A stretch of 64,000 nucleotides of DNA from Sipunculus nudus (Eukaryota > Annelida > Sipuncula > Golfingiida > Sipunculidae), in contig CM049318.1 of assembly GCA_026874595.1 (NCBI GenBank), positions 41,208,456 through 41,272,455 on the forward strand, written 5' to 3'. The notes beneath the pieces are model-generated. The model saw nothing but the letters and a program-made list of their open reading frames with translations, had not been told where the DNA came from and did no database searches. This document shows positions 1 through 64,000 of the stretch, piece after piece; position 1 is the first letter of the stretch; each line of letters starts with the position of its first letter. A program made the translations under genes and the position numbers.

Positions 1-1194
1 ATTTAATAATTGTCTCTCAGTTCCAAGCAAGGTGAATGTCAGAAATTAGTTGAAAGTATCTTTGACTAATCATCACAGAGTAAGCCTGCACAAGGGTTGG
101 TTCACATGCATTACTGATTTCTGGTGACACACCCTTCACTCCAACATGTGACTTGTGACATCTGGCTTATACTCTATGAAAGATGGTGGAAGTCAACACT
201 TTTGAAATACTTGCAATGAATGAATCAGACAGAGTTTAATAAGGGGACAGGATTTCAATACAAAGACATTTTGAGGACAGTCTACAGGCAGGAATCTATT
301 GGAAAAGAGAGTTGATGGAGATTGGACCCACATCAGCTAAGAAGCCAGGATAATGTAGAGTTTTGGAGCCATTCTGCAAAAGCATGGCCAATACTGAATC
401 CTAATTATGATTTGAAAATAATTTCAAGAGGAAGTTTATCTGTTTATTAATATGGAAGAATATTAGCGTTGGCATCTAAATATATTACTGGTAGACATCA
501 TGTTTCACATTATGTGGTGTATCATATCATGAGGTGTGTAACTCAGTTAATATTTATTATGTCATCAGATAATGTATCAAACCAGCCCCTGATGATACAC
601 TACTGTCCTTACAATGATGGAGATAAAGATGGAAATAATACTCACACAGCACAGTGTAGTGGTGAGAAAAGATTCCCTGAAAATTCCCTATGGACTTCTT
701 GTTCCAAAAGTAATTCTACACAACTGTCATGGCCTGCAAGACAAAACCCATTTAGATTCATGATTCACATTCAAACATAAAATGTATATCAAAATATTAA
801 AAGAAGTCAATTAACAGTGCTCGGCAACCACATATTTAGACCAGTAACAAGAGTGTAATAGTGCTCTGTCGGTTTGACCTCTTTTATACTGAGGACTGGG
901 AATTAATGGTAATGGTTCATGCACTGAGGCACCAAACAGACAACTACTTCAATCTTGTTTTTAAGGCCAATTCGATTGCTCCATATCTCCATACAAATAA
1001 TTATCATTTCATAACAAGATTCTCCCCTAATGTGCTCACAGGAGTTTCCTTTAGTATTAAGTGACCAAATTTTACCTTTTTTTAAACCTTCTTTAGAACT
1101 TGGAGTTCATTTCCAAGAAAAACCCAACAGAATTAATAATACCCATGAAATGCTTTTGAATACAAAGCCATATAATTTAAAGATAACAGAGTCA

Positions 1195-1542
1195 GGCCAA
1201 AAAAAATAAAAGGTATGGTTCTCAGGCACCGCCTGCTTCAATTTTAAACCACCGCATCAAAAATTTTTATTTTGATTTTCAATAAAAACTTACCAATTTT
1301 GAGCTCCAGCCGCTCAGACATTTCTTTCAAGAAGATAAAATCATACAATTTTGATAAAATTTCCTTTCTTATGTAGTGCTTTTACATGTTTAGCAAAATA
1401 AATCTGTTATTATTTCACTTTTCCCTTGTTGTTTGACATTTTTATAGATACATACAAAAAAAATAAAAATAAAAAGAAAACAACAGCCTGCATTGATTTC
1501 TGAAAAAAAGTGCCTGAGAACCAAAGCATATTTTTTTTTGCC
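1195..1542 (+). mobile_element. PIF/Harbinger-like MITE, copy 1
   Basis: 348 bp with left end GGCCAAAAAAAATAAAAGGT and right end containing GTGCCTGAGAACC and TTTTTTTTTGCC. The inside (ccgcatcaaaaatttttatt, attttgagctccagccgctc) matches the reverse complement of 53960-54297. Its ends and flanks (tca / taa) are more decayed than in copy 2. Confidence 0.75.
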
Positions 1543-1899
1543 TAATGTTATCTCTCATAAATGTGATCTCCATAGTAACACACTATATTGTACCTAGAGA
1601 GGACATACCTCAATCAACACCTGAATCCTCATCAAAATCTGCTAAAAAAATTAAACTGCTTCAACTAAAAATTTATTGAGATGTAAAAACAAGTGACAGA
1701 CTGAGATTAACATCAGGTGTGATCTTGAACTCTGACCTTCTGACACCTAAGTTTATTAGGATTCTTCCTCAGGTGATGGGTGACACATATCATGTGAAGT
1801 CTTAGGGGAGTCTAAGATCATGGTTACCAGTTTTCAAACTCCTATATGAACTTGGAGGAGATAAAAATGTTACTGGATTAGGAGAACATATCGTCCATA

Positions 1900-2440
1900 A
1901 AATTTGAGTTAACATATAAGTTGTCACGCTCACAAAAAAGTCCTAACGATGATGAACTATAATTCAGCTAATTCAGCTTTTACCTTGTCAAAGACAACTG
2001 TGGAAAAAGCGTGTGTGCCAAATATGGTCAATGTTAAGTTCTCAAGTTTAATACTCCTGTGAGAATATGGCAGAAACAACTGGTGTGTCAAATTTGAAGA
2101 ACAATCTGCAGTACTTCAAAAGTTATAGGGGCCACAATAATTCTATAACTCTGTAGAGATGACCTTGCAATTCAGCTGTTGGAAACACCAGCTGTGTGTC
2201 AAATTCAAGTGAAAAATATGCAAGACAACACGCGTGAATTTTGTCACCTTAATCAGAAATCCTGAAGATGATGTACTATGATGGGGCTGATTTGACCTTG
2301 AAGTTTCTGGCTAAGGTCCCGAATTTTCTATCTCATTCAAAAACTTGGTTGAAACAACTTATGTTGCAAATATGAGAATAAACAATCCAGTACTTCAATA
2401 GTCATGGGGTTCATAAAATATTACATTTTGCCTGAATTAA
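1900..2440. repeat. Old dispersed repeat (degenerate)
   Basis: Blocks of the form gaccttgaag, ggaaacaact-tgtgtcaaatttga, atctgcagtacttcaaaagt and ataggggccac recur two to three times here and again at 13200-13320, 30715-30814 and 34209-34600. No coding capacity. Confidence 0.7.
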
Positions 2441-2450
2441 CTTTGAACAT

Positions 2451-2451
<1 letters not shown>

Positions 2452-2479
<28 letters not shown>
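2452..2479. repeat. (TA)n microsatellite
   Basis: Fourteen or so TA units in intron 20, about 120 bp from the exon 20 donor. Confidence 0.95.
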
Positions 2480-2482
<3 letters not shown>

Positions 2483-2596
2483 TTACAAATAGGACACAGG
2501 GAAACATTCAAACACAAGGAAGGCTCATTCTGACAGAAGTTTTATTTGCCTTGGGCTGCTGAGCACTAACACTGGAGTTGCTGTTAAAATACTTAC

Positions 2597-2666
2597 CATT
2601 ATAACACGCCCAATGTAAAGGTGTAAGATCACAGCCATCCAGGATATTGTCAAAGGTTGATCCTCC
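2597..2666 (-). CDS. ANKRD28: Exon 20: last exon in window
   Basis: 70 bp, phase 0 to 1. Reads [20 protein letters not shown], then CYN and one base of Gly before donor gtaagt. The [10 protein letters not shown] block continues in homologues as HE-C-ELL; that exon was not found in 1-2596, so the gene leaves the window here. Confidence 0.95.
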
Positions 2667-5600
2667 CTGAGAAAATGAAAATATGTAAAAACATCTCATT
2701 ATTTGCAAAAAGAATTCACCAAATTAATTTCTCACCTAAAGCTCTATGAAAATTACAAACAGAAAGATGTTTCTGTAATTCTCTTTGTATCTTAATTCTA
2801 AGTCTATAACGATTCAAAATGAATATTTCAAGTTTTGAGAGTTGAAAAAAGGCAACAGTTGGATTATTATTCACGGTTATCATAGTAGCAAAAAGATCAT
2901 AATACTGGGTTGACTTGTCAAATTACTGGTAAGATCACCCTTGTGTCATCATGGGTAACATTACCCTGAATTACATTATCACATAAATGAAAGGTGCATC
3001 ATGTCTGTGTTATATTTTAGGTACAATATGAAACTCATTAAACTGGTAAGAATCAGGCCATTCACTAATCCAAAACTTTATGTTTTTTACAATATGTAAC
3101 CAAAGAAATATACAGAGTAATTCTGCCAATGTTACACACTGCATGAAAACACATTGAGTTTTTCCATTAACCTGTATTAACATTCAAATTCATCTGTAAT
3201 AACATTCACATTCACCTGTATTAACATCCCAAGGAGACTGACGTGACCACACATGCTTGCGTAGTGCATGGCCGTACGCCCTCGAATATCCTTCAAGGTT
3301 ACATCAGCCCCGTGGTCTAATAAGGCTGCCACACATTCCTCCTGCCCATTTGTAGCCTGCAGCCGAAGATAACCTTTTAATTCTTGATAAAAATAACAGG
3401 TATCTGAGGAACAACCAATGTCATGTAGTCATTCAGAGAATGAGCAAGTATATCAGCCTTGTTGCATGTAAAAGATCTCTGTATCTCCAGTGACTTATCA
3501 ACTTAATAGTTCTAATCAAATTTGAACATTTTTTTCCAATATTCTGTGGTAAGCTGCTCATGGCATGATGGTATAAAATGGATAAGTAATTCATTATATA
3601 ATATTTCATTATGTTACAGCTTTCTGGATATTTTCCTATGGTATAATCTGATTGTTTAATCTACAATAGAAGCTATTATAATTTTTTTTCATCACATTCT
3701 TTTAAGAATATTTAAACAATTAACAGCTTGAAATCATTGTCAAAAGGTTGGACTGTGCGAAATGTGTATTCTGACTGAAAAAAAGAAATCTGATATTTGG
3801 AGTACCTTATGTAAGGCTGTGAATTTTAATTATTTTTTTAAGAATATAATAACTCTGAACAATCACGGAAATTAAAAAAATAATGTAAAAAACGTGAGGG
3901 AGGGAGGTCTATAATATACATCTACCGTACATCATTACTTTGTAGAAGTGGACCACAGCAGTGGTCTTCAGAAACTGCTTCAAGCATTAAATGTTCAATT
4001 TACATTTGAAAAATTCATCTCAACTGAGTGTGACTAAAATCTGGGTAGGTAAGGACATCCACATGATACCATGCCAAAGTTAACTAGAAATGGATATGAG
4101 TGATACTTTCTGAGATAATGAGTTGCAAATAAATTACTAATAAACAAGCAAATTCGTGGAATTTATGTCTCCCACTTCCCCCTCTTGTTGTCCTCTACCT
4201 GCCCTACTAATATGCTATAGTTTTTATTGTCCACTGAAGATGTCTCCACATGTCATAAATCTTGGTTGTGAATTGGGAACCAAAGGGTAATTTTTTGTTT
4301 TGTTTTTCAGCATCTGATCATAAATTTTTAGACAGACACTCAAAAACCAATCCCAACCAAGGTAGGCATGAGAGCAATCACTCACCCAAATTTGAATGAA
4401 ATTAGATAATATTTAGGAAAGTTAACACACAGACACGAAAACCTGATGGACAGACAGACAGGCAGACAGACAAAAAGAAAGACAGAGAGAAAGACAAACC
4501 CAAATTAATGTCCCCATTCCCAGGAAGTCGGGGACAAAAATAAGGACAAACAGTCAAGAGTTTGGTTTGGATTATGTCTCTCAAACACTGAAATATACCT
4601 ACTAATTTATTATGACTTCAATTTAAGAACTCAAACTGGATACAAAATTATATGCAGAATCCTCAAGATTTTTTATTTAACATACAGTTTTGCTGCAACA
4701 CCATTTTGTTACTGTAAGACCACAATCAACCCCACTTTAACCATATGTCAGCCTCTAACACTATAAATATGACCTAAATGGGTGTTAGGTATATCTATAC
4801 AACAGATTTCACCAAACTGGCCTTTAGGGGAACAATCTTATGTCAAGATATAACTGACCACATCACTCTGTGCACCAAATCAGAGTAATAGCTGTGTAAT
4901 TTTAACACAAGTAACACAATCCGAACAGTTAGTACTCAGTGTGACCGATGAGCAGACATACTGGGCTGTAATTGCTGGAATTGTGAAGCAGAATCAATCA
5001 TCCCCATAAACTACCCGTCCACCATTTATAATTAGGAAACCACTATATATCTCTTCCTCAACCTGTATACTTACTGATGAGAAGCCCGGCACTTGTACAG
5101 GTGTACATGCATGTAAAGAGTAATTACCTCATATAGCAACCATTGTGGCATACAATTATGGTCCAATAATTTTAGTAATAAATTTTCTTAATTTTTTACA
5201 CAAAAGGGATAAATTTTCAATGTGAAGAGTAATGGAATAATATCACATTAATAATTGTGAACCATTCCCATACCCCTGTCCACTTTTTTGTAAATATGTT
5301 TTAAATGCAATTAAAGAAATATGACCCAAAAATTCTAGCCTATTAGTGGATGGTATTCAGGCATTTTTCCTTTGATAATGTAAATATAAATCTCAATTCA
5401 ATGTTCATACTTTTGGTCCTAGAAAATTGCACCTACCCACAAAAATCAACAGTGAGCTAGCACTAACAGGAAAAATGTGCCAAGGTAGAAATTGTGCAAA
5501 ATTTAAGGAATTGTAAAATTTATGCTAACTAGATGTGGTCGGACAATGGTCCTCAAAGGGCCCCGCGTTTATGCTAGTGCTGGACTAGCTTACATATGGG

Positions 5601-8600
5601 TGAAAACTTAAGTTAAATTTGAAAAAATATCACAAACAGAAACAGGTTTTTATCAATATGTAAGAGGCACAAAATCATACTGGATTAAAGAAGATATGTA
5701 AAAAATAATGCGTGCAATAGAAAATCAGCGAATGTAGTCTGGTAGCCATATTTGATTTTGAGCAAGTCTGTAATTCAAAAGGTCTGGAGCCCTGATAGGG
5801 ACCAATGATCCCTGTAAATTTGGGAAAGCTGCAGGATGTTGTTGTTTAGTTATCACACACTAGAATATCAACAATTGGGCAGTGGCGGCCATATTGAAAT
5901 TCCAACAGGTCTGAAATTAAAAAGTTCTGGAGCCCTTAGTTACCAATCATCCCTGTGAATTTGGGAAAGCTGCAGAATGTTGTTATTGAGTTATAGCACA
6001 CGAAAGAAAATCAACGATCGGGCTGTGGCGGCCATATTTGAATTCCGACAGGTCTGTAATTCAATAGGTCTGGAGCCCTCATAGGTACCAATGATCCCCG
6101 GAAATTTTGCAAAGCTGCAGAAGGTTGTTGTTGAGTTATTGCGTGCCAAAGAAAATTGCGATTGGGCTGTGGCGGCCATATTTGAATTCTGACAAGTCTG
6201 TAATTTGATAGGTCTGGAGCCGTCATAGGTACCAATCATCCCTGTGAATTTGGGAAACTGCAGTATGTTGTTCTTGAGTTATAACGTCCGAAAGAAAATC
6301 AGCGATTGGGCTGTGGCAGCCATATTTGAATTCATACAAGTCTGTAATTCGATAGGTCTGGAGCTGTCATAGGTACCAATCATCCCTGTGAATTTGGGAA
6401 AGCTGCAGTTTGTTATTCTTGAGTTATCACATGCGAAAGAGAATCAGTGATTGGGCTGTTGCGGCCATATTTGAATTCCAAAGTGTGTAATTTGAAAGGT
6501 CTGGAGCCGTTAAAGGTACCAATCATCCCTGTGAATTTGGGAAAGCTGCAGTATGTTGTTCTTGAGTTGTCACGTCCGAAAGAAAATTGCGATTGGGTTG
6601 TGGCAGCCATATTTGAATTCTGACAAGTCTGTAATTCGATAGGTCTGGAGCCGTCATAGGATCCAATCATCCGTGTGAATTTTCGAAAGCTGTAGTATGT
6701 TGTTCTTGAGTTATCATGAGCTAAAGAAAATCAGCGATTGGGCTGTGGCGGCCATATTTGAATTCCAACAAGTCTGTAATTCAAAAAGTCTGGAGCCCTC
6801 ATAGTACTAACCATCCCTGTGAAGTTTGGAAAGCTGCACTATGGTTTTGTTGAGTTATCACGTGCGAACGAGAATCAGTGATTGGGCTGTTGTGGCCATA
6901 TTTGAATTCTGGTAAGTCTGTAATTTGAAAGGTCTGGAGCCATTAAAGGTACCAATCATCCCTGTGAATTTGGGAAAGCTGCAGTATGTTAATCTTGAGT
7001 TATCACGTGCGAAAGAGAATGAGCGATTGGGCTGTAGCGGCCATATTTGAATTCTGACAAGTCTGTAATTCGATAGGTCTTGAGCTCTCATAGGTACCAA
7101 TAATCCCTGTGCATTAGGGAAAGCTGCAGTAGGTTGTAGTTGAGTTTTTGCGTGCCAAAGAAAATCAGCGACTGGGCTGTGGCGGCAATATTTGAATTCT
7201 GACAAGTCTGTAATTCAATAGGTCTGGAGCTCTCACAGGTACCAATCATCTCTGTGAATTTGGGAAAGCTGCAGTAGGTTGTTGTTGAGTTTTTGTGTGC
7301 AAAATAAATTCAGCGATTGGGCTGTGGCGGCCATATTTGAAATCTGACAAGTCTGTAATTCGATAGGTCTGGAGCCCTTATAGGTACCAATCATCCCTGT
7401 GAATTTGGGAAAGCTGCAGTATGTTGGTGTTGAGTTATCGCTTGCAAAAGAAAGTGTCACTGACAGAAGGACGGATGGACGGAAGGATGAACTGACACGG
7501 TGATCACTATAGGGCACCTCTTGTCAAGTGGGGCCCTAATAACTTAAATTTACCCAAAAATTTGAATAAAATATAGTTATCTGCTTGTGTTGAGACAAAA
7601 AATTCCTTCAACATATACCATGTTAAGTGTAAAAATATCTTTCTTGCAGTTTTGACAAAGGTAAGTTATGTTTTGGGCCACAACTCCTACAAATTACACA
7701 ATACTGACCTAATTTTTGGTATTTGCATAGGAAATATGTTGAGAACCATATATGCCAAATATGAATGAATTAACAGTAATGATTTTGATAATAGGCAGTC
7801 TTGTAGTGTTACAACAGACTTTTTTTTATGAACAAGTGACCCATGGGTCATGACGCTCAGCTGACTGGGAAGAGATTCGCAAAAGGAAATTTTATCATCA
7901 GAATGGTAGTATATACCCATTCAACTGAAGCATCAAACAGATTAACCAACAGGCCAAGATTTAGTCTGTATTTACATATCTCAAAAATAGAGAAAATGTG
8001 TAAATTTTTAAAACTAGAATACGGGTAACCGACAAGTGACTACATGTATCTGCCAAAATCGGATAGTGAGGCATGGATTGAGTGGCAAGGGGAAATAGAG
8101 TGAGGTATGTTGCATATTAGCATGGATGTCTGCAGCCTAAATGTGTATGTAGGTTGTGCCACCTACCACAAATCCAGAAAGCTGTCCAAGTTGTATACAC
8201 CTGCAAAATTTTAGGCTGAAAAGTCAAACCACTACATGTATATGAGCGATTTTTGCCCATGGCAGACAAACAGACAAACACTGTGCAAAAATCTTTGCAG
8301 GTAACCCCTCCAGTTTTGTGTATGATAAAGACCTATGTGAGATCTAAACACATGCACAATTTTGGCCCAATCGGTCAAATGGTTCCTGAGATATGAGCTT
8401 GGATGTGTCCAGCGTTAACTAGAATGTAGGTGGCGCCACCTGTCATAAAATCAAGAAAGCTGTCCACGATGTATAAACCTGCAAAATTTTAGGCAGTTAT
8501 GTCGAACCACTACAGAGAAATGAGTAATTTTAGGCCACGGCAGACTAACAGACAGACGCTGTGCAAACATTGTTACAGGTGGCGCCACCATTTTTTGTGT

Positions 8601-11600
8601 ATGTTACAGAGCTATCAAAGGGCTACATTTGTATAAATTTTATTTCCTGATCGGTCAAACGGTTCCCGAGATATAAGCTTGGATGTCATCAGCGTGAACG
8701 TGAACGTAGGTGGCGCCACCTGTCATAAAATCAAGAAAGCTATCCTGGATGTATACACATGACGAATTTCAGGTGAATTAGTAAATTCACTGCAGAGATA
8801 TGAGTGATTTTAACCCAAGGCAGATGAACAGATGGACACTGTGCAAACATGGTTACAGGTGGCGCCACCATTTTTTGTGTATGTTATAAAGCAATCCAAG
8901 GGCTACATTTGTATCAATTTTATTTCCTGATCGGTCAAACGGTTCCCGAGATATGAGGGTTTATGAGTGGAAACAGACCCACAAATGGACACTGGATAGA
9001 GAGGAAAGGTCAGAGGTCAATGCAAATTGGTTAGGCACCAGTTCACATGTGACCCGATAATAGGTGTAAGTTTGGGAAAAATCGGTCCATTAGTCTCCGA
9101 GGAGCTCTCTGGAAACGAACGCCGCCGCGGCGGAGGAACTCGGTCAAAAACATAGTATCCGCAAAACTTCGTTTGGGCGGATACAAAAATACAGGTGGCT
9201 CCACCAGTCTGCAGAAACTAATAAAAACACTTAATGGTCAATATCCATGCAAAAAATCATGGTGATCTCTGCATTAGTTGTTCAGATACTTCAGTTTTTG
9301 TATCAAATTGTCCATTATTCTGAGGGATACTTTGGAGTCCTATAGCTTGAAGGATATGGGTAACAGAGACCTAATTTCAAGTTTCCACAGGCACCTTTCA
9401 TGGGCCTCCTTGCATGACAAGAATGAAGATTCTAGGTCCAGTTGTTGCGATTTGTACCCTGTTGACAGATAACCACATCTTTAAAGGTCTCAAAAAAAAG
9501 AAAAAAATTCGTAAAAATTTGAAAAAAAAATAGAGGTGGCACACCCAGTCTGCAGAAACTGATGGAACAGCTAATGATCAATATGTATGCCAAAAATCAT
9601 GACCATCAGTGTTGTAGTTATTGAAATACTGCAGTTTTTGTATCAAATTTTCCATTATTCTGGGGGGGGGGGGGGGTATTTTGGACCCATACAGCTTAAA
9701 GAATATGAGTAACAGAGACCTAATTTCAAGTTTCAATGGAGACTTTTCATGGGTCTCCCTGTGTGTCAAGAATGAAGATTCTTGGTCCAGTTTTTATGAT
9801 TTGTGCCCTGTTAACAGATGTTCATATCTTTAAAGGTCTCAAAAATACAGAAAAATTTCGTAAAAAAAAACGAACAAATACAGGTGGTGCCACCAGTCTG
9901 CAGAAACTTATGAAACACTCCATGATCAATATCCATGCAAACAATTAGGGTTATCTCTGCATTAGTTGTTCAGATACTTTAGCTTTTGTATCAAATTTTC
10001 CATTATTCTGAGCTGTACTTTGGAGTGCCATAGCTCAAAGGATATGGATAACAGAGACCAAATTTCAGGTTTCCATGGAGACTTATCATGGGTCTCCCTG
10101 TGTGTCAAGAACGAAGATTCTAGGTCCAGTCGTTACGATTTGTACCCTGTTGACAGATAACTACATCCTTAAAGGTCTCAAAAATGGAGAAAACAATTCG
10201 TGAACATTGAAAAATACAGGTGGCGCCACCAGTCTGCACAAACTGATGAAACATCTCATGATCAATATGTATGTTGAAAATCATGACCATCAGTGATGTA
10301 GTTAATGAGATATTGAAGTTTTTGTATGAACTTTTTGACTATTCTGGGGGGTAATTTTGGGCCCCATAGCTCGAAGGATATGGGTAACAGAGACCTAATT
10401 TCTGGTTTCCATGGAGACTTTTCATAGGTCTCTCAGTGTGTCGAAAATGAAGATTCTAGGTCCAGTCGTTACGATTTGTGCCACGCTAACAGATGACAGC
10501 ATCCTCAAAGGTCTCAAAAATAGAGGAAAAAATCGTAAAAAATCAAACAGTACAGGTGGCGCCACCAGTCTGCAGGAACTGATCGAACATCTCATGATCA
10601 ATATGTATGCCAAAAATGAAGACCATCAGCGATGTAGTTATTGAGATATTGAAGTTTTTGTATGAAATTTTTTACTATTCTGGGGGGTACTTTGGGGCCC
10701 CATAGCTCAAAGGATATGGGTAACAGAGACCTAATTTCTGGTTTCCAAGGAGATTTTTCATGGACCTCTCAGTGTGTCAAGAATTAAGATTCTAAGTCCA
10801 GTCTTTATGATTTGTGCCTTGTTAACAGATGTTCACATTTTTAAAGGTCTCAAAAATAGAGAAAAAAATTCGTAAAAAATCGAAAAATACAGGTGGCGCC
10901 ACCAGTCTGCAGGAAGTGATGTAACATCTCATGATCAATATGTATGCCAAAAATCATGACCATCAGTCAAGTAGTTAATGAGATATTGAAGTTTTTGTAT
11001 GAAATTTTTTACTTTTCTGGGGGGTACTTTGGGGCCACATAGCTCGAAGGATATGGGTAACAGAGACCTAATTTCTGGTTTCCAAGGAGATTTTTTATGG
11101 ACCTCTCAGAATTCCAAGTTACAAGGTTCTAGGTCCAGCGGTTACTATTTGTGCCTGTTTAACGGACGGACAGACGGACAGACGGACAGACGGACAATGG
11201 ACAAAGAGTGATCGCTATAGCTCAGATGACTTTCAGTCAGCTGAGCTAAAAATGGTTGTAATTGCTTAATTGCTTGAAGGAATGAAGCCACAGTGACCCA
11301 ATTTTGGGTTTGGTAAGACAACTCAGGGACATCTAACAGTATGCCAAATTATAAATTTGAAAGTTCAAAGGTGTCACAACGTGCCAGTCTAACAGATGAA
11401 GGAGAGATGGACTGACGATGGACACTGACTGATCACTACAGCTCCGTTAAGTTACAGTCAGCTGAGCTAAAATCTGGTGGACAGGGGTGATGGCAAGGAG
11501 TACAGTAGCTGACAAGACACACATGCAATATAATTATCAAACACAAGTAGCTTTCCCAGTCACCAGTATACCACCATTACCAACATTAATTACTCCCTTA

Positions 11601-14600
11601 AAGCAATCCGTGATTGACACAAAAATAACATGCCAGACATGCAAAGACCAGAAGTCCGAGGTCAAGCACTTGCCAGAAGTTGAAACAGACAAATACAACA
11701 GGCTGGCACGCAATAAATTAACCAGGTAAAATCCTTTTCTAGCTGAGACAATGTTTAACGGCTTGAGTTAATACTGATTTCAGAATATTTAACATTTGCG
11801 TGCTTGGAGATGTTACCTTACTTTTTTTAAGGTCACTTAATTTTCAGTGTGATAGGGCACCATGACAATAACAACCTTAATACAGGTACAAATGCTGTTT
11901 TGAACAAGAACACAAGCAGCACATACATATTAACACAAACATGACCAGCGTTAATACCTACCCCCCTGTGTAATGCCGTGCGGTGGTAGACATCAGATGC
12001 ATGGACATTGGCTCCCGCACGGATTAGATATAACACTGCTTCTATGTGGCCATTCTGTACAGCTAACATCAAAGGGGTTCTGTAGAATGACGATTGGAAA
12101 AATTAAATTAGTGATGACAGCTGAAATACAAAGTGAACAAACACTGTGCATCCTTTATCTTATTAAATATATATACCCTGAGTAATTTCTGAAAACATTT
12201 CAAATATAAATTATACATCACAGCTATCATTAGTATTCATTACATATTATCACACACAAATTATTTGATTCACCTGAACATTCTGTGACATATTTATGAA
12301 AGAAACTGATATAAATATTTTAAATTTTCTCACTAATGCAGGCTCTTTGCAATTTCCTACCAGTTTAGGTAATTGATCATCAAACTGAAAGCACAGGGTT
12401 ACCTGGACATGATTTACATATTTAAATTTGTAAGTGAGACTCCTTTATATTCAACATATACACTGAATGTACAATGCTAGAATACTGAAGATTCAACAAA
12501 AAACATGCCATCACAAGACCTTTTGAGGCTCTAGTCAATAGATTACAAACTATCTACCCGTCTCTGCTGATGCTAAAATTTGACTCTTGATTCAAGAGAC
12601 AGACTTTTCTGCCTTTTAGATCAAATGAAATTATCATGAAATTTTGGTTTCAATGCTACAATTAGAAGTTATATAAAATATGATTCTAACATGGTTATAT
12701 CATGTATATCGTTGTATTTTTTACCTCTCCATCTCATCAATACAGTCAACAGCATCATTCTCTTCAGCATTCTGCAGTAAAATCTTCAGACAGTCTGTTT
12801 TGCCATTAGCAGCTGCAAAAATCAACACAAAATATTCATATATAATCAGTAATATTTAACAATTAAATGGACATTTTTCTGTTTGTGGACAATAAATGCC
12901 TGAAGTAAATGAGGTAACAGCATCAGAGACAAACTTCTGTAGTAATTTATGCTTGTCATGTCAGTGTCCTTCAGTTCAACCTAAGCGGTAACAGAACAAA
13001 CAGAAGACTGCATTAATACATGAAGGCAACTATTAGTGATACAGAAGGTCATATTCTTTTGGAAATAAAATCTTTGTTGAGTTTCATCACTATTAACCAG
13101 AATCTTTTTGACACCCCCCACCCCCACCCTTTAGGGTGACCATCCCCAAATTTGAAGGGAAAATATGCACCATCTCAAAACTTATGGCATTTCAGAAATG
13201 TATCCACCTTGAAGATCAAGCAAGGTCACTAATTTTGAAACTCTTCCATGGACTTGGTGGAAACAACTTGTGACATAATTGACTTTTATGCATGATTGTA
13301 CCTTTATGGATATTAAAGTTTAGTTCAGACAAAAAAAAAACAGTTACTGACCTGCATTATGAACTGGTGTACTTCTGTTTATAGAATCGTGGATTAAAAT
13401 GGTAGCTCCCTGGATGATTAGAGTTTCACAACACTCAGCATGACCCTGAGAACTGCACAGGTGAAGTGGGGTCCTCCCTGAAGCACAAAACACCAGCTAA
13501 CTAAACACCTCTCACACAGGGCGAGGGGTTCAAACAGGAGATGTCAAATCAAGTTTTGTACTATCATTATGTAGCTTTCATTGACACAGGGATGCTGAGA
13601 ACACAAACTAGGGCACAATATATAAACAGACACAAGAATGCAAATATGATTATGGGTGGCTCTGACAAAAAACACACAATAATGAGTACATGCATGGCAC
13701 TGTAACTTAATAAACTGAATGAATTTAAAACCTAATTTATAACCTGCTGAATTAGACTTAAAATACCATAAACATATTTTTATGCTATTAGTCTGTGTAA
13801 TGTAGCACTCATTTTCTTCAATTATAATATTTTAAACATCACAACTTTTCAGAAAAGCAGAGATTTAATGCAAAAGTTTATTGCAAAGATGTCAAATCAT
13901 CCCTCTATCTCATAGAGTTAAGATGGAACAGAGTGAATTAACAGGGCCATGAAACCTGATGGTAACAGGACTGCTTGTAGGAAATGGCACAAAAATATTA
14001 TATGATCTCTGTCACCTAATGGTATAACACCTTGTCCTTCTGAGCCGTTTTTGACTGATGCCTGGCTGTGGTATTCAGTACTCACCTCTGTCATCTTGCA
14101 TGTCTAGGTTCATTATGTAGTTCATTAGAATCTGTAGGGCTTCTGTGTGACCATTATATGCCTGAAAGTACAATATTCATAAAGGTATATAACCAGAGTC
14201 ATTTTATTATATTAGTGTATAAGGATGACTTTGCTGTATTAGAGTCATCTTTACTTCTTTCTCACAAATAAAACATGAAATCTCTACTCACAACACCACA
14301 TACGTTTATAGTATATGACATTTCTTAGGAATTAAAAACAAACACACACACACACACACACAGAAATATATTTAAATCAGTCAGTGTAACTGCAAGCTTA
14401 AAAATCAATGTGAGCATGTGTTTTTACACCCACCCACACATTATCAGAGTGTGTATATGTATGTCCAAAGTTACTTAACATAATATGTCTATAATACCAA
14501 CCTAAAATCTGAGCTGACACAAGCACACAAGCTGCAGTATTATATTAAATAAGCCAAAACAGACTTGTGCGAATGAGAACTTACTGCTAAGTGTAAAGGC

Positions 14601-17600
14601 GAATACGGTGGAGCAAACCCTCCTCTGCCGAGTAGTTCCGTAGCGGCTACATCTAAAAGCTGAGGCAGACAAAAACATTGTGAGACAGGTTTAATGCATG
14701 CCTAAATAGCACACATGCTAAAGACATCAGAAACACAACTGAGAAGAGCAAAGTAAATATTTTATTAATATGCCTTGAAGAGAATATCTATCATATTGTT
14801 TGCACAATTATGGGATCCTCATAGTTTTAAACCAATGAAAAAAGAAAATTTATTAAAATAAAGTATTATATCAGTTTAAGAGAACATAGCTATGCAAATT
14901 TATTTCTCTTTAAATCTTCTATTTAGAATATATTTTTTCCCGATTTATAACATCATAAAATTATACAATGTCCGGTATGTCTTTTTATCTGCACATACAC
15001 TTCTATATTAATTTTTAATTAACTCTGACGACTTTTAACTATCATACTACTCGTGCCTACATTTTTCAAAGGTATTTTTTTTCAAAAGTAATATAAAGGT
15101 TCTTGGTCAAGAAATGGATAGGGGATTCCATATTTTTTCTGTTTAATGTCACTCTTAAACAGACAGCGTGTTACCTACAGGTTTTGTTCTAACTTTTAAT
15201 CAATTTTAAATAAGCCAGTCATCTGAGTTTCCAAGTCTTGTAAGTATTACATTAGATAAAATCGGAAATAAAGATTTACGACTACCAGATGCTGTATTTA
15301 TACAGCAGGATTGTTGAAATATTTCCATCTGAGTTGACAGTCTCACCATTTCTAGGGCAAGTTTGTGGCCATTAAGAGCTGCATAGTGAACCGCGTTGAA
15401 ACCCTGGTGGTCTCGCAGGGCAGGGTTGGCGTCGCTCCTTAACAGGTGCTCTACCACCCTGTAAACAGAGTCACTGCAAAGAATCCATGAAGAAACTGTG
15501 TGGTGCACAAGCATGCAAAGTCTAAAGCAACAAGGCAGGTTACCACAGATAGTACAGTGCTGCCACCTATCAACAAAAATTTATTGAAAAATTAATCTCT
15601 GATTTCGTTTCATAAAATATCGGGAATTTCTAAAAAATACCGATTTCTATCGACTTCAATAAAAACATTGACTGTTTAATAATGCATCATCCTGCAAATG
15701 CACAAAATTAAGAAAATCTTATGGCAGATGAGACAATATGACTGCAGGACACTCATGTTTTTACAACAAATCAAATGTTTTGCAAAGAGCTAAAATAATT
15801 CCATCCTGGACGATGAATATCAATTTCATGTTTCATATGTGAATGAACAATATCCAGTTACCATCTTTTGAAGATTAAAATTAGTATAGCATTAGACATA
15901 GTATTAAGGAATAATTTCTTTAATTAATTATGATATATTTGACAGAAGTAGATTAAGTGGCAGCACTAAATATGGCACAGGCATGACACTATGTCCAAGA
16001 GCCTATAACTCAGGCAAAAACTAACATTGTGCAGGATGTTAGAATCTCCAATTTTAGTCAAACTAATCTGATTGTTAACTTACAGTTCTCTAGCTTTGTG
16101 CAGTCAAGCTATAATTCTCTGGCCTAGAACTGTGCTTGGGTTGGACAAGGAGTGAACTGTTCGGTTCCAATGTTCAATGTGTGCCATTGTTGGGGGTTAA
16201 CCCCTTTGACATGTGGTTTCAGATCCCAACCCATGTATCATCCCAGAGTTTGCCATTAACTGGTAAGTGCTACAAACTATACATTTGTGTTTTCATTTTA
16301 ATTCTTAAGGAATGCAAACTTCATGTATTTCAAACCATTTTTTTTAATATGAAAAAGCAATCAGAAACCAACCAAAGGTTATCAAAACACAATTCAATTG
16401 AGTATAATTGTCATGATAATTAAAATGAAACAATATCAATGAATATCAGAAGATCAGTCTGGTGTATCCATAACTTTATGATGACAGAAGAGCAAAGAGT
16501 CATGCGTGTCATCTGAATTAGAAGAGGAGCTGAGTACTAGATGTATAGATACTGAGTCAGGTATGTCAATCGACTGAGAAACACAGGGACAGCTGTACAG
16601 AGCTGGTCCAGCAGTGGGAGACAAGTATATTACTCCAGTTCACCAGGACAGACAAGCAATGATGGTCACACAGCTTGTCATCTCCAGCTTCCTTCACCCA
16701 TGTCCCTGATTTAGTCTGGGAATTGCACAATGCCATTAAACACAGCTTTCTAAAAATGTCCAAATCAATTTAAAGACAGGGTGAAGAACAGCATAGGCAA
16801 TAACTGTACGAGTGCATCCCTAACATCTAGATCTATCCACAGGACAAAGAAAATGACTTGTACAATGCCAGTACACACTTGGTCATTTATTAGAATGAAA
16901 CCTTTTTTATTATAAAGTTATTAATGTGCCATTTAACCTTGAAGGAGTCAATAAAACTTGGCAGACCACACAATCTATATATATTTTAAATTAACCTCAT
17001 GTGACTGGACTATACATATTTTTTTTAATTTCAACAAGTTTTGAAAATTGAATAAATAGTCCTGTCTTAAGATGGCCTATCCAATTTCATAAAGAAACTG
17101 ATACTGCATATGACTAATGAATAATGTGTGTAAGTTATGCTCTAAGAATTTTATTAAATACTAAATAAGCAACCAGCTAGGACTGCATGCAGGTGGGATA
17201 TTCAGCTGCAAGGGCAGGAAAAAAATATGATTTCTGAGAAGAATCATATATCATGCTAATGCAAGTACTGGGTGTTGAGAAAGCAGAAAGTCCAATTGCA
17301 AAACCCACACCAAATAATGGAAAAACATTACAGATCAATAACAGATATAATCGCAATATTTGTAAAGACCTTGTATTATGTTTTCACTTCAACATTTTAA
17401 ACTAAAACTTTGAATTATATACTGCAAATAAAAGCAAAAACACTACATGGTGATTGTCATCCATTAAAAAAAATATATAATTTTTAATAAAACCAAGAAC
17501 AAAAGATGCAGTCCAAGGAAAATAAGCACAAGTCTTTAAAAACATTTTGGCTTAATATTGTAGGTTAGAGCCACAAAGTAATAACCAGACCAAATATGTT

Positions 17601-20600
17601 ACTCAATAGATTCTTAAGAAAACTGTGTCCACACAGCATCGATTGTTTCTATTCAATGGTTGTTTTTAGAGCCAACTGATAGGGCAAATAGTAAATACAA
17701 TTCTCATAAATTATAAGGTACCTTAGTAAACGCACAAGACTGCCAGTTATATACTTGTCATTGATGTGCCTGTAACATCAGTTTGGGTCCCAAATCATTA
17801 ACATAGCTAATATCTATAGGGTCTGTTCATTTGTTCCCAAAATAAAATGCGGGATACCAAGGTTTTCTGATTGTCAAGGGGTGGATTATCAAGTCATCAA
17901 AGAACTGCAGAGGTCTTACACAAAATTATCTGACTGTATTTACATATATGTCTTTATTAATTTAAGTCACTTCACTACAATAGATGGATGACATGGATGG
18001 CTTACTTTGCTTCCGCATCAGAAGCAGCGGCATAATGGAGTGGCGAGCAGCCCCGGGCATCCAGTACGTTGACGTTGCTTCCCTTTGCAACTAGTGATAT
18101 TACACAGAGGTAGTGGTTGTTCACAGCAGCATAATGTAAAGGTGTCCTGTCAGCGAAACATAAATCATATCAACCATAATGTAACGGTGTCCTGTCAGTG
18201 AAATATAAATCATATCAACCATAATGTAACAGTGTCCTGTCAGTGAAATATAAATCATATCAACCATAATGTAACAGTGTCCTGTCAGTGAAATATAAAT
18301 CATATCAACCATAATGTAACAGTGTCCTGTCAGTGAAATATAAATCATATCAACCATAATGTAAAGGTGTCCTGTCAGCGAAACATAAATCATATCAACC
18401 ATAATGTAACAGTGTCCTGTCAGTGAAATATAAATCATATCAACCATAATGTAACGGTGTCCTGTCAGTGAAATATAAATAATATCAACCATAATGTAAC
18501 GGTGTCCTGTCAGCGAAACATAAATCATATCAACCATAATGTAACGGTGTCCTGTCAGTGAAATATAAATCATATCAACCATAATGTAACGGTGTCCTGT
18601 CAGCGACACATAAATCATATCAACCATAATGTAACAGTGTCCTGTCAGTGAAACATAAATCATATCAACCATAATGTAACGGTGTCCTGTCAGCGAAACA
18701 TAAATCATATCAACCATAATGTAACGGTGTCCTGTCAGCGAAACATAAATCATATCAACCATAATGTAACAGTGTCCTGTCAGTGAAATATAAATCATAT
18801 CAACCATAATGTAACAGTGTCCTGTCAGTGAAAAATAAATCATATTAACCATAATGTAACAGTGTCCTGTCAGTGAAATATAAATCATATCAACCATAAT
18901 GTAACAGTGTCCTGTCAGTGAAACATAAATCAAATCAACCATAATGTAACAGTGTCCTGTCAGTGAAACATAAATCATATCAACCATAATGTAACAGTGT
19001 CCTGTCAGCAAAATAATATAAATCATATCAACCATAATGTAACAGTGTCCTGTCAGCGAAATAATATAAATCATATCAACCATAATGTAACAGTGTCCTG
19101 TCAGTGAAACATAAATCATATTAACCATAATGTAACAGTGTCCTGTCAGTGAAACATAAATCATATCAACCATAATGTAACAGTGTCCTGTCAGCGAAAT
19201 AATATAAATCATATCAACCATAATGTAACAGTGTCCTGTCAGCGAAACATAAATCATATCAACCATAATGTAACAGTGTCCTGTCAGTGAAACATAAATC
19301 ATATCAACCATAATGTAACAGTGTCCTGTCAGCGAAATAATATAAATCATATCAACCATAATGTAACAGTGTCCTGTCAGCGAAATAATATAAATCATAT
19401 CAACCATAATGTAACAGTGTCCTGTCAGCGAAATAATATAAATCATATCAACCATAATGTAACAGTGTCCTGTCAGCGAAACATAAATCATATCAACCAT
19501 AATGTAACAGTGTCCTGTCAGTGAAACATAAATCATATCAACCATAATGTAACAGTGTCCTGTCAGCGAAATAATATAAATCATATTAACCATAATGTAA
19601 CAGTGTCCTGTCAGCGAAACATAAATCATATCAACCATAATGTAACAGTGTCCTGTCAGTGAAACATAAATCACATCAACCATAATGTAACAGTGTCCTG
19701 TCAGTGAAACATAAATCACATCAACCATAATGTAACAGTGTCCTGTCAGCGAAACATAAATCATATCAACCATAATGTAACAGTGTCCTGTCAGTGAAAC
19801 ATAAATCACACTAACCCCAATGTAACGGTGTCCTGTCAGTGTAACATAAATCATATCAACCATAATGTAACGGTGTCCTGTCAGCGAAACATTAATCATA
19901 TCAACCATAATATAACGGTGTCCTGTCAGCGAAACATAAATCATATCAACCATAATGTAACGGTGTCCTGTCAGCGAAACATAAATGTTATCAACCATAA
20001 TATAACGGTGTCCTGTCAGCGAAACATTAATCATATCAACCATAATATAACGGTGTCCTGTCAGTGAAACATAAATCACACTAACCATAATGTAACAGTG
20101 TCCTGTCAGTGAAACATAAATCACATTAACCATAATGTAACAGTGTCCTGTCAGTGAAACATAAATCACATCAACCATAATGTAACAGTGTCCTTTTAGT
20201 GAAACATAAATCACTTGACCATAATATAACAGTGTCCTGTCAGTAAATGACACCAAGAAATTATCATTAAATGCTGGACATTGCTTTGAAGAAATACCAT
20301 GTGTATATGACATAGTTATGTGTAGATGATACAAGTTGTGTACAGATGATAGAGGCTATGTGTAGATGTCAAAAGGATATGTGTACATGATACAGGTGGT
20401 GAATAGATGAATTTGGCTATGTGTAGATGGTACAGTTATGTGTAGATGATACAGGTTTTGGGTAGATAATAAAGATTATATGTACATGATATTGGTTGGG
20501 TAGATCATATAGGTATGTGCAGATGATAAAAAGTTAAGTGTAGATGATATATGGTCATGTGTAGATGATAAAGGTTATATGTACATGACGTTGGTTGTGT

Positions 20601-23600
20601 AGATTATATAGGTATTTGCAACTGATAAAAGGTTATGTGTAGATGATATAAGGTCATATGCAGCTGATACAGGGTCTGTGTATATGATATAGGTTATGTG
20701 TAGATGACACTTGTTTGTGTGGATGATAAAAAGTTATGTGTTGATGATAAAAGGTAATGTGTAGATTATTCAGGTTATGTGTAGATGAGAGAGACAGATA
20801 CATATATCTGACCCACCTGCCATCACCATCAACAAGATTGAAATCTGCTCCAACACTGATAAGTAAATCCAAAACCTCACTGTTTCTGAAACAGAAATCA
20901 AGTACTTTGTACAAAATGAAGATAATATGGTAAAGTGTTGAAAAAATAATGTAAAATTATAGCAAAATTTCCATGTAAAACAAATTAAAATTTCAACAAA
21001 TATATTTCTGTAAGATGTGTCTGATTTGGTAATTTTCACTTGTTTGATTTAGTGATTTCTCTATTATAAATGAGTGATCTTGTTTACGATTTCTATCACT
21101 GTAGGTTTGGGGTCCAACTTATTCAAATGAATGCTGTTACTGAGCCAACTTTGAAAGATATTGTATGTTTGGTTTTGTATCATCTGTATCTATATGTTAT
21201 TCCATCCTTTGGCCCAATGACCTCAAATCAATAGGGTTCTTCATTTTATGGGTGGGTGAGCTATATATGAAAGATGAAAGGTTTTTTGTCAAATATGTTC
21301 ACTGAAATGCATCCACGAGATGCATACAAGGGAGGCGTTGCTATATCCCCTCCTGCAACTTTGTTGCGAGGGGATAATCAAAATGACCTGACTGTGAGTG
21401 ACAGATATTAAATATGTTTAAACCTGGGTGGTGTCCCAGTGATTATTCTTTTAAAGCAAATTTTGTTGTTTTTTTTTTTAAATATTTCAATGTGCCATAC
21501 CCTCCACAAGCTGCACCATGTAGACATGTGCGACCAAGCTCGTCAGGGGTGTCTACCTGGAAGCCTGGCGTGCTGGTCAGGAGCTTCTTCACACAGTCCA
21601 GGTAACCATTCAGTGCTGCTAGGTGTACTGGCAGCATCCCACAGCTTCCCCTCCTACAGGGTATAAAAGTGCACTGTAGATATCAGCTTCCCAACACAAT
21701 ATATATGTCGAGGCCCAGATTAGAATCTGGCCCAATTTAAAACTGGGCCAGCCCAGATCAAAATTTTGATTCGGACCGGACCAGATCAAAATTCTAATCT
21801 GGGCCGGACCAGTTTTAAACTGGGCCAGCCCAGATTAAAATTTTGATCTGGGCCGGTCCAGATTAAAATCCTGTGTCGAAGCCTTCAGGATTCAAATCTG
21901 GTCTGGACTGATTTGAAACTGGGCCAGCCCAGATTAGAATTTTGATCTGGGCCGGTCAAGTTAACAATCCTATGGTGGACTGATTTTAAACTGGACTGGC
22001 CCAGATCAGATTCCTAATCTACTCCTAGGCTGGCTTCAATTACACTATATTTAACCAGCTGGCCTTTCATCAATTCAAAGAATTTGTAAAACATTGTGAG
22101 ACTGTAAGTCAATAATAATTAATATTTAATGAATTTATTTTATATTCTATGAAAATATCATTAGTTGGATCCTGTCATATTTATTTTTTAATTTCACCTC
22201 TTATGTGAAATGTCAAATATATAATTATAAGATAATCATGTTAAACATTGGTATTTTACAGCTAAAAACTACAAATATAGCTTGTAGAACATATGCATTA
22301 ATTCAACAAACAAAAACAAAATTTAATCAATAATAATTGATATATATGTTACTCATTGTTAAGCTTGTGATCCAAGACCTGTAAATTCTAAATTTTATTT
22401 GTTATGTTATTTATCATTTATCATTAGTTGGGGTTTTTTGTCTGTGATCTCCCCCCCACCCCACCTTCCAGTCACCCATTAAAAAATTTGCACTTATTGT
22501 AACATTGGACCTAGAACTTATAACGTACTACATATTAAGGAAAGAAGGCCCTGAAACATCTATACAGATAGAACAGTGGGAACAATATTCACCAACTCAG
22601 CAATTTTAACTATTGAAGGTAGAGAATATTTGTATTGCAGCTTTTAACTATATTCAATTTACATTAGTTATCAGTTAATAGATTAGCTTTTTTAAGTTAT
22701 TAACTCCAAAGTGAAAACTCCACCATGTTTGTCACCCTCTGAATAAAAATTCTAAATCCAATTTACACTCATGTTTACCTCTATTTTTGAGGCTGACAAA
22801 TGACAACAATCATATGATTTTCTCAGCTGTTGATTTTCTGCTATTGAAAATTACAGAAATGGTATCACAAACCTCTCCCTAGCCCCATGTTATGGCACAA
22901 TGTCATGCTGCTCACTCAAATGAGCATCAAGACTGATAAATTACTTCTGTTCACTTATAAATGGGTAAAGCTGGTATTTAATTATGCATGTATATATTTA
23001 ATATTACACATGAAATTTTGATATTCAGAACAGAAAATTATCTCAGTTAAGTTGATAATTTTGATATTAAGTCAAGTAGATGTCTCAGAACTGACACATA
23101 TTCTAAACTGTGATTAATTATGGTAGTTGGTTCAGGTAAAGTTTAAATGTAAACTTGTACGCTTGAAGAATAGATGAAACCAAAGAAGCACATCACATTT
23201 GTTCATTAGCTTTTTCCTTACTAAAATATTTTAAATGATCTTGTTCATTATGTGTTTTGTGCCCTTCAAAATGGTGTATCTGGAATAAATGTTTACTGTA
23301 TTATCTGATTTAAGATGATAACAAGTGACCCATGGGTCATGACGCTCAGCTGCCAAGCATGACCTGTGACATCATGGACTGAGATTCACAACTTCCGGTC
23401 AAATTTTGAAGAACCAATTTGCCAATTTGTTGAAAATTTTCTATGACAACAGAAATATATATCACCTATGTCTGGTTAAAACACAGTGAATTGATGGTCT
23501 GAGGAAATGCATGATTGTTAAGCTATCAGGAACTATTCCAACAGCTTGCTTGAAACCTGTCAGTCTCAAAAGGAACACCACAAAGGGCAAATATAAGATC

Positions 23601-26600
23601 AAAATATATAGCAAAAATCAAGGAAATACATGCAAGAATTATTGAGAAACATGTGCTTCTGTATGAATTTTTATTCAATACAAGCCAACTGTACTGCACT
23701 TTTATAAATGATGGTAATATTTATTCAGAAATATTTGACCCAATCCTTTACAAGATTACATAAATATACATCAAACTGCATTCACTTTAACTGTTCTTGA
23801 GATAATATGATCAAAAGGAATTAAAAGATGGTTGCCTGGTGGCCATATTGGACTTCTGACAAGTCTGAAATCACACAACAAACATTCTCTAAATCGGACC
23901 AAACATTAAAGAAAAATTACTGAAACTGCCCTGAAGAAAGAATTTCTAAGGTGGCTAACTGGCAGACATAATGGATTTCTGACAAGTATGGCATTTGATA
24001 TCCCACATTCTCCAATAAGAGACCAAACTTGGGGCAAATTATCCAGTAATAAATGCCCAAAATAATTCAAAAGGCATGTCCAGGCCCTCATATCAGATTT
24101 ATAGATATGCAATTGTAAAAAGTGTAAGTCCAATATTTTTATTATCACTCTGCTTTTCAATGGGGTCAGCAGGGTAGGTAAACTGCCAAACCTGAAAGAA
24201 AAGAAATGCAGAAAGCATGACTAAGAGTCTTGAAATAAAACAAAAAGCCATCCTAAATCAAGGTACACATCCACATATTATGAGAACAAACACTTGCTTT
24301 TATATGTGGTGATATATATTAAAATATTCATATATCTAGGAAACTAAGTTTATTGCTAGGATTCCATAAAATAAACTGCAAACTGTTCCCATCATCTTAT
24401 AAATCAGTAGCTAAACCTTAATACTATACTCTCATAGTCTTAATGCCTGGCTGAAGCATTCTGACAACAGTGTTTTTGTTATGAAGTAACGAGGTACTTA
24501 TCACTGAGCCTTATCACTTAATAGGCTGATACAAAAGGGAGTCATATGTCACCAGTGTCACTCACAATTACTGCCACACAGGGAGATGTACCAGCTGGAG
24601 TGGGATGGTTATATATACAAGAAAAATAGAGATGGTCTATAAAATAAGTAATTGTGAACATCCCTGACCTATGACCTTGGCCTTTTGCCCATATATCAAC
24701 TGGATTCTTTCTAAATGATGGGTAACTACTGACCACTTAAATCTGGTGTAATTACTTGGCAACCAATGGGTGAATAACTTTGACCTGCAACCTTTAACCT
24801 GCTGACCAGATGACCCCAAAATCAATAAGTTATTTATTCAAGCAAAAAGACCCATAAATATGAAGTTTGAGTCAAACTGAGTGATGCATAGATGTGGCAT
24901 ATGTGAAAGACTGAAGGTTTGGGTTGAACAGTTACACTTGAAATATGCTCACAAGCATTTAGAACAATTAAATATTGTGACCTTGACCTTTGACTTTTTG
25001 ACCTCAACATCAATAGGCTTCTTCCCTTATTGGTAGGTAAGCCATATATGACAGATGGAAGGTACAGATTGAAAAGTTTGCCTGAAAATGACTCCACACA
25101 AGAAGTGGGTGCTGTGAACTTGACCTTTGACCTCAAAATCAACAGGTCTTTTCCCCTGTTGGCAGAGAAGCGATATCAGTGCTGGAAGGTTTGGAATGAA
25201 AAGTCTAGCTTGAAATGTGTCCACTACCTTTTCAAAGAAGTGGATCCTGTGACCCTGACCTTTGACCTTGTGACCTCAAAATCTATAGGATTCTTCTCCC
25301 ACTTAGTAGGTGAGCTATATGTGAAAGATCAAAGAATTGGGATGAAAGGGTTGGCTTAAAATGCATCCACAGGCTTTTCAAAGAAGAGGCTTCTGTGACC
25401 TTGACCTTTGACCTTTTGACCTAAAACAAGTGACCCATGGGTCATGACGCTCAGCTGCCAAGCATGACCTGTGACATCATGGACTGAGATTCACAACTTC
25501 CAGTCAAATTTTGAAGAACCAATTTGCCAATTTGTTGAAAATTTTCTATGACAACAGAAATATATATCACCTATGTCTGGTTAAAACACAGTGAATTGAT
25601 GGTCTAAGGAAAATGCATGATTGTTAAGCTATCAGGAACTATTCCAACAGCTTGCTTGAAACCTGTCAGTCTCAAAAGGAACACCACAAAGGGCAAATAT
25701 AAGATCAAAATATATAGCAAAAATCAAGGAAATACATGCAAGAATTATTGAGAAACATGTGCTTCTGTATGAATTTTTATTCAATACAAGCCAACTGTAC
25801 TGCACTTTTATAAATGATGGTAATATTTATTCAGAAATATTTGACCCAATCCTTTACAAGATTACATAAATATACATCCAACTGCATTCACTTTAACTGT
25901 TCTTGAGATAATATGATCAAAAGGAATTAAAAGATGGTTGCCTGGTGGCCATATTGGACTTCTGACAAGTCTGAAATCACACAACAAACATTCTCTAAAT
26001 CGGACCAAACATTAAAGAAAAATTACTGAAACTGCCCTGAAGAAAGAATTTCTAAGGTGGCTAACTGGCAGACATAATGGATTTCTGACAAGTATGGCAT
26101 TTGATATCCCACATTCTCCAATAAGAGACCAAACTTGGGGCAAATTATCCAGTAATAAATGCCCAAAGTAATTCAAAAGGCATGTCCAGGCCCTCATATC
26201 AGATTTATAGATATGCAATTGTAAAAAGTGTAAGTCCAATATTTTTATTATCACTCTGCTTTTCAATGGGGTCAGCAGGGTTGGTAAACTGCCAAACCTG
26301 AAAGAAAAGAAATGCAGAAAGCATGACTAAGAGTCTTGAGATAAAACAAAAAGCCATCCTAAATCAAGGTACACATCCACATATTATGAGAACAAACACT
26401 TGCTTTTATATGTGGTGATATATGTTAAAATATTCAGATATCTAGGAAACTAAGTTTATTGCTAGGATTCCATAAAATAAACTGCAAAATGTTCCCATCA
26501 TCTTATAAATCAGTAGCTAAACCTTAATACTATTCTCTCATAGTCTTAATGCCTGGCTGAAGCATTCTGACAACAGTGTTTTTGTTATGAAGTAACGAGT

Positions 26601-29600
26601 TACTTATCACTGAGCCTTATCACTTAATAGGCTGATACAAAAGGGAGTCATATGTCACCAGTGTCACTCACAATTACAGCCACACAGGAAGATGTACCAG
26701 CTGGAGTGGGATGGTTATATATACAAGAAAAATAGAGATGGTCTATAAAATAAGTAATTGTGAACATCCCTGACCTATGACCTTGGCCTTTTGCCCATAT
26801 ATCAACTGGATTCTTTCTAAATGATGGGTAACTACTGACCACTTAAATCTGGTGTAATTACTTGGCAACCAATGGGTGAATAACTTTGACCTGCTACCTT
26901 TAACCTGCTGACCAGCTGACCCAAAAATCAATAAGTTATTTATTCAAGCAAAAAGACCCATAAATATGAAGTTTGAGTCAAACTGAGTGATGCATAGATG
27001 TGGCATATGTGAAAGACTGAAGGTTTGGGTTGAACAGTTACACTTGAAATATGCTCACAAGCATTTAGAACAATTAAATATTGTGACCTTGACCTTTGAC
27101 TTTTTGACCTCAACATCAATAGGCTTCTTCCCTTATTGGTAGGTAAGCCATATATGACAGATGGAAGGTACAGATTGAAAAGTTTGCCTGAAAATGACTC
27201 CACACAAGAAGTGGGTGCTGTGAACTTGACCTTTGACCTCAAAATCAACAGGTCTTTTCCCCTGTTGGCAGAGAAGCGATATCAGTGCTGGAAGGTTTGG
27301 AATGAAAAGTCTAGCTTGAAATGTGTCCACTACCTTTTCAAAGAAGTGGATCCTGTGACCCTGACCTTTGACCTTGTGACCTCAAAATCTATAGGATTCT
27401 TCTCCAACTTAGTAGGTGAGCTATATGTGAAAGATCAAAGAATTGGGATGAAAGGGTTGGCTTAAAATGCATCCACAGGCTTTTCAAAGAAGAGGCTCCT
27501 GTGACCTTGACCTTTGACCTTTTGACCTAAAAAAAATTATGGTTCTTCCCCTGTTGGTAGGTGAGCTGTATGTGAAAGATGGAAGGTTTGGGATGAAAAT
27601 TTTGTCTCAAAGAGTTATTTCTGGGGGGTGCAAACACACCCCATAACTTCGAGAATATAGGTCGCAGTGACCTAATTTCAGGTTTGCAAGGAGATCTTTT
27701 TATAACCTCTAAGACTGCATAGGGTTCATGGCCCTAGCCCCTATGGTTACGATTTGTGCCCTGCTAACGGACGGACGGCCGGCCGGACGGCCGGCCGGAC
27801 GGCCGGCCAGACGGCCGGACGGACAGACGGAAGGACGCCAGACAAAGACCCACCGCTATAGCCCAGCATGACTGAAAGTCAGCTGAGCTAAAAATTATGG
27901 TTCTTCCCCTGTTGGTAGGTGAGCTGTATGTAAAAGATGGAAGGTTTGGGATGAAAATTTTGTCTCAAAGAGTTATTTCTGGGGGGTGCAAACACACCCC
28001 ATAACTTCGAGAATATAGGTCGCAGTGACCTAATTTCAGGTTTGCAAGGAGATCTTTTTATAACCTCTAAGACTGCATAGGGTTCATGGCCCTAGCCCCT
28101 ACGGTTACGATTTGTGCCCTGCTAACGGACGGACGGCTGGCCGGACGGACAGACGGAAGGACGCCGACAAAGACCCATCGCTATAGCCCAGCATGACTGA
28201 AAGTCAGCTGAGCTTAAAATCAAGCTAGCCTAAGATTAGATTAGGATTCTGATCTGGTTAGGCCCAGTTTAAAATCAGTCCACCACAGGATTGTAATCTT
28301 GACTAGCGCAGATTAAAATTTTGATCTGGGCCAGCCCAGTTTAAAATCAGTCCACCACAGGATAATAAACTTAACCAGCCCAGATCAAAATTCTAATCTG
28401 GGCCAGCCCAGTTTAAAATCAGTCCAGACCAGATTTAAATCCTGAAGTCTTCACCACAGGATTTTAATCTGGACTGGCCCAAATCAAAATTTTAATCTGG
28501 GCTGGCCCAGTTTAAAACTGGTCTGGCCCAGATTAGAATTTTGATCTGGACCGGTCCAAATCAAAATTTTGATCTGGGCTGGCCCAGTTTTAAATTGGGC
28601 CAGATTCTAATCTGGGCCTCGACATATATATATATCAGCAATGAACACTGTAGCCAATCCCAGTGGTTGAGTATCAGTGCATTAGGCCGGTGAGGAGCCC
28701 AGGTTGATTCTAACAGAGAAAATACTTGATAGAGTATTGGGGAGAGTACTGGATAAACCTTTTTTTCTGATAATGCCTTTCCTATATGACCCCCCCCCCC
28801 CCCTTATTGGATTGTGAGTGCTTTCATCACCAGGAATGCAGAGAAGACAAGCTATGTAATTAACACAGCTTGTATCTTGACTAGGAGGAACCTGTAGCCC
28901 TGGCCTTCAGCCTGTATAAACCAGTGTTGTTTGCACTAGGCTGTGTTACTTACTGGCCTTCAGCCTGTATAAACCAGTGTTGTTTGCACTAGGCTGTGTT
29001 ACTTACTGGCCTTCAGCCTGTATAAACCAGTGTTGTTTGCACTAGGCTGTGTTACTTACTGGCCTTCAGCCTGTATAAACCAGTGTTGTTTGCACTAGAC
29101 TGTGTTACTTACTGGCCTTCAGCCTGTATAAACCAGTGTTGTTTGCACTAGGCTGTGTTACTTACTGGCCTTCAGCCTGTATAAACCAGTGTTGTTTGCA
29201 CTAGGCTGTGTTACTTACTGGCCTTCAGCCTGTATAAACCAGTGTTGTTTGCACTAGGCTGTGTTACTTACTATCTGCAAATCACAAGGTAACAGACTGG
29301 CACATTCCACAACAGTGTAAACAGGAGAACTCTGTACATAAGAGTCAATAAATTGTATTAAAAGATATAGGCAATTACCTACTTAATTAAACAAATAAAC
29401 ACTGTACATTTTGAGCTTGCACAACAGATCACTTCAGGCAAATGGCCCAGTAATTTGACAGATGGCACTGACAACAACTAACACCATATTAGGAGTATCA
29501 TCTTCATAATTATTATTATCAGGTGTCATCCTCACAATTATTTTGAAGTTTATATTCACGGTTTATTTCAGCATCTGGTAGGTATTTAGAGGCAAAAAAT

Positions 29601-32600
29601 TCAGCTTATTATCTTTAGATACATCATTAGAAATTTGATCAAACTGTGGTATTACATACTTAGTTGGGTCTGCCCCCTGGGACAGAAGGGTATCTGTTAG
29701 AAGTTCATGGCCATAACGGGCTGCGACATGAAGTGGGGTGTTACCTTCTCGGTCCACAAGATCAACTATAGCACCTGCAGACAAAGTTGTAAAGATAAAT
29801 ACAATTACTCTCTGGTCACATAATCACTCTTAAAAGGGTATCAAGACTATATAAATGATAGGAACAAGCTTGAGCTTTTAAGTACATGATTTAGTAATAT
29901 TTCTTAATCACTGCATGGAACTTATAAGCAAATACAAATTTAAAACATTGTTAGAACTTTTTAATCCACTATATTTTTTAATACTACAGTTCCCAGGTTA
30001 ATACCATTCTTCTGTGCACACATATTTGCATTATGAAACCAAATTCTAGTTTACATGGCATACACTAGACGGCAGCACCTTCACCTAAGCATTCAATTTC
30101 AAGACATGCAGAGAGACTTTAAACTGACCATGATGAATGAGTGTTTGAGCTCTCAGACACCTGCCATATAAAGCTGTCATGTGTAGGGGAGTCTTTCCAT
30201 CATGGGTCTGAAAATACAGTGATAAAAGTTCATTCAATATGTCCTGATAAACAACAATAGCAGACAGAAAGGGAAGTACAGGGGAGATCTTCTAAGATAA
30301 CTCTCACAGAACTCCTTGATGAATTCAAATTTCCCATCTGTTTAGGGCAATTTGAACATTGTCAATATAGTATGCCAATGGTAGGTATGGTAAGACTGCA
30401 AAATCAGATATATGACTGTGGTAGATTCTCTTTAAATATACTTGTTATACACCTGTTGTACTATAACTAATGCTGAATGAAACCCATGTCAGGTATATGG
30501 TACTATTCTTTTTTTTCTGGTTTTAAGTTCCATAATAATCTTCCTTTAATCATGTAGAGTATATTTTGCTCACCTTGGTATTTGTGTTGGCTCCCTGACT
30601 GACCAGAAGTTCCAGGCACAGAGCACCATGAGTAGAAGCTGCTGCATAATGCAAGGATGTCTGTATAAAAGAGAAGAACAAATATGCAACTCTAAAAGTT
30701 ATCAGGTTCACAAAAATTTACATTTTGGCTGATTTGATCTTGTAGATTCTGACCTTGTCAAACAGCATGGTTGAAACTACTTGTATGTCAAATTTGAGGG
30801 GAAAATCTTCTGTACACCAGTACCCGCTGTGAGGGGACACCGAGATGAGCGGACACCTTCAATGTACGGACACTAAGCCAATATCCTGACCAGTTTCCCG
30901 TTAAAACTTACCTGTCTTGAGCGGACACCTGCTAAACGCGGACAGGGACAGATATAATTGGTTGCAAAACCCTCTCATGAACGGACAGCAGTGTAAGAAA
31001 CCCGAACGGACACAACTCACGGAGCTCATATTCGGTGCACTGCCAAGTGCAGTTTACGGATCAGCGAACACTGGAGCACTGGGGAACATTGTGCGGACAT
31101 CATTAACTTGACAGCACGGGCGATCGAGCACGACCACACCGTAATTGTGATTCATGATTAATTAGTTTGGATTAATCCTTTGATGGTGTAAAATCAACCG
31201 AGTATGTATCCCAACATGTTAAGTTTGTGAACTGCTCAGCAAACAATTAACATTCAGTCTTTGAGCTCGCGAGTAACGCCTCGACGGGTGCGATAAATAA
31301 GCAAGGTTGACAACACGTGCAGGCTGTCTGGGGCACTTCAAAGTAAACGTGTCCGTAGTTAATTCAAAATTGAACTGGCTAATTTCAGCATAATTTTGCT
31401 GAATAAAAAAAAACTAAAAACATTACATTTGCCGCTGCCTCAAATGTCCATATTCCCGTTACTGTATATTAGTCGAATGCTGCGTATTATCCATATAAAT
31501 AGCGATCGTATCAACCAAGTGGAGAGACAACGGCTCACCACGCACTAAAAATTCCTAATTAATAGTGGTATCATACAAGCTGAATAAATTGTAAACAAAA
31601 AATCTTTGTTGTTTTTATATATCTGTACCATTTTTGTGTGAAATAACCCTGAAAACGATCCACCTGATACATGATCATCGATGAGTTTTGTGATAGCTCT
31701 TTACTTCAACGGTGGCGGCACCAGACGGTAAAATAGTTCACTAAACCCGCATGTCCAGGGTCCCAGGTTTAAGTACGTTTCTATTTTAACTTTTAATTAC
31801 TTAAACATGCATTTTGTGGTACGTAACATGGTATACCCCCTAAACTGGTTAAAATTTCAGGTAAGCTATGCACTAATGAGTAATAAACTGAGTAACTGTT
31901 AATTAGCTGTTTGTATTCAGGAAAGCCACGCACGAACGAGTAATAAACCAAGTGACAGATAATTAATGCCATATCACGGTTTGTATTCATAACAGGATAA
32001 ACATGCTCTTCAAAGGCTAATAATTACGTCGTCAAAGGATTAGCGGTCTTTGATAATTGTATAAACAACAACATAGGTTTAACTGAGCCGGACAAACCGT
32101 GACTAAATCTTTGCTTGACTGACCAGCTGACGAGATCAAGGGCTGATGTTGGCTATAAATCCCCGTGGATTTCTGCAAATGATCACAATCTCACTACGAC
32201 CTGCTCTATGCGATTACTGATTACGAATTTACGATGGCAGCGAGAGACGGCAAGAGAAAGATACTGACGTTAGATCAACGGGTTCAAGTGCTACAGAAGC
32301 TGGATGAGGGAAAATCACTCCGCACCTTGGCGACAGAATTCAATTGTGGGAAGACGCAAATAAGCCGCAACAAGGCCGACAGAGACCAAATCATGAGTGA
32401 ATGGCAAGCGGGCACCAGAGCTGACTTGAAATATTACAAGCGGCGAAAGACCAATTATGACGACCTGAACACACTGGTGTTTGAGTGGTTCTGTGATGCA
32501 AGGGCCAAGGACCTCCCTGTCAGTGGACGCCTGATACAAGAAAAGGCGCTGCTACTTTCGGTGGAGATGGGACACGACGACTTCACAGCATCGAATGGCT

Positions 32601-35600
32601 GACTTGAGGCTTGGCTAAAACGGCACAGCATTTTCTTGGCAACTTTGAGTGGTGAGGCAGCTGGCGTCAACCCGACAGTTATTGACAGCTGGACTGAGCG
32701 TCTACCAGAGCTACTGAGAGGCTACAGCATGGAAGATGTTTACAATGCCGACGAGACCGGCCTATTCTTCTGTGCCTTGCCAAAAAGATCCATGGTGTTG
32801 AAAGGAGATGAGAGAAAGGGAATCAAGACAGCGAAAGACCGCATTACGGCTCTGCTAGCCTGCTCTGCCACCGGCCACAAGCTGCGACCCCTGGTTATCG
32901 GCTGATCAAAGAAACCAAGGTGTTTCAACGGAGTCGACATGAGCCTTCTGCCAGTGACGTACCGAGCGAATTCCAAAGCCTGGATGACGTCCGTCCTGTT
33001 TGAAGAGTGGCTGGTGCGACTGAACAACACAATGAACGATCAAGACAGAAACATCCTTCTCCTGGTAGACAACTGTGGAGCCCACCCGCATCTCCAACTG
33101 TCCAACATCAAGCTGGTGTTTCTGCCTCCTAACACGACGTCCCGGCTTCAGCCCTGTGATGCCGGCATCATAGCCGCTGTCAAGGCAACCTATAGGAAGC
33201 GGCTAATGAGACACGTCCTTGCCCACATGTCTGATGCAGAGACTGCCACCGAGTTGGCCAAGTCGATCACAGTGAGGGATGCGGTGAGCTGGCTGCATCT
33301 TAGCTGGAACAGCCTCCCTGCCAGCACCATCAGCAAGTGCTTTGCAAAGTGTGGAATTACAGCAGAGGAAGTCCCCCAAGCATCCAGTGAGATAGATACG
33401 GTTCCTGCACAGCTCCCCAGCAGTGAGATGCAGCAGTACAGCCAGCTACTGGATGGGATGTCCTGGGATGAGTTTGTGGCCATGGACTCCACAACAGCCA
33501 CCACTGCTAGCCCGGATGGTTTCAACAAGGACTTGCTGGCAAGAGCTCGTGGAGATGCACCAAAAGAAAACAGCGAGTCTGAGGATGAGGAGTCCAGTGC
33601 ACTTTCCCACGCATCAACTCGTCAACGGCTCTGGCCTACATCAAGGACATGAGCAACTTTGCCTTAGGGACAGGTGATGCTGAGATCATAGAGCAAAGCG
33701 CCAGGCTGCAGTCACTGCTTGTCGACTACAGTGTTAAACAGGCATGTGCAGCAAGACAGAGCTGCTTAACCAACTACTTTACCAAACTGACGAAGAGATG
33801 ACTTTTATAATGATATTTCTGTATAAATTACATGTATATATGTTCATTTTGTCCATGTAAATATAGTGTTATGAACCATGTAAATATGTTACTTTTCATG
33901 TGTATTTATTGTCTATGTAAATATGTTATTTTTTATGTGTATTTATTGTCTATGTAAATATGTTATTTTTTATGTGTATTTATTGTCTATGTAAATATGT
34001 TGATTTCATTTATTATTCAGGAATAAATTTATTTTCTGTACCTGTGTTTCTTTTGTTATTTAGTTAACTCTCAATATTCAATCACCCCCCCCCCCCCCCA
34101 ATCCCAACATCCCCGTCCAGATGTCCTCACCTCTGATGAAGGGACACCTGCAATGTAGGGACACTTTGGCCATATCCCACAGGTGTCCCCTCACGACAGG
34201 TTCTGGTGTACTTCAAAACAATTAATCTAGATTTCAACAGATTTGAAGAAAAAATAAGTAGTTCTTCAAAAGTTATAGAGGTCATAATTATCCTCAAATT
34301 CTACAGATCTGACCTTGAAGATTGAGGTCATGGTCATCAGTTTTCAAACTCACCTGAGAACATGGCAGAAACAACTGGTGTGTCAATTTTGAAGAAAATA
34401 TGCAGTATTTCAAAAGATATGATGGTCATTATAACCAAGGATTTGGCAAAATTGACCCTGAAGATACACTAGATTTCAAACTAATCCAAAAACCTTCTGG
34501 AAACAACTGTGTGTCAAATTTGAGGGAAAAATCTGAACAGTATTTCTGAAGTTATGAGGGAAATTATGAGGGAAAAAAATATGCAAAAATATGGCCTAGA
34601 AAATCAAGGTGAAGGTCACAAGTTTTTCAGCTCCTCCCAGATTTTGGTAGAAATTTGTTTCAAATTCCAAAACATCTTAATTCCTTACCATGAGGTACAC
34701 AAGCATAAAAGCACACTCACCAGGCCTTTTTGGTTGACATTGTTAATGGCAGCCCTATACAAGAGGAGTTCCCGGGCTGCAACATCCTGGCCATTCAGAC
34801 ATGTGATGTGGAGGGGTGTGTTACCAAAGGCATTGACAGCATCCACTTCAACCCCCAACTCCAACAGCAGTTTGACTACACTGATTTGTCCACTTGCACA
34901 GGCCGCATGCAGGGGCGTGTACATCTGTGAGTATGGAAGTTATATTTATATACATAAAAGTATAAATGTCCACACTATAGACCAAGTACACTAGAAATAT
35001 CTCTCTTATTTCACAAAAAAAAATTATCTCAACATAAATACTAGCTTGCATTCACACTGCTCCAGAGAAAGTTGTATTTGTTGTGGAGCAAACTTCATGA
35101 TCTGTCTTGGTTTAATTTTATCTTGGCACTGTGCTGACTAGCATGTGTGTCTTCATTATGTCACAGGATATATTTGGTTGAGTGATTTTGGCATGAAAAA
35201 AATAGCATGGCCCCTGATCAATGTGTTTGGAAACACAAAAGCAGCAACTTACAATATTCCATTCTAACCTCCTGATAAAATTTGTGGCAACTTGTAGATG
35301 CCAGCCAAGTTATGTCTGAATAAGATATATAGGGAATTAAGGATGATTATAAATATCTGGAAGACCAGTGATGGAGCCAATCTTAGTGTCTGTGGAAGGT
35401 AATAAACTGACTATACTCCATTCGACTATCCCTGTCCACCTGATTTTTTGTGATAACTTTTATACAATGCAATAAAGCTAACCTTTTCTGGCCACATGGG
35501 AAAATCAGACAATTGTGAAGATGATCTAACAGCGAAATAATCCGCTTCCATGTGTGGATTCCATATAATTACTTTAGAAAGAAATATGACATAACAGATT

Positions 35601-38600
35601 TACAGTCTTGTGACATATCAGTGATGACAGAAACTGACAGTCTTACACTACAGTAGAACCTCAAATATCCAAATGCTTTAGGGGGACATAAAATTTGTTG
35701 GATAATTGTATCCGCCAAAACAGAGTTTTGCGGATACTATGTTTTCAGCTGCACGCCGCCGCCGCCGCGTAGGTTTCCGGAGAACTCCTCCGTAACCGCT
35801 GGGTGGAATTTTACGAAACCCAGGATTCTGTTCGGGTCACATGTGAACTGCTGCGCCCCGATTTTGTTTTGACCTCTGACCTTTCCTCTGCGCTCTGCGT
35901 CCGTTTGTGCGTCTGTTTCCACACATAAACCCACATATCTCGGGAACCGTTTGACGGATCAGGAAAATTTTTTTGCACAAATGTAGCCCTTGGAGAGCTT
36001 TATAACATACACAAAAAATGGTGGCGCCACCTGCAACCATGTCTGCACAGTGTCCATCTGTTCGTCTGCCTTGGGTTAAAATCACTCATATCTCTGCAGT
36101 GACTTGACTAATTCACCTGAAATTTGGCATGCGTATACATCCTGGATAGCTTTTCTGATTTTGTGACAGGTGGCGCCACCTACATTCACGTTTACGCTGC
36201 AGACATCCAAGCTCATATCTGGGGAACTGTTTGAGGGATCAGGAAAATTTTTTTGCACAAATGTAGCCCTTGGAGAGCTTTATAACATACACAAAAAATG
36301 GTGGCGCCACCTGCAACCATGTTTGCACAGTGTCCATCTGTTTGTCTGCCTTGGGTTAAAATCACTCATATCTCTGCAGTGACTTGACTAATTCACCTGA
36401 AATTCGGCATGCGTATACATCCTGGATAGCTTTTCTGATTTTATGACAGGTGGCGCCACCTACATTCACGTTTACGCTGCAGACATCCAAGCTCATATCT
36501 CGGGAACCGTTTGACCGATCAGGAAAATTTTTTTGCACAAATGTAGCCCTTGGAGAGCTTTATAACATACGCAAAACTGGTGGCGCCACCTACAGCCATT
36601 TTTGCACAGCTCCTGTCTGTTTGTCTGCCATGGGATAAAATCACTCATATCTCGACAGTGGTTTGACATATCTGGCTAAAATTTTGCAGGTTTATACATC
36701 CCCGACAGCTCTCTTGATTTTATGACAGGTGGAGCCACCTGCATTCTAGTTTATGCAGCAGACATCCAAGCTCATATCTTTGGAACCGTTTGACCGATTG
36801 GGCCAAAGTTTTGCATGTGTATAGTTCTCACATAGCTCTTTATCATACGCAAAACTGGTGCCGTCACCTGCAACCATTTTTGCTCAGCATCCATCTGATT
36901 GTCTGCCACGTGCTAAAATCACTCATATACATGTAGTGGTTTGACTTATCTGCCTTAAATTTTGCATATGTATACAACTGGCACGGCTTTCTTGATTTTG
37001 TGGTAGGGGGGGCAACCTTCATACACAATTTGGCTGCAGACATCCATGCTAATATGCAACACTTCACTCTATTTCCCCTTGCCACTTAATCCATGCCTCA
37101 CTTCACCCGTTCCACTCTGATTTAGGCGGATACACGTAGTCGCTTGTCGACTACCCGTATTCTAGTTGAGGTTATGGATATGTGAGGTCAGACATTTTTA
37201 AAACAAGTATACTGCATATCCTTATGAACCCTCAGTTAATAAGCTTATCCTGACATAAAGTAACATTATCTCATCTGATCATGTTTTTCATTATTAATCC
37301 TATTTCTTTTCAATAGCGGCAAAGCACTTAATAGAGCTAAATTTTTGGAAAAAAGAGATAAGAAAATTTGAGGATCTACTATACATACATTTGATGATTA
37401 GTAGTGATATGGCCACTTGAACTGACATCATTTTTGGTGAAGTGGAATATACAGGTCCCAGCGTCCCAAAGTAATTATATTTATTTCATGCTTATTTAAA
37501 TTATCATAAATCGCCAAATTACTTTCTTTGATAACAGATAATTTAAAGTACCAAACAAAATATATTTGAAAGAAATATCCCAAAAAATAGGTGAACAGGG
37601 GTGTTGAAAATACAACATGTTTAGGAGCAGAACCTGTGCAATTTTCAGATTTATGAAGGATAGATTCTGAAAAGGAAACTTAATTTATAACATTAAGTAA
37701 CACTGCTAAAGGTACAGATTTAATTTTGACTTTTGCAAACTGCAAAAGCATCATCCAGCTTTCATTCTAACAAGGGACCTATGGGTCACGGCGCTCAGCT
37801 GTTATATAAGATAAAAAAATATGATTTTGAAATGAGGCACATGCTGGTTTTGTGTGGAAATAAATATAAGCTGTATTATGAGTTGTTAGTGTTAAGCTTA
37901 TGTATGATTTTGATAGTTTCTTTGGAGACAGGGAAGAGATTGATTTCATTTATTTTATTAACAAATGGAGTGCCACTGTCATACAGATTTTGACTTGGCC
38001 ATATAACTGATAAGCAGCACATATAAGATAAAGAGTTTAACTATTTATTAAAATTTAATAACAAATATTGTTCCAAATATAATTTTTATTAAAAATAATA
38101 AGAGAATCATATGATTTTTTTAATAAAATATAACTGAAATGATTATTAAAATAATATTATAGAATATATTCATGAATGCATTCATGAATACATTTTGAAA
38201 GTATTTGCACTGGTATTCAAATACTTTCATTTTTACCTGAATTCCCATTCTTATGCAAGAAATTTTATAATGGCATGTCTGGTATTTATTCAGTTTTAGC
38301 CAAACAATGATGTTGAGAATCCAGAATATAAACAAAGGACCCATGGGTCACGACAGCCAGCTTAGGTTTGAAATTTTTGCAAATGCAAAATATGAAAAAT
38401 ATTCTATTGTAATGTTTTTTATTTATATAAGCATATGAGAAGCTAAGAGGAAAGGGCCCTCCTACTTGGTTATAGTAAAGTTCTCAATATATGATTGCAA
38501 ACTAATACTCTGACAAGACTGTCATGAAGAAAAACAGTAAAAGTTTTGAGATACTGTGATGCATAAGAAAAATTTGCAGAAGGACAGGCAAGTGGACAGA

Positions 38601-41600
38601 ATGGACCAATACCTTCATTTCACTTTCAAGGGAATAATGCATTTAAGTTTATATATAACAATATGGCATCTACAAAATTATTCCTTGAATCCCTATTAAA
38701 ACGTTTTGCACATTGGAGTTTTCAGTACATGCTTAATTTTATTCACCAAAATAAAATAAAAGATTCAGTACATTTGATAAAAATAAAAACATCTTTTCAA
38801 ATAAAGTATACACACTGTTGGTTGAATGAGGGACAAACAATATCATTATGCTAATTACAATCTCAGCTATAATTAATTACTGGAATTAATAGTCAATTTC
38901 ACACCTGGTGAAGTTTTACTCTTCTGAAGTAAAGCATTACTTATCTGATGAACATCCACACTTTCATAGCAATACATCACTTTGTGGACACAATTAAATG
39001 TGCACTTTAATCATTGTAACCCTGGTGGTACAATACAAAATCTAAAATGTAGCATGTCCAAGAATAAAATAAAATACAGAAAATTATAACATTCATCTAG
39101 TTTATGCACCAGCTGGGAGGGGGGGGGGGGGGTGACTGCAGGGCAGAGGAGAAGCCTGCTAGTAGTGGCCAAGCTGGGCCAAGGCAAGCTGCCTGGGGTG
39201 GGTTACATAATGCAAGTGAAGGCTGTACTACTAGGTGGGCCAGATGTAAACAACACTTGACATGGTGTATGAAAACCTGAATAAAAGCTACTCTTTTCAA
39301 ACAATTTCTTTGAAATTTCAGATTTTAAAAGATAAAATCCTTATGTATATATGCTGTGAAAATAAAATCAACAGTACTTACAGGGAAAAAACGTGCCACT
39401 GCCAAATTTGGACAAAATTTAAGGTATTGATTTTTTATTTATGCTAATAACTTGAACAATTTGCAAAATTCAGATCTAATTTTGGGTAAACAATTGAATC
39501 TTGATTAAATAAAGTTATATTTCTGAAAAAAAGTCTCCAGCTTCAGCAATTCTCATGTTAAGTGAGCAAATATATTTCCTGATTTTTAAAAAATTGCATT
39601 ATATTTGAGCCTATAACTTCAAAATAATACCCAATACTGACCTAATTTTTGGTATGTGCACAGAAAATGTATGGAAGAATATGAATACTAAATCTGATCA
39701 AAAAAAGATCAGTGGTTTTGATATTAGGCAGCCTTGAAGTGTAACAATGGCTTTTTTATGGAAAATGGAGGATTTTCCTTGATATCTCGAAGGAACGAAG
39801 TTCAAATGACCCAATTTTTGGTATGGTAGGAGATTTTAGGGCCATCTAATGGTATGCAGAATTTTGGATTCGTAGGTCCAACAGTTTTAAAACGTGCCCT
39901 GTTAACGGACGGACGGCCGGACGGCCGACGGACAAAGGACCACGACTATAGCTCAGATGACTTATAGTCAGCTGAGCTAAAAATGATTACCAAAAACATG
40001 ATCATAGTAGGTTTTGCCTAGTCCTGAACTTGTTTAGTCCTGATAATAAGACTAAAAGCACACATGGCAGTCTGTTGTTTTAAACCTCAGGGGACCTAAA
40101 AGACCCAGAAGCAGCTTAAATATTATGGTACAGGAGGTAAATTTGCTCTCTGTACATTCCATAAATCTAACATAAGCCTTCATGAATATTCTACACATAC
40201 CATATTTGCATAAAAAACACAGAAAATAATACAAAATGCATCAAAGAGAAAACAAGTCTCACTTTCTGTTCTTGGTTACTTAATGTAAACTATACACACT
40301 TGTTTGTCCCTGCAGTTGACCTCTGCTCCAAAGTCTATAAGGAGCTGGACTACTTCTAGATGACCCATGTAAGCAGCCCAGTGAATGGCTCTTCTGTCCT
40401 TTTTGTCAAATGCATTGATGCTTGCCCCCTTCTCCAACAAGAGTTTTGCCATCTTGAAATATAAAATAAAACATATTTGTTGTTAATAAGTAATGCTCTG
40501 ATTAATAGCTTCTGTTGAAGAATGTGCTCTGCAAAGTTTATAAATGGTAAATTCTGAGATATTAAGTAAAACCTTGAAATTACAACCAAATGCTGACCAA
40601 AAGAGGTCACATTTTGAAGGTGGTCATCTAAGCAAGGCTTCACTAGCTAGGAACTAACAGCAGATCATATGTTCATATGTTTTTATTATAAGTGCTCTGT
40701 GACTGCAATTCAGCTGGTCATAACTCTTAGGAATTACTCTGCGAGATAACGTGTGACCTATTTTATAAAATAATGAAACCAATGATTCACTGTCCTCAGC
40801 TGAAGTTGACCTTGATGGTAAAAATCTAAAATAATATCAAATGGAGATAAAGTCTGAGAAGAAGGGGTAATATAGGCCATGGTTGTTTGATATGATTGAA
40901 GAAATATCTTGAAATTGTTGCAAATAATAATTTGTGATTTGACCATGTATTTCCTAATGTTGAAACTGAGGCATGTGAGCAGTTTATGAATATAAGATCT
41001 ATACTATTGCCATGATCACTGATTGTGAATATTTTTTCCTGCAGTTATCATCTAGAAACAAATTTCTGGACAGCTGGCTCCTGCGACCTTGACCTTAGAC
41101 CTTGTGACCCCAAATCAATAGAGATCTTTCCCTATTGGCAGGTGAGCTATACGTGCAAGACTGAAGGTTTGGGATGAAAAGTTTGGCTTAAAATTCATCC
41201 ACAGACTTTTTGAAGATGTGGTTCCTGTGACCTTGACCCTTGACCTAAACATTTTAGGGATCTTACTTTAGTGATGGGCCATATATAACTAAAGTTTGAA
41301 ATGAATACAACCATCCAAACTGGAGTTATCATACAGAAACAAATTTGTGGAGAGAATAATGGACAGACAGCAAGACAGATTGTCTAAATAGGCCTGTTAT
41401 GATATTTGGGCCTGTTATGATACACTGTATATGTCGCAATGCTATGTTCATAAAACAAAACTGGAGTGCATGCTTCTAAGCCAATATTTTTCCTTGTTCA
41501 TATACAATAACCAACTTCCGGTCACTAAATTTGACTTTCTCTGTGTTGATACATCCTTGTATTCTTCAGGAATTCTAAAATGCTCCTGAAACGGCCCCTT

Positions 41601-44600
41601 CTATTGGTTTAATCATTTGAATCAAATGGTTTCTGACCAATGGTGTTTTACCTTACATGCCTTCTTTGGTGATAAAGACTGTTAATAAAATAGTCTGATG
41701 TCCATTTCCATCAGATGATTAATTACTTCCTAATGTTACATCTAACAAAACATTTATTTGACTCAGTATTCCAATGCATTATGGGAGTCCTACAATGTTT
41801 ATTTTGATGATGGCTGTGGACTCCACTCACCTCATAATGGCCGTTGAAAGCTGCATGATGCAGACTGGTGCGTCCTGCTCTGTCAGAGACATTAACATTG
41901 GTGAGTAACGGGATGATGTACTCAGCACAGCGCACCGCGTTGTTAGCTGCTGCGATGTGAAGCGGGGTCTGCCAGTTCTTATCACGTGCATTCACATCTG
42001 CCTGGTGACGCAACAAAATCTCAACAGTGTCCTGTCAAAAACACAAAAAGCCTTATCAGTCAAGCTCATCCATCTTACTGAAGTATATTATATATATTTT
42101 ACAGATGCATTATCTTAATATTTAATACCAATTTAAATACTAACAATTCAATCATTACATGTGCAAAACTGTGCAAATATAATTCAGTATCTTTTTTTTA
42201 ATAGAAAGTGAGAGTGCTATGAACCAATTTAAATGTCACAAAATCATCAAATTTTTTCACCAAAGGAACTACAGTGGAACACCATTAATCTGAAAAGCTT
42301 GAGACATAAGGATTTTATTTGGATAAACCATCATTATGGTAAGCAATTTTGCATGAGACAAACAGGATTCACATTGAATGCCAACATAACCCTGTTTATC
42401 TGACGTCATCTGACAAACCAAAATAAATTAAGCTATCCCATTATAAACACTGGCAACAACATCTGTGTTATACAACATCTGTGTTAGGACCATAACACAA
42501 AGGTGTATAAACTTTTCATGTAGACTTAGCCAGCAGACTGAAAACACAAAGAATAATTTAAATGGGAAGGTTGATTGTGTTATAATACTTATGTCTTATC
42601 CATGAAATTAAACAATACCATTATTTTATCTTAGAATTATTTAGAATATTTGTATCAAATCATAGTGGTTCTGTTGACTAAGCAGTTTTATGGACTACAT
42701 GAAAGATACAGGAGCCTCTTATGATCACAAACATGTATTTGTAAAAGTTTCAGTATTCAACTAAGTGACTGTAATATTCCCACTGGGAATATACTGAATC
42801 CTGCAAGTTACAGATAATGAACATTAGCTGAATCATAATAATACAAATTTAATTTAACAACTAAAATAAAATGCGGTGAAAAATTTAAATTTTTCATTTT
42901 CAAATGAGCATACACTAAATTTGATAAGCAAGTTACAAGCTTATTAGGTATACACTGCATCTGCACTGTGTTATATATGAAACTTGTAGCACTGACAGAG
43001 TCAATATGGAAAAAAATAGTAATAAATTTAGCATATCCATTTTTTGCATGTATAATTTTTACCATATTCATTTATTTTAATTTACAAATTTAATAAATTA
43101 GCATTTTGAAAATCTGAATATTTAAGTTAATTCATAATTGTAAGTTGCATCACTATTTACCCTTATTTTGGCTCACATCAAGTCAAATTATGCATGCATA
43201 TATATTTTATTTTTCTTTTTAAATCACAAAATGTTTGAACTGAATTTAAAAATTTTTTAAAGACCATATCACTTTAAAAAAAAATGCCATGACAAGGCAT
43301 CTTCAAGATTATTCTTTGAATCAATATTTCAAAAAGTTTTGTACAATGGAGTTTCAGTACTTGCTTAATTTTATCAACTAAATAAAAGATTCAGTAAATT
43401 TTATTAAAAATTCCCTTTTCAAATCATATATACACACTGTGGGTTGGATGAGGGAGAAACAATATCATTAAGCTAACAAGACTAAGCTGTATTTACATGC
43501 AAATACAAAAAGCGCCCCATGGTCACATGACTTCAGGAAATCATATCAAGATACGCCAAAAACCACTTTCTGAGGATATTCAATCATTGTTGAAAATGCA
43601 AAAGTGCTAATAAATTTCACAAATATGGGTCAAGGTCAACCAAAAATTGATCAGGTTGTAGAATACATTAGTCAATGCCTTCCACTTAATTTGAACAAAA
43701 TCCAATATAACCCTTGGTGCTATCTTGCTAACAAACAAACAATGCCCAAAGTCTACTGCAACTTGACTTTTAGAGCATGTGTCAAGGTCATGAGCAAAAT
43801 CAATACTAATGCACAAACTGATGAATAATGCAGGGTTCGGTCAAGTTCTGATGAATAAAAAAGGAGCAAATAGAATATATAAGCATGCTGTCTGACCTAG
43901 TTTTTATGGCTAAATTACGTCAGTGACCTAATTTAAGAAATATAAGTAGAACTAGATGTGTTTGGACAATGGTCCTCAGAGGGTCCCGTGTTTCTTCTTG
44001 TGCTGGATTCGATTACATATGGGTGAAAAATAAAGTAAAATTTGAAAAATATGACCATCAGAAACAGGTTTAATATTCATATGCATGAGGGAAAAAATCA
44101 TACTGTATCAAATGATATTAAAGAAGAGATGTCTGAAATAATGTGTGCAATAGAATATCATAAAATGAAGTCTGTTAGCCATATTTGATTTTGAGCAAGT
44201 CTGTAATTCAATAGGTCTTGAGCCCTTATATGTAAAAACCATCCCTGTGAAATTGGGAAAGCTGCAGTAGGTTGTTGTTGAGTTAACACAAGCAAAAGAA
44301 AATGAGCAATCGGGCTGTCTCGGCCATATTGGAATTCCAACAGGTCTTTAATTCAATAGATCTGGAGCCCTCATAGGAAAAAATCATCCCTGTGAATTGG
44401 GGAAAGCTGCAGTATTATGTTGTGGTTATCTCGCGGGAAAGAAAATCAGGGATCAGGCTGAGGCAACCAATTCTGAAATTCAATAGGTCTGGAGCCCTCA
44501 TAGGTATCAATCATCCCCGTGAATTTGAGAAGGCTGCAGTATGTTGTTGTTGAGTTATTGCTTGCAAAAGAAAATCAGCGATTGGGCTGTGGCGGCCATA

Positions 44601-47600
44601 TTAGAATTCAGACATGTCTGTTATTCGATAGATCTGGAGCCCTCATAGGTACCAATCATCCCTGTGAATTTGGGAAAGCTGCAGTATGTTGTTGTAGAGT
44701 TTTTGCACGCAAAAGAAAATGTCACTGACAGAAGGACAGATGGACGAACAGAAGGACGGACTGACACGGTGATCACTATAGGGCACCGCTTGTCAAGCAG
44801 GGCCCTAATAAGTATCATGCAATATTGCTATACAAGAATATTTGACAGTATGCCCAAGATACACCTTAAACTGCTTTTTGATCATCTTTTTTAAAACCTC
44901 ATCTGTCTATCATGTGAAAATAAAAGCATATGTACATATAGGAGAAAACAATGTGCCATAGTCAAATTTGGGCAACATTTAAGGTAATGCTTTTACATTT
45001 ATCCTAGTTACTTACAAAATTATAAAATTTGGTTCTAATATTTTGTATACAATTAAAACTAAATTGAATATAGACATATGCTTGAAATCAGCTCTCTAAC
45101 TAAACAAATTATCATGTTAACAGAGTTAATATATTTCCTAATTTCTGACAAAGTGCATTATGTTTTGGCCCATAAGTTCAAGGAATTATGCAATATTGAC
45201 CTGAGTTCTGGCATGTACATAGGAAATATATGCAGGAATGGTTATATCAAATATGAAAAGATTAACAACAGTAGTTTTCATAGTGAGCAGTTTTGAAGTG
45301 TAACAATAGTTTTTTTTTACTGTAAAAGGGAGGTTTTTCCTTAATTTCTAATAGGAAAGATGTCACAGTTTTGGGTTTGGTAGGAGAACTTGGTGATGTC
45401 TAACTGTATGTTGAATTTGGATTTTTAGGTCCAAAAGTTTCAAAACGTGCCCTGTTAACGGACTGACCAAAGGACCATTGCTATAGCTCAGGTGACTTAT
45501 AGTCAGCTGAAATAAAAATTGCAAAATTCAGATCTAATTTTGGGTATCAATTGAATCTTGATTAAATAAATTTATATCCCTGAAAAAAAGTCTCTAGCTT
45601 CAACAATTCTCATGTTACGTGAGTAAATATCTTTACAAAGTACATTATGTTCAGGTACATTACTTAAAAAAATCACACAATACTGACCTAATGTCAGGTA
45701 TGTACATAGGAAATATATAGAGGAATATTTATAAAAAATATGATCAACAACAGATCAGTGGTTTTGATATTAGGCAGTCTTGAAGTGTAACAATAGGTTT
45801 TAAATGGAAAACTGATGGTTTTCAATAATATCTCATGAAGGAAAGAAGTTATTGTGACCCAATTTTAAAATGTATGCCGAATTTCCTATTGGTAGGTCTA
45901 ACAGTTTCAAAATGTGCCACTAAAACAGATGGACAGACTCTAAGACAGAAGGACAGCTGACGGACAAAGGACTATCGCTATAGCTCAGATGACTTATAGT
46001 CAGCTGAGCTAATGACAATATTCTTGACCTGCAGGACTTTCACAACTGGTTACTGGTTGATCTGATATTTCAGTAAAGCTGAATACATAACCTATTTAGT
46101 AACTTTTGTGTTCCATTTTATAATGACAAACTTACATCACTTTTAGCACAGCATGCTCTGTGGAGAGGGGTCAGCCACCGATTGTCTTTAGTGTTGACCC
46201 GAGCTCCACTCAAAATCAACAAGTCAGCAATTTCTGCTTCCCCACAATAAGCTGCTGCATGGAGAGGACTCCTCTTCTCAGCATCCTATGAAAAGTAAAA
46301 GTTATTAAACTGATAATACTACAGTATATATATGACAGAACAGGAATATGTTACATGAAATCCTGAGGGTTAATAAAATGTTTAATTTTTGTAAAGACTG
46401 TTAATAAACAAAATTTTACACTGATGATTACTCAATTACATATACTATTGTTGAAAAAAAGTCATTCCTGCTATTTCTCTGCTGTTGTCTTGATAGTTGT
46501 ATTGGGGGGGGGGGGGGGGGGGGGGTAATTGTCCAGGTGGTTATTGTCTGGATGGATAATTGTCAGGGTATGGGAGAAGGGTTAAGGTTAACTGTCAAAT
46601 TGCAGCCTAGTAAAAATAAAAAAAAAATAAAAACATTGGATACCAACTATTCTTAAGTAAATCAATGAATGAATAAATATATTTTTTTCCAATTTTACCT
46701 GGTAGTTAACATCTTCCTTCTTGTAAATGAGAACACGGACTTCATCTGCATCGCCATGGAAACAGGCTTGTACCAGAGGTGGCTGTGGTGAAAGAAAATT
46801 ATCATGAATGTATATATATGAAAATAAAAACACCAGTTACCAGTGGATATAAAAATTTGAAAATTATTTTAAAAAAAAGCTGCTGATAGTTATGAAATGA
46901 ATTTGGCAAAGAAGACATCATACGTGTGTATATGATGTGATGTATGTACGTCCATGTGATGTATTGGAAATCTGGAAATTTTAAGGTTAAAATTTTAAGA
47001 GTGACATAAATATCACAAAACAAAACAAGGGAGAGAGAATGATATAAAATGTTACTTTACCAAGATAACTCATTTATTTAAAAGCAAGAGTAACTGGTAA
47101 AGATATTAAGAATTAGTCATAATATAGTTTAATAATTATACCAGGCACTTTTGAAAATCCATTTTCCCCTCTAATATAAGTGTACATTCAGCAAATCTTT
47201 CACTTATATTATCTTTTTCCTATTTTTTTTCATATTTCATGCACAAGCATTTGTCAAATCAGCTAAAAATATCTGAATCCCAATGAGATAATAAAAAACA
47301 TACAGTAAAACCACTTTGTGTTGAGGTCATTAGGCAAAGTCCATGAAAAGATATAGTGAAACAGGTCAGACCATTATATTTTTTGACTGACTATACTGCA
47401 TATAAACTTTGTTTAGCCCAAGTAATTCACTAGAGTGACGGGAAGTATTGGTGTATAAATCAATGCACAAAGACAGATATGATTGCCAAAGGCTGTGACA
47501 AGAATAAAATATACATTCATTTGTCATAAGCTTTTACAGCAAACCAAACAAGTTTTTATATTTTTCTTATTTATTTTTATATGAATGATTTACAAATAAA

Positions 47601-50600
47601 TTGAAAAAATAATATTAATATTTTAGCAAGGAACACACCAGCCATAACAATTATTTTCTGTAACAGTAAAGGGTTGACAAAATAACAGATTTTAACTATT
47701 TTCTTCATAATCAGGCCTACATCACATTATTTTATCATATCAGTATCAATATTATGAGATTAGGATGGCTATCCCATGATTTTCCTGTTTGCAATATGCA
47801 TGTGAAATATCATCATGTTGTGATAACATAAGCTCTCTGTCAAACATACAGCTGTAAATACAATGCTGTACACTTCCTCAACCAGTATTAACTGGAGGGA
47901 CCCACAGATCTCAAAATTCTGTGTGGATAATAACAAGATATGTCACAAGTCACTTGGGTCTACAGGTAAAGGACAGGAGACAATGACTAAGTGTTACAGC
48001 TCAGAAGCATTCCATCAGCTGAATTTACCTCCTAGTATAACAGAAATCTATAAAATTCTTGCATACAGAAAAAAGGTTAAATTTTATATACTGTATTTAT
48101 CTGCAGGCTGTATTTTTGTGGTGTTCCTATATCTCTATATATCCTATCTAATATCTACAAGTTTAATCAAACACCTTTTAAGAATTTTTTTTTTCTAATT
48201 CTAATCAAATTTTGCTTGATGATTATGATACAAGTATGAAAGAATCATATAATACCAGTTACTGATATTGCCTAATACTTAAAGGTGAGCAAAATATGAG
48301 TTCTGAATGTTATCAACCAGTTTCAAAATGGTTATTAAACTTGCAAAAAAAAGTTTAAAATTTATTTAATTTCTGATTAACTAATGTAGCTAAAGCGATA
48401 CACTGAACTAAGTGAAAAACTTTAGATTAATAGATAGTCTAACTACATATTATCAACAGTTTAATTGTTAAAAGAGTTTGTGGTACCAAAACTACCAGTA
48501 ATACTTTTATAATATAATATCAGTAATTGATCATAATGTGTAATAGCAGTATAAGCCATTCATTAAGAAAAGCAAGCTTCACTAGCAAGACAGTTTGGTC
48601 CGCTTTTATGTCACCCCGTAACAAACATAATCTGCATTTATAGATTTGAGGTTTTGGAATACTGACAGGTCTGTAATTTTCTCTGTTCTGTATGCAAGAA
48701 TTTTATAAATTTCTGTTATACTAGGAGCCCTTGGAGCATGGTAAACAAGGGACCCATGGGTCACGGCGCTCAGCTGATCGTGATTGGACTATAAATGTTT
48801 CTCCACTGTGATACTATATCGAGTCGATAAAGCTTATGAATATCATGTACATGTTAGGCTATTATAAAGGAATGTAATGTAATATGTGAGTAAATGATAA
48901 ATGAAATTACCTGACTGATGGATTAATAGAGTCAAATAAAGTGGTTTATTTTTTATTTATTTAGGAGGGGTTGAAAATTGTGATATATTTGAGCAAATAT
49001 GAATGCAATGACAGCAGTAATAAGCAGTAGTAGAATGATGATAAGGCTATTTGTTGAAGGATCTAAAGTGTATGGTAGTCTGCAAGCGTTCAATTTGACA
49101 GATATGATGTTATGATTAACTATGCTGATGAAGTGATTTATGAATATGTGACTGTGTGACACAATATCTCTTTAGTCTTGACAAGGTACATTATTGTGAT
49201 GCCCACTATGTCTACATATTACACAATATTGACATAATTTCTGGCATGTACATAGGTACCTATGGACGAATAGTTATACAAAATATTAAAGTATGAATAT
49301 ATCTGATTCATCTTGTTCTTGCTTACTGAGGCTGACTTTGGGATGGGGTTCGGAGAAGGGAAAAGTGAGGGCAGCACGAAGGTGGATGTAGAAATATTCT
49401 ATTGTAATGTTTTTCATTTATATAAGAATATGAAAAGCTAAGAGGAAAGGGGCCCTCCTACATGGTTATAGTAAAGTTCTAAATATATGATTGCAAACTA
49501 ATACTCTGACAAGACTGTCATGAAGAAAAACAGTAAAAGTTTTGAGATACTGTGTTGCATACGAAAATTTATAGTTGGACAGGCAAGTGGACAGAATGGA
49601 CTAATACCTTTATTTCACTTTCAAGAGAATAATGCATTTAAGTTTAAATATAATCCTATTTTTTTAAGCAGATCCACTTTTTCCATTAAGAAGTTTTTAT
49701 CTGAATCATTTTTTTTATTTACAGGTTTATAAATTTTTAATTAAAAAACCTGAAAATAAAAGTTAAAATATTAGAATTGTTGCAAAAGTTGCAATCATTA
49801 TATATACATAGTAAAAAACATTGGGTCATATTATGCATACACATATATTTTATTATTTTTAAATCATAAATGTTTAAACTGATTTTAAAAGAAAATAATG
49901 CCACAACATGGCATCTACAAGAATATTCCTTGAATCACTATTAAAAAGTTTTGCACATTGGAGTTTTCAGGACATGCTTAATTTTATTCACCAAAATAAA
50001 ATTAAAGTAAATTTGATAAAATAAAACATCTTTTCAAATAAAGTATACACACTGTTGGTTGAATGAGGGACAAACAATATCATTGTGCTAATTACTATCC
50101 CAGTTTTAATTAATTACTGGAATTTATAGTCAATTTCACACCTGGTGAAGTTTTTACTCTTCTGAAGTAAGGAATTACTTATCTCATGAACATCCACACT
50201 TTCACAGCAATACACCACTTTGTGGACACAATTAAATGTACACTTTAATCATTGTAACCCTGGTGGTACAATACAAAATCTAAAATGCAGCATGTCCAAG
50301 AATAAAATAAAATACAGAAAAATTATAACATTCATCTAGTTTATGCACCAGCTGGGGGGGGGGATAAGTGCAGGGCAAAGGGAAGCCTGCTAGTAGTGGC
50401 CAAGCTGGGCCAAGGTAAGCTGCCTGGGGTGGGTTTCATAATGCAAGTGAAGGCTGTACTAATAGGTGGGCTAGATGTAAACAACACTTGACATGGTGTA
50501 TGAAAACATGAATAAAAGCTATTCATTCAAATCAATTTCTTTTGAATGTTCAGATTTTAAAAGATTAAATCCTTATGCATATATGCTAGGAAAATTAAAT

Positions 50601-53600
50601 CAACAGTGCCAAAGTTGGACAAAATTTAAGGTATTGATTTTTTATTTATGCTAATAACTTGAAAAATTTGCAAAATTTTGGGTAAACAATTGAATCTTGA
50701 TTAAATAAAGTTAAATTCCTGAAAAAAAAGTCTCTAGGTTCAGCAATTCTCATGTTAGGTGAGTAAATATATTTCCTGATTTTTTTAAAAATTGCATTAT
50801 GTTTTGGCCCATAACTTCAAAATAATACCCAATACTGACCTAATTTTTGGTATGTTAATAGAAAATGTATAAAAGAATGTGATTACTAAATACGATCAAA
50901 AACAGATCAGTGGTTTTGATATTAGGCAGCCTTGAAGTGTAACAATGGCTTTTTTTTATGGAAAACAGAGTTTTTTTCCTTAATATCTCGAAGGAACAAA
51001 GTCCTAATGACCCAATTTTCGGTATGGTAGGAGATTTTGGGGACATCTAAAATTATGTCAACAGCCTGGGGAGCATAGAGATGTGCACTGAATGACCTAC
51101 AGTCATCAAAGTGGACTGCCTGACAATGTAAGGGAATACAACAAGAGCCTCCAAAAAAATTCAATAACTAGCCTAATTTTGCAGCTTTTATTTTCAAATT
51201 TCAGATTTTTACAGATTAAATCCTTATGTATACATGGTGTGAAAATTAAATCCACAGAACTTACAGGAAAAAAACGTGCCATGGCCAAAGTTGGGCAAAA
51301 TTTAAGGTACCAATTTTATATTTTTGCCAATATTTAAAAAAATTTAACAAATTTTGACCTAATTTTTGGTATACAATTAAATTTTTATTAATTTAAGTTG
51401 TATTACTGAAAAAAAAGTCCCTACCTTTAACACTTTTGGTCTTAAGTGACCAAATATCTTCCTGATTTTTTTACAAAGTCCATTATGTTTGGGCCCATAA
51501 CTTTTTTAAATTATATAATACTGACTTAATATCTGGCATGTACATAGGAACTATATAGAGGAATATTTATGGTAAATATGAAGAAAACCAGATGAGTGGT
51601 TTTGATATTAGGCAGTCCTGAAAAGTGAAAATAGATTTCTAATAAAAAATTGAGGTTTTTCCTTAATATCTCAAAGGAACAGAGTCCTATTGACCCAATT
51701 TTTGGCATGGTAGGAGATTATGGGGACAACTAACTGTATGCCGAAATTCAGATTCATAGGTCCAACGGGTGTCGAAACGTGCCAGTCTTACGGACGGACA
51801 ATCGACCATGACTATAGCTCAGATGACTTATAGTCAGCTGAGCTAAAAATGAATTAACAGTGAAGACCTGTTCCATCTAAACCGTTCCATCTTGAGTAGT
51901 ATTAGAAATTAATTCTTCTTATTAGTAAGGTACAAATGTCAGCCAATTACTATTATATGTTTTATCTGAACAGTACATCCTGATAATTTAAAGATATTTA
52001 AGGGACTAGTTTTCTTCTGATCCACTGACACCTGTTCTGTCTCAGTGTCTCTCAGCAGGTTCCATTTCTGATCCCTGTGACCTGGAACAGGTTTTACTCA
52101 TGACTACTGTTTGCCATAGTTCAGGTACTCCAACACAACTAGCTGACAAGGGCAGATGCTGGGATGCCAGTAGATCTGTATTGAAGCAATTAAGGTCAGA
52201 GTTATTCTTCATGCTGTACTCCCTCTGGGCTTCCATAAAAACTCCCATGTGTTACGTATATATGTGATCTCCACATGTGCTGCTCTGGCTGTCAAACTCA
52301 GTAACTAGCAGTAACTTCAGGGAAGTGGAACCTGGTATATTCACAACAGTGGCATGTATAATCATCAAGGATACAGGATCAGATGTGAGTGAGGTACCAG
52401 CAATCAGACAATGTTCTTTTGCAAAGGCTATTATTTTGCAGTCAGCAGGGCTTGTGTGTTTTTCCAGGCAATATCTAGACATAGAGACAGTTTGTTCCAA
52501 AAGTCCTGAAGTCTCATAAATCTAGCAGATGGTCCAACTTGTCTGTGTATAAACCACTTATTATGAGAAGGTGCTCCTTTTACTACTCTCTGGACTGGTA
52601 TTTTTCTGTATTTTTACCCCTATCTGTCTAGGAAGCCTATTTACCTATACCTATAGGTAGTGGTAGGAGTCGGTTCCTTTTTCATAATCGATCATCGGTT
52701 TCAACAAACTGATCGATGATCGATTATTAATCGGTTCAGATGAATATAAAAAAAATATGCAATTATCTGTTAAACTGTACTTCTTAACCCAGCCCGCATG
52801 TCTTAGTAATAATACCTTAAGAAACAAAGTTTTTTTTTTTTATAATTTCCTATTATTACTAAGAAATGCTTTTTCAAAGTTTCATTTTAATTAATCATAA
52901 TAATCAAGAATTGGACCACACTTCAGGATATCTACTTGCTGGCCCTCATGAATACTCCCGCTTATTATTTTTAAATTCGCCACCAGCAAGGAGCTTCATT
53001 TTACAACAATTATCACGACTGCCAACATGCATACATGATTATGATGTAATTGATAGTTGCCTTTGGTAATCGAGCGCTTGAAAGTTGCAGCAAAGCGACT
53101 GACTTTGATGATCGGCCCACCACTACCTATAGGACTAGAAATTTCAGACTTTCATAAGTCATAGAGCATAAATAACAGCCACATGGATTGCAGAGACAGT
53201 GTTTTGCATATTGAGCAATGACTGCATTGACCTAGCTCCTTGACAATACATGTATGTCATCCACACTATACCTTTCTGTTGCAGTGGCCTTATTATGTTC
53301 AGTTACTCATACTCATGTGGGTGACCCAGTTAATTTAATCTTCTGGCTTTTATCTATAAACATCTACAATTTCAAAGTTCTAAGCCTGTTGATTTGATTT
53401 TGAGTTATATTGCTGTAAATGTTGTTCAGTAGGAGCAGGGTTGTAAACTTTATATATTTTACATGGATTGTACAACTAGTTATATAATAACTAATACGAG
53501 GCACTCTCCATGGCACGGATGTAGGCGCTCGGTAGTCGGTAAGGGTGGAGGAAACCGGAGGACTCGGAGAAAACCACCGACCTTGGACGGGCCACTACAA

Positions 53601-56358
53601 CCCATTCTCATAGCCACACCGGGCATCGAATCCGGGTCGCCAGCGGAGAAGGCCGAGGGTTTTACCACTCAGCTGTCCAGGTTATACCAAACACCTGGAT
53701 AAAACACAGGTTGTTTTCACATGTAAATCACAGTACAAGTCAGCCTACGTACAAATGCAGTTACAAGTGACAAATAACATTACATAAAACAGTTGCTGTC
53801 TTTCCATATGAGAGTTGTAACTGCATGTGCAACAGGAATCTAACCAAAAAGGAATATCATACAAATTAGGTGGGTAATCTATGCAAATACACCTCTCCCC
53901 TGCTAAAGCAGTAATGCTGCATACTTTCAGTTTCAAGGATAGACCCTCAATTTCATTTAGGCCAAAATAAAAAAAAAGGTATGGTTCTCAGGCACTTTTT
54001 TTCAGAAATCAATGCGGGCGGGCCGTTTTTTATTTTTTTATTTTTTTGCATGTTTCGATCAAAATGTCAAATGATTAAGGAAAAGCATTATAGTAACAGA
54101 ATTATATTGCTAAACAAGCAAAAGCACTAGAAAAAAAAGGAATTTGTATGGTTTTATATTCTTGAAAGAAATTTCCGAGCGGCTGCAGCTCAAAATTGCT
54201 AAGTTTCTATTGAAAATCAAAATAAAAATTTTTGATGCGGGGGTTTCAAATAGATGCGGGCGGTGCCTGAGAACCATACCTTTAATTTTTTTTGGCCTTA
54301 AGCATTTTTTTTCAGGAAAAAGGCCAACCATTTCAAGTTAAGTGGGTCTACTCTAAAGGCCAAGTCATTTAAAATCATAAAGAGAACCAGATTTACAAAC
54401 ATTCAAACGTAGTTTGCTAGTTAGTGCTAAAAATAGGTTGGAATTTCATGATCTGTCAACAGGGAAAATTGGTTGACCTCTATCTACCGTCTATCGATAA
54501 TCTAAATTAATTGGCAATTCAGGAGTATGACAATTTGGCACATATACAAAACTCCTCATGCACCTCAACTAGAGCAATGTCCACCATAAATAATCCCATA
54601 ATACTCTAAGATGGGTCACATAAATTGTTGCATTTTGGAACTTTTATCCCTCTTATGTGATAAATACTAGTATTTCCATCTTTAGTGGGGGTTGGGGGGC
54701 AGCAGCCCCCAATATAAATATATATTATCTTGACTAAATGAACAAGGGTTTTAACAATGAGCAAGGGGTTCAGGCTGTTGCCCCAACCTAATTTAAATTG
54801 ATTATCTTGACATACTGATTAGTTATAGAAGTGACCACCAGGAGGCAAAATAATTGGAAAACCCAAAGGCAGTATAACTGCTTGTGTGGCTCAATTAGGT
54901 ACATGATCATGAGATTGCAGGTACGAATCGGGGTCCTGGCTCATCATATATCATGTGTTACTAACTACTGATGTATCTCTTTACTTGTAGGTACGGACAG
55001 GCTATAAATGTGATCCTGGCTGAGTGAAAAAGTATGGAAACAAATGTGGAAGGCAGCAGCAATATTTTCCTGGAACAGCCTATTATGTGTGCAAGGTATT
55101 CCAGAGTCGCTCTGAATTCTGACCATATGAAGACAAATGCATCATCTCAACTGATATAGACCCACATGTTTGATATTATATATGTAATAATTCTATAACC
55201 TACAAAAAAGCCCTACATGTGTGGTTAGTAAAAGAAAGTATGATGTTATCTAATTAAACACCAACTTTTCTAGAGTTTGCTCACATGTTGATGAATTCAA
55301 TGAAAGGGTACATTTTCAAATCACAAAGCCTAATTTATGTCCAAAACTTTGGAATCAATGATGGCACTACAACATCAATGATCAGATCACTTGGCACCAA
55401 CCATATGATTATTGATTATAATCCATCATCAGCCCATCACAAAAAGTAAGACCTGTACATCTTATTAAACTTGGGTTGTAAAAATTATCTAGAAGATGTA
55501 ACAGACACTACTCATGGAATCAGTTCAAACAGATAATGTAATGACGGTTTTTCGTTAATAACACGGATGAACATTTATTAAACAAATTGAAGTCATCCCT
55601 AGACTCTTTCTCATGTGGTATGCTGTCAGAGTAGTCCAAATATGGATTTTTATGTCCTGCAATACACATATTTGTTGGATGGACATTACAGCCTATATTT
55701 TTGCTAAATGTAAATTCAATGTAACCAATCACTACAAACTTCAACGAGATATCACAACAAGATATCCAACAGACGACGACAGACGATGACACTTAAAACA
55801 TGTCTCCTCGGGGGGGGGGGGGGGGGGGGGGGGGGGGGAAGAGACATATTACGGAAATGCTGCTCTTTCACAATGAGCTAAATTTATAATTGCTATTAAC
55901 AAGCAGCAGTCTACAATAATGATAATATTTGATGGACAGATAAACAGTGATACACAAAATATGAAATATTTATCTCTGTGCAATATATTATTATATAAAA
56001 TGACAGAGCGGGGAGATTCTGCAATACTGAACTTGCCAAGAGTAACAGATTGTGACTTACAGATAATTTCAAATTATCTCAACAGACCCAATTTTTAGGA
56101 AAGAAATGTTTACTTATCTGATATGAAAATTGTTCCATGAATCTTGATAAATACCTGGTGCTTAAGTAATGATACAATCAAGGTTAGTATTATGCCTACA
56201 CTAGGGAGGTTTACAGGTACCACTGCAGCAGGGTCCTTAGGATGTGGAGAATATATATAAATATGGGTCACATGGGTCTGGTAATCCTTCCACATCTTCA
56301 ACCAAGATGTAAAGTTGTCATAAGAGTCAATAGCAAGTGATATTTCAGCTGAAGTTCC

Positions 56359-56430
<72 letters not shown>

Positions 56431-59400
56431 TATATATATATACTTACGCTGAAAGAAAATTTACCAGGGAAAGAGCTCATTTCTCGAGAAGCATTAATAT
56501 TTCGCTTTATTTAACACAATGCACATCAATATACCATTTTAAACCTGACGTATTGTGAACTTTGACGACCTCCTTTAATGATATGCATACACGCACTTAG
56601 TCCGCAGATAAACTGTGGTTTAACAATATTTTTAGCCCTGAGGGATGGTGAACCTCATTGACCTTCTTCAGGTTTAAACTGTCGCTGAGCATACCATCGG
56701 AAGTTAGTCCACAAAACCCTGACTAACTTAACTGCAGTTTACACTTAACCGCGTACTAATTATATGCATTTCTAGGCCTGTGACTTGTGAGAGACCCTTA
56801 GAATTGATTTAATTACCAATTCTTTACCCTCGATTCAATGTTACTAAACTGAATGTGAGTAAATTTCAGCAAATAAAATGAAAAATATAGCTCTCCCCAT
56901 TTTGTGCTGAGTGGAGTGGTCAACCAATGAACGTTTAATGTAGATTAAGTGCATATATGCGCTAGAGAGTTTAGACATCGCAAACTGCTGCGTCAAACTT
57001 GAGAGTTCAGAGAGGCCTTCGGGATGGTACAAAATCAAAATGAAAAGATTGAAAGGTTATTAATATTTTACAATTTAACTGAGGGCTTGCAAATTCAACA
57101 ATCGATAAAATATTGCTTTAATTTTATATCATATACTCTTAAAATTTAATTATAGACTATAAAAGAGCCATTCTGGTTCATTATAATGTGCCATGCCATG
57201 TATTTGTGTTCTATCTCTCCATATATACTTAAAATTTAAAACAAGTGACCCAGGGGTCATGACACTCAGCTGACTAGGAAGACATTCACAAAAGGAATTT
57301 TATCATCTCAGCCTGAATGCCAAATTTTGTAGTTGTTATCCCAATTCAACTGAACCATAGTTCGGAGGATAAGGGTAACAGAGACCTAATTTCAGGTTTC
57401 CAAGGAGAATTTTCCTGGACCTCCCTGGATGTCAAGTTAGAAGATTCTAAGTGCAATTCTAAGATCATCTTTGAAGGTCTTAAAAAAATAAATATTTAAA
57501 CAAAATGCATCAAAATTTGAAAAAAAAAAATCCAGCTGGCACCTCCAGTCTGCAGGAACTCATGAAACACTCCATAATGAATGTGCATTTAAAGAATCAT
57601 GGTGATGAATGCATTAGTTGTTCAAAAACGGGAGGTTTTGTATCAAATTTTAAATTTTACTGCGGGGTATTTATAAACCCTATAGTTTGAGGGATATGGG
57701 TATCAGAGACCTCCCTGCAGGTTAAATAAGAAAATTCTAGGTTAAATGGTAATGATTTGAACCCTGTTAACTGATGACTGCATCTTTGAAGGTCTCAAAA
57801 ATCTGGAAAAAATGCGTACAAATTCGGAAAAATCCTGGTGGTTGCAACCGGTCTGAAGGAATTGATGAAACAGTCTATGATGAATATTCATGCAAAGAAT
57901 CATGGTGATCAATGCATTTCCTGTTCAGATACTGAAGCTTTCTTTATTAAATTTTTAACTATTCGGGGGGGGGGGGGGGGGGGGAATACTTCTGAGTCCC
58001 ATAGCTTGGAGGATATGGGTAATAGACACCTAATTTCAGGTATCCAATGAGATTTTCTATGCACCTCCCTGGATATCCAGTAAGATTCCAGGTTCAGCGG
58101 TTATGATTTGTGCCCTGTAAATGTAGACGAGAGGGACGGAAAAAGAGTGATCGCTATAGCTCAGATGACTCGGTCAGCTGAGCTAAACAAGGGACCCATG
58201 GGTCACAGCGCTCAGCTGTTATATATGATAAAAAATATGATTTGGGAAAGAGGCACATGCTTGTTTTGTGTGGTAATAAATATAAGCTTTATTATGAGTT
58301 GTTGGTGTTTAGCTTATGTATGATTTTGATAGTATCTTTGGAGACAGGGAAGAGGATTGATTTCATTTATTTTATTAACAAATGGAGTGCTATTGTCACA
58401 CAGATTTTGACTTGGCCATATAACTTACAAGCAGCACATATAATAAAAGAGTTTACCTATTTATTAAAATTTAATAACAAATATTGTGCCAATATAATTT
58501 TTATTAAAAAAAAAAATAAGAAAATCATATGATTTTTTAAAATAAAATATAAATGAAATGATTATTGAAATAATATTATAGAATATATTCATGAATGCAT
58601 TCATGAATACATATTGAAAGTATCTGCACTGGTATTCAAATACTTTCATTTTTACCTGAATTCCCATTCTTATGCAATAAAATTTTTTAATGCAGTACAT
58701 ATTCATATTCGTATTCAAATACATTTGCAAAGCATTCGCACCATGTCTAGTATTTATTCAGTTTTAGCCAAACAAAGATGTTGAGAATCCAGAATATACA
58801 AAATTCACAAATTTAAATAATGATCATAAGTACCTGGTTTAAGGCTTTTATTTATATTAAAAAAAATAAATATATAAAATATATATAAATATATTCAATT
58901 TGGACTACTTTCACATCAATCTACACACTAGACACAGTAGGAATCTAGATTAATATTGTCAACTGCATCTTTGTCTATCATTAATTTCCTTCATATGATC
59001 CTTAATGATTAGTAATGAATAATATGATTTATTTTTTTATCATTAAAATTTCACTGAAAAATACCATAGGTGACTGCATGGTGTTATTTGGAATAACACT
59101 GACATTGACATTCTATCCATCCATACAAGATTCTTACATCATCAGTAACTGCAAGTTAATTTTCTGTTACTCATCAACTAACAAATTCCTTTTCTATTAA
59201 TTTTTCTTTAATTTTTTATAAAAAACCAATACAAAATTATTAATTTATTGTTTATTGTTATGTTGTTTTTCAAAACAACTACTAGATGAGTTGGGTTGGA
59301 CACCTGGATCAACTGTGGCTGGGCATTAGCTGCCTGGCTGCCCCGAGGTATGCTTCGCTGAAGCATGCGTAATCTGATGAATGGTCAACAAGGTCAACAT

Positions 59401-62045
59401 ACAGGTGACTGAAGAGGGGCTGGATTAAGCCTGGGTCTGACATGGTCTCATAAAAACATTAAGAAAAGCTACAATATTTATCCAATTTCTTTCAGCTTTC
59501 TAAACTACAAAGATGAAATCCTTATGTGTGCATGATATAAAAATTATATCAACAGTGCTCTCAGGAAACAAACGTGCCATGGTCAAAGTTGGGCAAAATT
59601 TAAGGTACTAATTTTATATTTAAACTAATTACTTATAAAATTTGAAATTCAGAACTAATTTTTGGTATTCAATTGAATCTTGATTAAAAATGTTACATCT
59701 GTGACAAAAAATCTCTAGCTTCTGCAATCCTCTTGTTAAGGGAGTAAATATATTTCTTGATTTTTTAAAAAGTGCATTATGTTTGGGCCCATTACTTAAA
59801 ACAAATACGCAATACTGACATCATTTCTGGCATGTGCATAGCCAATGTATAGAAAAATATGTATATTATATATGATCAAAGTCAGATCAGTGGTTTTGAT
59901 ATTAGGCAGTCTTACAGTGTAACAATGGGTTTTTAATGGAAAAATGAAGTTTTTCATTAATATTTCGAAGGAATTAAGTCCTAGTGATCAAATTCTTGGC
60001 ATGGTAGGGGATTTTGGAGACATCTAACTGTATGCTAAATTTAAGGAACTGAGAGCTGAAGCTGGGGAGCTGAGCTCTAGCAAACTGCATAACACTAACT
60101 TGATGTAAACTTGATGTGACATGGTGCTTGAAAACTTGAATAAAATCTACAGTTTTTGATCAAATGGTTTCAAATTTTTGGTGTTAACAGACAAAATGCT
60201 AACAAAAACATGCTGTGAAAATTAAATCCACAGTACTTACAAGAAAAAACGTGCCATGGTCAAACTTGTGCAAAATTTAAGGTACCAATTTTATATTTTG
60301 CCAATATTTAAAAAAATTTAACAGATTTTGATCTAATTTTTGGTATATAATTAAATTTTGATCAATTAAAGTTGTATTACTGAAAAAAAGTCCCTACCTT
60401 TAACGCTTTTGGTCTTAAGTGACCAAATATCTTTCCTGATTTTTTTACAAAGTCCATTATGTTTGGGCCCATAACTTTTTAAATTAAAAAATTATATATA
60501 GGAACTATATAGAGGAATATTTATGGTAAATATGAAGAAAACCAGATGAGTGGTTTTGATATTAGGCAGTCCTGAAGTGTAAAAAAAGATTTCTAATAAA
60601 AAATTGAGGTTTTTCCTTAATATCTCGAAGGAACGAAGTCTTATTGACCCAATTTTCGGCATGTTAGGAGATTTTGGGGACATCTAACTGTATGGCGAAT
60701 TTCAGATTCGTAGGTCCAATGGTGTCGAAATGTGCCAGTCTTACGGACGGACATCCGGACGAACAGGCAGACAGACGGATGGACGACGGACAATGGACCA
60801 CGACTATAGCTCAGATGACTTAAAGTCAGCTGAGCTAAAAAGGTCTGTATGTATATCATTATATGGTTCAGCATATCATATATAATAGAGCTCATAGACC
60901 AGTTCTCTTCTTGTGAAAAGGGGATATAACAAGCGTCTGTGGTGGTATGGTACCAGCCTATACAGAAACAATGGGCATAATCGAGACATCCTGAAACTAA
61001 ACTTACTACTATTGAAATATAATTAACTTGCTTTGTAAGTTGTAACACATGTTATATTAATAGTTAACAGTATTTACTAAATTATAAAATTTTGAAGTAA
61101 ATAATCATTTTACTGTTAATTTAAGACCTCCTTCTTCAAATCAGGAAGACCGTTCAAAGGATAGAAGTCTATTTGCTGAAATGACAGACACAGCATTTGT
61201 GTGCACTGGGCCGCAACACCTGTCAATCAGAAGCCGAAACTGATTTTGGTAATGTCTGTCCACCATACTCTTACTACATAATAGGTCATATTATACTTAA
61301 ACTTTGTTTCCACTTAAATGACATGTTATGACATTAAGACATTTATTGTTGCCAGAAAAATGGATAACCTGCCCAGCATGGAGTGCCCAGAACCAATGTT
61401 GTTACAGTTTATTTTCACTGACAGTTCACCAGCCCAGCAACTCACTTGCACAGGGCCTTGTGACAACTGGGTGACAGGCCTCTCCTTGCGAGTCTATGGC
61501 CTATGCACGCAGGTTTCCGGCTTGGTGAGCTGTCAGTCAAAATGAAATGTGACAACATTGGCTCTGGCCACTCCTCACTGGGCTGGAATCCCTTTTGCTG
61601 TTTTGCTGGCCAGGGATACATGGCTATGATGAAATAGTCTTAATTTCATAACACTAGTTTAATAGGCTGAAGAATCAGGAACAAAATGGAAGTGCAATAT
61701 ATGAGTTATGACCTATTGTTTAATTTGAGTAGGTCCAACAGAGATATATATCACCGGCCTGGGAGTCCATGTATGGACTACTGTCAAAGACACGGTTGTA
61801 TTATTATTAACAGTGAATTTAGTTACAGAAAAACATGCTCAAAGACATTTGACCTTCATGATCAGACGCGATTGTCGTTGTTTACATAAAACGACAACTT
61901 GTAAGACAGTACATACACACACACAAGGTGCTCATAGCCTGCCAAATTCTTGATCATGCTACGACACGCCCATCACTCAAGCGTGGAAAAGTTCAACTGT
62001 AACCCAAATCGGTCTTACCTCGTCGTCAAACTGTTGTACAACCAT
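2597..62045 (-). CDS. ANKRD28: PP6 regulatory ankyrin repeat subunit (ANKRD28/44/52 family), 20 coding exons, 3' end outside window
   Basis: Spliced gene: 62045-62019, 46782-46699, 46285-46136, 42031-41831, 40452-40300, 34924-34721, 30660-30574, 30207-30129, 29774-29660, 21653-21501, 20885-20817, 18146-18006, 15458-15347, 14659-14585, 14161-14086, 13477-13352, 12812-12725, 12079-11962, 3356-3216 and 2666-2597. All introns are GT-AG and every junction keeps phase, giving 756 codons plus one base without a stop. The product is a solenoid of about 22 ankyrin repeats (TPLH, GADVN-like turns, NGH loops) that aligns end to end with vertebrate ANKRD28/44/52. Those proteins are scaffolds of the PP6 holoenzyme, bridging the catalytic subunit and SAPS subunits; that role is family knowledge. 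The family's C-terminal repeats and tail are missing because the window ends in intron 20. Which of the three vertebrate paralogues it is closest to cannot be settled by eye; it may be a single pre-duplication orthologue. Confidence 0.95.
2667..3215 (-). other. Intron 19
   Basis: 549 bp, AT-rich; only a short near-repeat at 3170-3225 (taacattcaaattcat / taacattcacattcac). Confidence 0.8.
3216..3356 (-). CDS. ANKRD28: Exon 19: ankyrin repeats 23-24
   Basis: 141 bp, 47 residues, phase 0 to 0. Reads [20 protein letters not shown], then [20 protein letters not shown] and LLGMLIQ before donor gtgaat. It joins exon 18 as [14 protein letters not shown] across 8.6 kb, as in homologues (ALHRG-xTGHEEC). 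Confidence 0.95.
5529..7536 (+). mobile_element. Family C pearl-like element, long copy with ~12 core units
   Basis: Starts CTAGATGTGGTCGGACAATG and ends GTGATCACTATAGGGCACCT, then GGGGCCC. The core unit is about 145 bp (ggtctggagcc, accaatcatccctgtgaatt, gggaaagctgcag, gggctgtggcggccatattt) and recurs near 5779, 5925, 6067, 6212, 6356, 6501, 6642, 6788, 6935, 7078, 7222 and 7367. A GGAC/GGAT tract precedes the tail. TAA on both sides fits a short target duplication. Minus-strand frames here ([20 protein letters not shown] type) are shadows of the unit. Confidence 0.9.
7831..11250 (+). mobile_element. Family A pearl-like element, copy 1, with D inside
   Basis: Head AACAAGTGACCCATGGGTCA and GACGCTCAGCTGACTGGGAAG. 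Six core units of about 340 bp start near 9193, 9533, 9882, 10218, 10554 and 10891, each with GGTGGCGCCACC or a variant and ccagtctgcag. A (GGACAGAC)n tract at 11163-11196 precedes the hairpin tail CTCAGATGACTTTCAGTCAG. The D element at 8014-9184 splits the head from the core. Plus-strand frames with [12 protein letters not shown]-type repeats come from the core unit and are not genes. Confidence 0.85.
8014..9184 (+). mobile_element. Family D element, copy 1
   Basis: Left end CTAGAATACGGGTAACCGAC, right end GGGCGGATAC, the same ends as 35708-37165 in reverse. It has two to three ~280-bp units with the 12-bp palindrome GGTGGCGCCACC (near 8430, 8577, 8710 and 8860). Inserted within family A, whose core resumes at 9190. 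Confidence 0.8.
11962..12079 (-). CDS. ANKRD28: Exon 18: ankyrin repeats 21-22
   Basis: 118 bp, phase 2 to 0. Reads (R)[19 protein letters not shown], then [11 protein letters not shown] and YHRTALHRG before donor gtaggt. QTPLMLxVxNGH and TALHRG are family blocks. Confidence 0.95.
12080..12724 (-). other. Intron 17
   Basis: 645 bp, AT-rich, nothing recognised. Confidence 0.8.
12725..12812 (-). CDS. ANKRD28: Exon 17: ankyrin repeat 20-21
   Basis: 88 bp, phase 1 to 2. Reads (A)[19 protein letters not shown], then AVDCIDEME and two bases of Arg before gtaaaa. It aligns with (A)TNGHSECLRLLI--AE---AVD in vertebrate ANKRD28. Confidence 0.94.
12813..13351 (-). other. Intron 16
   Basis: 539 bp. 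13200-13320 resembles the old dispersed repeat also seen at 1900-2440 (ggaaacaacttgtg-type block). Confidence 0.7.
13352..13477 (-). CDS. ANKRD28: Exon 16: ankyrin repeats 19-20
   Basis: 126 bp, phase 1 to 1. Reads (G)[19 protein letters not shown], then [11 protein letters not shown], then RSTPVHNA before donor gtcagt. It corresponds to GRT-LDLAAFKGHxECVxxLINQGASI in homologues. Confidence 0.95.
13478..14085 (-). other. Intron 15
   Basis: 608 bp, AT-rich, nothing recognised. Confidence 0.8.
14086..14161 (-). CDS. ANKRD28: Exon 15: ankyrin repeat 18
   Basis: 76 bp, phase 0 to 1. Reads [20 protein letters not shown], then MQDDR and one base of Gly; acceptor actttcag, donor gtgagt. It matches AAYxGHHQALEVL-QSL-DLD in homologues. 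Confidence 0.95.
14162..14584 (-). other. Intron 14
   Basis: 423 bp; only a short (CA)n microsatellite at 14341-14361 stands out. Confidence 0.85.
14585..14659 (-). CDS. ANKRD28: Exon 14: linker and start of repeat 18
   Basis: 75 bp, 25 residues, phase 0 to 0. Reads [20 protein letters not shown], then PLHLA before donor gtaagt. It corresponds to the poorly conserved loop before SPLHLAAY(H/N)GHHQAL in homologues and is shorter than in vertebrates. Confidence 0.93.
14660..15346 (-). other. Intron 13
   Basis: 687 bp, AT-rich, nothing recognised. Confidence 0.8.
15347..15458 (-). CDS. ANKRD28: Exon 13: ankyrin repeat 17
   Basis: 112 bp, phase 2 to 0. Reads (K)[19 protein letters not shown], then [18 protein letters not shown] before donor gtgaga. 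This fits LLxNDANPxIRDKxGYNxxHYxAAYGHR in the family. It lacks the ~30-residue insertion that I recall in ANKRD44 just before this block. Confidence 0.95.
15459..18005 (-). other. Intron 12
   Basis: 2.5 kb of AT-rich sequence without a recognisable repeat family or gene. Confidence 0.8.
18006..18146 (-). CDS. ANKRD28: Exon 12: ankyrin repeats 15-16
   Basis: 141 bp, phase 2 to 2. Reads (R)[18 protein letters not shown], then [20 protein letters not shown] and ASDAEA with two bases of Lys before gtaagc. Its acceptor and first 16 or so bases are themselves the last unit of the 45-bp minisatellite that fills the intron upstream, so the 3' splice site has some 46 near-identical decoys. Confidence 0.95.
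18147..20245. repeat. 45/48-bp minisatellite built from the exon 12 splice acceptor
   Basis: I count 46 units plus the exon's own copy of the motif. On the minus strand each unit reads CTGACAGGACAC(C/T)(G/T)TTACATTATGG plus a TTGATATGATTTATGTTTC spacer; a 48-bp variant carries three more bases. The motif CTGACAG|GACACCTTTACATTATG is the real acceptor and start of exon 12. Because unit lengths are multiples of three and free of stops, a 737-codon reading frame ([15 protein letters not shown] repeated) results; it is not in the ankyrin frame. Confidence 0.97.
20290..20806. repeat. Diverged ~20-bp minisatellite in intron 11
   Basis: About 25 degenerate units of the form tatgtgtagatgataaaggt. 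Units differ by several bases, so the array is older than the 45-bp array beside it. Ends 10 bp from the exon 11 donor. Confidence 0.9.
20817..20885 (-). CDS. ANKRD28: Exon 11: ankyrin repeat 14
   Basis: 69 bp, phase 2 to 2. Reads (G)[20 protein letters not shown], then DG and two bases of Arg before donor gtgggt. Acceptor ctgtttcag. The downstream intron is made of minisatellites. Confidence 0.94.
20886..21500 (-). other. Intron 10
   Basis: 615 bp. 21200-21380 is a fragment related to the 2.1-kb cargo, ending in a hairpin (TATCCCCTC and GAGGGGATA with GCAAC/GTTGC) at 21344-21376. The rest is AT-rich. Confidence 0.85.
21501..21653 (-). CDS. ANKRD28: Exon 10: ankyrin repeats 12-13
   Basis: 153 bp, phase 2 to 2, acceptor ctgtag. 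With the split Lys codon it reads [20 protein letters not shown], then a [18 protein letters not shown] block. The K-RG--GM-P(L/V)HLAAL junction matches homologues across the 8-kb intron 9, which confirms the join. Confidence 0.95.
23321..25425 (+). repeat. 2.1-kb tandem duplication, left copy
   Basis: Begins ACAAGTGACCCATGGGTCAT, the same head as families A and B. Almost every base matches 25426-27531 at an offset of about 2105, with few point changes. Includes gtggccatattggacttctg (related to the family C unit) and several AGGTCA half-site clusters. Minus- and plus-strand reading frames appear in pairs at this offset and are not genes. Confidence 0.95.
25426..27531 (+). repeat. 2.1-kb tandem duplication, right copy
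   Basis: The second copy, followed directly by the tail blocks. The copies share all small features, which implies a recent duplication. Confidence 0.95.
27532..28212 (+). repeat. Duplicated tail blocks of the pearl-like cargo
   Basis: Two blocks (27532-27888 and 27889-28212) share attatggttcttcccctgtt through the GGAC/GGCC tract to GACTGAAAGTCAGCTGAGCT. The left block has a longer GGCCGG tract (27768-27835). Confidence 0.93.
27768..27835. repeat. GC-rich palindromic microsatellite (GGACGGCCGGCC)n
   Basis: About 68 bp of GGAC and GGCC units that can fold on themselves. The sister block at 28126 has only a short version. Confidence 0.95.
28900..29270. repeat. 53-bp minisatellite, 7 units
   Basis: Units start CTGGCCTTCAGCCTGTATAA and end GGCTGTGTTACTTA. 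The copies are nearly identical (one G to A change seen near 29099). Seven units fill the interval exactly. Confidence 0.97.
29660..29774 (-). CDS. ANKRD28: Exon 9: ankyrin repeats 11-12
   Basis: 115 bp, enters phase 1, leaves phase 2. Encodes [20 protein letters not shown], then [18 protein letters not shown] and two bases of Lys before donor gtatgt. The NTPLH(I/V)AARYGHELL string is invariant in the family. Reading past the donor gives a run-on frame, so the splice is needed. Confidence 0.95.
29775..30128 (-). other. Intron 8
   Basis: 354 bp, AT-rich, nothing recognisable beyond splice sites. Confidence 0.85.
30129..30207 (-). CDS. ANKRD28: Exon 8: ankyrin repeat 10
   Basis: 79 bp, starts phase 0 and ends phase 1. 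Encodes [20 protein letters not shown], then QTLIHH and the first base of a Gly codon. Acceptor ttttcag, donor CATG|gtcagt. Confidence 0.95.
30208..30573 (-). other. Intron 7
   Basis: 366 bp, AT-rich, nothing recognisable beyond splice sites. Confidence 0.85.
30574..30660 (-). CDS. ANKRD28: Exon 7: ankyrin repeat 9 ([13 protein letters not shown])
   Basis: 87 bp, 29 residues, phase 0 to 0. Encodes [20 protein letters not shown], then SQGANTNTK. The [15 protein letters not shown] string is a family hallmark. The neighbouring intron 6 holds the Tigger transposon. Confidence 0.96.
32234..33801 (+). pseudogene. Tigger/pogo-type transposase, broken
   Basis: N-terminus has a CENP-B/Psq-type helix-turn-helix ([20 protein letters not shown], then [17 protein letters not shown]), as in pogo transposases. 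The DDE-type catalytic core has acidic residues in [18 protein letters not shown] and LQPCD; spacing of the last two is about 29 residues, close to the DD30D type of pogo. Two in-frame TGA codons (32600-32602 and 32903-32905) and a frameshift near 33600-33620 break it; after the shift the frame runs on to TGA at 33799-33801, ending in YFTKLTKR. The element cannot make a full transposase as it stands. Codon use and GC are well above the surrounding introns. Confidence 0.93.
33885..34010 (+). repeat. Short tandem repeat in the transposon 3' region
   Basis: About three units of 38 bp based on ATGTGTATTTATTGTCTATG followed by taaatatgttatttttt. Confidence 0.9.
34721..34924 (-). CDS. ANKRD28: Exon 6: ankyrin repeats 7-9
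   Basis: 204 bp, 68 residues, phase 0 to 0. Acceptor actcacag, then [20 protein letters not shown], a [19 protein letters not shown] block, and VNQKGL before donor gtgagt. It matches the YTPLHAAAS-NxYGNTPLH-VNQ region of the family. Confidence 0.96.
35708..37165 (-). mobile_element. Family D element, copy 2, with 280-bp tandem core
   Basis: Ends GTATCCGCCAAAAC on the left and CCGTATTCTAG on the right. Inside, a unit of about 280 bp recurs (start points near 36170, 36450 and 36730), each with the palindrome GGTGGCGCCACC twice. It is the reverse-orientation relative of 8014-9184. Reading frames such as those starting at 36170 and 36450 arise from the repeated unit and are not genes. Confidence 0.8.
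37769..39985 (+). mobile_element. Family B pearl-like element, copy 1 (composite)
   Basis: Head AACAAGGGACCTATGGGTCA at 37769. A second head (ACAAAGGACCCATGGGTCAC) at about 38332 shows a partial element of 560 bp placed before a longer one. It ends with a GGAC/GGCC tract (39905-39935) and the hairpin tail GACTATAGCTCAGATGACTT. No coding sequence. Confidence 0.7.
40300..40452 (-). CDS. ANKRD28: Exon 5: ankyrin repeats 5-6
   Basis: 153 bp, 51 residues, phase 0 to 0. Encodes [20 protein letters not shown], then [18 protein letters not shown] and NCRDKQ. The [19 protein letters not shown] signature is almost invariant in ANKRD28/44/52. The first Met is internal: the acceptor ttcaag lies directly before it. 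Donor is CAA|gtgtgt, a weaker form than at the other exons. Confidence 0.96.
40453..41830 (-). other. Intron 4
   Basis: Mostly unremarkable. At 41080-41260 is a fragment related to the intron 9 cargo (gcaggtgagctatacgtg, gaaggtttgggatgaaaagt) with AGGTCA-type half-sites (gaccttgaccttagacctt). Confidence 0.8.
41831..42031 (-). CDS. ANKRD28: Exon 4: ankyrin repeats 3-5
   Basis: 201 bp, 67 residues, phase 0 to 0. Begins [20 protein letters not shown] and ends [17 protein letters not shown] before donor gtgagt. The [20 protein letters not shown] and [11 protein letters not shown] blocks are diagnostic of the family. Confidence 0.97.
43140..46020 (+). mobile_element. Family B pearl-like element, copy 4, interrupted
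   Basis: The block 43290-43450 matches 38660-38830 and 49910-50080. Two hairpin tails end near 45520 and 46013, each after the gatattaggcagt module. A C element sits at 43952-44805. The head motif is not found, so the left end is lost or outside what I can see. Confidence 0.6.
43952..44805 (+). mobile_element. Family C pearl-like element, short copy
   Basis: Starts CTAGATGTG, then GGACAATGGTCCTCA; ends GTGATCACTATAGGGCACC and AGGGCCC. It has about four core units (ggtctggagccctcatagg, ggaaagctgcag, gcggccatatt), then a GGAC-type tract. The long copy at 5529 has about twelve units. Confidence 0.85.
46136..46285 (-). CDS. ANKRD28: Exon 3: ankyrin repeats 2-3
   Basis: 150 bp, phase 0 to 0, donor gtaag. 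Encodes 50 residues including [39 protein letters not shown]. The ILSGARVN and WLTPLHRA blocks are nearly identical to vertebrate homologues. Confidence 0.96.
46286..46698 (-). other. Intron 2
   Basis: 413 bp. Apart from splice sites it shows only an uninterrupted (G)22 at 46504-46525 and AT-rich sequence. Confidence 0.9.
46699..46782 (-). CDS. ANKRD28: Exon 2: N-terminal cap repeat
   Basis: 84 bp, phase 0 to 0, acceptor caccacag, donor CAG|gtaaaa. Encodes [15 protein letters not shown], then the KKEDVNYQ turn, matching the first repeat of ANKRD28/44, where the vertebrate exon also ends at VNxQ. Confidence 0.95.
48743..51850 (+). mobile_element. Family B pearl-like element, copy 3
   Basis: Head AACAAGGGACCCATGGGTCA at 48743; tail with GACTATAGCTCAGATGACTT and AGTCAGCTGAGCT ending near 51847. 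The middle (49380-51000) matches 38380-39900 and the last 650 bp matches 60170-60840. It has at least two copies of the ~600-bp module inside. No coding sequence. A shorter nested element inside it is possible. Confidence 0.7.
52658..53125. mobile_element. hAT-type MITE with 8-bp target duplication
   Basis: 468 bp. It starts TAGTGGTAGG and ends CCCACCACTA, inverted complements with one mismatch. Both sides carry the same 8-bp CCTATAGG (52650-52657 and 53126-53133), as for hAT insertions. A second stem near the left end pairs AATCGATCATC with GATGATCGATT. It encodes nothing recognisable. The duplication happens to be palindromic, so it could in principle be part of the inverted repeat. Confidence 0.75.
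53500..53690 (-). mobile_element. tRNA-derived SINE
   Basis: Read on the minus strand, the head has an A-box-like CAGCTGAGTGG and a B-box-like GGATTCGATGCC about 38 bases on, like a tRNA-derived pol III promoter. It is followed by a body with TTTTCTCCGAGTCCTCCGG and TTTCCTCC, which resembles conserved central domains of several animal SINEs. The region is GC-rich against its surroundings. Exact ends and target duplication were not resolved. Confidence 0.65.
53960..54297 (-). mobile_element. PIF/Harbinger-like MITE, copy 2
   Basis: 338 bp with inverted ends GGCCAAAA / TTTTGGCC. A further shared inner block reads GGTATGGTTCTCAGGCAC and its complement. Flanked by TTA on both sides (53957-53959 and 54298-54300), the usual 3-bp target duplication of this superfamily. 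A second copy lies at 1195-1542 in the opposite orientation. Confidence 0.8.
55810..55838. repeat. (G)29 homopolymer
   Basis: An uninterrupted run of G on the plus strand, the longest of several (46504-46525, 57965-57984, 9662-9676, 39119-39132). It is transcribed as C in the ankyrin pre-mRNA. The exact length in the assembly may be unreliable. Confidence 0.9.
56364..56444. repeat. (AT)n microsatellite
   Basis: About 80 bp of TA dinucleotide with one internal AAG break, palindromic overall. Confidence 0.97.
57239..58187 (+). mobile_element. Family A pearl-like element, copy 2 (short form)
   Basis: Head AACAAGTGACCCAGGGGTCA and GACACTCAGCTGACTAGGAAG match the head at 7831. It has two to three units of the roughly 340-bp core (near 57535 and 57836), a (G)20 tract at 57965-57984, a short GGAC-like tract and the tail GATCGCTATAGCTCAGATGA. 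Copy 1 at 7831 has six units. Confidence 0.8.
58185..60840 (+). mobile_element. Family B pearl-like element, copy 2
   Basis: Starts AACAAGGGACCCATGGGTCA and ends with the hairpin tail (AGCTCAG, GACT, GAGCT) after a GGAC-type microsatellite at 60743-60795. The head (58185-58800) matches 37769-38331. The body repeats a module (gatattaggcagt, then a tract of T, then cgaaggaa) at about 59900 and 60560. No protein is encoded. It begins exactly where an A element ends. Confidence 0.75.
62019..62045 (-). CDS. ANKRD28: Exon 1: start codon and first 9 residues
   Basis: Reads MVVQQFDDE, then donor GAG|gtaaga in phase 0. The ATG has A at -3 and G at +4, a strong start context. Vertebrate homologues also begin with a short first coding exon of similar size just before the PxLVQ motif of exon 2. 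The frame stays open upstream (see 62197-62374), so the start could lie further 5'. Confidence 0.8.
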
Positions 62046-62196
62046 TGTACTGCTGTACCCCGTGTCCAGAGGCCCAGTATCGTCTGCTGTAGAGATTTGT
62101 AGTAGTCAAACACAAGTGTTGAAGTAAACTGGTGTGCATCTAAGCCGCCATATCAAAAGTCCGTGACCGAACCACCATGCGTTAAGTGATACATAC

Positions 62197-62374
62197 CTAG
62201 ACCCGCAAATGAATATTCATTTACATCTGACCAACCATGGGCCACGACAAGAGCGGTAACTAGGTCAGAATCAGACTGTTTGGGGTCTCTGCGGTTATTG
62301 TCACTCTCCAAACAGTTTATATATAAATGTAATTCTTGTATGTTTGTATACATTGGTTGGGAGACAATGAACAA
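62197..62374 (-). other. Possible upstream exon (5' UTR or N-terminal extension)
   Basis: A good donor (CTAG|gtatgt at 62196) lies upstream of an acceptor (ctctacag, ending at 62087) that precedes exon 1. Joining them leaves an open frame that runs as [26 protein letters not shown] into MVVQQFDDE. In this model exon 1 would span 62019-62086. The acceptor is a NAGNAG type, so either AG keeps frame. The first in-frame Met of the upstream piece is at 62374. The piece could be UTR whose frame is open by chance. Confidence 0.4.
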
Positions 62375-62534
62375 ATACCAGATGATTCACAGGTGTTCCT
62401 TTGTTTCACCAACTTTCTCACCTGTTTTGTGAATAAAGCAAATTTGTGTGGGAAAACATTGGGAAGCTGATTTGAAGTGCATGACTCCGGGATATTTTAA
62501 TTTTATATTTTATGTTTGAAACTAAATAGTGATA

Positions 62535-62610
<76 letters not shown>

Positions 62611-62756
62611 ATACATACATACAGATATATTATATTTATATAATATATATGTTATATACATACACACATACACACATACATATATACATATATTTATTAC
62701 GAAACTGACTAGTAAACACGATGCTCACAATCGTTTGATTCCTTACACATGATATA

Positions 62757-62834
<78 letters not shown>

Positions 62835-64000
62835 TTTTGTTGTGAGGTCGCAAGTCCCTTCATTTGGTTACAAAAAAATCGTTTCCAAACATATTTAATT
62901 GTGTCATTAGCTTACTTACTGTTAGTTAACTGTGCTATATAGTGACTGGTTAGCGTTCGTCCAACTTTCTGACCGTCATATTTCATTGTCCGGCATGCGC
63001 TCGACCTCTGATAGTCTAGATTTTGAAGCATATAATAAGCAAAGGATTCGCCCCCTTCTTCACTTTTTAAATAAAATTCATGTGACCCTGAAGTTTCTCT
63101 GTAAACATACACTGGTCACGGTACACAAAATGTTGTCTTCAAGTTATTTTTAAGTGACTCCCAATTTAGGCATGCAGATGAAATTATCAAGAAGCTCCGT
63201 GTGGGAGCATGAAAAATTAAAAATGTGCCTTTATCAGCGCAGAACTCCGCCAAAGCAACTCGTTACCCCCCAGTGCATTTACAGAAATGCAACATTTTTC
63301 CTCATAAAAAATGACACCCTTGATATACTGACACATTTCAGGGAAACGGCACGTATACACGTTGAGTGACGCCTTTGTTCTCTGTGACTTCACGTCTGTT
63401 ACGTCACGACTCACACTCCAAAGATGGCCATATCGTCACATGCTACGTCCGTTTGACAAAGGCTGTGTAAACTAATATGCCATAAAACCCCATAGAACAC
63501 TCATTCCGATGTTATTTACGCATGGATTACCCCCAATATTAAATCAATTGTTTCTTGTATCATTAATAAGCTACCCTGAAAATTTCATTTAAAAAAATCC
63601 GTTGATAACCTTTTGAATAATGTTGCTAACAGACCAACCTAACGCAACCAAAATCATAATCCCCGCCGCTTGGCGGAGGTATTAAGGACAGAATGTAGAA
63701 TTATCTATAAACAATACTTTAATTACTGCATGTGCAATGCCTAATATTAAACACTGGAGTGCAAGACCCGCTAATGAACTAGGGACCTATGGTCTCGACG
63801 CTCAACTGAATTTGTCTATAAGGATATTTTTAAAGACATTTTTTTCAGAATGACAGTTCTGTGACCTTAACTAATGAACTTGTGACCAAAATATCTGAGA
63901 ACTTATTATCCTTGAACTTGCAATATTTACTAGAAGATTATTGTGAATCTTAAAAAAAAATTGGGTAGTGACCATGACATCTGACCATGTGACCTCAAAA
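62375..64000. promoter_or_regulatory. 5' flank of the ankyrin gene: microsatellite hairpin and candidate promoter motifs
   Basis: Holds the CT/AT/GA microsatellite block (62538-62834), a TTACGTCA site (ATF/CREB-like) at 63399-63406 and AAGATGGCC (YY1-like) at 63421-63429. No coding exon is recognised. The transcription start is not visible; the motifs could serve the minus-strand gene or a neighbour to the right. A head of an A/B-type repeat begins near 63780 (GGGACCTATGG, then GACGCTCAACTG). Confidence 0.3.
62538..62834. repeat. Mirror-arranged microsatellites (CT)n(AT)n ... (AT)n(GA)n
   Basis: (CT)n at 62538-62570 is followed by (AT)n to 62600, then CA/TA-rich spacer, then (AT)n at about 62752-62814 and (GA)n at 62815-62834. 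The arms are reverse complements, so the block can fold into a long hairpin about 200 bp upstream of the putative 5' exon. Confidence 0.9.

Follow-up and report, generated by a model that had tools for sequence, protein, structure and literature searches.

Minisatellite-like duplications of intron-exon boundaries are known from lancelets under the name of 'mirages', and cases have been described in Adh3, globin, troponin C and PGBD5 genes (PMC3087553, PMC3902484), those of troponin C and PGBD5 being added in the paper on PGBD5 (PMC3902484). According to the globin paper of 2010, the units of the lancelet Adh3 gene measure 10-72 bp, and in BflGb6 one haplotype carries 6 units of 150-160 bp and another carries 3. 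The same source reports somatic length instability at Adh3, after a paper of 2002, and RT-PCR suggested that genes with lancelet mirages are spliced normally (PMC3087553).

Boundary repeats have also been described in human genes. Internal tandem repeats at exon-intron boundaries, with an average unit of 30 bp present four times, are reported from genes in recent segmental duplications and can create new introns and alternative splicing (PMC2812944). In intron 18 of ABCA7, the 25-bp unit of a VNTR starts with a donor, and exon 19 (132 nt, in frame) is skipped more as the array gets longer (PMC5954066). The CBS variant 844ins68 duplicates the junction of intron 7 and exon 8 (a donor, in the wording of the source), and the distal copy is strongly favoured (PMC2630376).

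Here we analyse a stretch of 64,000 nucleotides from Sipunculus nudus (the window), in which a minus-strand gene carries 46 tandem copies of its own 3' splice site directly before the authentic one. As in BflGb6, each unit consists of an intron end and an exon start and lies beside the authentic exon; as in lancelet mirages generally, for which acceptor-side and donor-side cases exist, splice signals are found in many units. The present array differs in having 46 units of 44-48 bp, and an ANKRD28/44/52-like gene is not named among the lancelet cases in the cited parts of these papers. The human boundary repeats are likewise minisatellites at exon-intron boundaries, and non-lancelet, but the cited part of the source does not present them as rows of intact acceptors (PMC2812944). 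The ABCA7 VNTR shares a splice signal within the unit beside an exon and possible in-frame skipping of the neighbouring exon. Unlike the S. nudus array, it lies on the donor side with a 25-bp intronic unit, and has a measured effect of length; in S. nudus the signal common to array and exon edge is the acceptor. CBS 844ins68 is a single 68-bp duplication, and the 31-bp VNTR of CBS, which does cross an exon end (c.1444_1467+7 by its name), is a donor-side repeat whose notation gives 16-21 copies (PMC2630376). The array is a large example of the known mirage kind, and its copy number is what stands out. For the array noticed in a preliminary description of this DNA, novelty of kind is therefore not upheld, as mirages had been described in lancelets (PMC3087553, PMC3902484), and a search of the open-licence literature found no report of the present array, nor of a 'mirage' by that name beyond lancelets.

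Results

The array within the gene

A stretch of human ANKRD28 was used as tblastn query against the window. The minus-strand exons are colinear with it from 46279 to 3216 among the matches listed, and the exon at 18146-18006 is 60% identical to the query. This exon-by-exon colinearity points to an ANKRD28/44/52-like gene; the name is to be taken as a lead only. Among the matches listed (60 of 477 PDB sequences), ANKRD28, 44 or 52 did not occur by name. Within the window, from 46285 to 646, we placed 19 exons, all with sound splice signals. The exon behind the array had been numbered 12 in the preliminary description; the exon itself was confirmed, but it is the 10th of the 19 placed, and the 5' start of the gene is absent from these. 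It has phase 2 introns on either side and encodes (R), 46 residues and (K). The features needed below are as follows, all on the minus strand.

20817..20885, minus strand, preceding exon, ending GGCAG/GTGGGT (exon placement and splice signals)
20299..20788, minus strand, second minisatellite of about 20 bp, 24.6 copies, 68% matches (TRF)
18147..20236, minus strand, array of 46 tandem units, that is 46 decoy acceptors (TRF and cutting at AG/GACAC)
20193..20236, minus strand, unit 1, 44 bp, the most diverged unit, with 9 differences from the inferred ancestral unit (unit alignment)
18147..18191, minus strand, unit 46, intron side of the real acceptor, with a branch-like TTGAT (motif match only)
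18130..18146, minus strand, exon start common to the units, +1 to +17 (alignment of units and exon)
18006..18146, minus strand, the real exon, 141 nt (splice signals and frame)

The intron between the two exons is 2670 nt long, 2090 nt of which are the array (20236-18147). The second minisatellite begins at intron position 29, and the two together make up most of the intron.

Anatomy of the units

AG/GACAC occurs 47 times on the minus strand between 20236 and 18146, 46 times in the array and once at the real acceptor 18146, which bears out the earlier estimate of about 46 decoy acceptors. Thirty-eight units are 45 bp long, seven are 48 bp and one is 44 bp; TRF gives 46.6 copies with 93% matches, and mean pairwise identity is 93.6% when the 3 extra bases of the 48-bp units are excluded. 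Because an array of 2.1 kb with 93% matches ends in register on the exon edge, chance is not its explanation. A typical unit comprises 17 nt of exon start and 28 nt of intron end, so that the tandem repeat crosses the boundary with an exonic and an intronic part, in register with 18146. The origin from the gene's own 3' splice site and the position of the real site as the last copy, both proposed in the preliminary description, agree with this structure.

The splice signals are retained in nearly every unit. AG/GACAC is present in 46/46, so the AG of the block does not differ from that of the exon edge, a difference that the preliminary description had named as decisive against its reading. 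CTGACAG precedes GACAC in 45 of the 46 decoys and at the real site. The earlier statement that every 45- or 48-bp unit holds CTGACAG/GACAC thus stands apart from decoy 2, which reads CTAAAAG; one further unit measures 44 bp. On the exon side, where the units had been said to carry the first 16 or so bases of the exon, the common stretch runs from +1 to +17: all 46 units are identical to the exon through +5, 14 through +6, and unit 42 alone agrees with it at every one of the 17 nt. Where unit and exon part, the unit usually has CCG or CTG and the exon CCT. The inferred ancestral unit differs from the exon edge by a single base, at +7, where unit 42 has the base of the exon. Upstream, nine decoys are identical to the real site over -28 to -1 and three over -45 to -1. 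No homology could be demonstrated past +17 (465 of 500 shuffles score as high), and a degenerate extra unit before unit 1 was rejected as not significant (143 of 500).

The inferred ancestral unit is present unchanged four times, once as the last unit. Differences from it number 9 in the 5' unit, 0-6 in the other units and 0 in the 3' unit. The commonest variable positions are 6 (C/T, with T in 32/46) and 38 (G/A, with A in 25/46), a pattern compatible with CpG decay of the inferred ancestral unit. Variants are clustered along the array, neighbouring units differing at 2.3 positions on average and units 15 apart at 3.0, which is a weak sign of local turnover. The invariant 12-nt block CTGACAG/GACAC could be a hint of constraint. 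Selection on it was rejected when all units were used (permutation p 0.25), and p = 0.04 was obtained when unit 1 was omitted, an omission chosen post hoc.

When the array was searched against the genome, here one haplotype of 1,426,538,692 bases in 153 contigs (1.43 Gb; G+C 36-37%; 13 contigs of 70.9-110.9 Mb among those listed), nine of ten matches fell inside the array itself. The tenth, a 68% match on another chromosome (contig C11), was rejected as a homologue because it belongs to a GPI-like gene and is a minisatellite of a different kind, with a period of 40 bp. No RNA family reached its gathering score within the window, and viral contigs gave no match for the array unit or for one dispersed repeat.

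Splice signals at the real site and at the decoys

An acceptor weight matrix was built from the 18 other acceptors of the gene, whose own mean score is 6.2 if the acceptor being scored is withheld from the matrix. The real site scores 9.2; 28 of the 46 decoys reach at least this value and 18 fall below it, the lowest being decoy 1 (3.8) and decoy 2 (2.3). Nine decoys share all 28 upstream nt with the real site, and the dozens of near-identical sites of which the preliminary description spoke are indeed present. The branch-like TTGAT, with its A 24 nt upstream of the exon, is found at decoy 46 as well as at the real site, as a motif only. A search of 17700-20900 for inverted repeats able to loop out the array (at least 16 bp, 9-base seed) had no result. 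The real site is not distinguished by local sequence or local folding.

It should be further pointed out that acceptor 42031, which precedes a different exon of this gene, has the sequence TGACAG/GACACTGTT and shares 15 bases with the commonest array variants. This likeness is probably due to chance plus splice consensus.

Reading frames after decoy splicing

After splicing at 45 of the 46 decoys, translation would meet a stop within seven codons, with residues numbered from the arginine at the junction. The readings are TPLHYG* and TLLHYG*, as announced in the preliminary description, together with variants that include TPLYYG and TPLHWG. Its claim that any decoy truncates the protein in this way fails for decoy 1, which meets no early stop: since unit 1 is one base short, the reading enters the open frame of the array, which runs for 696 codons, and would end in the real exon after 705 residues. 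Exons counted from the real site and from the next decoys would be 141, 186, 231 and 276 nt long, the last three with an in-frame stop. If the 141-nt exon were skipped, the frame would be kept and the protein would lack 47 residues of ankyrin repeat. Neither this in-frame skipping nor the reading of about 700 codons from decoy 1 had been part of the earlier account.

Tandem repeats elsewhere in the gene and genome

Tandem arrays with a period of at least 10 occupy 15.5% of the window. In 200 kb sampled from 20 places in the genome, their share is 15.4%, with 10 arrays of at least 10 copies. Most of this share comes from three of the 20 places, in which long arrays take up all or half of the sequence; the other 17 average 5.4%. 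Within the gene, an ungapped 30-nt test with ten shuffles found a local duplicate at 2 of 38 boundaries, namely acceptor 18146 and donor 3216, the latter belonging to another exon.

3166..3227, minus strand, 22-bp repeat of 2.8 copies over donor 3216 (TRF and boundary-duplicate test)

Judged by its sequence, this repeat is a small donor-side example of boundary duplication. Its third copy retains CAG/GT 44 nt downstream, the use of which would shift the frame. A gene on C11 that resembles GPI served as control. None of its 17 exon hits was overlapped by an array of period at least 10, the nearest arrays being 13, 28 and 59 nt away; exon ends were set by eye, and two weak matches on the minus strand (E 0.56 and 3.7) were excluded. 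Because no control exon was overlapped, boundary arrays are not an everyday feature. Arrays as such are common in this genome, and a single one on a splice boundary is not astonishing.

In a GPI-like gene, a 40-bp minisatellite of 27 copies (L009 2910-3996, G000:C11) ends 13 nt before an exon. The units read carry ACAG, so that numerous AGs lie close before a real acceptor with no duplication of the exon. Elsewhere in the window, larger tandem repeats (280 and 336 bp) with the palindrome GGTGGCGCCACC lie at 8114-11159 and 35934-37055. At 8.1 kb and 35.9 kb, the 280-bp arrays resemble each other but run in opposite directions, and the 336-bp array looks different.

Discussion

Proposed origin of the array and proposed choice of the last acceptor

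We consider it likely that the array is a mirage-type minisatellite without function of its own, and that exon definition is the main reason why the real exon is chosen. The same anatomy in lancelet mirages, with splicing that RT-PCR suggested to be normal (PMC3087553), the favoured distal copy of CBS 844ins68 (PMC2630376) and the frequency of tandem arrays in this genome speak for this reading. The length effect of the ABCA7 VNTR (PMC5954066) and the new introns made by human boundary repeats (PMC2812944) speak against it. The repeated block spans -28 to +17, and homology is not demonstrable past +17 or before unit 1, which argues for repeated duplication with the real site as last copy. A 45-bp segment over the 3' splice site would have been duplicated in tandem, and unequal exchange or slippage would have expanded it to 46 copies and partially homogenised these. 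The local splice signals leave the choice of the last site unexplained, and the sequence beyond +17, that is the exon body and donor, is all that differs; from this we infer exon definition. Under this model, signals in the exon body and U1 at donor 18006 downstream would pair with the nearest upstream acceptor and so define the 141-nt exon. The mRNA from any decoy use would presumably be removed by nonsense-mediated decay, since the decoy exons contain an in-frame stop.

The array might instead act as a length-dependent splicing rheostat, where more units would mean more competing acceptors, abortive pairing, and exon skipping or stop-containing mRNA. We regard this as rather unlikely. It would suit the strength of the decoys, 28/46 of which score at least 9.2, and the in-frame skipping of the 141-nt exon; the ABCA7 VNTR, where skipping of exon 19 goes up with array length and an isoform retaining one unit exists, supplies a precedent (PMC5954066). 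However, that one-unit retention, the nearest equivalent of decoy use, amounts to about 2% and is independent of length according to the same source (PMC5954066), lancelet mirages were reported without disturbance of splicing in the cited parts of both papers (PMC3087553, PMC3902484), and there is no clear sign that the array is selectively maintained; the sequence represents one haplotype. A role of the array in tuning splicing is thus possible, with no direct support in the sequence.

Silencing of the decoys by a local RNA hairpin is very improbable. In this model, TGACAG would pair with CTGTTA around a GACA loop in GACACTG units and hide the AG, and the real site (GACACCT) could not form the structure. 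The predicted energy of -5.1 kcal/mol is in its favour, as is the mean predicted probability of an unpaired AG, which with 20 nt on each side is 0.03 in 32 CTG decoys, as against 0.72 in 13 of the CCG type and 0.46 for the real acceptor. Yet unit 46, the closest competitor, is of the open kind, and the real site is itself predicted to be paired when 30 or 45 nt are taken on each side (0.04 and 0.03). With 200 nt on each side, real site and decoys come out alike (0.15 vs a mean of 0.11), and the true acceptor 42031 is predicted to form a like hairpin of greater stability (0.02; -7.8 kcal/mol). As for an alternative coding exon, in which splicing at decoy 1 would bring in about 700 codons for a repeat of 15 or 16 residues, we find it scarcely credible. 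The frame is stop-free over the entire array (696 codons), but it ends inside the real exon with loss of the remainder of the protein, and decoy 1 is among the two weakest sites (3.8). In this frame, one of three for which counts were made, the 19 kinds of change comprise 16 replacement and 3 silent ones (expected weights 130 to 44), so no purifying selection is seen, and 19 random changes would create no stop with a probability of 0.53. The open frame therefore looks accidental.

Significance

It is unlikely that copy number, here 46, sets the ratio of full-length, exon-skipped (47 residues fewer, in frame) and stop-containing mRNA, and at the same time that mirages arise wherever the tandem-repeat load is high, beyond lancelets too; if this were true, array length would govern the isoforms of a phosphatase-6-type ankyrin subunit. 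On the preferred reading of a functionless array and exon definition, the locus offers a natural competition test, with 47 acceptors before one exon and nine decoys matching the real site over 28 nt upstream. RNA reads would show how strict the preference for the last site is, and hence how much weight exon definition carries. The array also adds a large case, probably outside lancelets, to a kind that was named from lancelets.
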